From assembly GCF_003122215.1 (NCBI RefSeq), contig NZ_QEYD01000012.1, forward strand, positions 1-64,000: a stretch of DNA of 64,000 bases, read 5' to 3'. The notes beneath the pieces were generated by a model. The model was not told the origin of the DNA and did no database searches. It saw nothing but the letters and a program-made list of their open reading frames with translations. A program made the position numbers and the translations under genes. Numbering within the stretch: the stretch's first letter is position 1; every line of letters begins with the position of its first letter. The stretch comes from Pararhodobacter marinus (GTDB lineage: Bacteria > Pseudomonadota > Alphaproteobacteria > Rhodobacterales > Rhodobacteraceae). Below are positions 1-64,000 of the stretch, one piece after another.

Positions 1-577
1 CGATATGCAAACGTCCGATCCATCGAAACGAACCAAACCGCCCGCATATCCCTTCATACACCAAATTTTCAAAAAGCGTTCCGAACACAAAACGAAGAAC
101 TCGCTAGTCTTGCCTAGCGCCTTCGCTCGCCTCGCATCCAGATATGTTGTCGGCGTTTCCGCCGCCGTCGCTGCTTCGTTCGCGTTTCCGCGTCCCCGCC
201 GCTTCGGTGAGGCGGTATCTAGGCCCCGGCGCCAAAACCCGCAAGAGGAAAAATGCAGGGCCTCGTCGTTTTTTTTCGCGGAACTGTCACAAGCCCTTGT
301 TTTATTGGCTCTGGCAGCGCGAACAAAATCGACCCCCGCCTGTGGGGCGTCGTAGGGGGGCAGTTTGCCTTCCTGATGGGCGGGGTGAATATTGCGCGAT
401 GCGGGTCGCTGTGCGCAATTTCCTGACCAGACGGACAGGATTCGACCCGGACGCCCCGAATCCCTGCCCCGATTCCGCGTGATTCCGGTCGATTTTTTTT
501 CACGGGACCCCGACTCGCCCCTCCGATTCATCCGACTCGCCCGGGCGTCACCGGCAAGGACGGGAATCGGCGCCGAG
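1..577. other. left-edge region without a recognisable gene
   Basis: I find no convincing coding region here. The open frames on both strands have proline/arginine-rich translations without family features and no ribosome binding site in front of them. The first 120 bases are clearly less GC-rich than the rest of the window, which would suit a promoter for a gene lying to the left of the window, but no specific element can be assigned. A run of T at about 487-500 is not preceded by a clear hairpin. Confidence 0.5.
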
Positions 578-1225
578 TCAGCGGCTGGGCGCGGCTCCGG
601 CGGGCGGGTTGGCGCGGGCGGGCCGGCGCGCGGGGATCAATCGGACCGCCAGCAAGGCGATGATCGCGCCCAGATACAGGAACGGCTCCCACGGATAGCC
701 TTTGACCAGCCAGACGAAGTGAACGGCCCCCAGCAGGATCGCGGGATAGGTGAGCTTGTGGATCCGGCGCCAGACCAGCGGCCCCAGCTTGCGGATCGAC
801 AGGTTGTTCGAGGTCACCGCCAGCGGGATCAGCAGCACGAAGGCCGCAAAGCCGATGGTGATATACGGGCGCTTGACGATCTCGGCCCCGATCCGGGAGA
901 GGGATTGCAGGTCCAGCACCGCCCAGACGAGGAAATGCGCCAGCAGGAACAGGAAGGCGGTCACACCCAGCGCGCGGCGATACTTGATCAGGCTGACATT
1001 GGTGAATCGCCGCAGGGGCGTCACCACCAGCGTCGCCACCAGGAGCTGCAGCGTCAGAAGCCCGTAATCGCGTTCCAGCGCGTTGATGGGCTCGGGTCCC
1101 AGCTGGCCGCTCAGCCCCAGCCAGAACAGCCAGCCCATCCAGCCCAGCCCGATCAGGTAGATCGGCCAGGCGGGCACATGGCGCTGCGCCCGGTTGATCC
1201 GCTGCGCAAGGGTGACCGAGGCCAT
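578..1225 (-). CDS. msrQ: MsrQ, heme-binding membrane subunit of periplasmic methionine sulfoxide reductase
   Basis: A 215-residue polytopic membrane protein of the ferric-reductase-like YedZ family. It passes electrons from the respiratory chain through b-type heme to periplasmic MsrP, which repairs oxidised methionines. About six hydrophobic segments are visible. Conserved histidines at about H97 (LLAHFLVW), H156 (RRIHKLTY) and H169 (GAVHFVWL) are the expected heme ligands. The start codon overlaps the stop codon of msrP by one base (TGATG), so the two are translationally coupled in one operon, the standard arrangement. Length is normal for the family. The proline/alanine-rich tail after the last membrane segment is variable. 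Identification is firm from sequence and context. Confidence 0.93.
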   Translation of the reverse strand: MASVTLAQRINRAQRHVPAWPIYLIGLGWMGWLFWLGLSGQLGPEPINALERDYGLLTLQLLVATLVVTPLRRFTNVSLIKYRRALGVTAFLFLLAHFLVWAVLDLQSLSRIGAEIVKRPYITIGFAAFVLLIPLAVTSNNLSIRKLGPLVWRRIHKLTYPAILLGAVHFVWLVKGYPWEPFLYLGAIIALLAVRLIPARRPARANPPAGAAPSR

Positions 1226-2127
1226 CAGTAATTCTCCCGCAGGTCCATGCCCTCATAGAGCGCGGCGACCTCGTCCTCGTAGCCGTTGAACATCAGCGTG
1301 TCCTGCCGGCGCGCGAACAGGCCGCCGCCGATCTGACGCTCGGTCGCCTGGCTCCAGCGCGGGTGGTCCACTTCGGGGTTCACGTTCGAATAGAACCCGT
1401 ATTCGCGCGCATTGAGGTTGTTCCACGTTGTTTCGGGCATCGTGTCGGTCAGGGTGATCCGTACGATCGACTTGATCGACTTGAAGCCGTATTTCCACGG
1501 CACGACCAGCCGGATCGGCGCGCCGTTCTGCTTGGGCATCGGCTCGCCGTAGATCCCGGTGGCCAGCAGCGTCAGGGGATGGCGCGCCTCGTCAAGCCGC
1601 AGACCTTCAATATAGGGGAAGGGAATGACGCCGCGCCGCACGCCCGGCATGTTGTCGGGCTGCACCACGGTCTCGAACGCGACGAAGCGCGCGCCCGATT
1701 GCACGCCCACCCGGTCCAGGACATCGGCCAGCTCGACCCCGTTCCAGGGCACGACCATCGACCACGCCTCGACACAGCGGAAACGATAGATCCGCTCTTC
1801 GATATCCAGCCCGTCCAGAAGATCGGCCAGCGCATACTCGCCCGGATTGTCGACCATCCCGTCCACGGTGATCGACCACGGCTCGATCTGCATCGCGTCG
1901 GCATGGCGCATCGGATCTTCCTTGCCGGTGCCGAACTCGTAGAAGTTGTTGTAGCTCGAGATCTGCTCCAGCGTGTTGGGCTCCAGCCCCTGCGCCATGG
2001 CGCCCCGTCCGGCCATCGACAGCGCGGTCGCGCCCGCCATCCCCGCCATGATCTGTCGGCGGTTGAGCCACAGAGCCTTGGGTGTGACATCGGCATGGGT
2101 CAGATCGTTCGTCCAGCGGCGGGCCAT
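1225..2127 (-). CDS. msrP: MsrP, Tat-exported molybdoenzyme, protein-methionine-sulfoxide reductase catalytic subunit
   Basis: A 300-residue sulfite-oxidase-fold molybdopterin enzyme (YedY family) that reduces methionine sulfoxide in periplasmic proteins. A twin-arginine signal is visible at the N-terminus (LNRRQIMAG, R23-R24, followed by an Ala/Gly-rich stretch to about residue 45). The cysteine that ligates molybdenum lies in FRCVEAW (about C118). An open frame reaches further upstream, but the start is placed at 2127 because AAAGGAG lies just before this ATG and the Tat signal begins there. The gene overlaps msrQ downstream, forming the msrPQ pair. In related bacteria the system responds to reactive chlorine or oxidative stress; no operator could be identified here. 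Confidence 0.94.
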   Translation of the reverse strand: MARRWTNDLTHADVTPKALWLNRRQIMAGMAGATALSMAGRGAMAQGLEPNTLEQISSYNNFYEFGTGKEDPMRHADAMQIEPWSITVDGMVDNPGEYALADLLDGLDIEERIYRFRCVEAWSMVVPWNGVELADVLDRVGVQSGARFVAFETVVQPDNMPGVRRGVIPFPYIEGLRLDEARHPLTLLATGIYGEPMPKQNGAPIRLVVPWKYGFKSIKSIVRITLTDTMPETTWNNLNAREYGFYSNVNPEVDHPRWSQATERQIGGGLFARRQDTLMFNGYEDEVAALYEGMDLRENY

Positions 2128-2388
2128 CTCTGTCTCCTTTGCTTCGCATCGGCGATGCGGCGCGCGATGCCTTTGCAGGACAATACGGCCCAAGGGCCCG
2201 GTCGTTTCACCGGATTTCGGAAAATTCCGGTTCCGGTCGTCAACTAAATGTGAGTGGAAATTCGAAAAACCCTCGGCTTTGCGCAAAGGCGCATTCCGTC
2301 AAGACCGGCGCACAGAATCGTGAGGGTGATCCACGCGCGCCGCCGCTCCGTTTCCCTGCCATACGCAACACCCAACGGGAGATACACG

Positions 2389-2877
2389 ATGCTTCGTACA
2401 ACCGCTTTCGCCTTCGCTTCGGTCTGCGCTTTTGCCGGGACCGCCTGGGCCGACAACCATGGCTCGATGTCGGGCGAGATGGACATCGTCGACACCGCCG
2501 TCGCCAATGGCAACTTCACCACGCTCGTGGCCGCGGTCGAAGCGGCGGGCCTTGTCGACACGTTGAAGGGGGAAGGCTCGTTCACCGTCTTCGCACCGAC
2601 CGACGCCGCGTTCGCCGCGCTGCCCGAGGGTACGGTCGAAGCCCTGCTCGAAGACACCGAGGCGCTGACCGGCATCCTGACCTATCACGTCGTGCCGGGG
2701 GCCGTCATGGCCGGTGACCTGAGCGAGGGCATGATGGCCGAAACCGTCAACGGCCAGGAAGTCACCTTCACGCTGGAAAGCGGCCCGCAGGTCAACGGCG
2801 CCAACATCACCATGACCGATATCGAGGCGTCGAACGGCGTCATCCACGTCATCGACGCCGTGCTGATGCCGGAATAA
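2389..2877 (+). CDS. secreted fasciclin (FAS1) domain protein
   Basis: A 162-residue protein with an N-terminal Sec signal peptide ([21 protein letters not shown], cleavage after about residue 21) and one FAS1 domain filling the remainder. The two FAS1 signature regions are recognisable: [14 protein letters not shown] in the middle and ILTYHVVPG after it, with a C-terminal [11 protein letters not shown] strand. FAS1 proteins are extracytoplasmic adhesion or matrix-type proteins; the bacterial role is generally unknown. GGGAG lies about eight bases before the ATG. The gene is monocistronic, divergent from msrP and followed by a strong hairpin terminator shared with the convergent flavoprotein gene. 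Confidence 0.9.
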
Positions 2878-2898
2878 TCCGCCCCGACTTTCCAGTCC

Positions 2899-2935
2899 GC
2901 CGCCCCGTGTCCCAAGCGCGGGGCGGCTTTCGTTT
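2899..2935 (+). terminator. intrinsic terminator after the fasciclin gene
   Basis: A 9-bp perfect stem (GCCGCCCCG at 2899-2907 with CGGGGCGGC at 2919-2927) is followed by TTTCGTTT. It sits between two convergent genes and can serve the fasciclin gene. Its 3' edge reaches the stop codon of the flavoprotein gene on the other strand. Confidence 0.75.
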
Positions 2936-4326
2936 CAGCGCGGACCGTTCCCCGGCAGAACCTTCCCGGGATTGAGCCGCCCTTCCGGGTCGAACGCCGC
3001 TTTCAGCGTGCCCATCGCCGCCAGGATCCCGGCGGGCCGATAGGTCTGAAGCGCCGCGCGCTTTTCCAGCCCAACCCCGTGCTCGGCAGAAATCGCGCTG
3101 CTTTCGAACCCGGCCAGAACACCATAGACCACGGCATCGACCGCATCGCGCGGCGGCAATGTTCCGTCGGGCATCAGCGACAGATGCAGGTTGCCGTCGC
3201 CCACATGGCCGAAGACCAGCACCGCGATACCGTCGAACGCGTCCGCCACCTTTGCCTGCAGGCGCTGCACATAGGGGTCCAGATCGGCCAATTTCAGCGA
3301 GACGTCGTAGTGATAGCCCGGCGCGCCGTCGCCACCGATCACCCCTGCCCCTTCGCGGATGCGCCAGATCCGGGCGCGCTCGGCCCCCGATTGCGCCAGC
3401 ACGGCATCGCGGATCGTCCCGTCTTCCAACATCGGCACCAACGCCTGCTCCAGCGCCGTTTGCGCGGCGGTATCGTCGGGGCCGAACGCCTCGGCGATCA
3501 GGAACAGCCCCGGCCCGTCCGGCCCGGCCTGCAGCGGCAGCGGCGTCACGCCCTGAAATTCGGCGCAGCGGCGATAGCAATCGGGCCACATCCCCTCCAG
3601 CGCGGCCAGCCCCTCGCCCAGCGCCAGCCGCAGACGCGGCATGAACGCCGACAGCGCCCGCGCATCGATCCCCACAAGCGCGGTGGCAATCGCCCTGGGC
3701 CGCGGGAACAATCGCAACGCCACCTTCGTCACCAGCCCCAGCGTGCCCTCGGAGCCGATGAAGACCTGTTTCAGATCGTAGCCCGCATTGTTCTTCATCA
3801 GCGGCGAAGTCAGGTCCAGCACCGTCCCGTCCGCCCGCACGACCTCAAGCCCCAGCACGCTGGCGCGCATCATGCCATAGCGCAACACCCGGATCCCGCC
3901 CGCGTTGGTCGACACCATGCCGCCGATCGTGCAGCTGTCGCGCGCGCCGATATCCACCCCGGCCATCAGCCCATGGGGCTCCAGCGCGGCATCGAGCTGC
4001 GCCAGCGTGACGCCAGCCCCCACCAGCGCCACGCCCTGCGCCGGGTCAATCTGCTCGATCCGGTTCATCCGCTCGAAGGAGACGATGATCTCGCCGGGGG
4101 ACGAGGCCGTGCCTTCGACCAGCCCCGTGACGCCGCCCTGCGGCACCACCGGCACGCCGGGCGTGGCCTTCAGGATCGCCGACAACTCGGCGGCATCGGC
4201 GGGGCGCACCAACAGGCCGGCATCCAGCGACTGCGCGCACCAGCCCGGATGCCTGAGCGACAGTTTCTCAGGGCCCAGGACATGCTCGGCGCCCAGTTCC
4301 CGCGCCAGGATCTCTGCCAGTGTCAT
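2935..4326 (-). CDS. FAD-binding oxidoreductase of the GlcD / D-lactate dehydrogenase family
   Basis: A 463-residue flavoprotein with an N-terminal PCMH-type FAD-binding domain (about 40-215; typical segments GGVTGLVEG and GGMVSTNAGG, then the long glycine-containing loop ending GSEGTLGLVT) and a C-terminal FAD-oxidase domain (about 220-455, with FGHVGDGNLHLS and a C-terminal DPEGRLNPGKVLP). Family members oxidise 2-hydroxy acids such as D-lactate, glycolate or D-2-hydroxyglutarate; the substrate cannot be read from sequence. The start is the ATG at 4326, preceded by GCGAGGG; a TTG further upstream has no better signal. It stands alone, convergent with the fasciclin gene, with no glcE/glcF partners alongside, so a single-subunit dehydrogenase is more likely than glycolate oxidase subunit D. 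Confidence 0.85.
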   Translation of the reverse strand: MTLAEILARELGAEHVLGPEKLSLRHPGWCAQSLDAGLLVRPADAAELSAILKATPGVPVVPQGGVTGLVEGTASSPGEIIVSFERMNRIEQIDPAQGVALVGAGVTLAQLDAALEPHGLMAGVDIGARDSCTIGGMVSTNAGGIRVLRYGMMRASVLGLEVVRADGTVLDLTSPLMKNNAGYDLKQVFIGSEGTLGLVTKVALRLFPRPRAIATALVGIDARALSAFMPRLRLALGEGLAALEGMWPDCYRRCAEFQGVTPLPLQAGPDGPGLFLIAEAFGPDDTAAQTALEQALVPMLEDGTIRDAVLAQSGAERARIWRIREGAGVIGGDGAPGYHYDVSLKLADLDPYVQRLQAKVADAFDGIAVLVFGHVGDGNLHLSLMPDGTLPPRDAVDAVVYGVLAGFESSAISAEHGVGLEKRAALQTYRPAGILAAMGTLKAAFDPEGRLNPGKVLPGNGPR

Positions 4327-4484
4327 TGCTGCCCTCGCCAACAGGCCCCACGAAAAATCCGGGCGATCCTGTCACGGAGCGCCCGGATTTGTAAGAGGTC
4401 CGGCCCGCCCTGGGCCGTCGGATCAGCGTTCAGGGCAAGCCAAGGGGATATCGCGCCGATGTCCCGATGCCGGAACCGGGCGCG

Positions 4485-5786
4485 TCACAGATAGCGGTTG
4501 ACCAGGTTTTCCAGCCGCTCCTGCCGACCCGAACGCGGCTGCGGGTTGATCTTCTTGTCCTCGACCAGATGCGCGATGGTTTCCAGATCGCTCTCCATCA
4601 GCGCCCGCCCGTCCGAGGTCTCCCAGCCCGCGTAACGCTCGTTGCGCGCCGCTTCCAGCTTGCCGTCTTCCAGCATCCGCGCCGCCGCCTTCAGACCGGC
4701 CGCGCAGGCATCCATGCCGCCGACATGCGCCAGGATCAGATCCTCGGGGTCGAGCGACTGGCGGCGCAGCTTGGCGTCGAAATTGGTGCCGCCGGTGGTG
4801 AAGCCCCCGGCTTTCAGCACTTCGTAATAGGCCAGCGTCATCTCGGGGACATTGTTGGGGAACTGGTCGGTATCCCAGCCCGATTGATAATCGTTCCGGT
4901 TCATGTCGATCGAGCCGAAGATCCCCAGCGAGGATGCCAGCGCCAGTTCATGCTCGAAGCTGTGGCCCGCAAGGATCGCGTGGCCCTGCTCGATATTGAC
5001 CTTCACCTCGTTTTCCAGCCCGAAATCCTTGAGGAAGCCGTAGACCGTGGCGACGTCGTAATCGTATTGATGCTTGGTCGGCTCCTGCGGTTTGGGCTCG
5101 ATCAGGATCGTGCCCTTGAAGCCGATCTTGTGCTTGTAATCGACCACCATCTGCAGCATCCGCCCCGCCTGCGCGCGCTCGCGCGCCAGGTCGGTGTTGA
5201 GCAGCGTCTCGTAACCCTCGCGCCCGCCCCACAGGACATAATTCTCGCCGCCCAGCTTGTGGGTCGCATCCATGCAAGTCTTGATCGTCGCGGCCGAGAA
5301 GGCGAAAACCTCGGGGTCGGGGTTCGTCGCGGCGCCGGCCATGAAGCGGCGGTGGCTGAACAGATTCGCCGTGCCCCACAGAAGCTTGGTGTCCGAATTT
5401 TCCATCTTCTCGGCGAAGTAATCCGTGATCTCGCGCAGACGCGCGGTGTTCTCGGCAAAGCCTTCGCCTTCGGGGCGCACATCGACATCGTGGAAGCAGA
5501 AATACGGCGCGCCGAGGATCTCGAACATCTCGAAAGCCACATCGGCCTTGAGCTTGGCGTGATCCATCGACTCGCCGAACCAAGGCCGCTCGAAGGTCTG
5601 GCCCCCGAACGGGTCGCCGCCGGGCCAGGCAAAGCTGTGCCAATAGGCCACCGCGAACCGCAGGTGATCCTTCATCGGCTTGCCGAGGATCAGTTCGTCC
5701 GGATTGTAATGCCGGAACGCGAATTCGTTGTCGCTTTCGGGGCCCTCGTAGCGGATCTTGTCGATGCCGTGGAAGAAGTCGGTCAT
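4485..5786 (-). CDS. xylA: xylose isomerase
   Basis: A 433-residue class II (large-type) xylose isomerase that converts D-xylose to D-xylulose in the cytoplasm. The classical signatures are present: [16 protein letters not shown], the metal/substrate motif [13 protein letters not shown], and [17 protein letters not shown]. The N-terminus starts directly with [15 protein letters not shown], as in family members, and AGGACA lies upstream of the ATG. It is the last gene of the minus-strand xylFHGBA operon, 14 bases after xylB, so uptake, isomerisation and phosphorylation are encoded together. Length is normal. Confidence 0.97.
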
Positions 5787-5800
5787 GGGAGTGTCCTGTG

Positions 5801-7234
5801 TCAGAGGGTCTTGATCGCGGCATAAGCCGCCTTGTAGCGCTGATGCGCCTCGGCAAAGGCCGGGGCCAGCGCGGTGTCGGGATCGTGGCTGCGCGCGACG
5901 GGGGGCGCGGTGGCGATCTCGGGCCCGGCGCCGGTGGCCGCCATCATGCCCAGACGCGCCGCCCCCAAGGCCGCGCCGAACTCGCCCTGTTCGGGCACGT
6001 CCAGCGGGAAGCCGCAGGCCGTGGCCAGCACGTCGAGCCAATAGCCCGAGCGCGCGCCCCCGCCGATGGCGAGCGCGCGGGTGATCGTGGTGCCGGTCGC
6101 CCCCAGCGCGTCGCGGCAATCGGCAAAGGCAAAGGCCACGCCCTCCATCACCGCGCGCGCGGCGGCTTTCGCATCGGTCGCGTGGTCGAGATGCAGGAAC
6201 TGGCCCCGGATCGCCGCATCGTTATGCGGCGTCCGCTCACCGCCCAGATAAGGCAGGAACAGCGTCTGCGCGGGCGCCCGCAGCGCCCCCAGATCCGAGG
6301 TCAGCGCCGCCGCCGATTGCCCGGTCAGCCGTGACAGCCAATTCAGCGCATCGGTCGCAGCAAGGATCACGCCCATCTGATGCCATGTTCCGGGCACGGC
6401 GTGGCAAAAGGCATGGACCGCGGTCGCGGGATCGGGCCGATAACGGTCATTGGCGGCAAACAGCACGCCCGAGGTCCCGAGGCTGAGAAACGCCTCGCCC
6501 TCTCGCACCACGCCCGCGCCGATCGCGGCGGCGGCATTGTCGCCCCCGCCCCCGGCCACGACGCAGGCGGGCAGCCCAAGCTCGGCGGCCAGATCGCCGC
6601 GCAGCGTCCCCGAAACCGCGGACCCTTCGACCAGTCGCGGCATGGAATAACGCGACAAACCGCAGATGGCCAGCAGCCGGTCCGACCAGTCGCGCGCGCC
6701 GGTATCGAACCACGCGGTTCCGGCGGCATCCGACATCTCGGCCACATATTCGCCGGTCAGATAGAAACGCAGGTAGTCCTTGGGCAGCAGGATCTTCGCG
6801 GTCTTCGCGAAGATCTCGGGCTCGTTGCGGCGCACCCATTCGACCTTGGGCGCGGTAAAACCCGGAAAGACGATATTGCCCGTGATCTCGCGAAACGCGG
6901 GATCGGCATCCATTTCGGCAGCCTCGGCATGGCTGCGGGTATCGTTCCACAACATGCAGGGCCGCAGGACCGTGCCGTCCTTGGCCAAGAGGGTCGCGCC
7001 GTGCATGTGCCCCGACAGCCCGATGCCGGTGAGCCCGGTGCAATCATGCTGCGCGCGGATCGCCGCCAGCGCTTCGCGCACGGCTTTTTCCCAGCTTTCG
7101 GGGTTCTGCTCGGACCAGCCGTCATGCAGCCGCTCCACCGTCAGCGCGACGCTGTGCTCGGCCAGAACGCGCTGCTCGTCATCGATGAGGATCGCCTTCA
7201 GGGAAGACGTCCCCAGATCCAGTCCAATATACAT
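5801..7234 (-). CDS. xylB: xylulokinase
   Basis: A 477-residue FGGY-family sugar kinase that phosphorylates D-xylulose to D-xylulose 5-phosphate for the pentose phosphate pathway. The N-terminal [18 protein letters not shown] is the phosphate-1 motif of the actin-like fold; [12 protein letters not shown] and the central LGTSGVLFA region fit xylulokinases. The C-terminal domain has the ATP-binding [13 protein letters not shown] segment. The start codon overlaps the stop of the upstream ABC ATPase gene, and xylA follows after 14 bases. Motif order and operon context make the assignment secure. Confidence 0.96.
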
Positions 7235-7998
7235 CAGGCCGCCAGATGTTCGGGTTTCTTGCCCAGGATGATCATCGCAAGGATGTCGTCCTCGGTGACT
7301 TCATCCACCTTCACCACGCCCACCAGCTCGCCGTTCTTCATCACCGCCGCGCGGTCGCACAGCTTCTTCACCTGATGGACGTCGTGATCGATCAGGAAGA
7401 TCCCCAGCCCCTGACGCTTCAGCTCGTCGATCAGGTCGGCGACCATCTGCGTTTCCTGCGGGCCAAGCGCTGCGGTCGGTTCGTCCATAATCAGCACGCG
7501 GGCATTGAAATAGACCGCGCGCGCGATGGCGACCGACTGACGCTGGCCACCCGACAGGGCGGAAACCGGCGCGTTGAACTTGCGGAAATTGGGGTTCAGC
7601 CGCCCCATGATCTTGCGCGTCTCTGCCTCCATCGCGCCGTCGTCGACGAAGCCCAGGGGCGTGGTGATCTCGCGCCCCAGGAAAAGGTTGGCCGCCGCAT
7701 CGAGATTGTCGGCCAGAGCCAGCGTCTGGTAGATCGTCTCGATATTATAGGTGCGCGCGTCCCGGGGGTTGTTGATCTCGGCTTCCTTGCCGTCGACGAA
7801 GATCTGCCCCGAATCCATCCGGTAGGCGCCCGACAGGCACTTGATCAGCGTCGACTTGCCGGCGCCGTTATGCCCCAGCAGGCCCACGACCTCGCCCGGG
7901 AACAGATCGACGCTGACGTGATCCACGGCCTTGATGCCGCCGAAGGAAATCGAGATGTCGCGCATCTCGACCAGAGGGGTTCCGGTACGGTCGACCAT
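7234..7998 (-). CDS. xylG: xylose ABC transporter ATP-binding protein
   Basis: A 254-residue single-domain ABC ATPase. Walker A is [13 protein letters not shown], the signature is [13 protein letters not shown], Walker B is [13 protein letters not shown], and a switch histidine sits in [10 protein letters not shown]. Enteric XylG is a double-length fusion of two ATPase domains; this one is half that size, so a homodimer is expected, as in the short carbohydrate-uptake ATPases of many alphaproteobacteria. The chosen ATG at 7998 has AAGGGAG in front. It overlaps xylH (TGATG) upstream and xylB downstream, so translation is coupled. It energises xylose import with XylF and XylH. Confidence 0.93.
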
Positions 7999-9422
7999 CA
8001 CAGCACTCCCTTGCGCTTGAAGAAGACACCCAGGATCACGGCCACGACAGCCGAGACGGCGAAATAGAGCACACCGAAGAACATCAGGATCAGGATCGGC
8101 AGCACGATCAGGTGGAACAGCAGCGCCTTGGGGCGGACGGACGGAACACGATACGCGATGTCCAGAAGCACGGCCTCGACCAGCACAGCGCCGACGACGA
8201 TGTTCTGGAACGGCGCGTCGACGCCGATCATCGCCATGCCCGATTGCAGCGACTGCATGATCAGCGCGCCCAGAACGGCGCCATAGATCGTGCCCAGCCC
8301 GCCCGACAGCGCCGTCCCGCCGATCACCGCCGCCGCGATCACCCGCAATTCGTCGAGCGTGCCGATGTCGTTGGCGTGGTTGGTCAGCCGGGCCGAGGCC
8401 ACGACCGCCGACAGGGCGCACAGAAAGCCCATGATGGCGAAGACCTTGACGGTCAGGAAGCGGGTATTGATGCCCGACAGCTCGGCCGAATCCGGGTTGC
8501 CGCCGGTGGCAAAGATATAGCGGCCCAGCCGGGTCTTGCGGGCGATCACGGTCATGGCAATGGCCACGAGGATCAGCAGCAGCACCGAGATCGGCAGCCC
8601 GTAGCCCATCGAGAAGCCCTCGGGCACCGTTTCGCCGCGCGCCTCGAAGATCCGGCGCAGGCGGCCCATCGGCACCTCGTAGGCGTTGAGGATAGCCACG
8701 AAGCCCAGGATCAGCACCACGAACAGGCCCGCCAGCACCCCTTCGGCCCAGAGCGGCTTGACCGGGAATTCATGCGAGATCTTCTTGCGCCGGGCCGAGA
8801 ACACGATCCACACCGCCGCAGCGGCCGCGATGGCGCCCAGGATCCAGCTCCAGCTTGCGCCCAGCGTGCCGTTGATGCCCCCGAACAGCTGGAAATTCTC
8901 GTCCAGCGGGCCGATCGTCTGGCCGCCGGTCAGGTACCACGCCACGTTGCGCCACACGAGCAGACCGCCCAGCGTGACGATGAAGGCGGGGATGGTCAGA
9001 TAGCCCACCAGCCAGCCCTGCGCGGCCCCGATCAGCGTTCCGGCGATCAGGCCGGTCAGGATGGCCAGCGGCGCGATGGCCCAGTGGCCCAGTTCCAGCC
9101 CCATCAGGTTGGGCAGCCAAGCCTGCTGCATCATCGCCATCACCGCCGAACAGGTCGCCAGCAGCGCCCCCACGGACAGGTCGATATGGCGGGTGACAAT
9201 GACAAAGACCATGCCGGTCGCCATGATCGCCACGCTGACGGTCTGGATGGACAGGTTGAAGATGTTGCGCGGGCTGAGGAAACGGCCGCCTGTCATCATG
9301 TCGAAGGCAATGCAGATCAGCGCGAAGGCGGCGATCATGCCCAAGAGCCGCGTGTCGATCTCCAGCGACTCGATCAGGGAACGGCGCCGGGGCGTCTGGG
9401 CGGGGCGCGCGGTATCGCTCAT
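7998..9422 (-). CDS. xylH: xylose ABC transporter permease
   Basis: A 474-residue inner-membrane permease of the ribose/xylose (BPD_transp_2) family with ten or more hydrophobic segments. The family signature region [19 protein letters not shown] followed by [22 protein letters not shown] is clear. It is longer than ribose permeases because of a central loop of charged residues (about 200-270), as in XylH. It forms the transmembrane channel for D-xylose with XylG on the cytoplasmic face and XylF in the periplasm. Its stop overlaps the xylG start. A 72-base gap with a stable hairpin separates it from xylF. Confidence 0.93.
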
Positions 9423-9457
9423 GGCGGAACTCTCGGTGCAGGGAATTGGGAAAAGGG

Positions 9458-9484
9458 GGCCCCGGCGAACGCGCCGCCAGGGCC
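9458..9484 (-). other. intercistronic hairpin between xylF and xylH
   Basis: On the transcribed minus strand, GGCCCTGGCG pairs with CGCCGGGGCC across a 7-base loop: a 10-bp stem with one wobble pair, followed by CCCTTTTCCC. It sits directly after the binding-protein gene. Such hairpins often protect the upstream message or cause partial termination, giving more binding protein than permease. That role is inferred. Confidence 0.55.
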
Positions 9485-9494
9485 TTTGCTCAGA

Positions 9495-10532
9495 TCAGTT
9501 GCACGGCGCCGGGCCGTCCGAGACGCCCTGGCAAAGCGCTTCCTGGCTGATCCAGCCGGCATCGACCACGACAGACAGGTTGTCGGCGGTGATCGGAACG
9601 GGGGCCAGGAACATCGACGTCATCGTCGTGCCGCCGGGCGAGGTCCATTCCTCGGCGCCCTCGATATCGGCCATCGCGGTGCCGCGGGCCAGTTCGACGG
9701 CGATTTCGGCGGCCGCGCGGCCCAGTTCACGGGCGTCTTTCCACACCGACACGGTCTGCGTGCCCAGCGCGATGCGGTTCAGCGCGGCATGGTCGCCGTC
9801 CTGACCCGAAACCGGGATACCCTGCATGCCCTGCGCGGTCAGCGCGGCGACGACGCCGCCGGCGGTGCCGTCATTCGACGCGACCACGGCGTCGACGCCG
9901 TTATCGGTGGCGGTCAGGATCTGCTCCATGTTGCGCTGCGCGTTGGCGGGCAGCCAGCCATCGGTATAGGCTTCGCCCACGATCTCGATCGCGCCCGAGT
10001 CGATGGCCTCCTGCAGGATCTCCTGCTGGCCGCCGCGCAGGAAGTCGGCATTGGGATCGGTGGGCGAGCCCTTGATCATCACGTAGCGCCCTTCGGGCAT
10101 CGCCTCGAACACGGCGCGGGCCTGCATCCGGCCGACTTCGACATTGTCGAAGGTCAGGTAGAAGGCACGCGGGTCTTCGATCAGGCGGTCATAGGCGATG
10201 ACCGGAATGCCTTCGTCCGCGGCGGCCTGCACGGCCGGACCGATGGCCTGCGCGTCCTGCGCCAGCACGATCAGCGCATCGACACCCTGCGCGATCAGCG
10301 CCTCGATATCGGAAAGCTGCTTGGCCGAGGACGATTGCGCGTCCGCCGAGACATACTCGGCGCCCGCCGCTTCAAGAGCGGCGACGATGGCGGTCTCGTC
10401 CGTGCGCCAGCGCTCTTCCTGGAAATTCGACCAGCTGACACCCACCGTGATGTCCTGCGCCATCGCCGTGGTGGCCGCGGATGTCATGAAACCCGCAGCC
10501 GCAACGGCCGCGGCGTACAATGCCTTGCGCAT
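9495..10532 (-). CDS. xylF: periplasmic D-xylose-binding protein
   Basis: A 345-residue type 1 periplasmic binding protein (sugar-binding family) with a Sec signal peptide (MRKALYAAAVAAAGF to AMAQ, about 24 residues). The mature chain starts ITVGVSWSNFQEERWRTD, characteristic of XylF, and contains VIAYDRLIED, the typical sugar-binding loop PVSGQDGD and two C-terminal cysteines. The start is the ATG at 10532, with GGGAGGAAAAAC before it. It is the first gene of the xylFHGBA operon. A consensus-like promoter (TTGACA, 16 bp, TATCCT) and the candidate XylR operator lie upstream in the divergent region with xylR. Confidence 0.95.
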   Translation of the reverse strand: MRKALYAAAVAAAGFMTSAATTAMAQDITVGVSWSNFQEERWRTDETAIVAALEAAGAEYVSADAQSSSAKQLSDIEALIAQGVDALIVLAQDAQAIGPAVQAAADEGIPVIAYDRLIEDPRAFYLTFDNVEVGRMQARAVFEAMPEGRYVMIKGSPTDPNADFLRGGQQEILQEAIDSGAIEIVGEAYTDGWLPANAQRNMEQILTATDNGVDAVVASNDGTAGGVVAALTAQGMQGIPVSGQDGDHAALNRIALGTQTVSVWKDARELGRAAAEIAVELARGTAMADIEGAEEWTSPGGTTMTSMFLAPVPITADNLSVVVDAGWISQEALCQGVSDGPAPCN

Positions 10533-10592
10533 GTTTTTCCTCCCTGGATAACGACCCGTTGACACAGGCCTCGGGCTCCTCCCGATGCGGGC

Positions 10593-10620
10593 AGGATAGG
10601 TTATTTTGTTTAGGTGTCAA
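10593..10620 (-). promoter_or_regulatory. predicted sigma70-type promoter of the xyl operon
   Basis: On the minus strand, TTGACA (10620-10615) is a perfect -35 box. It is separated by 16 bp from TATCCT (10598-10593), and transcription would start near 10586, about 54 bases before the xylF start codon. The -35 box and most of the spacer lie inside the inverted-repeat operator, so bound repressor would block polymerase. Confidence 0.6.
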
Positions 10621-10625
10621 AATAA
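10601..10625. promoter_or_regulatory. candidate XylR (ROK) operator, perfect inverted repeat
   Basis: The arms TTATTTTG (10601-10608) and CAAAATAA (10618-10625) are perfect inverse complements around a 9-base spacer (TTTAGGTGT). Arm length, spacer length and the flanking TTA...TAA match the Bacillus xylO operator as I remember it (arms TTAGTTTG and CAAACTAA, 9-base spacer starting TTT). It lies in the xylF-xylR intergenic region over the xylF -35 box, where a xylose-responsive repressor should bind. Confidence 0.65.
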
Positions 10626-10738
10626 ATATTCTCGCATATAAGCAATTTTCGTGTTTCAATACGGGCTTCAGGCCGATCCAGGGACGCTTCGGGGAGGAAG
10701 CGGGGTCGCGCCGCGCTGCAGCGAGGGGATATTATTTG

Positions 10739-12025
10739 ATGAATGAACGAATGTCGGCCGTTTCCTTGACGCAGCGCCCCGACGAGTCGGCGGCCCCTTC
10801 CGGCTGCGGCCCGCTGCTGCCCGGCCCCGAACTCGACACGAAGCCGCTGCGCCAGAAAGTCTTCGAACATGTCCGCGCCACCGGGCAGGCCGCACGCGCC
10901 GATGTCTCTCGCGCGCTGGGAATCAGCGCGGGATCGGTCACGCAGGTGACCTCGGACCTGATCGAGCGCGGCTACCTCCAGGAATCCGACGAGGCCGCGC
11001 GCGACCGGCGCGAAACCGGGCGCGGCCGCCCCTCGGTCGCGCTGTCGGTCGTGCCCGAGGCGCATCGCGTGGTCGGGATCAAGCTGTCGGACGAACGCCA
11101 CACCGCCGTTCTGGCCGATTTCGCCGGCACCATCCTGGCCGAGGCGATGCTGCCCACGCCGGCGGTGCGCAAGACCATGGACCAGATCGCGGGCGAGACC
11201 GCGCAGCTGGTCGACCTGGTGCTGGAAAAAGCCGGGCTGACGATCTCCGATATCGCGGCGGTTGGGGTGGGAATCTCGGGCCTTGTCGATCCGATCGAGG
11301 GTCTGGTTCCGTGGTCGCCGCTGCTGGAAGGCGAGAACCTCGCGCTGGCCGAACGGCTGACGCGCAGGCTTGGCTGCCCCGCCCTGGTCGATAACGACGC
11401 CAACATGCTGACGCTGGCCGAGCTGTGGTTCGGCGCCGGTCGGGCCAATTCCGACTTCGCCGTCGTCACCATCGAACACGGCGTCGGCATGGGGCTGGTG
11501 GTCGGCAACCGGCTTTACCGGGGCACGCGCGGTATGGGGATGGAGCTGGGCCATATCAAGGTGCAGCTCGACGGCGCGCTGTGCCGCTGCGGCCAGCGTG
11601 GCTGTTTAGAAGCCTATCTCGCCGATTACGCGCTGGCACGCGAGGCGGGGACGGCGCTGGGACGCAATCCGCGCAACATGGCCTCGGCGCAGTCCATGCT
11701 GGACACGCTGTTCGCCGAGGCCAAGGGCGGGAACATGGCCGCGCGCTCGATCTTCCGCCGCGCCGGGCGCTATCTTGCGGTCGGGCTGTCCAACGTCATC
11801 CAGCTTTTCGATCCGACGCTGATTATCCTGTCGGGCGAGCGGATGCGCTACGACTACCTCTATGCCGACGAGGTCATGGCCGACGCGCTGTCGCTCACGC
11901 TCAATCACGGCCGCCCCGCCTGCCGGGTCGAGATCCATAACTGGGGCGACATGGTCTGGGCACGGGGCGCGGCGGCGCTGGCGCTGGGGCATGTGACCGA
12001 CACCGCTCTGGGTCAGGCGGCATGA
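10739..12025 (+). CDS. xylR: ROK-family transcriptional repressor of xylose genes
   Basis: A 428-residue ROK repressor. An N-terminal winged helix-turn-helix (about 51-78, ARADVSRALGISAGSVTQV) precedes a sugar-kinase-like ROK domain with GVGISGLVDP, the acidic VDNDAN segment, and the cysteine cluster CRCGQRGCLEAYL that binds structural zinc. It is divergent from xylFHGBA, so it is very likely the xylose-responsive regulator of that operon. The start is ATG 10739 with GAGGGG upstream; a second ATG four codons on is possible. Its last bases overlap the start of the downstream beta-propeller gene (ATGA). Binding of xylose rather than another sugar is inferred from context. Confidence 0.88.
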   Translation: MNERMSAVSLTQRPDESAAPSGCGPLLPGPELDTKPLRQKVFEHVRATGQAARADVSRALGISAGSVTQVTSDLIERGYLQESDEAARDRRETGRGRPSVALSVVPEAHRVVGIKLSDERHTAVLADFAGTILAEAMLPTPAVRKTMDQIAGETAQLVDLVLEKAGLTISDIAAVGVGISGLVDPIEGLVPWSPLLEGENLALAERLTRRLGCPALVDNDANMLTLAELWFGAGRANSDFAVVTIEHGVGMGLVVGNRLYRGTRGMGMELGHIKVQLDGALCRCGQRGCLEAYLADYALAREAGTALGRNPRNMASAQSMLDTLFAEAKGGNMAARSIFRRAGRYLAVGLSNVIQLFDPTLIILSGERMRYDYLYADEVMADALSLTLNHGRPACRVEIHNWGDMVWARGAAALALGHVTDTALGQAA

Positions 12026-13515
12026 AACTGCGCTGGCTTGTCCTCACCCTGATCGGCGCGGCCACCCCCGCGCTCGCCACGCCGCGCTTTCAGGACCTGT
12101 CCGATACCCTGCCCCGCCATGTCTATGACGGCGGCTGGGAACATTTCGTCGGCGGCGGGGTCGCGGTGTTCGATTGCAACGGCGATGCCCGCCCCGAGAT
12201 CCTGGCCGCCGGTGGCACGAATCCGATGCTGTTCCTGCGCAACCGGGGCGACATGGTCTTCGAGGCCGGCCCTTTTCCCACCCTGACCGGCGCCACCGGG
12301 GCCTATCCGCTGGATCTGGACGGCGACGGGATCCTCGACCTCTATATCCTGCGGGCTGGCGCCGACCGGGTGCTGCGTGGCGGGGCGAATTGCCGTTTCG
12401 AGGACGTGACCGATGCCTGGGGCTTCCCGCAGGACGACCACTGGACCACCGCCTTCACGGCGTGGTGGGAAGACGGCGCCAGCCGCCCCACGCTCGCCAT
12501 CGGCCATTATGTCGACCGCAGCAACCCCGAGGGGCCGTTCGAGGCCTGCGACACCAACAGCCTGATGATCCCCCAGACCGAGGGCTGGCGCGAAGAACCG
12601 CTCGAGCCCGGTTTCTGCGCGCTGTCGATGCTGGCCGCCCGCGACGCGCGGGGCCGCCCGACGCTGCGGATCTCGAACGACCGGCACTACTATGTGCGCG
12701 GCGGCTATGAGCAGATGTGGGACATCGCCGAGCATCGTTTCCTGACGCCAGAAGACGGCTGGCAACACGTCTCGCTCTGGGGCATGGGCATCGCGTCGCG
12801 CGATCTCGATGGCGACGGGCGCGACGAGGTGATGCTGACTTCGATGGGCGATCAACTGCTACAAATCGCACAACCCGATGGCACCTACGCGGCGGCACCC
12901 TATGCGATGGGGACTTATGCAACCCTTCCCCATGATGGAAGCGATGGCCGTCCCTCGACCGGATGGCACGCGCAGTTCGGCGACGTGGACAATGACGGCC
13001 GCGCCGACCTGTTCATCGCCAAGGGCAATGTCGACCAGATGCCGACGAATGCGATCGAGGATCCCAACGATCTGCTGATGCAGCAGGCGGACGGCACCTT
13101 CGTGCAGCGCGCCACCGAGGCGGGCGTGGCGACCCGGACCCGCGCGCGGGGCGCGGCGCTGGCCGATCTGGACGGCGATGGCGGGCTGGACCTGGTGGTG
13201 ATCAACCGCCGCGCACCGATGGAGCTTTATCGCAACGTGACGCCCGGGCGCGGCCACTGGATCGCGCTCGACCTGCGCCAGCCGGGCGCGAACAGCCGGG
13301 CTGTCGGGGCGGTGGTGACGGTCGAGAGCGCGGCGGGAATGCAGGGACAACAGGTCACCGTCGGCGGCGGCCATGCCGGCGGGCAGGCGCTGCCGCTGCA
13401 TGTCGGGCTGGGAAGTGCGACGGAGGTGGTGATCCGGGTCGAATGGCCGGACGGTCGCGTGAGCCGCGTGGAGAGCGGCGTCGACCGCGTCCTGACCCTG
13501 TCGCCCCAGGAGTGA
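12022..13515 (+). CDS. secreted VCBS/FG-GAP repeat protein with C-terminal ASPIC/UnbV domain
   Basis: A 497-residue exported protein: signal peptide at residues 1-19 (ending ATPALA), then VCBS/FG-GAP beta-propeller repeats with calcium-binding D-x-D-x-D-G motifs (DLDGDGILDLY, DLDGDGRDEV, DVDNDGRADLF, DLDGDGGLDLV). It ends in an ASPIC/UnbV domain (about 410-495; ANSRAVGAVVTV, LHVGLGSATEV, VEWPDG). This is the CRTAC1-like architecture. No function is established for the bacterial proteins. The start codon overlaps the xylR stop by four bases, so it is co-transcribed with xylR, although nothing ties it to xylose. A di-heme peroxidase-like gene lies convergent beyond a hairpin-rich repeat. Confidence 0.85.
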   Translation: MKLRWLVLTLIGAATPALATPRFQDLSDTLPRHVYDGGWEHFVGGGVAVFDCNGDARPEILAAGGTNPMLFLRNRGDMVFEAGPFPTLTGATGAYPLDLDGDGILDLYILRAGADRVLRGGANCRFEDVTDAWGFPQDDHWTTAFTAWWEDGASRPTLAIGHYVDRSNPEGPFEACDTNSLMIPQTEGWREEPLEPGFCALSMLAARDARGRPTLRISNDRHYYVRGGYEQMWDIAEHRFLTPEDGWQHVSLWGMGIASRDLDGDGRDEVMLTSMGDQLLQIAQPDGTYAAAPYAMGTYATLPHDGSDGRPSTGWHAQFGDVDNDGRADLFIAKGNVDQMPTNAIEDPNDLLMQQADGTFVQRATEAGVATRTRARGAALADLDGDGGLDLVVINRRAPMELYRNVTPGRGHWIALDLRQPGANSRAVGAVVTVESAAGMQGQQVTVGGGHAGGQALPLHVGLGSATEVVIRVEWPDGRVSRVESGVDRVLTLSPQE

Positions 13516-13519
13516 GGGC

Positions 13520-13632
13520 GGCGTTGCGGGGCATCGAGCCCCGCAACGCCGCGCGGGCCGCAGGCCCGCACCCGCCCGGGAGGGTTTTCCACCCTCCCGG
13601 ACCCTCCCGAGGATACTTCCGGAACAAAGATG
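13520..13632 (+). repeat. gene-end repeat, copy A: three hairpins plus GAGGATA...GGAACAAAGATG core
   Basis: Directly after the propeller gene are three hairpins in series: a 13-bp perfect stem (13520-13532 with 13538-13550), a 7-bp stem with loop GCA (13553-13569) and a 9-bp stem (13576-13584 with 13592-13600). The core at 13606-13632 reads GAGGATACTTCC then GGAACAAAGATG. The same core, preceded by hairpins, occurs at 27868, 36231 and 43381 (see findings). Its likely role is transcript 3' end formation or protection; this is inferred. Confidence 0.65.
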
Positions 13633-13691
13633 GGCGTGGCCGGGCGGGCGGGTGTCGCCCAGCGAAGCGCAGGCGCAGGCGCCGGCCCGGC

Positions 13692-15032
13692 TCAGGGGTT
13701 GGGCACCGGCAGCCCCGATGGCACGCTGTCGGGAACGCCCAGTCGTCCGGTCCGCGCCACGGGGTCGGTGAGGGTTTCAAGAAACGCCACCAGCGCCGTG
13801 ATCTGCTCCGCATCGGGCACGAAGACAGTCTCGGCCGCCGCGCGGATGGCCGCGACCTGTTCGGGATCGTCCATCGCCGCCCAATCTTCAACCGGCATGG
13901 CCGGCAGCACCGCCTGCGTGCGGTCATAACCGTCGAGTCCCTGCGCGCCATGTGCCGCAAGAAACCCCGCCAGCGTCGCATGCGCGCCCGCATGGCCATA
14001 GGGCGCCGTCAGCGCCACGTTGCGCAAAGCCGGCGTGCGGAACGCGTACCAGTCCGCCGGATCGCCGGTCACGCGGTAGCGCCCCTCGTCGCGGTGATGG
14101 CTTTCGAACCGCGCGCCCTTGCCCGGTCCCAGCTGCGGGGCGCCCATCGCGTGGAAATCATGGTCGGTCAGGAACGGCCCCGCGTGACACGAGGCGCAGC
14201 CCGCCTCGCCATAGAACAAGGCCATGCCCTGCCCGGCCAGCGGCGCCATCGTCGCCTCGCCCCTCAGCACCGCGTCGAAGGGGGCGCTGTCCGAGCGGAA
14301 TTCGAACTCCATGAAGGCCGCGATGGCGTTCGAGACATCGGCGAAGGTGATCGCGCGGCCCGCGGCGATTTCGGGATAGACCTCGGCGAACATCCGCGCG
14401 TAATCGGGCACGCCCGCCACGCGTGCCGCCAGCCGGGCCCAGGCGCCGTCCTCGCCCGTCAGCATCCCCATCCGCACGGCGGTCGAGATCTCGTTTTCCT
14501 GGTAATGGCCCGCCATCTCGTCGGGCGAGACCACCGGGAACATCGTCTGCGCCGCCAGCATCGAGGCGAAGCCGTCCAGCATGTCGGCCCCCAGGGGCGT
14601 GCGCATACCGTGATATTGCGCATCGTCAATCTCGACCCGTCCGTCATGGAACATCGACCGGTATTCGAGCGCACCCAGATTCCACAAAGCCTGCGCGTTG
14701 CGCGGCACGCGTTCCTCGGGTGGGTTATCGGGGTCGACGACGCGCGCCGGCCCCAGCCCGATGCCGCCATCGCCCAGGCCCAGCGACAGCCCGTCCGAGG
14801 TTCCGAAGGCCGGGTGGTGGCAGGTGGCGCAGGCAACCTCGCGATTGCCCGACAGGATCGGATCGTAGAACAGAAGCTGGCCCAGCCGGGCCTCGGTTGG
14901 ATCCACGGGGCGGAAATCGGCGTCGGTCAGGGGTGGCGGCAGGGTGTCGGGCCGTCCTGCGCCCAGCGTCGCCGCCGCCTGCCAGCCCAGCGGGATCAGC
15001 GCCAGCGCGCCCCAGATGATCGCCCGTTTCAT
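13692..15032 (-). CDS. di-heme cytochrome c peroxidase / MauG-family protein
   Basis: A 446-residue periplasmic di-heme protein. An N-terminal signal/anchor segment (about 1-25) precedes two c-type heme sites, CATCH (68-72) and CASCH (279-283), spaced as in bacterial cytochrome c peroxidases and MauG relatives. FRTPALRNVALTAPYGHAG in the C-terminal domain is the usual second-heme region. Members either reduce hydrogen peroxide using cytochrome c or oxidise partner proteins (MauG, MbnH); sequence alone does not decide here. GGGAGGGGCC precedes the ATG. Its only close neighbour of possible relevance is the convergent propeller-ASPIC gene. Confidence 0.85.
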   Translation of the reverse strand: MKRAIIWGALALIPLGWQAAATLGAGRPDTLPPPLTDADFRPVDPTEARLGQLLFYDPILSGNREVACATCHHPAFGTSDGLSLGLGDGGIGLGPARVVDPDNPPEERVPRNAQALWNLGALEYRSMFHDGRVEIDDAQYHGMRTPLGADMLDGFASMLAAQTMFPVVSPDEMAGHYQENEISTAVRMGMLTGEDGAWARLAARVAGVPDYARMFAEVYPEIAAGRAITFADVSNAIAAFMEFEFRSDSAPFDAVLRGEATMAPLAGQGMALFYGEAGCASCHAGPFLTDHDFHAMGAPQLGPGKGARFESHHRDEGRYRVTGDPADWYAFRTPALRNVALTAPYGHAGAHATLAGFLAAHGAQGLDGYDRTQAVLPAMPVEDWAAMDDPEQVAAIRAAAETVFVPDAEQITALVAFLETLTDPVARTGRLGVPDSVPSGLPVPNP

Positions 15033-15080
15033 GGCCCCTCCCCTGCCCGCTTGCCGGACGGGCGAAGGGTGGCATGCCGG

Positions 15081-16013
15081 TCAGAGCCCGGTCAACTGGT
15101 GCAGCACGAAACTGACGCTGAGAAGGCCCAGCACCGTCGTCACCATCGTCGCCCCCGAGGCGACGGCGCCGAAGCCATAGAGCCCGGCGAAGATCGGGAA
15201 GACCGTAAGCATCGGCATCGCCGCGAACAGGATCCCCACGGGGATCAGCGCGGGCGGAACACCGGGTACCAGCATCAGCGCCAGCGCCACCATCAGCGGG
15301 TGCAGCACCAGCTTCCCCGCCGCCACGGCCAGCGAGCGCCGCCAATGTCCGTTCAGGGACATGGTGGCGACGGTGCCGCCGATCACGAACAGTGCCACCG
15401 GCGACGCCGCGCCCGCCAGAAGGCGCACGCCACGCTCGACCGGCTCGCCCAGATCGAGCCCCGTGACCCGGATTGCCAGCGCCACCACCACGGCGATGAC
15501 CAGCGGATTGGTCACGATTCGCGTCAGCACCGGGCGGATCTGCGACAGGAACGCGCCGCGATGCCCGGCGACACCGGCGGCGATGGTTGGCACCGGCAGC
15601 GTCACCGCGTTCTCGATGATCATCGTCATGGCAAAGACCGTGGCCGCATGCTCGCCGAAGAACAGGCTGGCGATGGGGAAGCCCAGAAAGCCGCTGTTGG
15701 AGTTCGACATGCCCATCGCCAGGATCCAGGATTCCGGCGCGGCCTTGCGCATCAGGAGCCGCAATGCGGCGAAGCCGATAAGCAGGGTCGCCACCGATCC
15801 GGCCATATAGGCCGCGAAGAACGAGGCATCGAGGCCACTGTCGCCGCGCGGAAAGGCGATGGCGGTGACGATCAGCGCGATCAGGGCGATCTTCAGGGTG
15901 AACTGGCTGAGCGCGGCGATATGCGCTGCGGGCAGGTAGCGCGTGCGCACGGCCAGGAAGCCGATGGCGATCATCAGATAGATCGGCAGAGTGGTCAGAA
16001 AGATGTCCAGCAT
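15081..16013 (-). CDS. AEC-family (auxin efflux carrier-like) transporter
   Basis: A 310-residue integral membrane protein with about ten hydrophobic segments arranged as two five-helix halves around a central loop. Sequences typical of the AEC family are visible (MSNSNSGFLGFPI in the first half, ALFVIGGTVA in the second). Bacterial members are permeases for malonate, malate or other organic acids. The substrate is unknown. GGGGA lies before the ATG. It is followed, 48 bases on, by the di-heme peroxidase gene on the same strand, which is probably co-transcribed. Confidence 0.85.
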   Translation of the reverse strand: MLDIFLTTLPIYLMIAIGFLAVRTRYLPAAHIAALSQFTLKIALIALIVTAIAFPRGDSGLDASFFAAYMAGSVATLLIGFAALRLLMRKAAPESWILAMGMSNSNSGFLGFPIASLFFGEHAATVFAMTMIIENAVTLPVPTIAAGVAGHRGAFLSQIRPVLTRIVTNPLVIAVVVALAIRVTGLDLGEPVERGVRLLAGAASPVALFVIGGTVATMSLNGHWRRSLAVAAGKLVLHPLMVALALMLVPGVPPALIPVGILFAAMPMLTVFPIFAGLYGFGAVASGATMVTTVLGLLSVSFVLHQLTGL

Positions 16014-16155
16014 GGCGGTCCCCGGCTCGTCTGCCGCCCCTTAACACGGCAAGAAACGCGCGGCGAGGGGCAAGACCCTGCCGGCCCGGCTTGTGCCTGC
16101 CTGCCTTCGGCCTTAGACCGCAGCAACGCGCATCCACAGAGCCCGCCGGCCCATC

Positions 16156-17220
16156 ATGCCCCCTATCCGTTTGTTTTCTCTCAACAATTTTCAGCGCTCG
16201 GCGATGACGCTTGCCCTGTCCGGGGCCGGAGCCGCGCTGTTTTACGCGCTGCACCTGCCCCTGCCCTTCCTGTTCGGACCGATGTCGGCCTGTCTGCTGG
16301 CCGCTCTGGCGGGCTTGCCGTTGCGCGGCAGCGGACAGATCGGCATCGGCGCGCGCACGATCCTGGGCGTGGCCGTCGGCGCGACGATGACGCCCGCGCT
16401 TCTGGGCCTGTTGCCGACGATGCTGGCCTCGGTCGCGCTGATCCCGGTCTATATCGCGCTGATCGGGCTGATCGGCGTGCCCTATTTCCGCCGGGTCGCG
16501 GGCTATGACGCGCCGACTGCGTGGTATGCGGCGATGCCCGGCGGGTTGCAGGACATGGTCGTCTTCGGGGCCGAGGCCGGGGCCAATATCCGGACCCTGT
16601 CGCTGATCCACGCCACCCGCGTTCTGCTGATCGTCACCGTCGCGCCTTTGCTCCTGACGCAGGCTTTCGGCGCCTCGCTGTCGCATCCGGTGGGCGAACC
16701 CGCCGCGGACCTGCCCGTGTCGGAGATGGCGCTGATGATTGTCGCCGCTTTGGTCGGCTGGAAAGGGGGCGAGCGGATCGGGCTGTTCGGCGCCTCGATC
16801 CTCGGGCCGCTGGCGGTGACGGCGGCGCTGTCGCTGGCGGGCTTCCTGCACCACCGCCCCCCGGCCGAGGCGATCTACGTCGCGCAATTCTTCATCGGCG
16901 CGGCGATCGGCGTGGGCTATACCGGCGTCACCCTGCACGAAATCCGCCGCGACGTGCTGGCGGGGATGGGCTTCGTGGTGATCCTGGCGCTTCTGGCCAC
17001 GCTTATGGCCGAGATCGTCTACCAGCTTGGCCTTGCGCCCGCGCTGGAGGCGTTTCTGGCCTTCGCACCGGGCGGTCAGGCAGAGATGACGGTGCTGGCC
17101 ATCATCGTCGGCGCCGATCTGGGCTATATCGTCGTCCACCATATCCTGCGTATCCTGCTGGTGATTACCGGCGCGCCGATTGCCGCGCGTCTCATGCGCA
17201 TGAACCGCAAGGAGCCGTGA
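16156..17220 (+). CDS. AbrB-family membrane protein (PF05145 type)
   Basis: A 354-residue membrane protein made of two similar halves of about five hydrophobic segments each, the AbrB duplication once mis-annotated as ammonia monooxygenase. GARTILGVAVGATMTP in the first half and QFFIGAAIGVGYTGV in the second are the paired repeat motifs, and APGGQAEMTVLA near the C-terminus is typical. The function is unknown, probably transport or regulation of transport. Its stop overlaps the start of the downstream GGT gene (TGATG), so the two are coupled. The start ATG lacks a clear Shine-Dalgarno; an internal ATG at 16204 is an alternative. Confidence 0.8.
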   Translation: MPPIRLFSLNNFQRSAMTLALSGAGAALFYALHLPLPFLFGPMSACLLAALAGLPLRGSGQIGIGARTILGVAVGATMTPALLGLLPTMLASVALIPVYIALIGLIGVPYFRRVAGYDAPTAWYAAMPGGLQDMVVFGAEAGANIRTLSLIHATRVLLIVTVAPLLLTQAFGASLSHPVGEPAADLPVSEMALMIVAALVGWKGGERIGLFGASILGPLAVTAALSLAGFLHHRPPAEAIYVAQFFIGAAIGVGYTGVTLHEIRRDVLAGMGFVVILALLATLMAEIVYQLGLAPALEAFLAFAPGGQAEMTVLAIIVGADLGYIVVHHILRILLVITGAPIAARLMRMNRKEP

Positions 17221-19007
17221 TGCGTTTCACCACCCGTCCCGAATTGTCCGGCACGTTCGGCATGACCGCCTCGACCCACTGGATCGCCACGGCGGTGGGG
17301 ATGTCGGTGCTGGAACGCGGCGGCAACGCCTTTGACGCGGCCGCCGCCACCGGCTTCGCGCTGCAGGTCTGCGAGCCGCATCTGAACGGCCCCTTGGGCG
17401 ACATGCCCGCGCTGATCTGGCCCGCTTGCGACGATGCGCCGACGATGATCTGCGCGCAGGGCACCGCGCCCGCCGGGGCCACCATCGCGCATTACCGCGC
17501 CGAGGGGCTGGACCTGATCCCGGGCTCGGGCCTGTTGGCCACGGTCATTCCCGGCGCCTTCGACGGCTGGATGCTGATGCTGCGCGATCACGGGACATGG
17601 CCGCTGGCCGAGATCCTTGCGCCCGCCATTCACTACGCGCGCCACGGCGTCCCCTGCCTGCCGCGCGTTACCGATGCGATTGCCGAGCTTGCGGATTTCT
17701 TCCGCACCGAATGGCCCACATCCGCCGAGACATGGCTGCCCGGCGGCGCCCCGCCGCAACCCGGAGCGCTGTTTGCCAACCCGGCGCTGGCCGACACCTG
17801 GGACAGGCTGTGTGCCGAGGTCGCGGGCGTGAAGGGCCGCGAGGCGCAGATCGACGCCGCGCGCGACCAGTTCGCGCAGGGTTTCATCGCCGGGGCCATT
17901 GATCGCTGGATGCGCGAGGCCTGCGTGATGGACGCGACCGGCCATCGCCGCAAGGGCGTGCTGAGCGGGCAGGACATGGCCGGGTGGCGTGCCAGCTATG
18001 AGCCGGTTCTGTCCGGAGACCATGCTGGCTGGCAAGTGTTCAAGGGCGGGTTCTGGTCGCAGGGGCCGGTGCAATTGTCGGTACTGGGGATGCTCGCGGG
18101 GGACGATCTGGCCGCCCTGCCGCCCGAGGGCGCGGATTTCGTCCACCGCGTCACCGAGGCGCTGAAACGCGCGCTGGCCGACCGCGAGGCCTATTACGGC
18201 GACGCGCCCGAGGCCGCGGGCCCGCTCACGCTGGCCCCCGAGTACCTGCGCGCGCGCCGGGCGCAGATCTCCGGGACAGCCGGCGCCACGCTCGACCCCG
18301 GCGATCTCCCCGGTTTCGAGACCCAGCGCACGGCGGCCCTTGCCCGCAACGCGTGGCTTGCCGGCCGTCAGGTCCATTCCGGGCCGGGCGTGGGCGAGCC
18401 GACGATGGGGCATCTGAAGAAACCGGGCGATACCGTGCATCTTGATGTCGTCGATCGCTGGGGCAACATGGTCAGCGCCACGCCTTCGGGCGGATGGCTG
18501 CAATCCTCGCCCGTGGTGCCGGGGCTGGGGATGCCGCTGAATTCCCGCACTCAGATGTTCTGGCTGGACGAGGGACTGCCCACCAGCCTGCACCCCGGCC
18601 GCCGCCCGCGCACCACGCTGTCGCCCAGCATGGCACGGGCACCCGATGGCACGCGGCTGGCCTATGGCACGCCCGGCGGCGATCAGCAGGACCAGTGGCA
18701 GACGGCCTTCATCCTGCGGCTCATCCATCACGGGCTGAACCTGCAGGAAGCCATCGACGCGCCGCTTTTCCACACCGATCACCTGCAGGCCAGCTTCGAC
18801 CCGCACGGCTTCACGCCCGCGCATCTGCTGCTGGAACCGGCCTTCCCGCCCGCCACGATCGAGGCGCTGAAGGCGATGGGACATCGCGTTCAGGTCTCGG
18901 CGCCCTGGTCGGCGGGGCGCCTGACCGCCGTCAGCCGCCGCCCCGACGGGCTGCTCAGGGCGGCGGCAACGCCCCGGTTGATGCAAGCCTATGCCGCCGG
19001 GCGCTGA
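17220..19007 (+). CDS. gamma-glutamyltransferase family amidohydrolase (Ntn hydrolase)
   Basis: A 595-residue member of the GGT family, made as a proenzyme that cleaves itself to expose a nucleophilic threonine. The expected nucleophile lies near residue 405 in GDTVHLDVVDRWGNMVS, followed by SATPSGGW, and PSMARAPDGTRLAYGTPGGDQQDQW is the C-terminal signature. There is no signal peptide, unlike periplasmic GGT, so a cytoplasmic amidase similar to the oxamate hydrolase/HpxW subgroup is likely. It overlaps the AbrB gene and is followed by a TauE-type exporter. The substrate is not determinable from sequence. Confidence 0.87.
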   Translation: MRFTTRPELSGTFGMTASTHWIATAVGMSVLERGGNAFDAAAATGFALQVCEPHLNGPLGDMPALIWPACDDAPTMICAQGTAPAGATIAHYRAEGLDLIPGSGLLATVIPGAFDGWMLMLRDHGTWPLAEILAPAIHYARHGVPCLPRVTDAIAELADFFRTEWPTSAETWLPGGAPPQPGALFANPALADTWDRLCAEVAGVKGREAQIDAARDQFAQGFIAGAIDRWMREACVMDATGHRRKGVLSGQDMAGWRASYEPVLSGDHAGWQVFKGGFWSQGPVQLSVLGMLAGDDLAALPPEGADFVHRVTEALKRALADREAYYGDAPEAAGPLTLAPEYLRARRAQISGTAGATLDPGDLPGFETQRTAALARNAWLAGRQVHSGPGVGEPTMGHLKKPGDTVHLDVVDRWGNMVSATPSGGWLQSSPVVPGLGMPLNSRTQMFWLDEGLPTSLHPGRRPRTTLSPSMARAPDGTRLAYGTPGGDQQDQWQTAFILRLIHHGLNLQEAIDAPLFHTDHLQASFDPHGFTPAHLLLEPAFPPATIEALKAMGHRVQVSAPWSAGRLTAVSRRPDGLLRAAATPRLMQAYAAGR

Positions 19008-19056
19008 CGGGTGATTATCCGCCATCCGCTGCTTGCATCTGCCGGAAAGCGGGACA

Positions 19057-19854
19057 ATGGATGTCACAGTTTCAATTTCGGGCCGCGCCTGCCAAATGAC
19101 TGACCTTTTCGTCGCCCTGATGCCGCCGGATCTGCCGGGCGGCATTGTTCTGCTTCTGATGGCGACCAGCTTCGCATCGAGCTTCATCACCATTTCCTTC
19201 GGCATCGGCGGCGGCGGGCTGATGCTGGCGGTGATGGCCTCGCTGCTGCCGCCTCTGGCGCTGGTGCCGGTTCATGGCGTGGTGCAGTTCGGCTCGAATG
19301 CCGGACGCACGGCGATGATGGTCGGCCATATCCACTGGCCCGCCGTGGCGCGCTTCGGCGCGGGGATCGTGCTGGGCATCGTGATCGGCGCCAGCGTGGC
19401 CATCAACCTGCCCGCGCCCGTTCTGCTGATCGGCGTCGGGCTGTTCCTGATCTGGACCGTGATCGCGAAGCCGCCCGCATGGATGCGCAACTGGCCGCTC
19501 TTCACCGGCACGCTGACCTCGGTGCTGAGCATGTTCTTCGGCGCCTCGGGGCCCTTCGTGAACACCTATGTCAAATCGCTGGAGTTGGGCCGCCACGCGC
19601 ATGTCGCCACGACCGCCTCGCTGCTGACCGGCCAGCACCTGTTGAAAGCCGTGGCTTTCGGCGCCCTGGGTTTCGCCTATCTGCCCTGGGCCGGGCTGAT
19701 CGCGGCGCTGATCCTGTGCGGGCTGGCGGGAACATGGACCGGGAAGCGGGTGCTCAACCGGATGAGCGACGCGCGGTTCAAGCAGGCACTGAACGCGGTG
19801 CTGCTGCTTTTGGCCGCGCGTCTGGTCTGGCAGGGCGTGGCGGCGCTGCTCTGA
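19057..19854 (+). CDS. TauE/SafE-family anion exporter
   Basis: A 265-residue (from 19057) or 252-residue (from ATG 19096) membrane protein with seven or eight hydrophobic segments. The family repeats are visible: GIGGGGLMLAVMASLLPPLALVPVHGVVQ and the second-half GASGPFVNTYVKSLEL. TauE/SafE proteins are proposed to export sulfite, sulfoacetate or related anions. ATG 19057 has a weak GGAAAG in front, while 19096 starts closer to the first membrane segment, so the start is uncertain. It follows the GGT gene by 49 bases in the same direction and is likely in the same operon. Confidence 0.82.
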   Translation: MDVTVSISGRACQMTDLFVALMPPDLPGGIVLLLMATSFASSFITISFGIGGGGLMLAVMASLLPPLALVPVHGVVQFGSNAGRTAMMVGHIHWPAVARFGAGIVLGIVIGASVAINLPAPVLLIGVGLFLIWTVIAKPPAWMRNWPLFTGTLTSVLSMFFGASGPFVNTYVKSLELGRHAHVATTASLLTGQHLLKAVAFGALGFAYLPWAGLIAALILCGLAGTWTGKRVLNRMSDARFKQALNAVLLLLAARLVWQGVAALL

Positions 19855-19872
19855 CGCCGCCACGCCGGGTCT

Positions 19873-21240
19873 TTACAGGACTTCGCGCAGGGCTTCGGCG
19901 GTGACGCGAGCGATCTGATCGGCCTCGCCCTCGGTCAGGCACAGGGGCGGCGCAAAGCCCAGAATGTCGCCCTGCGGCATGGCCCGCGAGATCACGCCGC
20001 GCTTGACCATCTCGCCCACGACCTTGCCCGCGACGCTGCCCACCGGCGAGAAGCCGGCCCGCGTCGAACGGTCCGAGGTCAGCTCGACCGCGCAGAGCAT
20101 CCCCTCGCCGCGGATCTCGCCCACATTTGGGTGATCGCCCACCGCGTCGGCCATGGCGCGGCGCAGATAGGCGCCGACCTTGCCCGCGTTCTCGACCATG
20201 TTCAGATCGTCGATCAGCTTCAGGTTCGCCACCCCGGCCGCCGCACCGATCGGATGCGCGGAATAGGTCCAGCCATGGCCGATCGGGCCGTTTTCATCGG
20301 TGCCCTGCATCAGCACCTGCCACATCTTGTTGCCGACGATGGACCCCGACAGCGGCGCATAGGCCGAGGTCAGGCCCTTGGCGATGGTGATCAGGTCGGG
20401 CTGCAGCCCGTAATGCTGCGAACCGAACATCGTACCCAGCCGTCCGAAGCCGGTGACGACCTCGTCCGCGATCAGGACAATATCGTATTTGCGCAGGATT
20501 TCCTGCACGCCTTCCCAGTAGCCAACCGGCGGCGGCACGATGCCCCCGGTGCCCAGCACCGGCTCGCCGATGAAGGCGGCGATGGTGTCGGGATCTTCCC
20601 GCTGGATCAGCTCTTCCAGCTTGGCCAGCAGCCACTTGGTGAAATCGCCCTCGGACATGTCGGCCTCGGGGCGGCGGTAGAAATAGGGCGCCTCGGTATG
20701 GAGGACGCCGTCAAGCGGCAGGTCGAATTTCTTGTGGAACAGCTCGAGCCCCGTCAGCGACCCCGACATCAGCCCCGAACCGTGATAGCCCCGCCAGCGC
20801 GAGATGATCTTCTTCTTTTTCGGCAGGCCGCGGATATTGTTGTAATACCAGACCAGCTTGATGTTCGTCTCGTTCGCGTCCGAACCGCCAAGCCCGAAAT
20901 AGACCTTCGACATGCCCTCGGGCGCGCGGTCCATGACCATCTTCGACAGCGTGATCGAGGCTTCGGTCCCGTGGCCGACATAGGCATGGTAATAGGACAG
21001 CTCGCCCGCCTGCTTGGCGATGGCGTCGGTCACTTCGCGCCGCCCGTAGCCCACATTCACGCAGTAAAGCCCCGCGAAGCCGTCGAGCAGACGGTTGCCG
21101 TCACGGTCGGTGATGTACACGCCCTCGCCCCCGGTGACGATGCGTTGCGGCGCCTCGCCCCGGGCGAACTGGCCCAGATGGGTTGAGGGGTGGAAAAAGC
21201 TCTCGCGGTCCCATTGGGCGAGTTGGTCATTGGTCAGCAT
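19873..21240 (-). CDS. class III PLP-dependent aminotransferase, candidate diaminobutyrate transaminase
   Basis: A 455-residue omega-aminotransferase. Pyridoxal phosphate should bind K288 in TIAKGLTSAYAPLSG, with D259 in IADEVVTGFGR contacting the pyridine nitrogen. GGSDANETNIKLVWYYNN and HPIGAAAGVANL are typical of the beta-alanine/4-aminobutyrate:pyruvate type. It is divergent from a DoeB-like deacetylase; in ectoine-degrading bacteria a class III transaminase (DoeD/Atf) handles the diaminobutyrate released by DoeB, so that role is plausible. A general omega-amino acid:pyruvate transaminase is the alternative. GGAGG precedes the ATG. Confidence 0.85.
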   Translation of the reverse strand: MLTNDQLAQWDRESFFHPSTHLGQFARGEAPQRIVTGGEGVYITDRDGNRLLDGFAGLYCVNVGYGRREVTDAIAKQAGELSYYHAYVGHGTEASITLSKMVMDRAPEGMSKVYFGLGGSDANETNIKLVWYYNNIRGLPKKKKIISRWRGYHGSGLMSGSLTGLELFHKKFDLPLDGVLHTEAPYFYRRPEADMSEGDFTKWLLAKLEELIQREDPDTIAAFIGEPVLGTGGIVPPPVGYWEGVQEILRKYDIVLIADEVVTGFGRLGTMFGSQHYGLQPDLITIAKGLTSAYAPLSGSIVGNKMWQVLMQGTDENGPIGHGWTYSAHPIGAAAGVANLKLIDDLNMVENAGKVGAYLRRAMADAVGDHPNVGEIRGEGMLCAVELTSDRSTRAGFSPVGSVAGKVVGEMVKRGVISRAMPQGDILGFAPPLCLTEGEADQIARVTAEALREVL

Positions 21241-21354
21241 CGGGAACCTCCTGTGATGCGGCTCACGCTAGCAGGCAAAGGCCCGGGGTTGAACCCCGCC
21301 CCCCTCCGGCGGCAGGATAGAGCCCCGGACGCCCCGCGAAACCTTCAGGACATC

Positions 21355-22347
21355 ATGATTCAAAACCCGATCCGCCCGACCCTGTCCCTCGACGCCCCCG
21401 GCAAGCGGCACGGGCATCTGAAACTGCCCTATTCGCGCAATGACAGCGCCTGGGGGGCGGTGATGATCCCGATCACGGTGATCGTGGGGAAACCCGGCCC
21501 CACCGCCCTCTTGACCGGGGCCAATCACGGCGACGAATACGAGGGGCCGATCGCGCTGCAGGCGCTGGCGCATGAGATCGAGCCCGAGGATGTCACCGGG
21601 CGCCTGATTATCGTGCCCTACATGAACACCCCCGCCTTTCGCGCCGGGACGCGGGTATCGCCGCTCGATCAGGTCAACCTGAACCGCGCCTTTCCCGGCG
21701 CGCCGGGGGGCAGCGTCACGCAGAAGATCGCCCATTACTTCAACGACACGCTGGTGCCGATGGCCGATCTGGTGGTCGATTTCCACTCGGGCGGGAAGAC
21801 GCTGGATTTTGTTCCCTTCGCCTGTGCGCATTACCTCGACGACGCGACGCAGCAGGCGGCTTGCGTGGCCGCCGTCACCGCCTTCAACGCGCCCTACACG
21901 CTGATGCTGCGCGAGATCGACGCGGTCGGCATGTACGACACCGCGGTCGAGGAGCAGGGCAAGACCTTCGTCACCACCGAACTGGGCGGCGGCGGCACGG
22001 CCACGGCGCGCAGCGCCGGCATCGCCCACAAGGGGATCCGCAACGTGCTGAAACATGCGGGCATTCTGCCCGGAGCGCCCGAGATCGCGCCTACGGTCAT
22101 GCTGGATATGCCCGACGACGATTGCTACCACACCGCACCCGAGGCCGGGTTGATCGAGCCGATGGCCGATCTGGGCGAGACCGTCACGCAAGGCCAGCCG
22201 CTGGCGCGGATCTGGCCCTTGGATCGCAGCGGCGCCGCGCCGGCGGTCGTTCACGCCCAGCGCGACGGTGTCGTGGTCGCGCGTCACTTCCCGGGGCTGG
22301 TGCAGCTGGGCGATACGCTGGCGGTGCTGGCGGTCGAAGCTGGCTGA
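21355..22347 (+). CDS. DoeB-like N-acetyl-diaminobutyrate deacetylase (succinylglutamate desuccinylase/aspartoacylase family)
   Basis: A 330-residue zinc carboxypeptidase-fold enzyme. The zinc ligands H58 and E61 lie in GANHGDEYEGP and H144 in VDFHSGGKTLDFVPF; catalytic and substrate regions are NLNRAFPG and TTELGGGG. The start region (PIRPTLSLDAPGKRHGHLKLP) closely resembles DoeB/EutE of the ectoine and hydroxyectoine degradation pathway, which removes acetate from N-alpha-acetyl-diaminobutyrate. The ectoine hydrolase gene (doeA/eutD) and the ehu/teh transporters are not in the window, so the physiological substrate is inferred. AGGA precedes the ATG; the divergent partner is an aminotransferase. 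Confidence 0.8.
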   Translation: MIQNPIRPTLSLDAPGKRHGHLKLPYSRNDSAWGAVMIPITVIVGKPGPTALLTGANHGDEYEGPIALQALAHEIEPEDVTGRLIIVPYMNTPAFRAGTRVSPLDQVNLNRAFPGAPGGSVTQKIAHYFNDTLVPMADLVVDFHSGGKTLDFVPFACAHYLDDATQQAACVAAVTAFNAPYTLMLREIDAVGMYDTAVEEQGKTFVTTELGGGGTATARSAGIAHKGIRNVLKHAGILPGAPEIAPTVMLDMPDDDCYHTAPEAGLIEPMADLGETVTQGQPLARIWPLDRSGAAPAVVHAQRDGVVVARHFPGLVQLGDTLAVLAVEAG

Positions 22348-22424
22348 GCCTTTTTCAACCTGGGGCCATGAAAAAGGGCGGCCCCGGCGGGTCGCCCGGT
22401 GACTTATCCGACATCGCGCGAAGG

Positions 22425-22877
22425 TCAGACGCCCACGCCCGGCCCCATGCAGGTAAGCGGCTGATCGCTCTGCTCAACCTCATAGAGCTCGGTCGACGGA
22501 CCGTCGCCGCCCTGGAACACCGCGCGCAGGCCGCTGCCCTCGGCGTAGAAATGCCAGCATTGCTCGTCATCGGGCGCGGCTTCGTAGAGGAAACAGATCG
22601 CGTCGCCACGCTCGTACCACACCCCGTCATTGCATTCCTGATTGACGAAGGCCCAGCGCACGCGGCGGTTGGGCAGGTATTCCTCGATCCCGTAGGGGGT
22701 GCCGTCGATGGCGTAGGACAGCGTCCGCCCCTCGGTATGCGCTTCGAACTCTTCCGCGGTCATCGGTGTGCCCTGCGGCGCGGGGGCCGCGTTCTGCGCG
22801 AAGGCCGGGAACACGGCGCCGAGGGCGATGGCAAAGACCCCGGCGGCAGAGAGCGTGCGGGCAGCGGAACGGGTCAT
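22425..22877 (-). CDS. secreted hypothetical protein
   Basis: A 150-residue protein with a clear Sec signal peptide (residues about 1-28, ending AFPAFA-type before QNAAPAP). The mature part has paired cysteines (QECNDGVWYERGDAICFLY, DEQCWHFY and a C-terminal LTCMG) and many aromatic residues, suggesting a small disulfide-stabilised periplasmic domain of about 110 residues. I do not recognise a characterised family. CGGAGG precedes the ATG. It is downstream-facing towards the DoeB-like gene (convergent) and lies 96 bases from the AlkB-type gene, which ends at 22974 on the same strand. Confidence 0.75.
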   Translation of the reverse strand: MTRSAARTLSAAGVFAIALGAVFPAFAQNAAPAPQGTPMTAEEFEAHTEGRTLSYAIDGTPYGIEEYLPNRRVRWAFVNQECNDGVWYERGDAICFLYEAAPDDEQCWHFYAEGSGLRAVFQGGDGPSTELYEVEQSDQPLTCMGPGVGV

Positions 22878-22973
22878 GGAAACCTCCGAGAAAACCATGC
22901 CCCAGTGTGACAGAGCCCCGCCGCCTGAGCCAGCACCCGCCACGTCACGAAGCTGCGAGACCGGCCTCAATCG

Positions 22974-24020
22974 TCAATGCACCGGCATCGCATCGGGCGA
23001 GACGCGCGGCGCGGCCTCCTGCTCGTCCAGAAGCGCGGCAAGGCGCGGGTCCATCACCCGTTTCCAGAACGGCGGCAGCATCGCCAGCATCGCCATCGCC
23101 GGCAGCGGCGCGGGCAGCATGGCCGAGCCTTCGGGCAGGGTGAGCTGCGGATAGGGCCGTGCCGGATGGGCGTGGTGGTCGGAATGGCGCGGCGCGTTCA
23201 GCGTCACCGCCGAGGAATACCAGCCCTTCGAGTTCCACGCATGCCACGGCCCGGCGGCCTCGTAACGGCCATTGGGCAGGCGGCGGCGGCGCAGGCCGTA
23301 ATGCTGGACGTAATCCGCCACCAGCATCTGCGCCTGCGTATGGGCGCAGAGCATGACGTAGATGAACAGCCCCCACAGCCCGCACAGTGCGAAACAAAGG
23401 GCCAGCAGGATCACCTCGCCGCCGATGTAATAGACATAGGGGTTGCGCTTGCGGACCGCACCGCGCTGGCGCAACGCCTTCTCGGCCTTGTAGCCCGACA
23501 GGAAACTGCCCCACCACGCCACCGGCAGGTAGATCCAGAAATTCGTCCCCTTGGTGGCCGATACCGGGTCATGCGGTGTCGCGACATGGGGGTGATGCAC
23601 CAGCCTGTGGGCCGAGACATGGTGCCCGAACAGGAAATTGATGTAGACCAGCGTGCCCAGCCGGGTCATGAAGCGGTCCGACCGGTGGATCAGCTCATGC
23701 GCGGCGGGATTGCCGACCTGACCGAAGAACAGCCCGAAACCGATCATCCCCATGATCCAGTCGAAGCCGTGCAGGTTGAAGGTCATGGCCCAGACACCCA
23801 GCCCCATATGCGTGATCTGCAGGAAACCCAGGATCACCAGGAGCCCGTCGCCCACCGGCAATTCGCTGCCATCGGCCGGATCGGGCATCTGATCCATCAC
23901 GATCCACATCAGGCCGATCGTGACCGGCGCGGCCCACAGGATCCAGCCGCCGGTAAAGGCCCCGACGACCAGCAGGATTGCGGGCAGGAATGTGGCGAAA
24001 CTGTAGAGAATCAGACGCAT
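22974..24020 (-). CDS. AlkB-type membrane fatty acid desaturase family, alkane 1-monooxygenase
   Basis: A 348-residue integral membrane di-iron protein. All the histidine clusters expected for alkane hydroxylases are visible: HELIHR (108-113), GHHVSAHRLVHH (about 132-143), and RHSDHHAHP near residue 280; VADYVQHYGL corresponds to the AlkB signature NYxEHYGL. Six hydrophobic helices flank them. The family inserts oxygen at the terminal carbon of medium-chain alkanes or related chains using rubredoxin as donor; no rubredoxin gene is adjacent. The ATG at 24020 begins directly at the first helix. The actual substrate is unproven. Confidence 0.85.
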   Translation of the reverse strand: MRLILYSFATFLPAILLVVGAFTGGWILWAAPVTIGLMWIVMDQMPDPADGSELPVGDGLLVILGFLQITHMGLGVWAMTFNLHGFDWIMGMIGFGLFFGQVGNPAAHELIHRSDRFMTRLGTLVYINFLFGHHVSAHRLVHHPHVATPHDPVSATKGTNFWIYLPVAWWGSFLSGYKAEKALRQRGAVRKRNPYVYYIGGEVILLALCFALCGLWGLFIYVMLCAHTQAQMLVADYVQHYGLRRRRLPNGRYEAAGPWHAWNSKGWYSSAVTLNAPRHSDHHAHPARPYPQLTLPEGSAMLPAPLPAMAMLAMLPPFWKRVMDPRLAALLDEQEAAPRVSPDAMPVH

Positions 24021-24154
24021 GAGCACACCAGAACGGACGGTTTTGCCGACTTTATCAGGGTATTGAGGCCAGCATAAGGCGCAGCGCCCCTTCCCTCCAT
24101 GCGACTCAGAGGCTACTTGCTGAAGAACGCCCAAGCCAATCTCTGCGAGGCCCC

Positions 24155-25264
24155 ATGTCCTTTTTCGGCAAGCTCAAGGAACGGATGTTCCGCTCGTCCT
24201 CGAAACTCGACGAGGGGCTCGATGCGCTGGTGGCCTCGGACCCGGCCCCCGCGGACGAGGGAGCCGACGAGAGCCCGGCAGCGCCCCCCAAGACGCCGGA
24301 CACCCCGGTCGAAACCGGTGGCACGCCCGCCATCGCGCCGATCCCCTCGCCCGTTCCCGCGCCCGATGCGCGGACCGATGCCGCCCGGCCCGGCCTGTTG
24401 TCGCGCCTCACGGGCCGCGCCGACGCCCCGCGCCGCGTGCTCGACGACAATTTCATCGAGGAACTCGAGGATCTGCTGGTGCAGGCGGATCTGGGCGTGG
24501 AAACCGCGCTCAAGGTCACCGCCAATATCGCCGCCGGGCGTTTCGGGCGCCGCGTCACCACGCAGGAGATCAAGCAGGCCCTCGCCGACGAGGTCGCCCG
24601 CATCATGGAGCCGGTGGCGAAACCCCTGCCGCTTTACCCCAACAAGCCGCAGGTCGTGCTGGTCGTGGGCGTCAACGGCGCGGGCAAGACCACCACCATC
24701 GGCAAGCTCGCCTCGCAGTTTCGCGCGGCAGGCAAGTCGGTCATCATCGCCGCGGGCGACACGTTTCGCGCTGCCGCCGTCGAACAGCTTCAGGTCTGGG
24801 GCGACCGCGCAGGCGTGCCGGTGATGACGGCGCCCGAAGGCTCGGACCCCGCCTCGCTGGCCTTCGACGCGCTGACCCGCGCGCAGGCCGAGGGCGCGGA
24901 CCTTTTGATGATCGATACCGCCGGACGGCTGCAGAACCGCGCCGACCTGATGGAGGAGCTGGCCAAGATCGTCCGCGTGATCCGCAAGAAAGACCCCTCC
25001 GCCCCGCACAACACCCTGCTGGTGCTCGATGCGACCACCGGCCAGAACGCGGTGACGCAGGTCGAAGTCTTCCGCCAGATGGCCGATGTGTCGGGGCTGA
25101 TCATGACCAAGCTTGACGGCACGGCGCGCGGCGGTGTGCTGGTGGCGCTGGCCGACCGCTTCGGCCTGCCCATCCACGCGATCGGCGTGGGCGAGCAGAT
25201 CGACGATCTTGACGCGTTCGACCCCCAGGATTTCGCCGCGGCGCTGACCGGCACCGGGCGCTGA
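24155..25264 (+). CDS. ftsY: signal recognition particle receptor FtsY
   Basis: A 369-residue SRP-type GTPase that receives ribosome-SRP complexes at the inner membrane. There is an acidic, proline-rich N-terminal A region (1-100), a four-helix N domain (about 100-160; DNFIEELEDLLVQADLGVETA) and a G domain with GVNGAGKTTTIGKLA (P-loop), the insertion-box DTFRAAAVEQL, DTAGRLQN (G3), TKLDGTARGG (G4) and GVGEQIDDLDAFD. The N-terminal MSFFGKLKERMF amphipathic stretch may touch lipid. GAGG precedes the ATG. Length is normal. It is divergent from the AlkB-like gene and convergent with an MgtC protein only five bases away. Confidence 0.97.
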   Translation: MSFFGKLKERMFRSSSKLDEGLDALVASDPAPADEGADESPAAPPKTPDTPVETGGTPAIAPIPSPVPAPDARTDAARPGLLSRLTGRADAPRRVLDDNFIEELEDLLVQADLGVETALKVTANIAAGRFGRRVTTQEIKQALADEVARIMEPVAKPLPLYPNKPQVVLVVGVNGAGKTTTIGKLASQFRAAGKSVIIAAGDTFRAAAVEQLQVWGDRAGVPVMTAPEGSDPASLAFDALTRAQAEGADLLMIDTAGRLQNRADLMEELAKIVRVIRKKDPSAPHNTLLVLDATTGQNAVTQVEVFRQMADVSGLIMTKLDGTARGGVLVALADRFGLPIHAIGVGEQIDDLDAFDPQDFAAALTGTGR

Positions 25265-25268
25265 GGCG

Positions 25269-25748
25269 TCACTCCTGACTACGCCGCTCGACCAGCCGAA
25301 GGATCGACAGCACCACCACGACCAGAACCGTGGCCATCAGCGCCAGCGTCTCGCGCCCCGCGCCGCAGCCCAGCCCCACCGCGCCCGCCAGCCACAGCGA
25401 GGCGCCGGTGGTCACGTTGCGCACCTTCTCGCCCGAGGTGAAGATCATCCCCGCGGCCAGGAACGCGACCCCCGCCGTCACTGCCTCGATCATCCGCAGG
25501 GGATCGTTGCGCTGCTCGCCCGTATTGCCGAAATCCAGCGCGCTGATCTCCAGCCCCAGGATCACGAACAGGCAGGCGGCGACCGAGACGAGGATATGCG
25601 TGCGCAGCCCCGCCGCTTTCTGGCGCCATTCCCGCTCGATCCCGATCGCGGCGCCCAGCGCCATGGCCATCAGGATCCGCAGGAAAGCCACCGGCGCGGG
25701 CACGACGGCGAAGGTATCGGTGAATTCGGACTGTATCTGTTGCCACAT
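25269..25748 (-). CDS. MgtC/SapB-family membrane protein
   Basis: A 159-residue protein with four hydrophobic segments. The MgtC/SapB signature is present: [12 protein letters not shown] near residue 32, then AAGLRTHILVSVAACLFV, and GVAFLAAGMIF followed by VRNVTTGASLWLAGAVGL. It lacks the cytosolic ACT-like C-terminal domain of Salmonella MgtC, so it is the short form found in many bacteria. A magnesium-related role is often assumed but not established for the short form. The start is ATG 25748; a longer upstream extension is arginine-rich and unlike the family. The gene is divergent from the EamA gene. Confidence 0.85.
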   Translation of the reverse strand: MWQQIQSEFTDTFAVVPAPVAFLRILMAMALGAAIGIEREWRQKAAGLRTHILVSVAACLFVILGLEISALDFGNTGEQRNDPLRMIEAVTAGVAFLAAGMIFTSGEKVRNVTTGASLWLAGAVGLGCGAGRETLALMATVLVVVVLSILRLVERRSQE

Positions 25749-25891
25749 CCCCGGATTGTAGGGCGCCCCCGAAGCCCGACCAGAGGCCCCGACCCCAAGC
25801 GGCAAGCCCGGCGGCGAAATCCCGCGCGACCCTTGTCTTTCCCGCACAGGCGCGCGACATCTCGGCCGGTCCCCGCAGGAAGGCACGGATC

Positions 25892-26791
25892 GTGAGCGAC
25901 TGGCTCCTCTCACTCGACGGCACCGAGACCGGCTTGCACCTGTCGATGGCCCTAGCACTCTGCGCCGCGCTTCTGCACGCGGTGTTTGGCGCGCTGCAGA
26001 AGGGCCGCCACGACCCGTGGCTGTCGCGCGCCGGGATCGACGTCTTCACCTTTCTGCTCGCCTTGCCCGTGGCCTTGTTCGTCGTGCCCTGGCCGCAGCC
26101 GCATATGTGGCCGATCTTCGCCGCGATGTGGGCGATCCATGTCGTCTACAAGATCCTGCAGGCCATGACCTATACCCGCGGCGCCTATACCGTGGTCTAC
26201 CCGGTCGTGCGCGGCACAGCGCCGCTTTTCGCCGTGCTGGGCGCGGGCCTCTTGTTCGGCGAACATTTCAACGCGATACAGTGGCTGGGCGTGGCGGTGC
26301 TGCTGTCGGGCATCTACGGGCTTGCGCTCTACAACCTGCGCAAGATCACCGTGAACCGCGACCGGCTGGTGCCCGCGCTGGGCTTTGCCGTGGCGACGGG
26401 CGGGATGGTCGCGCTTTACACGACCTTCGATGCCTATGGCATCCGGCAGGCCGCCGATCCCTTTACCTTCCTCGCCTGGTTCTTCGTCATCGACAGCGTG
26501 TTCATGCCGCTCGTCTGCGCGCGCCGCCTGATGGCGATGCCCCGCGCCGACCGCACGGACCTGCTGCGCCGGGGCGTGGTGGGCGCGCTGGTGGCCTTTG
26601 CCAGCTTCGGCGGCATCATGCTGGCCACGCGGCTCGGCCCGGTCGGACAGGCGGCAGTCCTGCGCGAAACCTCGACGGTCTTCTCGGCGCTGATCGGCTG
26701 GCTCATGCTGGGCGAAAGCACCGGGCCGCGCCGCGTCGCGCTGATGGCGATGATCGCGGCGGGCGCGGTGATCGTGCAGCTTGCGTCCTAG
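25892..26791 (+). CDS. EamA/DMT-superfamily transporter
   Basis: A 299-residue membrane protein with ten predicted helices in two EamA repeats (about 15-145 and 155-298). Typical motifs are [24 protein letters not shown] in the first half and [27 protein letters not shown] in the second. DMT proteins export amino acids or other small metabolites; the substrate is unknown. It starts with GTG at 25892, with AGGAAGG upstream. Its stop (26791) overlaps the end of the convergent luciferase-like gene by four bases. Confidence 0.85.
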
Positions 26792-27786
26792 GCGGGTTCG
26801 CGCACGAGCCCTTTCAGCACCTCCGAGGCAATCTCGAAGGACCGCACCCGCTTCTCGGGATCGTGGATGCCGCCCGTCAGGATGATCTCGTCGGGCTGAG
26901 TGCGGTCGATGAGCCGCTTGAGTTCGGCCTCCAGCGTGGCAGGCCCGCCCGTGGCCGAGAACGACAGCGCCCCCTCGACCTGCCGCATCAGCGCCGGCGG
27001 CACCTCGGCCTCGATATCGGCGACCGGGCGCGGCAGCTTGCCGGGCTGCCCGCTGCGCAGCCGCGCGAAGGCCAGCATCTGCGACGAACGCAGGTAGCGC
27101 GCCTCGTCATCCGTCTCGGCCGCGAAACAGCCCGCCGCCACCATCGCATAGGGGCGTTCGAGATACTCGGAGGGCCGGAAGCTTGCGCGGTAGATCGCCA
27201 GCGCCTCGTCCAGCGCAGCGGGCGCGAAATGCGAGGCAAAGGCATAGGGCAGGCCCAGATAGGCGGCAAGCTGGGCGCCGAACAGGCTCGATCCCAGGAT
27301 CCAGACCGGCACATGCGTGCCCGTCCCCGGGACCGCCCGCACCCGCGCCTCGGGATTGTCGCCGAAATACCCCAGCAGCTCGACCACATCCTGCGGGAAC
27401 GTATCTTCCTGCGCCATGTTGCGCCTCAGCGCGCGCATGGTCAGCCCGTCGGTCCCGGGCGCCCGTCCCAGCCCCAGATCGATCCGGTCGGGATACAGCG
27501 TGGCCAGCGTGCCGAAAGCCTCGGCCACGACCAGCGGCGCGTGGTTGGGCAGCATGATGCCCCCCGCCCCCACCCGGATGGTCGAGGTCGCGCCCGCGAC
27601 ATGGCCGATGGCAACGGCGGTGGCGGCGCTGGCAATGCCGGGCATGTTGTGATGTTCGGCCAGCCAGAAGCGGTGATAGCCCGCCCGCTCGCCCGCCTGG
27701 GCCAGCGCGACACTGGCTTTCAGCGCATCGGCGGTGCTCGCCCCTTCGGGCACGGGCGACAGATCGAGGATCGAGAAATGGTGCAC
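26788..27786 (-). CDS. luciferase-like (LLM) flavin-dependent oxidoreductase
   Basis: A 332-residue single-domain TIM-barrel protein of the LLM class, type YhbW/MsnO8. It starts [12 protein letters not shown] and continues with [41 protein letters not shown] and [12 protein letters not shown], the standard flavin-binding signatures. It probably uses FMNH2 supplied by a separate reductase to oxygenate an unknown substrate. The GTG start is supported by AAAGGAG eight bases upstream. It stands downstream of the ubiH-like gene on the same strand but is separated by a gene-end repeat, so it is probably a separate transcript. Confidence 0.85.
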
Positions 27787-27867
27787 GTGTGAACTCCTTT
27801 CCCCGGACTTAAGCCGCCCGGCGCCCCGCGCAAGAGGCAGGCCCGAACCGCCCGCCCGCGCGCGCCC

Positions 27868-27936
27868 CATCTTTGTTCCGCAAATATCCTCGGGGGTGAA
27901 TTGGCCGCAGGCCAAGAGGGGGCAGACAGCCCCCTC
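27868..27936 (-). repeat. gene-end repeat, copy B
   Basis: Read on the minus strand just after the UbiH-type gene, the element has an 8-bp stem GAGGGGGC/GCCCCCTC, then a 6-bp stem TTGGCC/GGCCAA with a 3-base loop, then TTCACCCCC and the core GAGGATATTTGC plus GGAACAAAGATG. It matches copy C (36192-36258) at all but one of about 68 positions. It is placed in sense orientation at the 3' end of the gene. Confidence 0.7.
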
Positions 27937-27951
27937 CCGTCACGCCATGCC

Positions 27952-29142
27952 TCAGCGCATCCCGATGCCCAGCTGCATCAGCCCCCGCCGCACCGGCGCC
28001 AGCGAATAAAGCGCGTGCAGCGCCGCACCGCGCGCGTCGCGCAGCGCCCGGTTCTCCATCATCGACGCCCGGTTCAGCGCATCCACCCCTGCCAGCCGCA
28101 GCTGGATCTCGGGCCAGCGTCGCCGGTGATAGGCGTCGAGCGGCGCGGCCTCGCCCAGTGTCGCGGGCGTGCACAGATCCATCAGCGCCGTCAGGTCGCC
28201 CAGGCTCATGTTCAGCCCCTGCGCCCCGATCGGCGGGACGACATGCGCGGCCTCGGCCATCAGCGCCACGCGCTGACCCGCCATCCGCTCGGCATGCTGG
28301 GTGATGATCGGCCAGATTGTCAGCGGCGTCGCCTGCTCCAGCCAGCCGAACAACCCGCAGGAGCGCGCGTTCATCGCCGCCCCGAACTCGGCCCTGTCCA
28401 GTGCGCGCAGCCGCTCGATCTCGGGGCCCGTTTCCATCCAGACCACCGCCGAACAGGGTTTGCCCTCGTGGTCGGGCAACGGCACCAGCGTAAAGGGTCC
28501 GCCCGAGCGGTGGATCTCGGTCGAGACGTTCCGGTGCGGCTCGGGATGGGTGACGGCGAAGGCCAGCGCCTTTTGCCCGTAGCGCCGGGTATGGACCGGG
28601 ATGCCCAGCGCGCGGCGCACCGGCGAATGGCGGCCATCGGCGGCGACCACCAGTCTGGCGGAAACCTTGGTGCCGTCCGACAGCGTCACCAGCGCCTCGC
28701 GCTCGCGGGTGAAGACGCGCGCGGTCGCGGTGCCGGGGCGGAAATCGACATTGGGCAGATCGCCCAGCCGCGCCACGAATTCGCGCCGGAGCAGCCAGTT
28801 GGGCAGGTTCCAGCCAAAGGGCTGGTCCGACACGTCGGCGGCGTTGAAATCGTGGGTGATGCGCGCCTCGGGCTCGGCGCCGCCCGCATCGACGATCCGC
28901 ATTACCTGCAGCGGCATCGCGTGGGGCTCAAGCCGCTGCCAGAGCCCCGCCTGCGTGAGAACCGGGATCGAGGGCTGCAGAAACGCCGTGGTGCGCAGAT
29001 CCGCGCCCGGCGCGTCGCCCGTGGTGACCGGCGGCGCGGGATCAACGCAAATCACCGAATAGCCCGCCGTGCCGAACGCGGCGGCGGCGGCAAGCCCCGC
29101 CACCCCGCCGCCCGAGATCAGAACATCCACCGTTTGCCGCAT
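27952..29142 (-). CDS. UbiH/UbiF/Coq6-family FAD monooxygenase (ubiquinone ring hydroxylase)
   Basis: A 396-residue class A flavoprotein hydroxylase. The dinucleotide-binding N-terminus is VLISGGGVAGLAAAAAFG, the DG motif is VAADGRHSPVR (about 170), and the FAD ribityl motif is AEAAHVVPPIGAQGLNMSLGD (about 290), where the usual GDAAH reads AEAAH. The family hydroxylates the ubiquinone ring at C5, C6 or C1; which position is attacked cannot be told from sequence. It is 82 bases from the small membrane protein gene on the left strand side and is followed by gene-end repeat copy B. Confidence 0.87.
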   Translation of the reverse strand: MRQTVDVLISGGGVAGLAAAAAFGTAGYSVICVDPAPPVTTGDAPGADLRTTAFLQPSIPVLTQAGLWQRLEPHAMPLQVMRIVDAGGAEPEARITHDFNAADVSDQPFGWNLPNWLLRREFVARLGDLPNVDFRPGTATARVFTREREALVTLSDGTKVSARLVVAADGRHSPVRRALGIPVHTRRYGQKALAFAVTHPEPHRNVSTEIHRSGGPFTLVPLPDHEGKPCSAVVWMETGPEIERLRALDRAEFGAAMNARSCGLFGWLEQATPLTIWPIITQHAERMAGQRVALMAEAAHVVPPIGAQGLNMSLGDLTALMDLCTPATLGEAAPLDAYHRRRWPEIQLRLAGVDALNRASMMENRALRDARGAALHALYSLAPVRRGLMQLGIGMR

Positions 29143-29224
29143 CGCTGCCTCCGTTGGCCCGGCCCCTGTTGCGCGGACTGTCTAACGCAAGGCACCGGCC
29201 GGGGCGAGACGACACGGCGTCGCG

Positions 29225-29464
29225 TCACCCGCGCGTGATCAGGACCAGCACCACCATCATCAGCGGCGCGGCGACGACCGCCGGCAGATAAAGCGCGGGC
29301 AGACCGAAGAAGACGATGGCGATCCCCCAGATCGCCATCAGCGCGACGATCAGGTAGAGCGGGTAATCCCTGTCGCCCTCGGCCAGTTCGCGGAGGATCG
29401 CGCCGAGGATCGGCAGGCGATAGGCGAACGGCGTGGGAACATAGCGGGAATCGGCAAGAGCCAT
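29225..29464 (-). CDS. small inner-membrane protein, function unknown
   Basis: A 79-residue protein with a short polar N-terminus and two hydrophobic segments (about 34-52 and 55-77) separated by a tight turn, predicting a helical hairpin in the membrane. The start is ATG 29464 with CCGGAG upstream; a longer upstream reading frame has no signal. I do not recognise a family. It lies upstream of the ubiH-type gene on the same strand (82-base gap) and could be co-transcribed with it. Confidence 0.7.
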   Translation of the reverse strand: MALADSRYVPTPFAYRLPILGAILRELAEGDRDYPLYLIVALMAIWGIAIVFFGLPALYLPAVVAAPLMMVVLVLITRG

Positions 29465-29636
29465 TTGTAACTCCGGGTTAAAGGTTTTCACCGGATATGG
29501 CTTTTGCCCTCCCTGCTTCCCATCCGGCAGGTTGCCGCAGTGCGGCAACGCGCCGCGTGCGTCATCCTGCCTGCCCATCCTGTGCCCGATCCTTCGGGCT
29601 GCCCTTGTGCCCGCCAACATCGGTGTGCAGCGCGCC

Positions 29637-29659
29637 GCGCGCCGCCGCAGGCGGCGCGC
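29637..29659. other. perfect 10-bp hairpin downstream of the HAD phosphatase gene
   Basis: GCGCGCCGCC (29637-29646) pairs perfectly with GGCGGCGCGC (29650-29659) across loop GCA. The GCA loop and all-GC stem resemble the small hairpins in the gene-end repeats, but the GGAACAAAGATG core is missing. It lies between the HAD gene end (29743) and the start of the 79-residue membrane protein. No T-run follows on either strand. Confidence 0.5.
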
Positions 29660-29742
29660 CCGGTCGCCCGAGGCCTCGGCGCCGGAGGCGTCGCGGATAA
29701 GGGCGAAACCCCTCTCCCGTCACCTTCGGGGCCGGGCGGCGC

Positions 29743-30423
29743 TCAGAGCCCGCTCAGGAACCCGGTCAGATCGTCGGTATGATGGTGGACATGGGCGTGG
29801 GTTTGCAACTCGGGCGTCACCAGCACCGTGCGCATGCCCAGGGCATGGGGCACTTTCAGGTTGCGCGGATCGTCCTCGAACATCGCCGCGCGGCCCGGGT
29901 TCAGCCCATCCAGCCCGAAGATGCGCGAGAACGCCTCTTCCTGCGGCTTGGGCAGGTAATCCGCATTCTCGACCCCGTAGACCGCGTCGAACAGCCCGTC
30001 GAGCCCCCGCGCCTCGAGCACCCGCAGCGCATAAGGGGCCGAGCCGTTGGTATAGACGATCCGCCGCCCGCGCAGCCGCTTGATCGCCGCGCGCAGCTCC
30101 GGATCGGGTTCCAGCACCGAGAAATCGATATCGTGCACCTCGACCAGGTACGGCACCGGGTCGACGCCGTGATGCGCCATCAGCCCGGCCAGCGTGGTGC
30201 CGTATTGCAGCCAGTAATCGCGCCGCAGCCGGTCCGATTCCACCGGGTCGGCGCCGGTGATGCGCATGACGAAATCGGTCATCTTGCGGTCGATCTGATC
30301 GAACAGGCGCACACGCGGATGATAGAGCGTGTTGTCGAGGTCGAACACCCAGGTGTCGACATGGTGGAAATCGTCGCGGTGGCTGTCGGGTCTTGGCTCT
30401 GCGCCGGGTTCGGGAATGGGCAT
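29743..30423 (-). CDS. HAD-superfamily pyrimidine 5'-nucleotidase
   Basis: A 226-residue haloacid dehalogenase-type phosphatase of the pyrimidine 5'-nucleotidase (SDT1-like) subgroup. Motif I is VFDLDNTLYHP (nucleophile D near residue 28), motif II is IVYTNGS, motif III lysine is in YLPKPQEEAF, and motif IV is MFEDDPRNLKVPHALGM. Substrates in the family are UMP/CMP or related phosphates. The histidine-rich C-terminal loop (THAHVHHHTDD) is unusual in appearance but near the expected end. It is divergent from the GntR regulator. Confidence 0.87.
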   Translation of the reverse strand: MPIPEPGAEPRPDSHRDDFHHVDTWVFDLDNTLYHPRVRLFDQIDRKMTDFVMRITGADPVESDRLRRDYWLQYGTTLAGLMAHHGVDPVPYLVEVHDIDFSVLEPDPELRAAIKRLRGRRIVYTNGSAPYALRVLEARGLDGLFDAVYGVENADYLPKPQEEAFSRIFGLDGLNPGRAAMFEDDPRNLKVPHALGMRTVLVTPELQTHAHVHHHTDDLTGFLSGL

Positions 30424-30596
30424 GACCCTTGGCTAAGCCAAGCGCAGGCGGCGCACAAGTCCGCCCCGCGGGCGAAGAACCGGGCGCCGATCCGGACACC
30501 GACCTCGTCGCTGTGTCGCAGGTCCCCCGCGGCCGCCGCTTCTGGGCTTTTCACCGTCGCCGCCCCCGCCTATCCTTCGCCGCCTTGGAGTAACAG

Positions 30597-31250
30597 ATGA
30601 CCGAACAGCGCCAACCCCTTCTCGACGCCTATTCGTTGATCCTCGCCGCAATCGACGACGGCGTCTACCGCCCCGGCGACCGGCTGGTCGAATCGGAACT
30701 GGCCGAGCGTTTCGGCGTCTCGCGCACGCCGATCCGCGAGGCGCTGCAACGGCTGGAGACGCAATCGCTGCTCTCGCGCGACGGGCGCTCGCTGATCGTC
30801 GCGTCGCTCGACCATAACCAGCTGGCCGAGCTCTATGTCGTGCGCGCGCAGCTCGAAGGGCTGGCGGCGCGACTCGCGTCGAAACATGCCTCGATCGAAG
30901 AGGTCCGCGTGCTGCGCGACATGGTGACCGAGGACAAGCGGCTCGTCGACGATCCCAAATCGCTCAGCCGGGCGAACAAGCGGTTCCACAAGCAGATCCA
31001 CCTGGCCTCGCATAACCGCTTCCTGGTGCAGCAGCTCGACCTGGTGCACCGGTCGATGGCGCTGCTGGCGACCACCTCGCTGGAAGCCGAGGGGCGGGGG
31101 CGCACCGCGCTTGAAGAGCACGCGGCCATCGTCGAAGCCATCGCGCGCGGCGATGGCGACGCTGCCGACAAGGCGCTGCGCGACCATATCTCGCGCGCCT
31201 TCGAAACCCGGCTCAAGCTGGAATCGGGCGACCGCCGCCGGCAGATGTGA
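30597..31250 (+). CDS. GntR-family transcriptional regulator (FadR subfamily, FCD domain)
   Basis: A 217-residue regulator: N-terminal GntR winged helix (about 8-72; GVYRPGDRLVESELAERFGVSRTPIREAL) and an all-helical FCD effector domain (about 80-205) with the metal-binding pattern around FHKQIHLASHN and the late DHISRAF histidine. FCD members respond to organic acids. TTGGAG precedes the ATG. It has no catabolic operon next to it, so the target is unknown. It is convergent with the large glycosyltransferase gene. Confidence 0.88.
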   Translation: MTEQRQPLLDAYSLILAAIDDGVYRPGDRLVESELAERFGVSRTPIREALQRLETQSLLSRDGRSLIVASLDHNQLAELYVVRAQLEGLAARLASKHASIEEVRVLRDMVTEDKRLVDDPKSLSRANKRFHKQIHLASHNRFLVQQLDLVHRSMALLATTSLEAEGRGRTALEEHAAIVEAIARGDGDAADKALRDHISRAFETRLKLESGDRRRQM

Positions 31251-31329
31251 CGTCGCCGGCCGGGTCCCGCTTGTCTGCCAAGCGGGCCAGTCAGGTGGGG
31301 CCGCCATTGGGCCCGGTCAGGCAGACCGG

Positions 31330-33393
31330 TCAGGCGGGCCGGGTGCCATGCGCCGCGAAGGCCGCGCCGTCATGCAGCCCATGCGTTGTCTTGTCCCAGT
31401 AGAACGGGCTCGACAGCATCTCCCAGATCCCCTTCCACGCCGCCACCGCCGCCAGCGGGAAATACAGGTGCAGACTGACCACCCAGGGCCGCAGGAAGCG
31501 GTGGCGCTGCGCGTTCAGGGCGACGATGTTGATCGTCATCGACACGATTTCCGTCATCAGGAACATCACCGCCAGCGCCACCCCCGCGCCCGATCCCAGC
31601 AAGTCGGCCAGCGGATGGCCAAACCCCGCCAGCATCAGCCAGAAGCTCCACAGGATCGGCGCGAAGAGAAACTGCACCAGAGTGCCCAGAAACAGCAATT
31701 GCACGCCGCAGAACCGCCACGCGCCCAGCTGGCGCCACAGCAGCACCGGGTCCCGCATATGCACCGCGTAGGTCATGGCGTAGCCCTTCAGCCAGCGCGA
31801 GCGCTGCTTGATCCACGGCCAGACCCGGCAATTGGCCTCTTCCATTGTCACGCTGTCGAACAATTCGGTCCGGTAACCATGCCGCGCCAGCCTGAGGCCC
31901 AGATCGGCATCCTCGGTCACATTATGCGCGTCCCAGCCGCCCAGCTCTTCCAGCAGGTCGCGGCGAAAGAACAGCGTCGTGCCTCCCAGCGGCACCACCA
32001 GCCCCATCCGCGCCAGCCCCGGCAGGATCAGCCGGAACCACGCCGCGTATTCGATGGTGAAGCAGCGGCTCAGCCAGTTGGTCTGCGGATTGACGTAGTC
32101 CAGCACCCCCTGCAGGCAGGCCAGATCCGGCCCGCCCTGCGCGAAACGCTCGGCCACGCGGTGCAGCTGATCGGGCGCGGGCGCGTCCTCGGCATCATAG
32201 ACGCCCACGACGCTGCCTCGCGCGAAGTTCAGCGCATAGTTCAGCGCGCGCGGCTTGGTACGCAACGGCGAATCGGGCACCGGGATGACCCGCATCCAAT
32301 GCGGCAACTCGGCCCGCGCCAGGGCCTGTCTGGTGACGGCATCGTCCTCTTCGACCACCAGCATGACGTCGAGCAATTCGCGCGGATAGGCCAGCGCGCC
32401 CAGCCGCTTGACCAGCCGGGGGGCGATATCGGGCTCGCGGTAGAGCGGCACCATGATCGAGATATGGGGCTTGCGCAGCAGAGGTTCGGACCGCGTCCGC
32501 CGCGCCTGCGCCGATGCGCGGCGGCGTGCCCGCCATTGGGCAATGGTCGCGGCCAGTTTCATCGCGTTGCCCGCGCCCTGAAAGGCCAGAACGATGGCGA
32601 ACAGCACCACAAAGGTGGTCAGCGGGGCCAAGATCAGACCGGCCAGCATCGCCGCGGCAAGTCCCGCCACGATCCGGATGAAGCGTCGCCCGTCCCAGAC
32701 ACGACAGCTTTCGGCTTCGGCAACGCAGGTCTCGGCCATCAGCCGCAGCATCGAGCGGCGCGAGGCGATGAGCGCGGCATGCAGGCGCTCTTCCGAGATG
32801 ACTGCCATCGCCACCGGACCCAGCACCTGTTCCAGCCCGCGCCGATGCTCGGCAAAGCGGTCGGGCTGCGCGCAAGCCACCAGCGTCACCGCCCCGGCGC
32901 GCAGCCACGGCAAGCAACCGGTCCGCAGGCAGTGACGGGTGCCGACAAGATCGATGAGCCGCGGATCGGGACGCCCCATCGTCTCGTCCACGACGCCGGT
33001 ATCGAACTGTTCCGCCAGCGCTGCCATCACCTCGGTTTCCGAGGCCATGCCGTGCGCGCGCAGGATGTCGCCCAGCCGCGAATACTGGCGGCGCTGCAAT
33101 TCCAGCGCGCGCAGCAGGTCCGCCGAGCGAATCGCCCCGCGCCGAAGCAGGATCTCGCCCAGGCGCGGGCCACGGGCCAGCGCGTCGTCTGGAGGAACGT
33201 CGTCTGGAAGCGGGACAGCCGGAAGCGGATCTCCGGCCAACAGACCGGCGGGCAGCAGCACTCCAATGCCTTCGGAGGCGAGAGACGAAACCGAAGCGCC
33301 CGGCACAAACCCGGCCGGGCCCGGCACACCGGCCCCGTGGCGACCGGATGCAGGGCCGCCGGTTTCGTGCAGTATTTGCTCGGCCAGCGCCAT
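31330..33393 (-). CDS. processive family 2 glycosyltransferase with N-terminal MshEN domain
   Basis: A 687-residue protein. Residues 77-100 and 106-129 are two tandem 24-residue MshEN motifs, each starting RLG and ending in Q and separated by exactly five residues. This motif binds cyclic di-GMP in MshE and related proteins. Two hydrophobic helices follow (about 240-275), then a GT2 catalytic domain with SIMVPLYRE, D400-D403 (DAED), TED (493-495) and QRSRW (530-534), the pattern of processive synthases such as NfrB or cellulose synthase, then four or five C-terminal helices. It most likely makes or exports a surface polysaccharide on c-di-GMP demand. The ATG at 33393 has GGGGGG in front. A CtrA-like box lies 41-55 bases upstream. 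Confidence 0.85.
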   Translation of the reverse strand: MALAEQILHETGGPASGRHGAGVPGPAGFVPGASVSSLASEGIGVLLPAGLLAGDPLPAVPLPDDVPPDDALARGPRLGEILLRRGAIRSADLLRALELQRRQYSRLGDILRAHGMASETEVMAALAEQFDTGVVDETMGRPDPRLIDLVGTRHCLRTGCLPWLRAGAVTLVACAQPDRFAEHRRGLEQVLGPVAMAVISEERLHAALIASRRSMLRLMAETCVAEAESCRVWDGRRFIRIVAGLAAAMLAGLILAPLTTFVVLFAIVLAFQGAGNAMKLAATIAQWRARRRASAQARRTRSEPLLRKPHISIMVPLYREPDIAPRLVKRLGALAYPRELLDVMLVVEEDDAVTRQALARAELPHWMRVIPVPDSPLRTKPRALNYALNFARGSVVGVYDAEDAPAPDQLHRVAERFAQGGPDLACLQGVLDYVNPQTNWLSRCFTIEYAAWFRLILPGLARMGLVVPLGGTTLFFRRDLLEELGGWDAHNVTEDADLGLRLARHGYRTELFDSVTMEEANCRVWPWIKQRSRWLKGYAMTYAVHMRDPVLLWRQLGAWRFCGVQLLFLGTLVQFLFAPILWSFWLMLAGFGHPLADLLGSGAGVALAVMFLMTEIVSMTINIVALNAQRHRFLRPWVVSLHLYFPLAAVAAWKGIWEMLSSPFYWDKTTHGLHDGAAFAAHGTRPA

Positions 33394-33433
33394 TGTCACC
33401 CCCCCTGACACGATCATCGTGTCGGGAGAGGTC

Positions 33434-33448
33434 TTAACAGGGGGTTAA
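33434..33448 (-). promoter_or_regulatory. candidate CtrA-binding box upstream of the glycosyltransferase gene
   Basis: TTAA (33434-33437) and TTAA (33445-33448) are separated by exactly seven bases, matching the alphaproteobacterial CtrA consensus TTAA-N7-TTAA, with the extra C of TTAAC on the second half. It lies about 45 bases before the glycosyltransferase start codon, in the 92-base gap after carA. The match is by consensus only. Confidence 0.45.
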
Positions 33449-33485
33449 CGCACGCCGGGGGGAGCGTCGGAACCGGGTCGTCCGA

Positions 33486-34655
33486 TCAGCCCGCGACCGC
33501 CTTGCGCTCGGCCATCGCCGCCGAGAACCGCTCGAACAGGTAATAGCTGTCCTGCGGGCCGGGGCTGGCCTCGGGGTGGTACTGGACCGAGAAGACCGGC
33601 TTGTCGGCCAGACGGATCCCGCAATTCGACCCGTCGAACAGCGACACATGCGTTTCCAGCACGCCCTCGGGCAGGGTCTGGGTATCGACCGTGAACCCGT
33701 GGTTCATCGAGGTGATCTCGACCTTGCCGGTTTCGCGGTCCTTCACCGGATGGTTGGCGCCGTGATGGCCGTGATTCATCTTCACGGTCTTCGCGCCCAG
33801 CGCCAGCGCCAGCATCTGGTGGCCCAGACAGATCCCGAAGACCGGCAGATCGGCGTCCAGAACGCCGCGGATCATCGGCACCGCGTATTCGCCGGTCGCC
33901 GCCGGATCGCCCGGACCGTTCGACAGGAAGACCCCGTCGGGATTGAGCGCAAGCACCTCTTCGGCGGTGGCCGTCGCGGGCAGCACGGTCACATCGCAAC
34001 CGGCCGAGGCCAGGCAGCGCAGGATGTTCTTCTTCGCGCCGTAATCAATGGCCACGACCTTGTGCACCGGGTTCTCCTGCGGCGCGTAGCCGTCGGGCCA
34101 GGCCCAGCGCATCTCGTTCCAGCGGTAGCTCTGCGCACAGGTCACGTCGCGGGCCAGGTCGAGCCCCACAAGGCCCTTCCAGCCGCGCGCGCGGGCCAGC
34201 AGATCATCCAGGTCGAAATTACCCTCGGGGTCATGCGCCAGCGCGACATGCGGCGCGCCCAGCTGACGGATCGCGCGGGTCAGGCGCCGCGTATCGACGC
34301 CGCCGATGCCGATCCGGCCCTGCTGGCGCATCCAGTCGGTCAGCTCGGACGCCGCGCGCCAGTTCGACGGTTCGGTCGGGTCCCATTTCACCACCATCCC
34401 CTCGGCCACGGCGCGCTGCGCCTCGTCGTCATCGGTGTTGACGCCGACATTGCCGATATGCGGGAAGGTGAAGGTCACGACCTGCCCGGCATAGGACGGA
34501 TCGGTCATGATCTCCTGATAGCCGGTCATCGCGGTGTTGAAGCACAGCTCCGCGACCGTCACGCCGGTGGCTCCGAAGCCGTGACCGTAGAAAATCGTTC
34601 CGTCTGCAAGAACAAGGCAAGCGGTCGGGCGCGGCTGGGCGGGTGCTGCGGACAT
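33486..34655 (-). CDS. carA: carbamoyl-phosphate synthase small subunit (glutamine amidotransferase)
   Basis: A 389-residue CarA, which hydrolyses glutamine and hands ammonia to CarB for arginine and pyrimidine synthesis. The N-terminal CPSase_sm domain (about 10-145; LVLADGTIFYGHGFG, FNTAMTGYQEIMTDPSY) precedes a class I amidotransferase domain with nucleophile Cys in FGICLGHQML (about residue 274) and the His/Glu pair in YHPEASPGP (about 358). Length and motifs are standard. It stands alone; carB is not in the window, as is common in this group. No attenuator or arginine box could be recognised upstream. Confidence 0.96.
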   Translation of the reverse strand: MSAAPAQPRPTACLVLADGTIFYGHGFGATGVTVAELCFNTAMTGYQEIMTDPSYAGQVVTFTFPHIGNVGVNTDDDEAQRAVAEGMVVKWDPTEPSNWRAASELTDWMRQQGRIGIGGVDTRRLTRAIRQLGAPHVALAHDPEGNFDLDDLLARARGWKGLVGLDLARDVTCAQSYRWNEMRWAWPDGYAPQENPVHKVVAIDYGAKKNILRCLASAGCDVTVLPATATAEEVLALNPDGVFLSNGPGDPAATGEYAVPMIRGVLDADLPVFGICLGHQMLALALGAKTVKMNHGHHGANHPVKDRETGKVEITSMNHGFTVDTQTLPEGVLETHVSLFDGSNCGIRLADKPVFSVQYHPEASPGPQDSYYLFERFSAAMAERKAVAG

Positions 34656-34798
34656 CGGACGGCTCCTGTGTGAATCGGGCTGTCTCTAAGGGGTCGGACC
34701 GGGGGAATCAAGGGCCGAGCGTCCGCACCCGGCAGCAAGCGCGGGCTGAGCATTGGCAACAAGGTGAAAGGGCGCCGCCCCCGCCGTCCCGGCCCCGG

Positions 34799-35239
34799 TC
34801 AGAGCGGCATGTCGTAGGTCTTCCAGCCGGTCGCGCGGGCCTGCTTGTCATACAGCGCACGGGCGCGCTGATTGTCCTCGGCGGTGATCCAGCGGATCAC
34901 GGACCAGCCCCGCTTGCGCCCTTCGTCGCGCAGGGCCTCGAGCAACGCGGGGGCCGCGCCAGAGCCGCGCGCCGCGGGCGCGACGAACAGATCGTCGAGA
35001 TAGCCGCCGACGCTTGCCGCGAGCGGGCGTGCGAAGGGCCGGAAATGGGCAAGGCCCACCAACTGCCCCGCCGCGTCTTCGGCAACGACGGCCTCGACCT
35101 CGTGCGCGGGGTCGTGGATCCAGCCCCAGACCCGCGCGCGCATCCCGGCGTCCTGCGCGACGCCGTAGAACTCGGCATAGCCGGCATAGAGCCGCTCCCA
35201 CGCGGCGCGGTCGCTCTCCTGAGGTTGGCGGATGATCAT
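34799..35239 (-). CDS. GNAT-family N-acetyltransferase
   Basis: A 146-residue single-domain acetyltransferase. The central beta4 strand GYLDDLFVAPAARGSGAAPALLEAL carries the acetyl-CoA pyrophosphate loop (RGSGAA, a normal variant of R/Q-x-x-G-x-G/A), and WITAEDNQRARALYDK is the usual motif B with the catalytic-region tyrosine. The substrate is unknown. It is divergent from suhB and lies upstream of carA on the same strand with a gap of about 140 bases, so a shared transcript is possible but not indicated. Confidence 0.87.
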   Translation of the reverse strand: MIIRQPQESDRAAWERLYAGYAEFYGVAQDAGMRARVWGWIHDPAHEVEAVVAEDAAGQLVGLAHFRPFARPLAASVGGYLDDLFVAPAARGSGAAPALLEALRDEGRKRGWSVIRWITAEDNQRARALYDKQARATGWKTYDMPL

Positions 35240-35385
35240 GTCGAGCCCTCCTGTGCGTCGGGGCGACCCTAGCCGGACCGCGCCGCAGCGTCCATGCGCC
35301 CGATCCCGTTAATTCGCCAGCTTTCCCTTTTCAACCGGACGCCTTTCCCGTATGGCCCTGCTCTGTTGTAAACGGAGCCGCATCG

Positions 35386-36177
35386 ATGCAGGGAAGCGCC
35401 AATCTCAACCTGATGATCAAGGCCGCGCGCAAGGCGGGCCGCTCGCTGGTCAAGGACTTCCGCGAGGTCGAGAACCTCCAGGTCTCGTCGAAGGGGCCGG
35501 GCGACTTCGTGTCGAAAGCCGACCGCGAGGCCGAGCGGATCCTCAAGGACGAACTCATGGCCGGCCGGCCGAATTACGGCTGGCTGGGCGAGGAAACCGG
35601 CGAGAGCGAGGGCACCGACCCGACGCGCCGCTGGATCGTCGACCCGCTCGACGGCACCACGAATTTCCTGCACGGCCTGCCGCACTGGGCGGTGTCGGTG
35701 GCGCTGGAACACAAGGGCGAGATCGTCGCGGGCGTGGTCTTCGACGCCGCCAAGGACGAGCTGTTCTACGCCGAGAAGGGTCTCGGCGCCTACATGAACG
35801 AAAGCCGGCTGCGCGTGTCGGGGCGCCGGTCGATGATCGAATGCATCTTCGCCACCGGTGTCCCCTTCGGCGGCCGCCCCGCCCTGCCCGCCACACTGCA
35901 GGACCTGGCGCGGCTGATGCCCGTCTGTGCGGGCGTGCGCCGCTTCGGCTCGGCGGCGCTCGACCTCGCCTATGTCGCGGCGGGGCGCTACGACGGCTAC
36001 TGGGAACGCGGGCTGCAGGCCTGGGACATCGCCGCCGGCGTGATTTTGGTGAAAGAGGCGGGCGGCTTCGTCGGCCCGATCCGCGACGGGCAGGATCCGG
36101 TCGACTCGGGCAACCTGATCGCCGCCAATGCCGAGATCTTCGACGGTTTCGGCAAGGTCATCCGGTCGCGCGACTGA
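35386..36177 (+). CDS. suhB: inositol monophosphatase family protein
   Basis: A 263-residue Mg-dependent phosphatase of the IMPase family. Metal and catalytic motifs are all visible: GEETGES (E near 69), WIVDPLDGTTNFLHG (about 83-97), and the C-terminal GLQAWDIAAGVILVKEAGG (about 208-226). SuhB-type members hydrolyse inositol-1-phosphate in vitro and act in ribosomal RNA transcription in Escherichia coli. GGAG lies 12 bases before the ATG. It is followed by gene-end repeat copy C and a hairpin terminator. Confidence 0.9.
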   Translation: MQGSANLNLMIKAARKAGRSLVKDFREVENLQVSSKGPGDFVSKADREAERILKDELMAGRPNYGWLGEETGESEGTDPTRRWIVDPLDGTTNFLHGLPHWAVSVALEHKGEIVAGVVFDAAKDELFYAEKGLGAYMNESRLRVSGRRSMIECIFATGVPFGGRPALPATLQDLARLMPVCAGVRRFGSAALDLAYVAAGRYDGYWERGLQAWDIAAGVILVKEAGGFVGPIRDGQDPVDSGNLIAANAEIFDGFGKVIRSRD

Positions 36178-36191
36178 CACGCTGCGGGGTC

Positions 36192-36258
36192 AGGGGGCTG
36201 TCTGCCCCCTCTTGGCCTGCGGCCAATTCACCCCCGAGGATATTTCCGGAACAAAGAT
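36192..36258 (+). repeat. gene-end repeat, copy C
   Basis: Fifteen bases after the suhB stop codon: a 7-bp stem AGGGGGC/GCCCCCT (36192-36210), a 6-bp stem TTGGCC/GGCCAA with loop TGC (36212-36226), then TTCA, CCCCC and the core GAGGATATTTCC plus GGAACAAAGATG. It is near-identical to copy B, which lies 8 kb away in inverted orientation. It is in sense orientation to suhB. Confidence 0.7.
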
Positions 36259-36259
36259 G

Positions 36260-36295
36260 AGGGCCGCCTCCCGACCGGGAAGCGGCCCTGTTTCA
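36260..36295 (+). terminator. hairpin terminator after suhB and repeat copy C
   Basis: AGGGCCGC (36260-36267) pairs with GCGGCCCT (36282-36289), and an inner TCCC/GGGA pairing lengthens the stem. GTTTCATTCTG follows. It is located between suhB and the convergent SPOR/trypsin-fold gene. Confidence 0.6.
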
Positions 36296-36414
36296 TTCTG
36301 CCCGAAATACTCATCCGCCTTTCGGCAATTGCCGCAACCGCAAGGGCGCGCGCGCAAGCGGGGCGGGTGGGTGGGAGCGACGCGCGCGCGCCGCCCCTCA
36401 CCGCCCGAGCGCCA

Positions 36415-38388
36415 TCAGTTCCAGCAGGACACCAGCACCGTCAGATCGCCCGACATCCGGGTCAGCATTTCCGCCGACATCGGGCGCGAGACACGCGCCA
36501 CGCTGCCGCGCAGGCCCGAATCGGCCAGCATGCGCTGCACCGCATCCCCGGACAGCGCGAAATTCACGTCCTCGGGCAGCATGCGGCCGGGCGTTTCCGG
36601 GCGCGGCAGAAGCATGCCGACCACGCCGCCATTCATGTCGAAGACCGGGCCACCGGAATCGCCTTCTTCCGCTTCGAGCGACAGGCGCCAGAGGTATTCC
36701 TCGCCGTCCAGCCCGGACAGCTCGCTCAACTGACCGAAGCTGACGATGGGACGGGTCAGCGTGTCCTGGTAGCTGAAGCCCGAGACGCGGACTTCGCTGC
36801 CCGGCGCGGGCGCGGCGGGAGCGAATTGCGCGAAGGCCAGCGGCACCAGCGGGTCGTTGGGGGTGATCACCGCGATGCCCAGTTCCTCGTCGACCGAGCG
36901 CACCGAGGCGGTATAGGCCTCGTCGATGGTCACGCGGTCGCACTGGTTCACCGCTTCGGCGCTGGTCACCACGCTGCCCACCGCATCGACGAAGAAGCCG
37001 GTGCGCGAGCGTTCCGGGCGGCGCACGTCAAGCCCCGCGATCAGGTCGCGGCGCGCCACGGTCGAGGCGGTCGCGCCAAGCGTCGAGGGCAGCACGCCCG
37101 CGATCGGCGTGAAGCTGTCGCGCATCGTCGACAAGATCACCTGCGCGTCGTCGTCGGCCGAGGCATCCCACAACAGCATCCAGCCCTTGATCTCCCCATT
37201 CGACAGCCGCGCTTCGACATGCGCGCGCGCGGTCGCGTTGCGGCCGGTGATGGTGAAGCTGTTGCGGCCGCGCTCGCGCTCGCCTTCCAGCGGGATCACT
37301 TCCAGCGTCTGCAGGATCTCGTAGAGACCGAAGAAGGTGCTTTGCGTGCCTTCCTGGCTGATCAGCAGCACGCGCATGCCGCTGTCATTGACCTCGTTGA
37401 AATGCGCGAAGGGCGCTTCGTGGCGGTCGAATTCGACCATGCCCAGCGGCAGCGTGATCTCGATCCCCGCCGCCTCGTCGCGGAAGGGGCCGAAGGCGTA
37501 GCGCGCAACGGCTTCCTCGTAATCGCGCATCAGCGTCGCGCGGCCCCGGGTGGTCAGGAAGCCCGACGGCTCGAACCCGTTCGCCGCCTGCCATTCACTG
37601 ATCGCGCCGCGCGTGCCCGGCCCGAACTGCGCGTCGATGCCGCTGCGATAGAACCCGAACCATTGCAGCGCGATCTGGATTTCCATCCGCTCGTCGCGGG
37701 TCAGCTGGTATTCCATCTGCCGCGCCTCGGCGACGGATTCCATCGGCAGGTCCTCGATCGAGGGCTCGGCCGGGGCGGCGGGTGCTGCGGGCGCTTGGGG
37801 GGCGGGCGCTTCGGGGGCGGTCGTTTCCGAGCCCGTCCCGGTTTCGGCCTGCGCCAGCAACTGGGTCATCTCGGTTTCGGTTTCCGGGGCGCCGTCGGTC
37901 GTTTCCACGGGCGTCGCGTCGGAGGCCTCGCCCTCTGCTGCCTCGCCCTGTGCTGCGGGCTCCTGTGCCACCGGCTCCTGCGGCGTCGCGGTCTGACCGG
38001 CGTCGCGCGCGGGCGCTTCTTCGGTCGGGACGGCGGGCGCGCTGGGCTGGCCGCCCACTGGCCAGAATCGCTGGCCATAGATCGAATCGTCGGTGACGTA
38101 GGCGTCTTCGCGGATCTCGCGCGCGGCGATCAGGGCGGCGCGGCGGGCCTCGGCCTGTTCGGCGCTGTCATAGGGCCCCACGGCCAGCGCATACCAGCCG
38201 CCGGCGATCCGGAAACCCGAGATATTGCCGATCCGTTCTTCGTAGCGGGTCGCGAATTCCTCGGCGGTGCGCAGCGTCGCATGCGCTTCGATCTGAACCC
38301 AGTGCGACGCCTGTGCCAGCGCCGCTACGGGAACCAGGATCACGGCCACAAGAGTTGCGATAAAAGCTTTAACTATTCGATCTGTCAC
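36415..38388 (-). CDS. secreted SPOR, peptidoglycan-binding and trypsin-fold protein, likely pseudo-protease
   Basis: A 657-residue exported protein. Signal peptide (about 1-26), a SPOR-like domain (about 28-100; HWVQIEAHATLRTAEEFA, WYALAVGPYDSAEQA), an acidic Pro/Ala/Glu linker (about 115-225), a PG_binding_1-type domain (IQIALQWFGFYRSGIDAQFG to about 295), an intermediate domain, and a C-terminal trypsin-like fold (about 450-600). The serine motif GDSGGP is intact (S578), but the position of the catalytic His reads Glu (TSAEAV, E478) and that of Asp reads Gly (LGIAVI, G504), so proteolysis is doubtful. It starts with GTG at 38388, preceded by GGAACG. It probably acts at the cell wall. Confidence 0.8.
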   Translation of the reverse strand: MTDRIVKAFIATLVAVILVPVAALAQASHWVQIEAHATLRTAEEFATRYEERIGNISGFRIAGGWYALAVGPYDSAEQAEARRAALIAAREIREDAYVTDDSIYGQRFWPVGGQPSAPAVPTEEAPARDAGQTATPQEPVAQEPAAQGEAAEGEASDATPVETTDGAPETETEMTQLLAQAETGTGSETTAPEAPAPQAPAAPAAPAEPSIEDLPMESVAEARQMEYQLTRDERMEIQIALQWFGFYRSGIDAQFGPGTRGAISEWQAANGFEPSGFLTTRGRATLMRDYEEAVARYAFGPFRDEAAGIEITLPLGMVEFDRHEAPFAHFNEVNDSGMRVLLISQEGTQSTFFGLYEILQTLEVIPLEGERERGRNSFTITGRNATARAHVEARLSNGEIKGWMLLWDASADDDAQVILSTMRDSFTPIAGVLPSTLGATASTVARRDLIAGLDVRRPERSRTGFFVDAVGSVVTSAEAVNQCDRVTIDEAYTASVRSVDEELGIAVITPNDPLVPLAFAQFAPAAPAPGSEVRVSGFSYQDTLTRPIVSFGQLSELSGLDGEEYLWRLSLEAEEGDSGGPVFDMNGGVVGMLLPRPETPGRMLPEDVNFALSGDAVQRMLADSGLRGSVARVSRPMSAEMLTRMSGDLTVLVSCWN

Positions 38389-38646
38389 GGTCGTTCCACG
38401 ATTGGTTGTTTTATTATGATTCCCCGGCGACCCTATCAGGGTCGTCAAGCAAGTGCCGATAAAAATTAGGTTAGGAACGGGCCTTGACCACGGGGCGTGG
38501 CATTTTTTCCGCGCCGCCGCAGCACGCCCGTCCGCGCCCGGCGCCATGCCCTGCGGCGGTGCGCGACGTTGACCCTGCCCCGGCCTGCGCCTATTGAAGC
38601 GCTGAACCAAGGATCCGCAATTTCCGTTCCCGTCTATAGGCCCCGC

Positions 38647-39591
38647 ATGCCCGCCAGTTCCGACAAACCGCGCAGCTTCCAGGAAATCATTCTGAGGCTT
38701 CAGGCCTATTGGGCGGCCAAGGGCTGCGCCGTGCTGCAACCCTATGACATGGAAGTCGGCGCCGGGACCTTCCACCCGGCGACCACGCTGCGCTCGCTCG
38801 GCTCGCAGCCCTGGGCCGCGGCCTATGTGCAGCCCTCGCGCCGGCCCACGGATGGCCGCTACGGCGAGAACCCGAACCGGCTGCAGCATTACTACCAGTA
38901 TCAGGTGCTGATCAAACCCTCGCCGCCCGATCTGCAGGAGCTGTATCTGGGCTCGCTCGACGCGATCGGCATCGACACCGCGCTGCACGACGTGCGTTTC
39001 GTCGAGGACGACTGGGAATCCCCCACGCTGGGCGCCTGGGGTCTGGGATGGGAGGTCTGGTGCGACGGCATGGAAGTGTCGCAATTCACCTATTTCCAGC
39101 AGGTCGGCGGGCATGATTGCAAACCCGTCTCGGGCGAGCTGACCTATGGCCTGGAGCGTCTGGCGATGTACGTGCTGGGCATCGACCATGTGATGGAGAT
39201 GCCGTTCAACGATCCGCAGGCGCCCATTGCGCTGACCTATGGCGACATCTTCCGCCAGACCGAGCAGGAATATTCGCGCCACAACTTCGACGGCGCGACG
39301 ACCGACATGCTGCTGCGCCATTTCGAGGATGCCGAGGCCGAATGCGAGAAACTGCTGGCCTTCGAGCCGCAGGATCCCACTTCGGGCAAGCGCATCGTCA
39401 TGGCCCACCCGGCCTATGACCAGTGCATCAAGGCCAGCCACCTGTTCAACCTGCTGGACGCGCGCGGCGTGATCTCGGTCACCGAGCGGCAGGCCTATAT
39501 CGGCCGCGTCCGCGCCTTGGCCAAGAAATGCGCCGATGCCTTCGTGCAGACCGAGGCGGGCGGCTGGACGCCCGAAGGGGCGCAGGCGTGA
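38647..39591 (+). CDS. glyQ: glycine-tRNA ligase alpha subunit
   Basis: A 314-residue catalytic subunit of the heterotetrameric (alpha2beta2) bacterial glycyl-tRNA synthetase. Class II motifs are clear: [24 protein letters not shown] at the start, the AATLR-type PATTLRSLG with [26 protein letters not shown] (motif 2 region) and the GLERLAMY motif 3. The start ATG 38647 gives the family N-terminus; upstream extension is not conserved-looking. The stop overlaps the GTG start of the next gene by four bases. glyS lies 1.6 kb downstream, separated by two membrane-protein genes in the same direction. Confidence 0.97.
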
Positions 39592-40100
39592 CCGGTCGCA
39601 TCGCCGCGATCGTCATCGTGCTGGCCGCCGCGCTGACCGGCGGCTTCATGTATTACCTGCAGGTCTACGGCTATTACGAAGAACTCGAGCCACAGATCGG
39701 CTATCAGGTCGCCACGCCCGATGGCGGCACCGCGCGGCTCGAGATCGCGGCTTTCCGCGGCATCGACAGCTATTCTTCGCCGCTGCGCTACCGCGCGTGC
39801 TTCACCGTCGTGGGCGAACTGCCCGATCTGGTCGAGCGTGACCATTCCGAGCCCCTGAACGCGCCCGGCTGGTTCGACTGTTTCGACGCCGAAACCATCG
39901 GCGAGGATCTTCTGGCGGGCCGCGCCCGCCCGGTCATGGTCGAGGAAAACGCACCCTACGGGTTCGACCGGGTGATGGCGCTCTATCCCGATGGCCGCGC
40001 CTATGTCTGGCCGATGATCAACGCTTGCGGCGAAGCGGTTTACGACGGCGACCCCGCCCCCGCCGGTTGCCCGCCCCCGCCCGCCGCGATCCGCGACTAG
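39588..40100 (+). CDS. DUF6446-type single-pass membrane protein
   Basis: A 170-residue protein with one N-terminal membrane helix (about 5-24, [20 protein letters not shown]) and a periplasmic domain containing four cysteines ([29 protein letters not shown]) that could form disulfides. It resembles the uncharacterised DUF6446 proteins encoded between glyQ and glyS in Rhodobacteraceae; I know this from memory of the family, not from a search. It starts with GTG overlapping the glyQ stop (GTGA), indicating translational coupling. The function is unknown. Confidence 0.75.
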
Positions 40101-40160
40101 GGAACCTTTTCGCCCCGCCATGCGCTTTCCCCATGCCTGCAATGCCATGGGAGAGGCCGC

Positions 40161-41057
40161 ATGACCGATCAAAGAGCCCCGGACTGGGTCGTGCCGATGA
40201 TGCGCGCGGGCTACGCCTCGCGCGGCATCGTTTACCTCATTCTCGGCGCCCTGACCTCGACCGCCGCCGCAACCGGCGGCCGGACCGAGGGCACGCAGGG
40301 CGCGCTCCGGACGCTGCGCGAGGCGCCTTTCGGACAGGTCTTGCTCTGGCTCGTGGCGCTCGGCTTCGTCTGTTACGGCATCTGGCGCCTGATCGCCGCC
40401 TATTACGACCTCGAACGCCGCGGCGATGACGAGGAAGGCCATGCCCAGCGGCTGGGCCTCGTGGTGACCGGGCTGATCCATATCGGCATCGGCGGCGCCA
40501 TCGCCACGCTGCCGCTGGGCGCCGGCAGCGGGTCGGGCCCAGGATCTGGCGGGGGATCGGGCGCAGGATCTGGCGGGGCCTCGGACTGGACCGCCACGCT
40601 CATGCAGATGCCCGCCGGGCGCTGGATCGTCGGGATCGTCGCGTTGTGCATCATCGGCGCGGGCGTGCACTATGTCCTCAAGGGCTGGCAGCAGAAGTAC
40701 GAACGCTACATCCAGAGCACCGAGACGACGCAGAAACTTCAACCGCTGCTGCGCTGGGGCTTCGTCAGCTACGGCCTTGTGCTGGGCATCGCCGGCGCCT
40801 TCCTTCTCTACGCCGCGATCAGCACCAACCCGGCCGAGGCCAAGGGCATCGGCGGCGCGCTCGAATATATCCGCTCGCTCACCGCCGGGCGGATCCTGCT
40901 GGGCGCGGTCGGGCTGGGTATCCTGGGCTTCGGGATCGAAAACCTGGTCGAGGCGCGCTACCGCGTGGTGCCGGGCGTGCGGTCCTCGGGCACGATGACC
41001 ACCATCGCCCAGCGCGCCAAGGCCGAGGCCCGCGAACAGGCGCGCCGCGCGACCTGA
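40161..41057 (+). CDS. DUF1206-type polytopic membrane protein
   Basis: A 298-residue membrane protein with about six helices forming three two-helix repeats, each starting with an Arg/Gly helix such as RAGYASRGIVYLILG, VVTGLIHIGIGGAIA, and RWGFVSYGLVLGIAG, the DUF1206 pattern. A Gly/Ser-rich low-complexity linker (about residues 116-140) sits in the second loop and is encoded by an imperfect direct repeat (CAGGATCTGGCGGGG at about 40540 and 40563). The function is unknown. It lies 60 bases after the DUF6446 gene and 120 bases before glyS, all in the same direction. Confidence 0.8.
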   Translation: MTDQRAPDWVVPMMRAGYASRGIVYLILGALTSTAAATGGRTEGTQGALRTLREAPFGQVLLWLVALGFVCYGIWRLIAAYYDLERRGDDEEGHAQRLGLVVTGLIHIGIGGAIATLPLGAGSGSGPGSGGGSGAGSGGASDWTATLMQMPAGRWIVGIVALCIIGAGVHYVLKGWQQKYERYIQSTETTQKLQPLLRWGFVSYGLVLGIAGAFLLYAAISTNPAEAKGIGGALEYIRSLTAGRILLGAVGLGILGFGIENLVEARYRVVPGVRSSGTMTTIAQRAKAEAREQARRAT

Positions 41058-41177
41058 CCCGATGCCGGCTCCGGCCCGTCACCGGAAAATCGGCGCTACC
41101 GGCTTGCCGCGCAACGGCAGGACCGATAAGCACCGGGGCGTCAAGACAGATGCCCCAGAGAGCGCCCCGGTGATGCC

Positions 41178-43349
41178 ATGCCCGATATCCTGATCGAACT
41201 CTTCTCCGAGGAAATCCCCGCCCGCATGCAGACCCGCGCGGCCGAGGATCTGCGCAAACTCGTCACCGACGGGCTGGTCGAAAGTGGACTGACCTATGCC
41301 CATGCGCGCAGTTTCTCGACCCCGCGCCGGCTGGTTCTGGCGATCGAGGGCCTGACCTCGGAAAGCCCCACCCTGCGCGAAGAGCGCAAGGGTCCCAAGA
41401 TCGGCGCGCCACAACAGGCCATCGACGGCTTCCTGCGTTCGACCGGGCTGGGCATGGACGACCTGATCACCAAGGAGGACAAGAAGGGCGCCTTCTACCT
41501 CGCCATCGTGGAGAAACCCGGCCAACCCGCCGCCGAGATCCTCGCCCCCGTGCTGGAAAAAACCATCCGCAACTTCCCCTGGCCCAAATCGATGCGCTGG
41601 GGATCGGGCAGCCTGCGCTGGGTGCGTCCGCTGCATTCGATCATCGCGCTGATGGTGACCGAGGCGGGCGCCGACATCGTGCCGCTCGACATCGACGGCA
41701 TCAGGGCGGGCAACACCACGCGCGGCCACCGCTTCATGGCGCCCGAGCCCTTCACCGTGTCCGGATTCGAGGATTACGCGGCCAAGCTGAAACGCGCCTT
41801 CGTGGTGCTCGACGCCGCCGAGCGGGCCGAGGCGATCCTCAACGAAACGCAGAACCAGGCCTTCGCGCTGGGGCTTGAACTGGTCGAAGACCCGGGCCTT
41901 CTGGCCGAGGTCGCGGGCCTCGTCGAATGGCCCGTCGTGCTGGTGGGCGAGATCGGCGCCGACTTCCTGTCGCTGCCGCCCGAAGTGCTGCAGACCTCGA
42001 TGCGCGAGCATCAGAAGTTCTTCTCGCTCAAGGACAAGTCGGGGCAGATTGTTCGTTTCGTGACAGTCGCCAACCGCGAGACCGCCGATAACGGCGCCAC
42101 CATCCTGGCCGGCAACCAGAAGGTGCTCGCCGCCCGCCTGTCGGACGCGAAATTCTTCTGGGAGAACGACTTGCGCGTGGTGGCGAATGTCGGACTTTCG
42201 GGCATGGCCGAAGGTCTGGCCAACGTCACCTTCCACAACAAGCTGGGCAGCCAGAAAGCGCGGATAGATCGCATTTCTGCCCTCGCCCGCGAAATCGCGC
42301 CGCTTGTGGGCGCCTCGCCCGACCTCGCGCATGAAGCCGCCGAAATCGCCAAGGCCGATCTGCAATCGGCCATGGTGGGCGAATTCCCCGAGCTGCAGGG
42401 CACGATGGGCGTCTACTACGCCAAGGCCGCGGGCCTCCCCGACGCCGTTGCCCATGCCTGCAAGGCGCATTACCAGCCCCTCGGCCCCTCGGACGACGTC
42501 CCGACCGAGCCGGTCTCCGTCGCCGTGGCGCTGGCCGACAAGATCGACACGCTCACCGGCTTCTGGGCCATCGACGAAAAACCGACGGGTTCGAAAGACC
42601 CCTTCGCGCTGCGCCGCGCCGCGTTGGGGGTGATCCGGTTGGTGCTTGAAAATAATGTGCGCTTGGACTTGGCTTCACCGGTTATCGGGCAACTGCAAAG
42701 AAACGAAGTGGCTCGCCAATTTAGCGTAGCCGCCAACAGCCCTAACGCGTTTGCTACGATGGGTGGGCTAGAAGAGTTTGCTTCTCGCGCAGTAATTGAT
42801 GTCAACGAGTTCGAAGCGCTTGCTGCGGACCTCCTCGCCTTCTTCCACGACCGCCTGAAGGTCTACCTGCGCGACCAGGGCATCCGCCACGATGTGATCG
42901 ACGCCTGCCTGGCCATGCCGGGCAATGACGACCTCACCCTGTTGGTCGCCCGCGCCCGCGCGCTGCAGGCCACGCTGGAAACCGATGACGGCGAGAACCT
43001 GATCCAGGCCTACAAGCGCGCCAACAACATCCTGACGCAGGCCGAGGAAAAGGACGGCGTGGAATACTCTTTCGGCGCCGACCCGAAATTCGCCGAAACG
43101 GACGAGGAACGCGCGCTCTTCACCGCCCTCGACGCCGCGGAGCAACAGATCGCCCCGGCCATGGCACGGGAAGATTTCGCCACCGCCATGGCCGCCATGG
43201 CGGCCCTGCGCGCGCCGGTCGATGCCTTCTTCACCGCCGTGCAGATCAATACCGACAATGAGATCCTGCGCCGCAACCGGCTGAACCTGCTCAGCCGGAT
43301 CCGCCAGATCTGTCTCTCTGTCGCCGATCTCGGCAAGCTCGACGGCTGA
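41178..43349 (+). CDS. glyS: glycine-tRNA ligase beta subunit
   Basis: A 723-residue beta subunit that binds tRNA and completes the alpha2beta2 glycyl-tRNA synthetase. It begins MPDILIELFSEEIPARMQ, the family N-terminus, has the HD-like region (LVGASPDLAHEAAEIAKADLQSAMVGEFPELQG) and a C-terminal anticodon-binding DALR-like segment (LMALRAPVDAFF-type: AALRAPVDAFFTAVQ). Residues about 492-550 are encoded by a stretch (42650-42830) whose GC content falls to about 55 percent with rare-looking codons, unlike the rest of the gene. The frame is intact. It is followed by a strong terminator. Confidence 0.96.
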   Translation: MPDILIELFSEEIPARMQTRAAEDLRKLVTDGLVESGLTYAHARSFSTPRRLVLAIEGLTSESPTLREERKGPKIGAPQQAIDGFLRSTGLGMDDLITKEDKKGAFYLAIVEKPGQPAAEILAPVLEKTIRNFPWPKSMRWGSGSLRWVRPLHSIIALMVTEAGADIVPLDIDGIRAGNTTRGHRFMAPEPFTVSGFEDYAAKLKRAFVVLDAAERAEAILNETQNQAFALGLELVEDPGLLAEVAGLVEWPVVLVGEIGADFLSLPPEVLQTSMREHQKFFSLKDKSGQIVRFVTVANRETADNGATILAGNQKVLAARLSDAKFFWENDLRVVANVGLSGMAEGLANVTFHNKLGSQKARIDRISALAREIAPLVGASPDLAHEAAEIAKADLQSAMVGEFPELQGTMGVYYAKAAGLPDAVAHACKAHYQPLGPSDDVPTEPVSVAVALADKIDTLTGFWAIDEKPTGSKDPFALRRAALGVIRLVLENNVRLDLASPVIGQLQRNEVARQFSVAANSPNAFATMGGLEEFASRAVIDVNEFEALAADLLAFFHDRLKVYLRDQGIRHDVIDACLAMPGNDDLTLLVARARALQATLETDDGENLIQAYKRANNILTQAEEKDGVEYSFGADPKFAETDEERALFTALDAAEQQIAPAMAREDFATAMAAMAALRAPVDAFFTAVQINTDNEILRRNRLNLLSRIRQICLSVADLGKLDG

Positions 43350-43355
43350 ACGACA

Positions 43356-43382
43356 AAGGGGCGCCCGAAACTGGCGCCCCTT
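43356..43382 (+). terminator. intrinsic terminator after glyS
   Basis: AAGGGGCGCC (43356-43365) and GGCGCCCCTT (43373-43382) form a perfect 10-bp stem with a 7-base loop, followed by ATCTTTGTT. Its right edge merges with the core of repeat copy D read on the other strand. Confidence 0.8.
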
Positions 43383-43443
43383 ATCTTTGTTCCATAAATA
43401 TCCCGGGGGGTGAGGGCGCAAGCCCGAGGGGGGCTGGCCCCCC
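43381..43443 (-). repeat. gene-end repeat, copy D (diverged)
   Basis: On the minus strand, directly after rnpA: a 7-bp stem GGGGGGC/GCCCCCC (43443-43428), a 4-bp stem GGGC/GCCC with loop TTGC, then TCA and the core CCCCCCGGGATATTTAT plus GGAACAAAGATAA. The core differs slightly from copies A-C (GGGATATTTAT for GAGGATATTTCC, final AA). It again sits immediately 3' of a gene in sense orientation. Confidence 0.6.
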
Positions 43444-43446
43444 TTG

Positions 43447-43782
43447 TCAGCCGTGGATCCGCGCCAGCGCCCGAAGCAGATCGTCCTTCAGCGCCGCGTA
43501 ATCCCGCTCGATCGTCGCGCCCGGCTTGCCCACCAGAACGTAATCCCAGCCGCTCAGCCCCTGCCCCGCCAGCACCTCGCGCGCCAGCGCCCGCAGACGC
43601 CGCTTGGCGCGGTTGCGCGCCACCGCGTTGCCCACCTTCTTGGAGCAGGTAAAGCCCACCCGCAGACCCTCGCCCGGCTCGCCCTCGGCGCGCTCGCGGG
43701 CCTGCAGCAGGAAACCGGGGGCCGGCGCCCGGCGTGCCCGCGCCGCGGCCAGGAAATCGCGCCGTTGCTTGAGGACATTCAT
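43447..43782 (-). CDS. rnpA: ribonuclease P protein component
   Basis: A protein of 111 residues (from ATG 43782; a GTG at 43794 would add four). It is the protein subunit that helps RNase P RNA remove tRNA 5' leaders. The RNR motif is present as GFTCSKKVGNAVARNRAKRRLR split around residues 45-66, after the N-terminal LKQRRDFLAAARA. rpmH lies 121 bases upstream on the same strand, the near-universal rpmH-rnpA pair. The usual downstream partners (yidD, yidC) are absent; instead glyS is convergent. Confidence 0.94.
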   Translation of the reverse strand: MNVLKQRRDFLAAARARRAPAPGFLLQARERAEGEPGEGLRVGFTCSKKVGNAVARNRAKRRLRALAREVLAGQGLSGWDYVLVGKPGATIERDYAALKDDLLRALARIHG

Positions 43783-43903
43783 GCCAGCACCCACGCATGA
43801 CGAAGCCGCCGGGGCCGCCTGTCACCCGCACGATCGCAGGTCAGGGGCACATCCGGCGGCGTCAAAGGCGTCACCTCGGGCCGAAAGGCCCGATCCCGAA
43901 AGA

Positions 43904-44038
43904 TCAGGCCGACAGCTTCTTGCGGCCGCGCGCGCGACGCGCGTTCAGGATCTTCTGGCCGCTCTTGGTGGCCATGCGCGACCGGAAACCGTGGCGCTTC
44001 TTGCGAACCAGGTTCGACGGCTGGAAAGTACGTTTCAT
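43904..44038 (-). CDS. rpmH: 50S ribosomal protein L34
   Basis: A 44-residue, very basic ribosomal protein, [18 protein letters not shown] at the N-terminus and [12 protein letters not shown] at the C-terminus, identical in form to L34 of other alphaproteobacteria. It is too short for most open-frame lists and was read directly from the sequence: ATG at 44038, TGA at 43906-43904. It lies upstream of rnpA on the same strand and is divergent from the TVP38 gene; the 290-base divergent gap should contain its promoter, but I could not assign boxes. Confidence 0.97.
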
Positions 44039-44328
44039 TGCTTCGGTCCTTCTTGTCGGCCCGAATCCAATGGCCGGGATTCGAGGGCGTCATGTTCTGA
44101 GGGCCGGGCAATAGCCGGGGTCGCGCCCCAAGTCAACGCCGCGCGGGCCGAAACGCGCCGATATTCCGGCCCCCAGCGCCAAAAAACGCCGCCCCGGGCG
44201 CCGTTCCCCCACGACCGGGCCCCTGAAACCCTGCATGGCAGTTGCCCTCGGGCCCCGAGCCTGCCACGAAAGGGCGAATCCCGGCAAGGGCGTGTAACAG
44301 CGCCGCGTCCCGTTTCGTCCCGGCAGGC

Positions 44329-45048
44329 ATGACACCGCAAGAACCGCCTTTCTCTGCCCTGCGCCGCTGGCTGCCGCTGGCGCTGATCGTCACCGGCGCG
44401 GTGGCGGGCTTCGTTCTGTTCCGCGACCGGCTGAGCTTTGACACGCTGGCGCAGAACCGCGAGACGCTTCTGGCTTTCGCCGCCGCGCATCCCGTCGTCA
44501 CGCCCGCGCTGTTCATGGCCGCCTATCTGCTGATCGTCGCCTTTTCGCTGCCCGGCGCCACCTGGGCCACGCTCACGGGCGGCTTCCTGTTCGGGCTGTT
44601 TCCCGGCGTCTTCTACAACGTCACCGGCGCCACGCTGGGGGCGCTGGCGCTGTTTCTGGCCGTGCGGCAGGGCTTCGGACGGGGGCTCAGGGCGCGGATC
44701 GACGCCTCGGACGGCCGCGTGCGCCGCCTGAGCGACGGCATCCGCGCCAACGAGGTTCCGATGCTTCTGTCCATGCGGCTGATCCCGGTCGTGCCGTTCT
44801 TCGTGGCCAACCTGATCCCCGCGCTGCTCGACGTATCGGCGCGGCGCTTCGCGTGGACCACCTTCGTGGGCATCCTGCCGGGCGCGCTGGTCTATACCTG
44901 GATCGGCGCCGGCCTGGGCGCGGTGTTCGAGCGTGGCGAGCGGCCCGATCTGTCTGTCATATTTGAACCTTATGTGCTGGGGCCTATCCTTGGGCTGGCG
45001 GCCTTGTCGCTGCTGCCCGTTCTCATCAACCGCAAGCGGAGACCCTAG
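44329..45048 (+). CDS. TVP38/TMEM64 (VTT-domain) membrane protein
   Basis: A 239-residue DedA-like membrane protein. A first helix (about 15-33) precedes the VTT/SNARE-associated domain: MAAYLLIVAFSLPGATWATLTGGFLFG, GATLGALALFLAVRQG, then VPMLLSMRLIPVVPFFVANLIPALL (the R-x-x-P re-entrant motif) and FVGILPGALVYTWIGAGLG. Family members are implicated in lipid scrambling or membrane homeostasis; the exact role is unknown. The start is ATG 44329, with GGCAGG upstream. The following flavoprotein gene begins three bases after its stop, so they form an operon. Confidence 0.85.
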   Translation: MTPQEPPFSALRRWLPLALIVTGAVAGFVLFRDRLSFDTLAQNRETLLAFAAAHPVVTPALFMAAYLLIVAFSLPGATWATLTGGFLFGLFPGVFYNVTGATLGALALFLAVRQGFGRGLRARIDASDGRVRRLSDGIRANEVPMLLSMRLIPVVPFFVANLIPALLDVSARRFAWTTFVGILPGALVYTWIGAGLGAVFERGERPDLSVIFEPYVLGPILGLAALSLLPVLINRKRRP

Positions 45049-45051
45049 ACC

Positions 45052-46464
45052 ATGCTCAAGACCGATCTGTGCGTCATCGGTGCCGGTTCCGGCGGCCTTT
45101 CGGTGGCGGCAGGCGCGGCGCAGATGGGCGCCTCGGTCGTGCTGATCGAGGGGCACCGGATGGGGGGCGACTGCCTGAATTACGGCTGCGTGCCGTCAAA
45201 GGCGCTGCTGGCCGCGGGCAAGGCCGCGCAGGCGGTGCGCGCAGGCGGGCCGGGCGTCGAGGGCAGCGCGCCGTCCGTGGATTTCGCCGCCGCCAGGCGC
45301 CATGTCACCGACACCATCGCCGCTATCGCGCCCCATGACAGCCAGGAGCGGTTCGAGGGCCTTGGCGTGACCGTGATCCGCGACTGGGCGCGTTTCACTG
45401 GCCCCGACACGCTTCAGGCGGGCGGGCAGACCATCCGCGCCCGGCGCTTCGTCATCGCCACCGGCTCGCGCCCGCTCGTCCCCCCGATCGAGGGGATCGA
45501 CGCCACGCCCTACCTGACCAACGAGACGATCTTCGACCTGCGCGAGCCGCCGGGTCATCTGCTGATCATCGGTGGCGGGCCCATCGGGCTGGAAATGGCG
45601 CAGGCGCATCGGCGGCTGGGCTCGTCGGTCACGGTGATCGAGGGGGGCACGGCGCTGGGGCGCGAAGACCCCGAGGCAGCGGCGCTGGTGCTCGAGCGGC
45701 TGCGCGCCGAGGGAATCGAGATCGTCGAGAACACGCAGGCCCGCCGCGTCGGCGGCCGCACCGGCGGGATCGAGGTCGAGGTCGCGGGCGGCACGATCTT
45801 CGTGGGGACGCATCTTCTGGTCGCGGTGGGCCGCAGCCCGGCGCTGGACCGGCTGGATCTGGACCGCGCGCATGTGCGCCGTTCCGAAACCGGCATCGAC
45901 ACCGATGACAATCTGCGCAGCCGCACCAACCGACGTGTCTATGCCGTGGGCGACGCCGCCGGGCGCGGGCAATTCACCCATCTCGCGGGCTATCATGCCG
46001 GGCAGGTCGTGCGTTCGGCGCTGTTTTCCCTGCCCGCGCGGGTCCGCGACGACCACATCCCGCGCGTGACCTATACCCAGCCCGAACTGGCGCAGGTGGG
46101 CCTGACCGAATCGCAGGCGCGCGAGAAATTCGGCGGGCGGATGCAGGTCCTGCGGGTGGCGATGGACGGCAATGACCGCGCGCTGGCCGAGGGCACGACG
46201 CGGGGCTTCCTGAAGGTCATGGAGGTCGGCGGCCGCCCGGTCGGGGCCACGCTGGTGGGGGCGGGGGCCGGCGAACAGATCGCGCTCTGGTCGATGATGA
46301 TCGCCAATAAGATGAAAATGGGCGCTTTGGCCGCAACCGTTATGCCTTATCCGACCATGGCAGAGCTTTCCAAACGCGCCGCCTCTGCCTATTTTAGCCC
46401 GAAACTGTTTGATAATCATTTGATCAAGACCGTGGTGCGCGCGATTCAGCGCTGGATCCCATAG
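45052..46464 (+). CDS. pyridine nucleotide-disulfide oxidoreductase (mercuric reductase/lipoamide dehydrogenase-like)
   Basis: A 470-residue flavoprotein: FAD-binding GAGSGGLSVAAGAAQMG, a redox-active disulfide C41/C46 in GGDCLNYGCVPSKALL, NAD(P)H-binding IIGGGPIGLEMAQAHRRLG, and the second FAD motif VYAVGDAAGRGQFTHLAGYH. In the C-terminal dimerisation domain the usual HPTxxE active-site histidine is replaced (PYPTMAELSKR). This marks the uncharacterised mercuric-reductase-like subgroup rather than true lipoamide dehydrogenase, and no mer genes are nearby. It lies three bases after the TVP38 gene, a pairing seen elsewhere. The substrate is unknown. Confidence 0.83.
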   Translation: MLKTDLCVIGAGSGGLSVAAGAAQMGASVVLIEGHRMGGDCLNYGCVPSKALLAAGKAAQAVRAGGPGVEGSAPSVDFAAARRHVTDTIAAIAPHDSQERFEGLGVTVIRDWARFTGPDTLQAGGQTIRARRFVIATGSRPLVPPIEGIDATPYLTNETIFDLREPPGHLLIIGGGPIGLEMAQAHRRLGSSVTVIEGGTALGREDPEAAALVLERLRAEGIEIVENTQARRVGGRTGGIEVEVAGGTIFVGTHLLVAVGRSPALDRLDLDRAHVRRSETGIDTDDNLRSRTNRRVYAVGDAAGRGQFTHLAGYHAGQVVRSALFSLPARVRDDHIPRVTYTQPELAQVGLTESQAREKFGGRMQVLRVAMDGNDRALAEGTTRGFLKVMEVGGRPVGATLVGAGAGEQIALWSMMIANKMKMGALAATVMPYPTMAELSKRAASAYFSPKLFDNHLIKTVVRAIQRWIP

Positions 46465-46486
46465 CCACGACGATCGCGGGACGGGT

Positions 46487-47875
46487 ATGTTCTTTCGGAC
46501 GCTTTCAGGCCGCTTCCTGCTGCTCACGATGATCTTCGTGCTGCTGGCCGAGGTGCTGATCTTCGTGCCCTACGTGGCACGCTACCGCGAGGATTACCTG
46601 CTGACCCGGGTCGAGCGGGCGCAGATCGCCTCGCTCGCGCTCCTGGCCTCGGACGGGCAGATCAGCGACAAGCTGGCCGAGGAACTTCTGGATACGGCGG
46701 GGGTCTACAACGTCGTGCTACGGCGCGACGCGGTGCGCGAACTGGTCCTGTCCTCGCCGGTCCCGGCTCCGGTCAGCGCGACCTACGATCTGCGCGACGG
46801 CTCGATCTGGCCGCTGATGCGCGACGGGCTCGCCGCGCTGTTCCTGCCCGACAACACCGTCATCCGGCTGATCGGGGATCCGGTGCAGGAAGCGGGACTG
46901 CTGATCGAGGTCACGATGAATGCCGACCCGATGCGCGACAGCCTGCAGGATTACGCGATGCGTATCCTCGTTTTGTCGCTGATCATCTCGGTCGCCACCG
47001 CCGCCCTGCTGTTCCTGGCGGTGCAGCGCCTGATCGTGACCCCGATCCGGCGCGTCGTGCGGTCGATGGCGACCTATGCCAAGGCGCCCGAGGATGCGCG
47101 CTCGCTCATCGTGCCCGACAGCCGGGTAACCGAATTGCGCGAGGCCGAGGAAGCCCTGCTGCATCTGCAGGAAGACCTGATGAAGGCCCTGCGTCAGAAA
47201 GAGCGGCTGGCGCAGCTGGGCGGCGCCGTCGCGCGCGTCAGCCACGATCTGCGCAACATCCTGTCCACGGCCTCGCTGCTGGCCGACCGGATCGAACGCT
47301 CGGACGACCCCAAGGTCGCGCGTGCCGCGCCCAAGCTGCTGAACTCGCTGTCGCGCGCGATCAGCCTGTGCGAATCGACCCTCGCCTTCGGCAAGGCCGA
47401 GGAACCGCCGCCCCGGCTCACGCAATTCGCCCTGCGTCCGATGGTCGAGGACCTGGTGGAAAGCGAAACCATGGCGACCGCCGACGGCGCGCAGCTGGTC
47501 GAGTTCCTTGTCGATGTGCCGCCGACGCTGAGCCTGCGCGCCGATCCCGAACAGATCCACCGCGTGCTGACCAATCTGGTGCGCAATGCCCGGCAGGCGA
47601 TCGAGGCCACCGGCAAGGAGGGGTGTATCGAAGTCACGGCCCGCGACGCCGAGGACGGCACCGCGATCCGCGTGATCGATACCGGGCCGGGCCTGCCGCA
47701 GCGGGCGCGCGAAAACCTGTTCGCGGCCTTTCAGGGCGGGGCGCGCAAGGGCGGCACCGGGCTGGGGCTGGTGATCGCGGCCGAGCTGATCCGCGGGCAT
47801 GGCGGTACGCTCAGCCTTGAGCGCAGCGACGCGGATGGCACCGAATTCCGCATCCTTCTGCCGCACGCGATATAG
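46487..47875 (+). CDS. sensor histidine kinase
   Basis: A 462-residue membrane kinase: first helix (about 8-30), periplasmic sensor segment (about 31-157), second helix (about 160-182), a HAMP-like linker, then a phospho-acceptor helix with His253 in ARVSHDLRN and an HATPase domain (N box NLVRNARQAIE, G1 DTGPGLP, G2 KGGTGLGLVIA). The H-box reads SHDLRN, as in the HK subclass with a conserved Asp-Leu-Arg. No response regulator is adjacent, so it is an orphan kinase. It lies 22 bases after the flavoprotein gene and may share its transcript. The stimulus is unknown. Confidence 0.87.
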   Translation: MFFRTLSGRFLLLTMIFVLLAEVLIFVPYVARYREDYLLTRVERAQIASLALLASDGQISDKLAEELLDTAGVYNVVLRRDAVRELVLSSPVPAPVSATYDLRDGSIWPLMRDGLAALFLPDNTVIRLIGDPVQEAGLLIEVTMNADPMRDSLQDYAMRILVLSLIISVATAALLFLAVQRLIVTPIRRVVRSMATYAKAPEDARSLIVPDSRVTELREAEEALLHLQEDLMKALRQKERLAQLGGAVARVSHDLRNILSTASLLADRIERSDDPKVARAAPKLLNSLSRAISLCESTLAFGKAEEPPPRLTQFALRPMVEDLVESETMATADGAQLVEFLVDVPPTLSLRADPEQIHRVLTNLVRNARQAIEATGKEGCIEVTARDAEDGTAIRVIDTGPGLPQRARENLFAAFQGGARKGGTGLGLVIAAELIRGHGGTLSLERSDADGTEFRILLPHAI

Positions 47876-47984
47876 GCGCGGGCTCCTGTCCGGCGGCCCG
47901 GCCCCCGGCCGGAAATTTCGCACAAGAAATCCGCATGCCCCCCTTGCGCTGTCCGACAGAGGGCGGTACATGACGCCCCACAGC

Positions 47985-48061
47985 GCACCCGTAGCTCAGC
48001 TGGATAGAGCACCAGACTACGAATCTGGGGGTCAGAGGTTCGAATCCTTTCGGGTGCGCCA
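47985..48061 (+). tRNA. tRNA-Arg (anticodon ACG)
   Basis: A 77-base cloverleaf: acceptor stem GCACCCG/CGGGTGC, anticodon stem CCAGA/TCTGG enclosing loop CTACGAA with anticodon ACG, T loop GGTTCGAATCC, discriminator G and an encoded CCA end. The ACG anticodon (A34 normally edited to inosine by TadA) reads CGU/CGC/CGA. A strong intrinsic terminator follows directly. Confidence 0.97.
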
Positions 48062-48070
48062 AAGAATTCA

Positions 48071-48105
48071 AGGGCTTGGGCATTTTGCCCGAGCCCTTTT
48101 TCTTT
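48071..48105 (+). terminator. intrinsic terminator of tRNA-Arg
   Basis: AGGGCTTGGGCA (48071-48082) pairs with TGCCCGAGCCCT (48086-48097) across a short T loop: a 12-bp stem with one wobble pair, followed by TTTTTC and TTT. It is ten bases after the CCA end of the tRNA. Confidence 0.92.
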
Positions 48106-48150
48106 GCGCCGCCCCTGTCTCGCCCAACGCCGCCCCGTCCGAGTCCCGCC

Positions 48151-48831
48151 TTACCGCGCGGCGCGGGCCTCGATCTCGTGCGTGCGCCTGGATCGCGGCG
48201 ATGTCGTTACGCTATCCCGCCGCATGATCGTGTGCACGGTCCGGTCCAGGCTTCGCCGTTCGCGGCGGTTGCGGATCTGCCGGGCGGTGATGCTGGTGGG
48301 CAGAATGCGCAGCGACGCGCCCTTGCCTTCGACCTCGAACGCCCGTTCGGCGGCCGCGATCTCGGTATTCGACGCGGTGATCGCCACCAGCGTGATGCGG
48401 AACCAGCTGACATTTTCCACCGTGATCTCGTGATCGGCCATCTGCGACAGGCGGCGGAACAGCTGTGTGACGGGCCCCACGTCCAGGCTGGCGCCGCTGT
48501 TCAGCGTGCCGGTACCCAGATGCTGCGGCTTGCTGCCATCGACCACCCCGTCGCCCTTTTGCGAGACCGCCGCGACATGCTCGCCTTCTCCGTCTGCCTC
48601 GGGGACGGTGAGCAGGATCTCCTGCAGCGCCACGGGCTCGAGTCCCAGATTGGTGACGATGATCGTGGCCCCGGAATCCGGCTTGCCGCCGATCTGGATC
48701 AGCAATTCCGTCCGGCGCTGGCGCTGCAGCTGGTTCCAGAACAATTGCAGATACAGAATCCAGATCAGCGCCATGAGCAGGCTCGATCCGATTTCGATCA
48801 GCCCCGAATATTCCGACAGGAACGACATCAT
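48151..48831 (-). CDS. membrane-anchored hypothetical protein
   Basis: A 226-residue protein with one N-terminal membrane helix (about 10-30, IEIGSSLLMALIWILYLQLFW) and then a soluble domain of beta-strand-rich appearance (ELLIQIGGKPDSGATIIVTNLGLEPVALQEILLTV) ending in an arginine-rich tail. I do not recognise a characterised family, although similar single-helix proteins with an Ig-like domain occur in roseobacters. Two adjacent ATG codons (48831 and 48828) can start it; GGGGTG lies upstream. It is convergent with tRNA-Arg and divergent from the oxidase operon. Confidence 0.7.
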   Translation of the reverse strand: MMSFLSEYSGLIEIGSSLLMALIWILYLQLFWNQLQRQRRTELLIQIGGKPDSGATIIVTNLGLEPVALQEILLTVPEADGEGEHVAAVSQKGDGVVDGSKPQHLGTGTLNSGASLDVGPVTQLFRRLSQMADHEITVENVSWFRITLVAITASNTEIAAAERAFEVEGKGASLRILPTSITARQIRNRRERRSLDRTVHTIMRRDSVTTSPRSRRTHEIEARAAR

Positions 48832-49146
48832 GGCCAGACACCCCGCCAGAGGCTTTCGACGCACCACGGGTGCGCGCGCAAATCCGCAAGATCGCACGAC
48901 ATGGCAGAACCCTTTCCTTTGCAAACGGCCCATACAACCCGTGCAGGGCGCAGGGGTTCCTGCAATTCTTCAGCAGTTTTCCTATGGAACCCAACGGCCG
49001 CCTGACGGTTAAGCGGGAACTTCAGGCCAGCGCCCTGCCCCCAAACCCCGGGGCCTGCGCTCCGCGCCCAGTGCCCTGCCGGGTCACTTTTCTTGGAACA
49101 TTGTCGCCGCCTGCGTGTTCACAACCTGTTGACACCGGAACCGATC
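48832..49146. other. intergenic region between the hypothetical membrane protein and coxB
   Basis: This divergent gap should contain promoters for the hypothetical gene and for the oxidase operon. A TTGACA at 49130-49135 is a possible -35 for coxB, but no good -10 follows at the right spacing. A single TTAA half-site lies near 49009. No RNA gene or repeat is visible. If coxB starts at 49177 rather than GTG 49147, the gap extends by 30 bases. Confidence 0.5.
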
Positions 49147-49176
49147 GTGCCCTCACGCCGCCTGACGCCCAGATCA

Positions 49177-50184
49177 ATGCCCCGCTCGAAGGCGCGCGCC
49201 GCTGCGCGCCCGAAAGCGCTGTCCGCCGCACTGACGCTGCCGCTGCTGGCCGGCTGCGAGGGCGCGCAATCGGCGCTCGCCCCGGCGGGCGAGGATGCAG
49301 CGGTCCTTGCCACGCTCTTCTGGGTCATGCTGTCGGGCGCCGTCGTGCTGTTTCTGGCGATGAACGGGCTGTTCTTCTACCTGACCCGGATCCGCGTGCA
49401 GGCCCAGTCCGAAACCGTCGCACGCTGGCTGATCGTCGGGGGCGGCATCGTGCTGCCCTTCGTCGTGATCTCGGCGCTGCTTGTCTGGGGCCTGTCGATC
49501 CTGCCCGATCACCGGCAGGCGGGCGACGGGCTGCGGATCCGCGTCACCGGCGAGCAGTGGTGGTGGCGGGTGGAATACTGGCCCGAGGGCGCGACCGAGC
49601 CCGTCATCTCGGCCAACGAGATCCGGCTTCCCGCCGGGCAGCGCACGGAGCTTATCCTTGATTCCGCGCATGTCATCCATTCGTTCTGGATCCCGGCGCT
49701 GGGGGGCAAGATGGACATGTTTCCGGGCCGCGAGACCTTTCTCAGCCTGCGTCCGACGCAGCCCGGCACCTATCGCGGCCAATGCGCCGAATTCTGCGGC
49801 GCCAGCCATGCCTGGATGGCCTTCGAGGCGCATGTCATGGCGCCCGAAGCCTTCGACGACTGGCTTGCCGCGCAGGCCGGGCCCGCGCAGACGGCGTTGA
49901 GCGACGCAGCCCGTCGCGGCGCCGGGATCTTCACGCGCGAAGGCTGCGGGGCCTGCCACACGATCCGCGGCACGGAACATATCGGCGTGGTCGGGCCGGA
50001 CCTGACCCGCGTCGGCAGCCGCACCACGCTGGGCGCCGGGCGGCTGGGGGTCTCGCTTGACGCCTATCGTGCCTGGATCACCCATACCGGGGATCTCAAG
50101 CCCGAGGTCGAGATGCCCGCCTATGATCACCTGTCCGAGGCCGAGGCCACCGATCTCGCCCAGTATCTGAGAGGTCTCGAATGA
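49177..50184 (+). CDS. coxB: cytochrome c oxidase subunit II with fused C-terminal cytochrome c domain
   Basis: A 335-residue lipoprotein-type subunit II. A signal with lipobox LLAGC (C27), two membrane helices (about 44-70 and 83-108), then the CuA domain (ligands in HVIHSFWIP and CAEFCGASHAWM), and a C-terminal cytochrome c domain with CGACH (about 260). This caa3-like fusion accepts electrons at its own heme c, then CuA. The start is placed at ATG 49177, which gives a normal lipoprotein signal; GTG 49147 is an alternative. The stop overlaps the coxA-C start (ATGA). First gene of a five-gene, tightly overlapping oxidase operon. Confidence 0.92.
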   Translation: MPRSKARAAARPKALSAALTLPLLAGCEGAQSALAPAGEDAAVLATLFWVMLSGAVVLFLAMNGLFFYLTRIRVQAQSETVARWLIVGGGIVLPFVVISALLVWGLSILPDHRQAGDGLRIRVTGEQWWWRVEYWPEGATEPVISANEIRLPAGQRTELILDSAHVIHSFWIPALGGKMDMFPGRETFLSLRPTQPGTYRGQCAEFCGASHAWMAFEAHVMAPEAFDDWLAAQAGPAQTALSDAARRGAGIFTREGCGACHTIRGTEHIGVVGPDLTRVGSRTTLGAGRLGVSLDAYRAWITHTGDLKPEVEMPAYDHLSEAEATDLAQYLRGLE

Positions 50185-52757
50185 GCGCCGACAAAGCCGC
50201 CCTGCCGCCGCCCGACCGTCGCCCCCTCGGTCCCTATCCGCCCACGCCCGAGATGCTGGCCGAACCCGTGCCCGAAGCGTTGCAGCGCGCGCAGGCGGAC
50301 CGGCTGCGCGCGGCATGGCGGACGCCGAAAGGCTGGCGCTACTGGACGGCGGTCAACAATACCGAGGTCGGGAAATGGTATTGCCTGACGGCGCTGGCCT
50401 TCATGCTTTGCGCGGGGGTGATGGCGCTGATCATCCGGCTGCAACTGGCGGTGCCCGACAATGACCTGGTGTCCTCGGACCGCTTCAGCCAGCTTTTCAC
50501 GCTGCACGGCTCGGCGATGATGTTCCTGTTCGCCGTGCCGATGTTCGAGGCGATCTCGATCCTGCTTCTGCCCGGGATGCTGGGCGCGCGCGACATGCCC
50601 TTCCCGCGGCTGTCGGCTTTCGGCTACTGGTGTTTCCTGATCGGCGGCACCTTCGTGCTGGTGTCGATCCTGTTCGACATCGCCCCGCGCGCGGGCTGGT
50701 TCATGTATCCGCCCCTCGCCACGCAGGACGAGGGCCCGGGCAGCGACATCTGGCTTCTGGGACTGTCCTTCATCGAGATCGCGTCGATCGCCGCGGCGGT
50801 CGAACTGATCGTCGGCGCCCTGAAATGCCGCCCGCCCGGCATGCGCGTCAACATGATGCCGCTTTATGCGTGGTACGTGCTGGTCGTCGGCGGGATGATC
50901 CTGTTCGCCTTCCCGCCGCTCATCGCGGGCGATTTCCTGTTCGAACTGGAACGCTCGCTCGACTGGCCGTTCTTCGACCCGACGCGGGGCGGCGACCCGA
51001 TGCTGTGGCAGCACCTGTTCTGGATCTTCGGTCACCCGGAAGTCTATATCGTCTTCCTGCCCTCGATCGCCATCGCGGCGATGGTCATCCCGACCGTGGC
51101 CCGGCGCCCCATCGTGGGCTATTCGTGGATCGTGCTGTCGGCCGTGGGCGTGGGCTTCCTGTCCTTCGGGCTGTGGGTGCACCACATGTTCACCACGGGC
51201 CTGCCGTCGATTTCGCTCGGCTTCTTCTCGGCCGCGTCGCAGGCGGTGGTGATCCCGACCGGCATCCAGCTTTTCGCCTTCCTCGCCACGCTGCTGGTGG
51301 GGCGGGTGACGATGAACCTGCCGATGCTGTGGATCGCGGGCGCGCTGGCGGTGTTCACGCTGGGCGGGCTGACGGGGGTGATGCTGGCCATCGCGCCGTT
51401 CGATTTCCAGGTCCACGACACCTATTTCATCGTCGCCCACCTGCATTACACGCTGTTCGGCGGAATGATCTTTCCGGTGATCGCGGGGGTTTATTACTTC
51501 TTCCCCTTCATCAGCAAGAAGATGCTGTCCGAGAGGCTGGGCCGCTGGTCCTTCTGGCTGATCTTCACCGGCTTCAACATCTGCTTCCTGCCCATGCACC
51601 TGACGGGCCTTCTGGGCATGCCGCGCCGGATCTACACCTATCCGACGGGGCTGGGATGGGACTGGCTGAACCTGATCTCGACCGTGGGCGCCTTCATCAT
51701 CGCGGCGGGGTTCCTTGTCTTCGTCTGGGACCTGCTGCGCCCCAAGGGCAAGCAGCCCCAACCGCCGCGCAATCCGTGGCAGGCCGGCACGCTGGAATGG
51801 TCGCATGACATCCCCGAGGAAGCCTGGGGCGTGCGCTCGATCCCCCATGTCACCACGCGCTACCCGCTCTGGGAGCAGCCCGGGATACTCGAGCGAATGG
51901 ATGCCGGGCGCTACTACCTGCCCGATGCCGAGGAAGGCCGGCGCGAGACCCTGATCACCAGCGTGATCGACGCGCGCCCGCTGCAGGTCCAGCGCGTCAC
52001 CGGGCCCAGCTGGATCACGCATGTCGCCGCCGCCTTTACCGGCGGGTGCTTCATCTTCCCGACCTTCGGCTATTACTGGCCCGCCGTGGTCTGCGGCGTC
52101 TTCGCGGGCATGGCGATCCTGTACTGGCTCTGGACCGCGACCGCCCGCCCGCCCGAGGCCGAGCGCAAGGATGTGGGCCTGGGCCTGTCGCTGCCCACCT
52201 ATGTCTCGGGGCCCGACAGCGTGGGCTGGTGGGCGATGTGGATCACCATGCTGGGCGATGCGACGGCCTTTGCCTCGATCATCTTCGGCTTTTTCTTCTA
52301 CTGGACCGCGCAGGACGACTTCCCGCCCGACGGCGCCCTGCATGCAGGGGCCGGGGAAACCGCGCTGGCGGCGCTGGCGCTTGCCGCCGCCTGGGGGCTG
52401 GTCCTGCTGGCGCGCCGCTGGAACCGGCATGGCGCGGTCACCGCCGCCCGCCTTGCGCTGGCCGGGGCCGCCCTGACGGCGGCCACGGGCGGCGGCGCGC
52501 TGGCGCTGGCGGTCTGGCCGCTCGACCCGACCAGCCATGTCTACCCGGCCGTGATCTGCGCCATCGCTCTGTGGATCTGCGTCCATGCCGCGCTGGCCGT
52601 GGTGATGCATCTCTACTGCCTGGCCGGCAGCTTCGCGGGCAAGCTCACGCCGCATCACGATGCCGATCTGTGCAATGTCGCGCTGTTCTCGCATTTCTTC
52701 GTGCTGTCGTCGCTGGTCGCCTGCGCGGTCATCGGCCTGGCCCCGAGGCTGATATGA
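50181..52757 (+). CDS. fused cytochrome c oxidase subunits I and III
   Basis: An 858-residue protein: subunit I (about 50-580) joined to subunit III (about 620-855). Heme a and a3 ligands and CuB are visible: TLHGSAMMF, the D-channel/CuB motif GHPEVYIVFLP (A1-type, with the cross-linked Tyr), WVHHMFTTG, and HDTYFIVAHLHYTLFGG. The subunit III part has VGWWAMWITMLGDATAFASIIFGFFFYW. The N-terminal 45 residues are a proline-rich cytoplasmic extension. Such fusions occur in the alternative oxidases (coxMNOP-like) of alphaproteobacteria. It overlaps both neighbours by four bases. It reduces oxygen to water and pumps protons. Confidence 0.93.
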   Translation: MSADKAALPPPDRRPLGPYPPTPEMLAEPVPEALQRAQADRLRAAWRTPKGWRYWTAVNNTEVGKWYCLTALAFMLCAGVMALIIRLQLAVPDNDLVSSDRFSQLFTLHGSAMMFLFAVPMFEAISILLLPGMLGARDMPFPRLSAFGYWCFLIGGTFVLVSILFDIAPRAGWFMYPPLATQDEGPGSDIWLLGLSFIEIASIAAAVELIVGALKCRPPGMRVNMMPLYAWYVLVVGGMILFAFPPLIAGDFLFELERSLDWPFFDPTRGGDPMLWQHLFWIFGHPEVYIVFLPSIAIAAMVIPTVARRPIVGYSWIVLSAVGVGFLSFGLWVHHMFTTGLPSISLGFFSAASQAVVIPTGIQLFAFLATLLVGRVTMNLPMLWIAGALAVFTLGGLTGVMLAIAPFDFQVHDTYFIVAHLHYTLFGGMIFPVIAGVYYFFPFISKKMLSERLGRWSFWLIFTGFNICFLPMHLTGLLGMPRRIYTYPTGLGWDWLNLISTVGAFIIAAGFLVFVWDLLRPKGKQPQPPRNPWQAGTLEWSHDIPEEAWGVRSIPHVTTRYPLWEQPGILERMDAGRYYLPDAEEGRRETLITSVIDARPLQVQRVTGPSWITHVAAAFTGGCFIFPTFGYYWPAVVCGVFAGMAILYWLWTATARPPEAERKDVGLGLSLPTYVSGPDSVGWWAMWITMLGDATAFASIIFGFFFYWTAQDDFPPDGALHAGAGETALAALALAAAWGLVLLARRWNRHGAVTAARLALAGAALTAATGGGALALAVWPLDPTSHVYPAVICAIALWICVHAALAVVMHLYCLAGSFAGKLTPHHDADLCNVALFSHFFVLSSLVACAVIGLAPRLI

Positions 52758-53173
52758 ACGACGAAAGCAATACTTCCGACCGCCCGCGCGAGGACGAGGA
52801 CCGCCATGCCTTTGCCGCCGAGGCGCACAGTCTCTGGCGCATCACCTTCGCCCCCACCGTCTGGGCGCTGCATTTCGTGCTGTGCTACGGGCTTGTCTCG
52901 CTGTCCTGTGCCAAGGAGCTGATCCCGATTGCCACGGTGCAAGCCGTGCTGACCGCGCTCAGCCTGCTGGCGCTTGCGATCATTGCCTGGCTGGGTTTCC
53001 GCTCGCTCCGGCAATGGCGCGTTCTGGTCACCGGGCAGCTGGAGCATCCCGAGGGCACGCCGGAAAGCCGCCACCGCTTCCTCGGCCACGCGGCCTTTCT
53101 GCTGTCGGTGATCTCGGCCATCGGCGTGATCTTCGTGTCGATGCCGCTGATCCTGATCGGGGGGTGCCAATGA
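52754..53173 (+). CDS. small membrane subunit or accessory protein of the cytochrome oxidase
   Basis: A 139-residue membrane protein with a charged 30-residue N-terminus and three hydrophobic segments (about 33-52, 60-80 and 112-134). It has no heme or copper motif. The position between coxA-C and ctaG, with four-base overlaps on both sides, indicates a role as a small subunit or assembly partner of this oxidase, equivalent in place to coxP-like proteins. The family name is not certain to me. Confidence 0.75.
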   Translation: MNDESNTSDRPREDEDRHAFAAEAHSLWRITFAPTVWALHFVLCYGLVSLSCAKELIPIATVQAVLTALSLLALAIIAWLGFRSLRQWRVLVTGQLEHPEGTPESRHRFLGHAAFLLSVISAIGVIFVSMPLILIGGCQ

Positions 53174-53754
53174 CCTTGCCGGTGAAAGGACGCTACCTTC
53201 TGCCCGCGCTCGCCTGCCTGGCCGTGCTGTGGCTATTGCCGCTCGACCGCTGGTTGCCGCTCTTCCCGGTGCACATGCTGCGCCATATGGGGCTGGTCGC
53301 GGTCGCCGCACCGCTTCTGGTTCTGGGCCTGCCGGGGCTGGCGCGGCGGATGGCGATCCCGCCGCTCTTGGCCGCCGCGCTGGAATTCGTGGTGGTCTGG
53401 GCGTGGCACCTGCCGGCGGCCCATGCCACGGGACGCAACAGCCTGACCGGATTCGTCACCGAACAGGGCAGCTTCCTGCTGGCCGGGCTGCTGGTCTGGG
53501 CCGGGTGCCTTGCCGCGGCGCAGCCGCTGGCCGGCGCGGGCGGGCTGTTGCTGACCTCGATGCACATGACGCTGCTGGGCGCGCTGCTGATCCTTGCCCC
53601 GCGCGACCTGTATTTCGAGCTTTGCGGCACCGCCCCCGACCTGACCGGGCAGCAGCTGGGCGGGATGCTGATGCTGGGCATCGGAACCCCTGTCTATCTT
53701 TTGGCCGGCGTTGCGCTGACCGCGCGCGCCCTGAAAACCGAGGTCCGGGCATGA
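53170..53754 (+). CDS. ctaG: CtaG (Caa3-type) cytochrome c oxidase assembly protein
   Basis: A 194-residue polytopic protein of the caa3_CtaG family with five or six helices. HMLRHMGLVAVAAPLLVLGLP and the conserved HMTLLGALLILAPRDLYF late in the protein fit the family, which assists copper insertion into caa3-type oxidases. This is unrelated in sequence to the periplasmic Cox11/CtaG copper chaperone. It is shorter than the 250-300 residue Bacillus homologues. Overlaps of four bases with both flanking genes place it in the oxidase operon. Confidence 0.82.
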   Translation: MTLPVKGRYLLPALACLAVLWLLPLDRWLPLFPVHMLRHMGLVAVAAPLLVLGLPGLARRMAIPPLLAAALEFVVVWAWHLPAAHATGRNSLTGFVTEQGSFLLAGLLVWAGCLAAAQPLAGAGGLLLTSMHMTLLGALLILAPRDLYFELCGTAPDLTGQQLGGMLMLGIGTPVYLLAGVALTARALKTEVRA

Positions 53755-54782
53755 AGGCTGTTCTCATCACCCTTGCCGCCCTCGCCGGGCTGGGCGCTGT
53801 CGCGGGGGGCTCGGTCGTGGCGTTCGGGCTCTACAATGTGTCGGCCCAGGCCGGGCACCTGCCCGCCGTGGGATGGGTGCTGCACACGACGTTCCGCAAT
53901 TCGGTCAGCCTGCGCGCGCCGTCGATGGCCGATGCCCCCGACCTGGACGACCCCGATCTGGTCGCGCTTGGCGCCGGGCATTATGCCACCGCCTGCCTGC
54001 CCTGCCATGCCGCCCCCGGACAACAGCGCACCGCGACCAGCACCGCGATGGTCCCCGAGCCGCCGCATATCTCGGAGGCGATCGCGCATTGGGAACCCAA
54101 CGAGCTGCACTGGATCGTCGAGAACGGGGCCAAGATGACCGGGATGCCGGGCTGGCCCGCCCGGCAGCGGGGGGACGAGGTCTGGGCGGTCGTCGCCTAT
54201 CTGGAAGCGATCCGCGAGACCGGCCCCGCGCCCGATACCGCCGCGCTGGCCGAGGTGACCGAACCCCGCGCCTATTGCGCCACCTGCCACGAAAACGTCG
54301 CCGGCCCGGTGCCCCGGCTGGACCTGCTGCCGGCGGATTACCTTGAAGCGCAGATGCGCGCCTATGCCTCGGGCCTCAGGCCCAGCGGCATCATGGAACA
54401 GGCGATGAGCCGGGTGGACGGGGACGACATCGCCGCGCTTGCGGCCGAAATGGCGGCGCTGAGGGTGCGCTACGACAGCCCGGCGGATCCCGGAACGGAG
54501 GACGAAACGGGCCGCACGCTGGCCATGCGGGGCACGCGCGACGTCCCGGCCTGCACCGCGTGCCACGGGCCGGACCGGGACGCGGGGCCTGCGCCCGGTC
54601 GCGCCGGCCCCGCCATCCGAGGGCAGAACGCCGCCTATCTGGCGCAGCAGCTGGATCTGTGGCGCGACGGGATCCGCACCGGATCGCCGTTGATGGAGGC
54701 AGCCGCCCGCGATCTGACGGACGCACAGATCGACACCTTGTCGCGCTGGTTTGCGCAGCAGGCCCCGGCCCCGGATAACTGA
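53751..54782 (+). CDS. tri-heme cytochrome c
   Basis: A 343-residue exported cytochrome with an N-terminal anchor helix (about 3-24) and three class I-type heme sites: CLPCH (about 82), CATCH (about 180) and CTACH (about 268), each followed by a typical distal methionine region. The three domains resemble the cytochrome subunits of membrane-bound dehydrogenases. As the last gene of the cox operon (ATGA overlap with ctaG), it is the likely electron donor, passing electrons to the heme c domain of CoxB. Anchoring by an uncleaved helix versus a cleaved signal is uncertain. Confidence 0.88.
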   Translation: MKAVLITLAALAGLGAVAGGSVVAFGLYNVSAQAGHLPAVGWVLHTTFRNSVSLRAPSMADAPDLDDPDLVALGAGHYATACLPCHAAPGQQRTATSTAMVPEPPHISEAIAHWEPNELHWIVENGAKMTGMPGWPARQRGDEVWAVVAYLEAIRETGPAPDTAALAEVTEPRAYCATCHENVAGPVPRLDLLPADYLEAQMRAYASGLRPSGIMEQAMSRVDGDDIAALAAEMAALRVRYDSPADPGTEDETGRTLAMRGTRDVPACTACHGPDRDAGPAPGRAGPAIRGQNAAYLAQQLDLWRDGIRTGSPLMEAAARDLTDAQIDTLSRWFAQQAPAPDN

Positions 54783-54823
54783 CGGCCCTGAGGAGCGGCG
54801 CCGCACAAGGCGCTCAGCCCGCC

Positions 54824-55414
54824 TCAGGCTCCCAGCGTATAGACGATCACCGGCGCCGCCAGCAGCGGGATATGCGCCAGCGCGATCAGCACGCCATCCC
54901 GCGTCAGCAAGCCCGCCGAGAAAAAGGCGATCGCCGCCGACGCGACCGAGCCCGAGGTCGGCACGATCTCCATGAAGGGCATGAAGAGCGTCAGAAACAG
55001 AACAAGGATCAGCGGCAGCCAGAGCCAGGGGCGATGGGTCAGCGCGGTCCAGCGGGGCCGGGCGAATTTCTCGACGAATTCCGTCGGCCGCCGCAGCCAG
55101 CGGATGCCCTTGCACAGCTTGCCGCTATCCATCTTCCGGCGGGTGATGACATCCGGCAGCCAGACGTGATCGCGCCCGATGATCATCTGGACCACCAGGA
55201 GAAACACGATCAGCGCGACCACCGCGGTTATGCCCGGAATCGCGCTCGCCGGCGAGGTCGAGATCAGCGAGAAGATCAGCATGAGCGCGGGAAAGGACTG
55301 ATGTCCCAGCGTGTCGATCACGTGCTGGACGCGCACCTCCTTGCCCTCGACCGATTGCTCGAGCTCGTCAAGAACATGGCTCAGCGCCTTCCGGTTCCGC
55401 TCGTCCTGCGCCAT
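54824..55414 (-). CDS. ExoD-family exopolysaccharide synthesis protein
   Basis: A 196-residue membrane protein with about four or five hydrophobic segments and the ExoD family pattern: VIDTLGHQSFPALMLIFSLISTSPASAIPGI, then WLPLILVLFLTLFMPFMEIVPTSGS. In rhizobia ExoD affects exopolysaccharide production and alkaline tolerance by an unknown mechanism. It is convergent with the cox operon and divergent from the trp leader. No polysaccharide gene cluster is adjacent. Confidence 0.85.
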   Translation of the reverse strand: MAQDERNRKALSHVLDELEQSVEGKEVRVQHVIDTLGHQSFPALMLIFSLISTSPASAIPGITAVVALIVFLLVVQMIIGRDHVWLPDVITRRKMDSGKLCKGIRWLRRPTEFVEKFARPRWTALTHRPWLWLPLILVLFLTLFMPFMEIVPTSGSVASAAIAFFSAGLLTRDGVLIALAHIPLLAAPVIVYTLGA

Positions 55415-55532
55415 CGCCTTTGCCCGTTCCCCTTGCCTGTTCCCGTTCCTGCGACATCAACGTCAGGATCGCGCGGTTGTTCCCGCGGCGGCCGGGCTTC
55501 AAGGCGTCATGCGGCCCGCGACACGCGCTCGG

Positions 55533-55561
55533 TTGACCGCCGCGCCGGCCGGGGCTAAGAC
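55533..55561 (+). promoter_or_regulatory. predicted promoter of the trpL-trpS transcript
   Basis: TTGACC (55533-55538), exactly 17 bp, then TAAGAC (55556-55561). The expected start of transcription is about seven bases further, at 55568-55569, which is the A of the leader peptide ATG. This would make the leader open frame leaderless, and indeed no Shine-Dalgarno precedes it. Confidence 0.7.
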
Positions 55562-55568
55562 CGGCGCC

Positions 55569-55616
55569 ATGGAAAACGCGCAGATCCTGACGACCCTGTG
55601 GTGGCTGGCCTCCTGA
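55569..55616 (+). CDS. trpL: tryptophan leader peptide upstream of trpS
   Basis: A 15-codon open frame MENAQILTTLWWLAS with tandem Trp codons at 55599-55604, ending TGA at 55614-55616. Tandem Trp codons just before alternative hairpins are the hallmark of ribosome-mediated attenuation: scarcity of charged tRNA-Trp stalls the ribosome there. The start codon coincides with the predicted transcription start and has no ribosome binding site, as for the leaderless trpL of Sinorhizobium, whose peptide ([14 protein letters not shown], from memory) begins similarly with M-x-N-x-Q. Here the regulated gene is trpS rather than trpE. The peptide itself may be only a sensor. Confidence 0.85.
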   Translation: MENAQILTTLWWLAS

Positions 55617-55666
55617 CAAGGCGGCCGGACGTTTCCTGTTCCTCGAGGCCGCCGCATGGGCGGCCT
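55605..55666 (+). promoter_or_regulatory. trp attenuator: competing antiterminator and terminator hairpins
   Basis: Four segments can pair alternatively. Segment 1 CTGGCC (55605-55610, just after the Trp codons) pairs with GGCCGG (55623-55628). Segment 2 GGCGGCC (55620-55626) can instead pair with segment 3 GGCCGCC (55647-55653), the antiterminator. Segment 3 AGGCCGCC (55646-55653) pairs perfectly with segment 4 GGCGGCCT (55659-55666) to give the terminator, followed by TTCGTGTTCT. A ribosome stalled on the Trp codons masks segment 1, so 2:3 forms and trpS is transcribed. Confidence 0.82.
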
Positions 55667-55721
55667 TTCGTGTTCTCTGTGTCCCCCCTGCGGCCCCTCG
55701 CCCATTCCCAGAGGACACACC

Positions 55722-56723
55722 ATGACCAAACCCGTCATCCTGACCGGAGACCGCACCACCGGCCCGCTGCATATCGGCCATTACGCGGGCTCGCTTGCCA
55801 ATCGCCTGCGCTGTCAGGACAGCCACGAGCAGTTCCTGCTGCTCGCCGATACGCAGGCGCTGACCGACAACGCCCATGACCCCGCCAAGGTGCGCCGCAG
55901 CGTGATCGAGGTCGCGCTCGATTACCTTGCCGTGGGGATCGACCCGGCGCGCTCGACCATCTGCCTGCAATCGCATCTGCCGGCGCTGGCCGACTTGTCG
56001 ATGCTGTATCTCAATTTCGTCACCGTCGCCCGGCTGGAACGCAATCCCACGATCAAGGACGAGATCCGCGCGCGCGGTTTCGGGCGCGACATCCCGGCGG
56101 GCTTCCTGTGCTACCCGGCGGCGCAGGCCGCCGACATCACCGCGTTCCGGGCGACCGTGGTGCCGGTGGGCGCCGATCAGGCGCCGCTGATCGAGCAGAC
56201 GAACGAGATCGTGCGCCGCATCAACGCCACCGCCGGCCACCCCGTCCTGCCCGAGGCGCAGGCCCTGATCCCCGAGGCGGGGCGGCTTCCGGGCATCGAC
56301 GGCAAGGCGAAAATGTCGAAATCCGGTGGCAACGCGATTGCGCTCTCGGCCTCGCCCGACACGATCCGCGCCGCCGTCCGGGCGATGTACACCGATCCCG
56401 GCCATCTGCGCGTCGAGGATCCGGGCCGCGTCGAAGGCAATGTCGTCTTCACCTATCTCGATGCGTTCGACGAGGATCGCGCGGGGCTGGCCGAGTTGAA
56501 GGCACATTACCGGCGCGGCGGTCTGGGGGACGGGCGGATCAAGGCACGGCTGGAAGACATCCTGCAAACCCTGATCGCACCGATCCGCGAACGCCGCGCG
56601 GCGCTGGCGCAGGACACGGATTATGTTCTGCGGATCATCCGCGAAGGGACCGAGCACGCCCGCGCCCGGACCGAGGCCACGAGGCGCGACGTGATCGAGG
56701 CGCTCGGCCTGTTCCGGCTCTGA
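55722..56723 (+). CDS. trpS: tryptophan-tRNA ligase
   Basis: A 333-residue class Ic synthetase that charges tRNA-Trp. The HIGH motif is HIGH at 17-20 ([14 protein letters not shown]), and KMSKS is in [10 protein letters not shown] (about 196); [21 protein letters not shown] is the usual Trp-recognition region. The HIGHYxGSL form resembles the second bacterial TrpRS type, often auxiliary to a housekeeping enzyme with HLGN; whether another trpS exists in the genome cannot be seen here. GAGG precedes the ATG at 55722. A leaderless trp leader peptide and attenuator lie upstream, so it is probably induced when charged tRNA-Trp is low. Confidence 0.93.
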
Positions 56724-56754
56724 TCACTGAAGCGCCGGGGCGGGGCAGAGCCCG

Positions 56755-58380
56755 TCACTTGCGCATCGGCGGGACGTCGTCGGGGTCGAGTTTCAGCTCG
56801 ATCAGAAGCGGGCGGTCGCGGGTCGCGATCGCCTGTTCCGCCGCGTCCAGATCACCGGCCGAGGCCACCGTGACGCCCACCCCGCCCAGCGCGGTGGCGA
56901 CAGCGGCGAAAGACGGCCAGTCGAATTGCGACAGGGCCGGGTCCATCTGCCGGTCGCGGAACTGGATATGCTCGGCCCCGTAGACCGCGTCGTTGGCGAC
57001 GATCACGATCAGGTCCAGCCCCATCCGCACCGCCGTGTTGAACTCGGTCAGGCCCCCGGCCATGAAACCCCCGTCGCCCGTGAACACGACCACCGGCACG
57101 CCCGGCGCGGCCAGCCCCGCGCCGATGGCCTGCTGCAGCCCCAGCCCGATCGAGCCGAAATTCGTCGACAGCAGGAAGCGCCGGGGATCGGGAACCGACA
57201 GCCGGCACCAGACCTCGGTCATGAAGCGCCCGCCATCGGTCGCAAGCACCCGCGCGCGCGGCAGGGCCGCGTCGAGCCGGTCGAGCGCATACGCGAAATC
57301 CACATGCCCCGGCGACGCCGCCCCGGCCCGCCCGGGCGGGTGACGCGTGACGCTGGCCGCGTCGATCTCGGTAGCAAAGCCGGACGGCGCGATCTCGGCC
57401 TCGTCGAGCCAGTGCAGGATATTCCCCGCCGTCAGCCCGGCATCGGCGATCAGCGCGGCATCGGGGCGGTAATTCGCGGTGAAGGTCGCGGGATCGGTAT
57501 TGACCTGCACCACCCGCTTGCCCCCCAGAAGCTTGCCCCGGTCGGTGGTGAACAGATGCAGGCTGGCGCCGAAACCGATGACGCAATCGGCCTTGGCGAT
57601 CACATCATAGGCGCCGGGCGTGCTGAGCGTGCCGAAAATCCCGATATTGCCCGGATGCCCCTCGAACAGACCCTTGGCCTTGAGCGTGGTGGCCAGGGGC
57701 GCCTCCAGCCGTTCGGCCAGCGCGATCAGCGTGTCGCGGGCCCCGACCGCCCCCTTCCCGGCAAGCACCACGGGCCGCCGGGCCGAGGCGATCATGCCGA
57801 TGGCCGCGTCGAGGGCCTCGCCTTCGGGCACGAAGGCGGGCGTGTCGAAGACCGGCAGCACGCGCGGGCGATGGGGTGTCTCGTCCCACATGAGGTCCGA
57901 GGGCATGTTGACCACGACGGGCCGCCGCTCGATCCGCGCGCGATAGAAGGCGATGGCGATATCCTCGGCCGCATGGGCGGCCGAGCGCATCTGCTCGAAC
58001 CCGGCGCCGGTGGCCTTCACCACCTCGCGCTGATCGGTGTTCTGGGGATTCTCGGGCGCCGTCACCGCCGTGTCGCCTGCCAGCAGCACCATCGGCAGAC
58101 GCCCCCGCACGCCTTCGGTCAGCGCGGTCGAGCAATTGGTCAGCGCCGGGCCGTGGGTGATCGTGGCCAGACCCACACCGCCCGAAACCTGCGCATAGGC
58201 CAGCGCCATCAGCACCGCGCTGCCTTCATGCGCGACCGGCACGAAGGTGCCGCCGCCCGCCCGGACATAGTGATCCACCATGAACAGATTGGCATCGCCC
58301 ATCAGCCCGAACATCGTGCCGATCCCGTGATCCAGCACCGCCTGTGCGATGGATTGATGGCAATAGGTCGTCTCGCTCAT
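56755..58380 (-). CDS. thiamine pyrophosphate-dependent enzyme (acetolactate synthase large-subunit-like)
   Basis: A 541-residue three-domain TPP enzyme. The N-terminal pyrimidine-binding domain has the catalytic Glu in VAHEGSAVLMALAYAQVSGG, a central Rossmann domain (about 195-330; RPVVLAGKGAVGARD), and a C-terminal domain with the TPP motif GDGGFMAGGLTEFNTAVRMGLDLIVIVAND (GDG at about 430). Relatives include acetolactate synthase, benzoylformate decarboxylase and sulfopyruvate-type decarboxylases. There is no small regulatory subunit nearby, so an anabolic acetolactate synthase is unlikely. The reaction is undetermined. The start ATG 58380 has GGGGAG before it. It is convergent with trpS. 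Confidence 0.85.
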   Translation of the reverse strand: MSETTYCHQSIAQAVLDHGIGTMFGLMGDANLFMVDHYVRAGGGTFVPVAHEGSAVLMALAYAQVSGGVGLATITHGPALTNCSTALTEGVRGRLPMVLLAGDTAVTAPENPQNTDQREVVKATGAGFEQMRSAAHAAEDIAIAFYRARIERRPVVVNMPSDLMWDETPHRPRVLPVFDTPAFVPEGEALDAAIGMIASARRPVVLAGKGAVGARDTLIALAERLEAPLATTLKAKGLFEGHPGNIGIFGTLSTPGAYDVIAKADCVIGFGASLHLFTTDRGKLLGGKRVVQVNTDPATFTANYRPDAALIADAGLTAGNILHWLDEAEIAPSGFATEIDAASVTRHPPGRAGAASPGHVDFAYALDRLDAALPRARVLATDGGRFMTEVWCRLSVPDPRRFLLSTNFGSIGLGLQQAIGAGLAAPGVPVVVFTGDGGFMAGGLTEFNTAVRMGLDLIVIVANDAVYGAEHIQFRDRQMDPALSQFDWPSFAAVATALGGVGVTVASAGDLDAAEQAIATRDRPLLIELKLDPDDVPPMRK

Positions 58381-58596
58381 GGCTCTCCCCTCGGTCCCGC
58401 GCGTGCCGCTCCGGCGCCGCGGAGAAAACACCATTTCCGCGCGCGGGGGAACCGCCGCCGGGCAAGCGGGGGCGGATGAGGGGCGAAAACCGCGCGGCGC
58501 GATCACCAACGCGTGGGCCACCGCCACCGCGTTCTTGAATTTCGCCCGCCGGTCCCCACGTCGGAACAGGACCCGTAACACGAAAGGAAAGCCCGG

Positions 58597-59349
58597 ATGT
58601 TCGACGCGCGGCGTTTGCTGGATCAGGTGATGAATTCGGCGCAGGGGGGCGATCTGTCCCGCATGGCGCGGGAACTGACGGGCGGTGCCGGCAGCGCCGG
58701 AATGCCCGAGGCCGCGTCGGGCACCGCGCCGCAGGCCGCGTCGGGCAACGGCCAGCTGTGGAAAGGCGCCGCCGCCGGGGGGCTTGTGGGCCTGCTCATC
58801 GGCAACAAGAAATCGCGCAAGATGCTGGGCAAGGGCGCGGGCACCGCGCTGAAGCTCGGCGGGTTGGCTGCGGTCGGCGCGCTGGCCTATACCGCGTGGC
58901 AGCGCCACAAGAGCAACCAGGGCGGCGCCCAGCCCGCGCAGCTTCAGGCGCCGCCCGCCGATAGCGGTTTCGCGCCCGACCGCACGCCCGCCGGAGCCGA
59001 AACACTGGCGCGCGGCGTGATCGTCGCGATGATCCAGGGCGCCAAGGCCGACGGCCATGTCGACGCGCAGGAGCAACAGCGCATCTTCGGCCATATCGAG
59101 ACGCTCGACCTGTCGCCCGAGGCCAAGGCCTTTGTCATGGATGAACTGGCCGCGCCGCAGGATCCGGGCCGCGTCACCGCCTTCGCCTCGTCGCCCGAGG
59201 TCGCGGCGGAACTTTATGCCGCCTCGCTCCTGGCGATGGATCCCGACACGCCCGAGGAACGCGCCTATCTCGACCGGCTTGCCACCAGCCTGCGGCTGGA
59301 ACAGGGCCTTGTGCGCGAGATCGAGGCGACCGTCGAAAGCGGCGTCTGA
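58597..59349 (+). CDS. DUF533/TerB-like protein (YebE-type)
   Basis: A 250-residue protein. The N-terminal part has an Ala/Gly-rich hydrophobic segment (about 52-105; GAAAGGLVGLLIGNKKSRK and a second ALKLGGLAAVGALAYTAWQ) that may insert in or lie on the membrane. The C-terminal half (about 130-250) is an all-helical TerB-like domain, beginning LARGVIVAMIQGAKADGHVDAQEQQRIF with a D-x-D/H metal-binding-like pattern. It belongs to the DUF533 family (Escherichia coli YebE), which is of unknown function and linked to envelope stress. AAGGAAAG precedes the ATG. Confidence 0.82.
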   Translation: MFDARRLLDQVMNSAQGGDLSRMARELTGGAGSAGMPEAASGTAPQAASGNGQLWKGAAAGGLVGLLIGNKKSRKMLGKGAGTALKLGGLAAVGALAYTAWQRHKSNQGGAQPAQLQAPPADSGFAPDRTPAGAETLARGVIVAMIQGAKADGHVDAQEQQRIFGHIETLDLSPEAKAFVMDELAAPQDPGRVTAFASSPEVAAELYAASLLAMDPDTPEERAYLDRLATSLRLEQGLVREIEATVESGV

Positions 59350-59445
59350 CCCGAGTCCGAACCGCCATGCCCCGCTCCGCCGCCCTTGACAGGGCGGCGG
59401 CAGGCGCTTTGTTGTCCTGCACGGATCCAGGACGAAAGGCGCGGC

Positions 59446-60186
59446 ATGAACGACGACTCACCCGATCAGGCCGCACGCCCCTATCCGCGTCTTGTGTCGA
59501 TCGACATCGCGCGGGGCGTTGCGTTGATCGGCATGGTGATCTTTCATTTCACCTTCGACCTGGAGTTTTTCGGACAGATCGAGCCGGGAACGATCAGCTC
59601 GCTGCCATGGCGGATGTTCGCGCGTCTGGTCGCGGGCAGTTTCGTCTTGCTTGCGGGCGTCAGCCTGATCCTTGCCGCGCGGGGCGGGCTGAACCGCCCG
59701 GTCTTCTGGCGCGACACCGCGAAGGTCGCGCTGGCGGCGCTTCTGGTCAGCATGGTCACCTATGTCGCGCTGGGCGAGGTCTGGGTGTTCTTCGGCATCC
59801 TGCACATGATCGTCGCGGGCCGCATTCTGGGCCTTCTGGTGCTGCGCTGGCCCGCCTGGGCGCTGGCGCTTCTGGGTGTGGCGGTCTGGGCGCTGCCCTA
59901 TCTGGTGCAATCGCCGGTTTTCGATACCCGCTGGCTGGCATGGATCGGCTTCTCCGCGCTGCAACCGCCCAGCATGGACCTGGAACCGATCTTTCCGTGG
60001 TTTGGCCCGTTCCTGCTGGGCATGGCGCTGGCGCGCGCCTTTCTGGTGGGCGCGAAGCCCCGCCTGCAACCCGGTCCCCTCGGGCGCGGACTGGCCTGGG
60101 CCGGGCGGCATAGCCTGATGCTGTACCTGCTGCATCAGCCCGTTTTGCTGGGCAGCATGTTTGTCATCTTCCGGTTGTTCGGCTAG
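59446..60186 (+). CDS. DUF1624 (heparan-alpha-glucosaminide acetyltransferase-like) membrane protein
   Basis: A 246-residue membrane protein with about eight helices. The N-terminal signature RLVSIDIARGVALIGMVIFHFTFDLEF (R and H conserved) and the C-terminal GRHSLMLYLLHQPVLL are typical of the DUF1624 acyltransferase group. These enzymes move acetyl or other acyl groups across membranes, but the substrate here is unknown. The start ATG 59446 gives the natural N-terminus. It follows the DUF533 gene by 97 bases in the same direction and precedes the AMP-ligase gene. Confidence 0.82.
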   Translation: MNDDSPDQAARPYPRLVSIDIARGVALIGMVIFHFTFDLEFFGQIEPGTISSLPWRMFARLVAGSFVLLAGVSLILAARGGLNRPVFWRDTAKVALAALLVSMVTYVALGEVWVFFGILHMIVAGRILGLLVLRWPAWALALLGVAVWALPYLVQSPVFDTRWLAWIGFSALQPPSMDLEPIFPWFGPFLLGMALARAFLVGAKPRLQPGPLGRGLAWAGRHSLMLYLLHQPVLLGSMFVIFRLFG

Positions 60187-60283
60187 CGCGCACATTCCAC
60201 CATCCGGTACTTCGTTCTGAAATTGTTGACCTTTGTCGCAACTTGGCGTTACCTCACGTCACGAAAAGCGCCGGAGGATCGTG

Positions 60284-61753
60284 ATGGACTGGGTCGACAA
60301 GCTGATCGACGGACATGACGGCGCGCTTACCGCGATCATCGACGAATCCGGCCATCGCATCGACTATCGCACCCTGCGCCGCGAGACCGAGGATTGCGAC
60401 GCGGCCCTGATCGCCGCCGGCGTCCGCGCGGGCGACCGTGTCATGCTGGTGGCCGAGAACAGCCCGCTCATCGCGCCGGTCCTTCTGGCCTGCGCGCGTC
60501 TGCGGGCATGGTGCGTGCCGGTCAATGCGCGCCTCACCGCGGCCGAGCTTGACGCGCTGCGCGAACATGCCAAGCCGCGGGTGACGATCTTTACCAACAT
60601 CGTGTCGCCCGACGCCGCCGCCCATGCCAGGCGGCTGCGCGCCAAGGCGGGTCCGCCGGTGATGAACCGGCAGCTCACCTATCTGAGCGACCTTTCGGCC
60701 AAGCCCGAACCCGTGGGCAAGACGCCGCAGACCCAGCCCATGCTGCTGATCTATACCTCGGGCACGACGGGGGCGCCCAAGGGCGTGATGCTCAGCCATG
60801 CCAGCGTTCTGTGGAATGCCCGCACGGCCGCCGAGATGCGCGCCATGGGACCGGGCGACGAGCTTTTGCTCACCATCCCCGGCACCCATATCATGGCGCT
60901 GGCCACCGGCTATCTGGCGGCGCTGCAATCCGGGGCGGCGGTACGGCTGATGACGCGCTTTTCCATCGAGGGCGCGCTGAAGGGGCTGGCGGAGGGGGCG
61001 ACGATCTTTTCTGTCGTGCCGCAGGTCTACCGCCTGCTTCTGGACCGGATCGAGGCCGGGACCCCGCTGGTGGCGCCCCGCCTGCGCCAGATCGGTTGCG
61101 GCGGCGCGCCGCTCGATCCCGGCCTGAAGGCGCGGGTCGAAGCCGCCTTCGGTCTACCCCTGCATAACGGCTACGGCATGACCGAGGCAGGGCCGGGCAT
61201 CGCCTCGACCACGATGGGGCCCCGGCGCGAGGACGGCTCGGTCGGTTATGGCTTTCCCGGCTGCGAACTGCGTGTGGACAATCCCGGCGAGGACGGCGTG
61301 GGCGAATTGCAGGTGCGCGGGCCCAACGTGATGCTGGGCTATTTCCGCGACCCGGTGGCCACCGCGCAGGCGATCACCGAGGACGGCTTCCTGCGCACCG
61401 GCGATCTGGCGCGGCTCGATCCTGACGGGTCCGTGCATCTGGCCGGGCGGTCGAAGGAGTTGATCATCCGCTCGGGCTTCAACGTCTACCCGGCCGAGAT
61501 CGAGACGCTGCTGCTGACCTGCCCCGGCGTGCTGCAGGCCGCCGTCGCGGGCCGACCCGCACAGGATAATGAAGAGGTGCTGGCCTTCGTCACCACCGAT
61601 GGCAGCACCGACGCGGCGACGATCAAGCGCTTTCTCGACGACCGGGTTGCCGCATACAAACGGCCGCAGATCGTGACCATCGTGCCCGCCATGCCGCTCA
61701 ATGCGAATGGCAAGATCCTGAAGGCCGAATTGATCGCCGGGCTGGGCTCATGA
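60284..61753 (+). CDS. class I adenylate-forming acyl-CoA ligase
   Basis: A 489-residue AMP-binding enzyme that activates a carboxylic acid to an acyl adenylate and then a thioester. The A3 phosphate loop is LLIYTSGTTGAPKGVMLSHA (about 157-175), then NGYGMTEAG, RTGDLARLD and the hinge GRSKELIIRSGFNVYPAEIE, and the C-terminal lysine in NANGKILK. It is shorter than acetyl-CoA synthetase and fits the long/medium-chain or aromatic acid ligase group. GGAGGA precedes the ATG. It ends in a six-base convergent overlap with a thioesterase gene, suggesting a role with acyl-CoA metabolism. The substrate is unknown. Confidence 0.88.
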   Translation: MDWVDKLIDGHDGALTAIIDESGHRIDYRTLRRETEDCDAALIAAGVRAGDRVMLVAENSPLIAPVLLACARLRAWCVPVNARLTAAELDALREHAKPRVTIFTNIVSPDAAAHARRLRAKAGPPVMNRQLTYLSDLSAKPEPVGKTPQTQPMLLIYTSGTTGAPKGVMLSHASVLWNARTAAEMRAMGPGDELLLTIPGTHIMALATGYLAALQSGAAVRLMTRFSIEGALKGLAEGATIFSVVPQVYRLLLDRIEAGTPLVAPRLRQIGCGGAPLDPGLKARVEAAFGLPLHNGYGMTEAGPGIASTTMGPRREDGSVGYGFPGCELRVDNPGEDGVGELQVRGPNVMLGYFRDPVATAQAITEDGFLRTGDLARLDPDGSVHLAGRSKELIIRSGFNVYPAEIETLLLTCPGVLQAAVAGRPAQDNEEVLAFVTTDGSTDAATIKRFLDDRVAAYKRPQIVTIVPAMPLNANGKILKAELIAGLGS

Positions 61754-62173
61754 GCGCGGCGTGACCACCTTGAACGTGCCCGTCGCGGTCGCGACCAGAA
61801 TCCCGGTTTCGTCGCGGACTTCGCCCTCGGCGAAATAGATCGACTTGCCGCCTCCGGTCCGCCGCCCCTCGGCGATCAGGCGGGCGCCCTTGGGCTGCGC
61901 CAGATAGCTCACGTTCAGGTTCAGCGTGACCGAGGGCCGGAACCGGTCGGGCGCGCCGTCCCAGCAGCCCGACGCGCCCAGCGCGCTGTCGAGCATCGTC
62001 GCATAGACCCCGCCATGCGGAATGCCCAGCCGGTTCATGTGCCGCGACTCAAGCGCCAGTTCGAACCGCGCCAGCCCCTCGGCAAACGCGCGGCGCTCCA
62101 ATCCCAGCGATTGCAGGAAACCGCCTGCGGCGAAGAAACTCTTGGGGTCGTCTGCAGGGGTCGTGTCAGGCAT
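61748..62173 (-). CDS. PaaI-family hot-dog thioesterase
   Basis: A 141-residue hot-dog fold acyl-CoA thioesterase. The core HMNRLGIPHGGVYATMLDSALGASG (about 45-70) contains the catalytic HGG and the central helix acid. TLNLNVSYLAQPKGARLIAEGRR and GGKSIYFAEGEVRDETGILVATATGTFKV are the expected strands. Similar enzymes hydrolyse phenylacetyl-CoA or other acyl-CoAs that would sequester CoA. The start overlaps the end of the upstream IclR regulator by eight bases, so they are an operon. It is convergent with, and overlaps, the acyl-CoA ligase gene. Confidence 0.88.
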   Translation of the reverse strand: MPDTTPADDPKSFFAAGGFLQSLGLERRAFAEGLARFELALESRHMNRLGIPHGGVYATMLDSALGASGCWDGAPDRFRPSVTLNLNVSYLAQPKGARLIAEGRRTGGGKSIYFAEGEVRDETGILVATATGTFKVVTPRS

Positions 62174-62984
62174 CGGCTTCCGGTCTCAGGCTGAGGGTTC
62201 GCGCGGCGCGCAGAAGCCGCGGCGCGTATTGAGTGAGCAGGTCTTCGGGCGGGTTCAGGAACCCGAAACCGCCCACATTGATGCTGTAAAGGGCGTGGCC
62301 CTGCCGCGGAATGACGGGCGCCGCAACGCCGTTGATCTCGCGCCGCCATTCCCCGAACGAGGTGCAAAAGCCCCAGCGCGCGTAATCCTCGCGCGCGCGG
62401 GCCAGCCCCTGGGCCAGCCGGGCGCGGTCTTCGGGCGCGGCGTCGCGCTGCGCCTCGTCCAGAAGCGCGTCCTGCTTGTCCTCGGGCATTCCCATCAGCG
62501 TCGCCCGCCCGATCGAGCTGTGAAACAGCGGCACCTGCGCGCCCAGATGGAACACCATCGACACCGAATTGGGAAAGCGATGGGTCGCCAGGTAAACCAC
62601 CGACTGGCCGTAACGCTCGCCCAGCGCGGCGGCGACATTGTGGTTGTCGCCCTTGCAGACCTCAGCCAGTTCCAGCGCCGCGCGGTCCTTCAGTTCCATG
62701 CCCGACAGGACGCCATAGCCCAGCGTCAACGCCCCCGCGCCCAGCCGGTAGGCGCCGCCGGGCTCGGCCTGAACCAGATAGCCCAGCTTGCACAGGGTAT
62801 AGGTCAGCCGCGTCACGGTCGCCTTGGGCAGCCCGGTGCGTTGCGCGAAGACCTGATTGGACAGGAAGACCTCGTTCGGGCGGAAGGACCGCAGGATCGA
62901 CAGACCCCGCGCCAGCGCGGTGACGAATTTCGGATCGCTGGTGTCGGCTGCGCCGTCTTCGGGGCGCTCGTCGTCATCGCTCAC
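62166..62984 (-). CDS. IclR-family transcriptional regulator
   Basis: A 272-residue regulator: N-terminal winged helix (about 20-80; ALARGLSILRSFRPNEVFLSNQVFAQRTGLPKATVTRLTYTL) and a C-terminal IclR effector domain (about 95-265; SVVYLATHRFPNSVS, GAQVPLFHSSIGRATLMG, INGVAAPVI). The GTG at 62984 is chosen because AAGGG lies nine bases before it; a GTG five codons earlier is also possible. It shares an operon with the thioesterase and probably controls it and the neighbouring acyl-CoA ligase. The effector is unknown. Confidence 0.87.
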   Translation of the reverse strand: MSDDDERPEDGAADTSDPKFVTALARGLSILRSFRPNEVFLSNQVFAQRTGLPKATVTRLTYTLCKLGYLVQAEPGGAYRLGAGALTLGYGVLSGMELKDRAALELAEVCKGDNHNVAAALGERYGQSVVYLATHRFPNSVSMVFHLGAQVPLFHSSIGRATLMGMPEDKQDALLDEAQRDAAPEDRARLAQGLARAREDYARWGFCTSFGEWRREINGVAAPVIPRQGHALYSINVGGFGFLNPPEDLLTQYAPRLLRAARTLSLRPEADA

Positions 62985-63065
62985 TTCGCCACCCTTCACT
63001 CGCTTCGGTTTTCAGAATAGCGTTCCACCAATCGAAACACAACGCCGGTTTCCCTGCTCCGGCGC

Positions 63066-64000
63066 TCAGGCTCCTCCCCGGGGACGGATCAGCAGCGCGT
63101 CCCGGGTCAGCCAGTCGCCGCAATGATCGCAACGGTAGCGCCCGCGCAGGATCGCGCCACAGGCATGGCGGCGCGGATCGGGGGGCGGCTGCCCCTCGTT
63201 GCACCAGCGGTCGCCCCATTCGGCGATGGCCAGAAGCAGCGGAAAGAACCCCTCGGCGCGCGGCAGCACGGAATAGAGCAGCTTGCGCCCCTGAGCCTCT
63301 TCCCGGATGAGGCCCAGCGCGCGCAGCTTGTCCAGCCGGTCGCGCACCACATTCGCCCCCAGCCCCAGCTCGGCGGCGATGGCCAGCATGTGGCGCGGGC
63401 CCTGGAACAGCAGATACAGGATCTCGTTGCAGGGCAGGTCCCCCACCAGCGAGGCGGCGACCAGCCCCCCGGCCTGCGGCGCGGCGGCGGTGAAGCTGGC
63501 ATCGTTGCGGCGTGCCAGGCGCGGACGCGGGCCGCTTTCGAACTGCTCGGGCTGGCTGCGTTCGACCGTCACGCTGGCGCCCGTCGCGGGTTCGCCGCAG
63601 GCGGTGCAGCAATATTGCGCGCCCAGCACATGGCCGCATTGCTTGTGCACGATCTCGAAGGGCAGGATATCGGCGTCGTCGGGATTGGCCTGGTGCCACA
63701 GCCAGATCGCGTACATGGCATCCGCCAGATCATAGGTCTTCGCGGTCGGCGCGTATTCCAGCACCCCCTGCCCCGGCCCGGCGAAGCGGCGATAGAGCAT
63801 CTGCTCGTGACACAGGGTCGTCAGCCGCAGGGACAGGGTCTGCTTGGGGATGTTGAGCGCGCGCTGCATCACCACGAAGCGTCGGGTGCCGTTGAAGATT
63901 TCCTTGAGGATCAGCATCGTCCACGGATCGGCCAGCACCCGCAGCGCCCGGCGCAGGGCGGTGGCGGGCGGTCCTGCCGGGGTGTCGGCATCCGGGGACG
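63066..64000 (-). CDS. HxlR-type winged-helix regulator with duplicated domain (5' end outside window)
   Basis: The reading frame continues without a stop to the right edge (...ATALRRALRVLADPWTMLILKEIFNGTRRF), so the start is missing. The visible 311 codons contain one HxlR winged helix (LADPWTMLILKEIFNGTRRFVVMQRALNIPKQTLS), a middle region, and a second winged helix (LPCNEILYLLFQGPRHMLAIAAELGLGANVVRDRLDKL). Both are followed by cysteine clusters, CGHVLGAQYCCTAC and CGAILRGRYRCDHC, that look like small zinc ribbons. A tandem arrangement with zinc is uncommon for HxlR regulators, which are usually about 110-150 residues. Target and signal are unknown. Confidence 0.8.
   Translation of the reverse strand, partial: SPDADTPAGPPATALRRALRVLADPWTMLILKEIFNGTRRFVVMQRALNIPKQTLSLRLTTLCHEQMLYRRFAGPGQGVLEYAPTAKTYDLADAMYAIWLWHQANPDDADILPFEIVHKQCGHVLGAQYCCTACGEPATGASVTVERSQPEQFESGPRPRLARRNDASFTAAAPQAGGLVAASLVGDLPCNEILYLLFQGPRHMLAIAAELGLGANVVRDRLDKLRALGLIREEAQGRKLLYSVLPRAEGFFPLLLAIAEWGDRWCNEGQPPPDPRRHACGAILRGRYRCDHCGDWLTRDALLIRPRGGA

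Follow-up and report, generated by a model that had tools for sequence, protein, structure and literature searches.

A putative leaderless Trp-codon attenuator ahead of an auxiliary tryptophanyl-tRNA synthetase gene in Pararhodobacter marinus and its relatives

The trp leader of E. coli carries a 5′ UTR with a Shine-Dalgarno (SD) sequence. For synthetase genes, a study by Vecchione and Sello from 2010 reportedly describes, to judge by its title, a ribosome-mediated attenuator of an auxiliary, antibiotic-resistant tryptophanyl-tRNA synthetase (TrpRS) gene in Streptomyces, and work by Lopatovskaya from the same year is said to treat the attenuation of amino acid and aminoacyl-tRNA operons and may already predict part of the finding presented here. 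In the available parts of the respective papers, an attenuator is predicted for Streptomyces avermitilis trpS2 (PMC1262725), the trpL transcript of Sinorhizobium meliloti begins at the leader ATG (PMC7298713), Deinococcus TrpRS II partners with nitric oxide synthase (PMC9437257), and the trpS mRNA of Caulobacter crescentus carries a putative small leader CDS (PMC4117421). Apart from this Caulobacter leader CDS, the accessible portions of the open-licence literature yielded no proteobacterial trpS attenuator.

Here we analysed a stretch of 64,000 nt from contig NZ_QEYD01000012.1 of Pararhodobacter marinus (hereafter the window), and we consider it likely, with a probability of about 0.85, that a leaderless, ribosome-mediated transcription attenuator controls an auxiliary TrpRS gene (trpS-II) in it and is induced by a shortage of charged tRNA-Trp. 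Transcription would begin at the A of the leader ATG, and a ribosome would initiate on the 5′-terminal AUG. With sufficient Trp-tRNA, this ribosome would get to the stop codon and mask segment 2 of the leader, and the terminator made of segments 3 and 4 would form; if charged tRNA-Trp ran low because Trp was short or the housekeeping TrpRS was inhibited, it would stall at two Trp codons, segments 2 and 3 would pair, and RNA polymerase would continue into trpS-II. The start site, the stalling, the efficiency of termination, the induction and its physiological trigger are the parts of this scheme that we infer.

All elements lie on the forward strand. The -35 element TTGACC (55533-55538), whose counterpart positions are conserved in relatives, is followed after a 17-nt spacer by the -10 element TAAGAC (55556-55561), with the leader ATG 7 nt further on; the probable transcription start is the A of this ATG (55569), judging by the conserved spacing, the C at position -1 and the rarity of SD sequences described below. 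The leader ORF, MENAQILTTLWWLAS, comprises 15 codons (55569-55616), is recognized from sequence and conservation, and contains the tandem Trp codons TGGTGG, the putative regulatory codons, at 55599-55604. Directly 3′ of these codons, segment 1 (CTGGCCTCCT, 55605-55614) is indicated by folding and covariation to be the partner of segment 2 (AGGCGGCCGG, 55619-55628) and could thereby act as anti-antiterminator. By sequence and pairing analyses, segment 3 (AGGCCGCC, 55646-55653) could pair either with segment 2 or with segment 4 (GGCGGCCT, 55659-55666), which together with a U-rich tail, TTTCGTGTT, completes the intrinsic terminator 3:4 (55659-55674) recognized by covariation, terminator scan and terminator tests. 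A downstream element, TGCGGCCCCTC ... GAGGACA (55689-55717), is predicted to have two pairing partners, segment 3 and, with weak pairing, the SD region of trpS-II, which encodes 333 aa at 55722-56723. Every position in the original prediction, which comprised the TTGACC-17-TAAGAC-7-ATG arrangement, the 15-codon ORF with its tandem Trp codons, the segments and trpS, was confirmed, and the pairing of segments 1 and 2 that it proposed was seen as a hairpin in the window's minimum-energy structure, with compensatory changes in relatives.

The U-tract of the window is modest. A terminator scan of 55415-55760 found one terminator, and a consensus scanner found no sigma-70 promoter in the same interval. 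An initial script for terminators, in which T-runs were judged more strictly, left the window's terminator unflagged and flagged unrelated T-runs in the type B leaders defined below, and it was rejected; a later test for a stem and a T-rich stretch flagged the window's terminator. The Rfam search gave nothing but a sub-threshold match of the terminator hairpin to isrD, which was taken as chance.

The trpS product matches TIGR00233 (trpS) at 221.7 bits (cut-off 176.75) and contains both class-I signatures, HIGH and KMSKS. Its closest solved structure is Deinococcus radiodurans TrpRS II (2a4m, 1yi8; E 7.7e-114), with the next other chain at 3.4e-63, and chains 5v0i and 5dk4, which we take to be the E. 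coli and Geobacillus TrpRS, match at 7e-37 and 1e-33. The count of trpS paralogues suggested with the original prediction revealed another TrpRS in the same genome, on another contig and 29% identical to the window's enzyme. Because of this second, divergent TrpRS and of the proximity to Deinococcus TrpRS II, sequence relationships identify the window gene as an auxiliary TrpRS-II and not the housekeeping TrpRS. The alignment of the ADxQA/VDxHA motif has Gln in 14 of 14 TrpRS-II rows and His in three housekeeping rows; this His presumably contacts indolmycin. The gene apparently stands alone, the next long ORF (56755-58350) lying on the other strand and matching a thiamine-enzyme family. Some TrpRS match occurred in 243 of 248 genomes sampled from the family and a close TrpRS-II relative (at least 79% identity) in 11 of them, the window's included and one being a fragment; below this group, the next TrpRS among the matches listed was at most 34% identical. 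In the window's genome, the best candidate for trpE (286 bits, below the family cut-off) lies 40 nt behind another ORF and has no leader with a tandem Trp (WW) pair.

Loci for comparison were the best 80 from a genome-contig search and 10 from the family sample, window included; with L038 (no upstream sequence), L061 (gene start unmatched) and L012 (fragment) dropped, the set held 88 loci, including repeat genomes such as L003/L032, L006/L035 and L009/L042, and L040/L041 as one shared leader. A short ORF with TGGTGG precedes trpS-II in 61 of these 88 loci, which are the best-matching relatives with the window included, so that the tandem Trp codons are kept to that extent, and 9 to 12 codons, mostly 10 or 11, separate the chosen ATG from the Trp pair. 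A strict criterion (ATG 9-12 codons ahead of TGGTGG, a stop shortly downstream, at most 300 nt upstream of the gene) was passed by 60 of the 61 leader loci; of 6100 dinucleotide shuffles six passed, and of 20 housekeeping trpS loci none did. The recurrence of the WW leader is not due to chance. The 27 loci called as lacking it are 17 from Acinetobacter, seven from Cupriavidus, and L056, L086 and L093, among which L086 shows TGGTGC where the Trp pair is expected, a degenerate form. Within the 64-kb window, the strict criterion was passed at the trpS leader and at one other place (34396, minus strand). The tandem Trp codons are invariant in a 24-row alignment whose rows were picked for having them, and the N-terminus of the leader peptide differs strongly between clades, which argues against a broadly conserved function of the peptide itself.

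A class-level sample of 385 genomes gave 32 with a TrpRS-II match at E 1e-90 or better, and the upstream regions of 30 of these 32 matches were inspected. Seven, the window's included, had at least 70% identity, six of them with a WW leader and L119 with a single-Trp form. No WW leader was found at the 23 loci with 46-58% identity to TrpRS-II (L121-L143), which belong to Alphaproteobacteria with genomes of 0.6-2.1 Mb; L130, hit by a looser pattern, has a single Trp. As further observations from the compared loci, L040 and L041, from MAGs labelled Nitrospira and Parvibaculum, share an identical trpS-II leader, which may reflect one contig binned twice, and in a Silicibacter genome a Guanidine-II riboswitch (RF01068, 35.2 bits; L036, 5281-5328, minus strand) lies close to the trpS-II locus.

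The leaders were aligned as type A (24 rows, alignment A1) and type B (32 rows, A2: 31 leader-bearing and L086), together covering 55 of the 61 leader loci and leaving out L003, L006, L009 and L041 (repeats), L066 and L089. Type B rows (L050 to L104) are largely from Rhizobiales and Burkholderiales. In type A, the terminator 3:4 was paired in 97.4% of cells with three pairs changed on both sides, and segments 1:2 in 82.8% of cells with seven cells changed on both sides; none of 500 shuffles was as high in either case, and the count of both-side-changed pairs at 1:2 was reached by 31 of 500 shuffles. The antiterminator 2:3 was paired in 94.0% with one both-side-changed cell, reached by 77 of 500 shuffles, and covariation in type A neither supports nor opposes this pairing, since 2:3 hardly varies. 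In type B, segments 1:2 were paired in 96.1% with three both-side-changed cells, and the 2:3 core showed no covariation (84.4% paired, not better than shuffled). All six pairs of the downstream element with segment 3 are retained in 13 of the 24 type A rows. The region inside 2:3 folded better than shuffles over 55 rows (mean z -1.1, the related rows being non-independent), with the window's own z near 0. Among the pairing segments originally proposed, 1:2 and 3:4 are thus conserved with compensatory changes, but covariation at 2:3 is weak in type A and absent in type B. Two outcomes that would have spoken against the original prediction, WW codons or pairing not being kept in relatives, did not occur.

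Equilibrium folding of the complete leader did not separate the stalled from the unstalled state, and it was set aside because the proven E. coli leader likewise favoured the terminator in both. When the RNA was ended at segment 3, with the ribosome edge placed 15 nt downstream of the codon being read, a stalled ribosome let segment 3 pair upstream in every leader of type A (24 of 24) and of type B (31 of 31); with the ribosome at the stop codon, the upstream pairing exceeded 0.5 in 3 of 24 and 1 of 31, respectively. The E. coli trpL control gave 0.83 stalled versus 0.05 at the stop; the window gave 1.00 versus 0.45, a less clean separation than in most rows. With the full terminator present, folding favoured the terminator in 24 of 27 rows with a stalled ribosome and in all 27 with the ribosome at the stop.

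The upstream regions of the 61 leaders fall into 57 distinct sequences, of which 56 had sufficient length for alignment on the leader ATG. Information peaked at TTG (-36 to -34), at A/T (-13 to -11) and at -1. In the first of these peaks, T occupies -36 in 38 and -35 in 50 of the 56, and G occupies -34 in 37; at -1, 49 have C and 5 have T. Three of the 56 leaders contain an SD-like 4-mer between -16 and -4, a looser test on the trpS starts giving 44 of 56; one test applied to both (SD 4-mer 3-12 nt ahead of the start) gave 3 of 56 leaders versus 43 of 55 trpS starts. A Variovorax plasmid relative has a TATAAT box 7 nt upstream of the leader ATG. Because the promoter-ATG distance is fixed, C prevails at -1 and SD-like motifs are rare, a transcription start on the leader ATG with no SD has strong though indirect support from the sequences, and the leaderless reading offered at the outset gains from the promoter-to-ATG spacing conserved in the 56 leaders. 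It could be argued that transcription comes from further upstream and that the ORF is started by internal entry, as the consensus scanner sees no promoter; we regard this as quite improbable in view of promoter-like signals at a fixed distance, the prevailing C at -1, the scarcity of SD 4-mers in leaders compared with trpS starts and the Variovorax box. It would be barely credible that the WW ORF is there by accident, with the hairpin serving solely as a constitutive terminator or as the gene of a small RNA: lone terminator hairpins are common and the second place in the window passes the short-ORF criterion by chance, but WW leaders recur in the majority of the 88 loci, shuffles rarely and housekeeping trpS loci never pass, and segments 1:2 covary.

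The mode of output deserves closer weighing. All type A rows except L047 (23 of 24, the window among them) passed a simple terminator test (a stem of at least 6 pairs, then at least 5 T in 8 bases), as did 5 of 32 type B rows, three of them Kiloniella; in L063, one of the other two, the flagged hairpin is a hairpin over the SD itself. This SD hairpin was paired in 94.5% of type B cells with seven both-side-changed cells and 0 of 500 shuffles as high, the count of both-side-changed pairs being reached by 92 of 500; segment 3 with the downstream element was paired in 92.4% with four both-side-changed cells, a 3-column slide scoring nearly alike (0.155 against 0.164). Predicted SD accessibility did not differ between the stalled and the unstalled state: stalling raised it in 11 of 23 rows of type A and in 19 of 29 of type B. 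From these models, type B may represent a translational attenuator subtype with 2:3 as its ON state, and it bears on the window only via the corresponding downstream element at 55689-55717. The attenuator might therefore be real and its control be mainly or additionally translational, with the SD hairpin opened via segments 2 and 3 and the terminator secondary. The covarying SD hairpin of type B, the pairing of its segment 3 with the downstream element and the 27 of 32 type B rows failing the terminator test all lend something to this possibility; for the window we nevertheless find it rather unlikely, as the SD hairpin there is short and a terminator is present, predicted accessibility is the same in both states, and the downstream covariation is nearly matched by the slide. 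Transcription attenuation as originally predicted hence agrees with the terminator in the window and in type A, but most type B rows lack a comparable terminator and may be translational; the broader proposal of Trp-codon attenuation of trpS is backed by the WW codons, the spacing and the conservation of 1:2 and 3:4 in the sequences compared. For the transcription attenuator that we prefer in the window, the anatomy, its conservation, the second TrpRS, the spacing and the predicted 2:3 pairing during synthesis of segment 3 are what the analysis shows.

TrpRS genes were counted with a housekeeping TrpRS query in 49 genomes (50 loci minus L051), bearing in mind that where three matches appear, two are pieces of one gene. 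All 34 leader-bearing genomes among them have at least two TrpRS. Among the 15 genomes without a strict WW leader, 12 have TrpRS-II alone, six Cupriavidus and six Acinetobacter (L059, L064, L065, L077, L078, L080, L091, L094, L095, L100, L106 and L107), and three have two TrpRS with no tandem Trp codons (L056, L086 and L093); in those Cupriavidus and Acinetobacter genomes, TrpRS-II has apparently replaced the housekeeping enzyme. The association between leader and spare status has a hypergeometric probability of 4.9e-9 with phylogeny ignored, a value that overstates the evidence because the 12 TrpRS-II-only genomes stem from two clades. In the protein tree, Cupriavidus basilensis, with a leader and two TrpRS, is sister to seven leader-free Cupriavidus rows, six of which were included in the copy count; this position suggests that the switch was lost when TrpRS-II took over, and Acinetobacter suggests a second such case. 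Mesorhizobium, Bradyrhizobium sp. 190 and Kiloniella are placed among Rhodobacteraceae, which is consistent with horizontal transfer of TrpRS-II. The attenuator first predicted as a Rhodobacteraceae system is indeed found in that family but, by the protein tree and the locus search, is not limited to it.

A covariance model built on the type A and Kiloniella leaders, the window's row among them, gave one strong match in the window's genome, the window leader itself (83.6 bits), with the next at 20.8. Across 289 genomes of the class, nine matches reached E 0.001 or better; those beyond the window were two trpS-II leaders (60.7 and 60.0 bits), of which the G477 leader, outside the model's rows, scored 60.7 bits, and six matches at 25.7-33.7 bits. 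The model reaches only part of the type B leaders. Three of the matches (L188, L189 and L190) resemble plain terminators. Another (L185 in G561, about position 1500, minus strand, 33.7 bits) is a WWWLA leader with a similar hairpin arrangement before trpE(G), suggesting, from sequence, that trpE and trpS leaders share an origin or converged. On the plus strand of L186 (G505, about 1450-1650), the ORF MTEMMHITAVYFARLP, which has one Tyr codon, begins 6 nt after a TATATG box that is accompanied by TTGACA; a terminator hairpin comes next, directly ahead of a tyrosyl-tRNA synthetase-like gene, an arrangement that may be a leaderless tyrS attenuator. At L187 (G536, about 1480-1700, plus strand), a WW leader ORF, MFTRENFDCFQDWWTVF, precedes a terminator-like hairpin, a methyltransferase-like gene and then a transporter-like gene. 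A promoter-ATG-TGGTGG pattern run on 367 genomes of the class matched most of them by chance and was rejected as too loose; a similar pattern gave five matches in the window's genome, of which only the window's was accepted as a leader, by eye.

TrpRS-II-like genes (E 1e-80 or better) occur in 88 records of a plasmid collection, including Klebsiella and Staphylococcus, some of these records being chromosome-sized and 58 lying below 60% identity. Five of seven plasmid stretches examined carry a WW leader (Roseibium, Agrobacterium, Methylocystis, Variovorax and an E. coli plasmid), and none was seen in the other two, L192 and L197. In L192 (Rhizobium leguminosarum pRL23b4, 1-2499), TrpRS-II lies directly behind genes of the coproporphyrinogen oxidase family and for an FAD-dependent oxidoreductase, possibly as an operon. 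The E. coli plasmid pB379_2 (L196, 1330-2502), an IncFIB plasmid, carries TrpRS-II with a WW leader and a terminator near IS26. Its leader region recurs in six plasmid-collection records, three at 99% identity or more and three at 81-82%. A search of 5426 E. coli genomes with leader and gene together gave two matches, the second of which had an overall identity of 77%.

We tentatively propose, at slightly less than even odds, that these loci represent a transferable, inducible backup charging system, in which the attenuator moves together with TrpRS-II among Alpha-, Beta- and Gammaproteobacteria and plasmids, keeps the spare off until the housekeeping TrpRS fails through starvation or a natural inhibitor, is lost once TrpRS-II becomes the sole TrpRS, and has at least two output modes, a terminator and an SD hairpin. 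The suggested role of the auxiliary TrpRS-II would be rescue when charging of tRNA-Trp fails, and the leader becomes more interesting for governing a spare enzyme within a widespread, sometimes plasmid-borne cassette. If true, attenuation of synthetase genes would reach beyond Streptomyces trpS to proteobacteria, in a family that is widespread and whose reader ORF is leaderless; a testable rule would follow (an attenuator with a spare enzyme, none with a sole copy), and the relatives would form a natural series in which output passes from a terminator to what appears to be control of translation.

Compared with known systems, the window shares its switching logic and similar folding-test behaviour with the E. 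coli trp leader (RF00513), although a search with this family over the window and 19 relatives never reached the gathering threshold, the E. coli control scoring 93.1 bits. Deinococcus radiodurans TrpRS II is the nearest solved relative of the window's enzyme, and its known partner, NO synthase, has no match anywhere in the window's genome. The Caulobacter crescentus leader CDS, likewise ahead of trpS in an alphaproteobacterium, is described in the available part of its source without Trp codons, an attenuator or auxiliary status (PMC4117421). As far as the accessible part of its account goes, the Sinorhizobium meliloti trpL/trpE(G) system resembles the window in a transcript starting at the ATG (a start inferred for the window), in tandem Trp codons and in transcription attenuation, but its leader governs anthranilate synthase and the window's a tRNA synthetase, and, unlike in S. 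meliloti, no leader of this kind precedes the best trpE candidate in the window's genome. The auxiliary trpS of Streptomyces, in the portion of the literature available, also has a Trp-codon leader and an attenuator ahead of the gene; that system is actinobacterial whereas the window's is proteobacterial. Attenuators of trpS are thus known from Streptomyces, and the system described here would be a leaderless proteobacterial variant.
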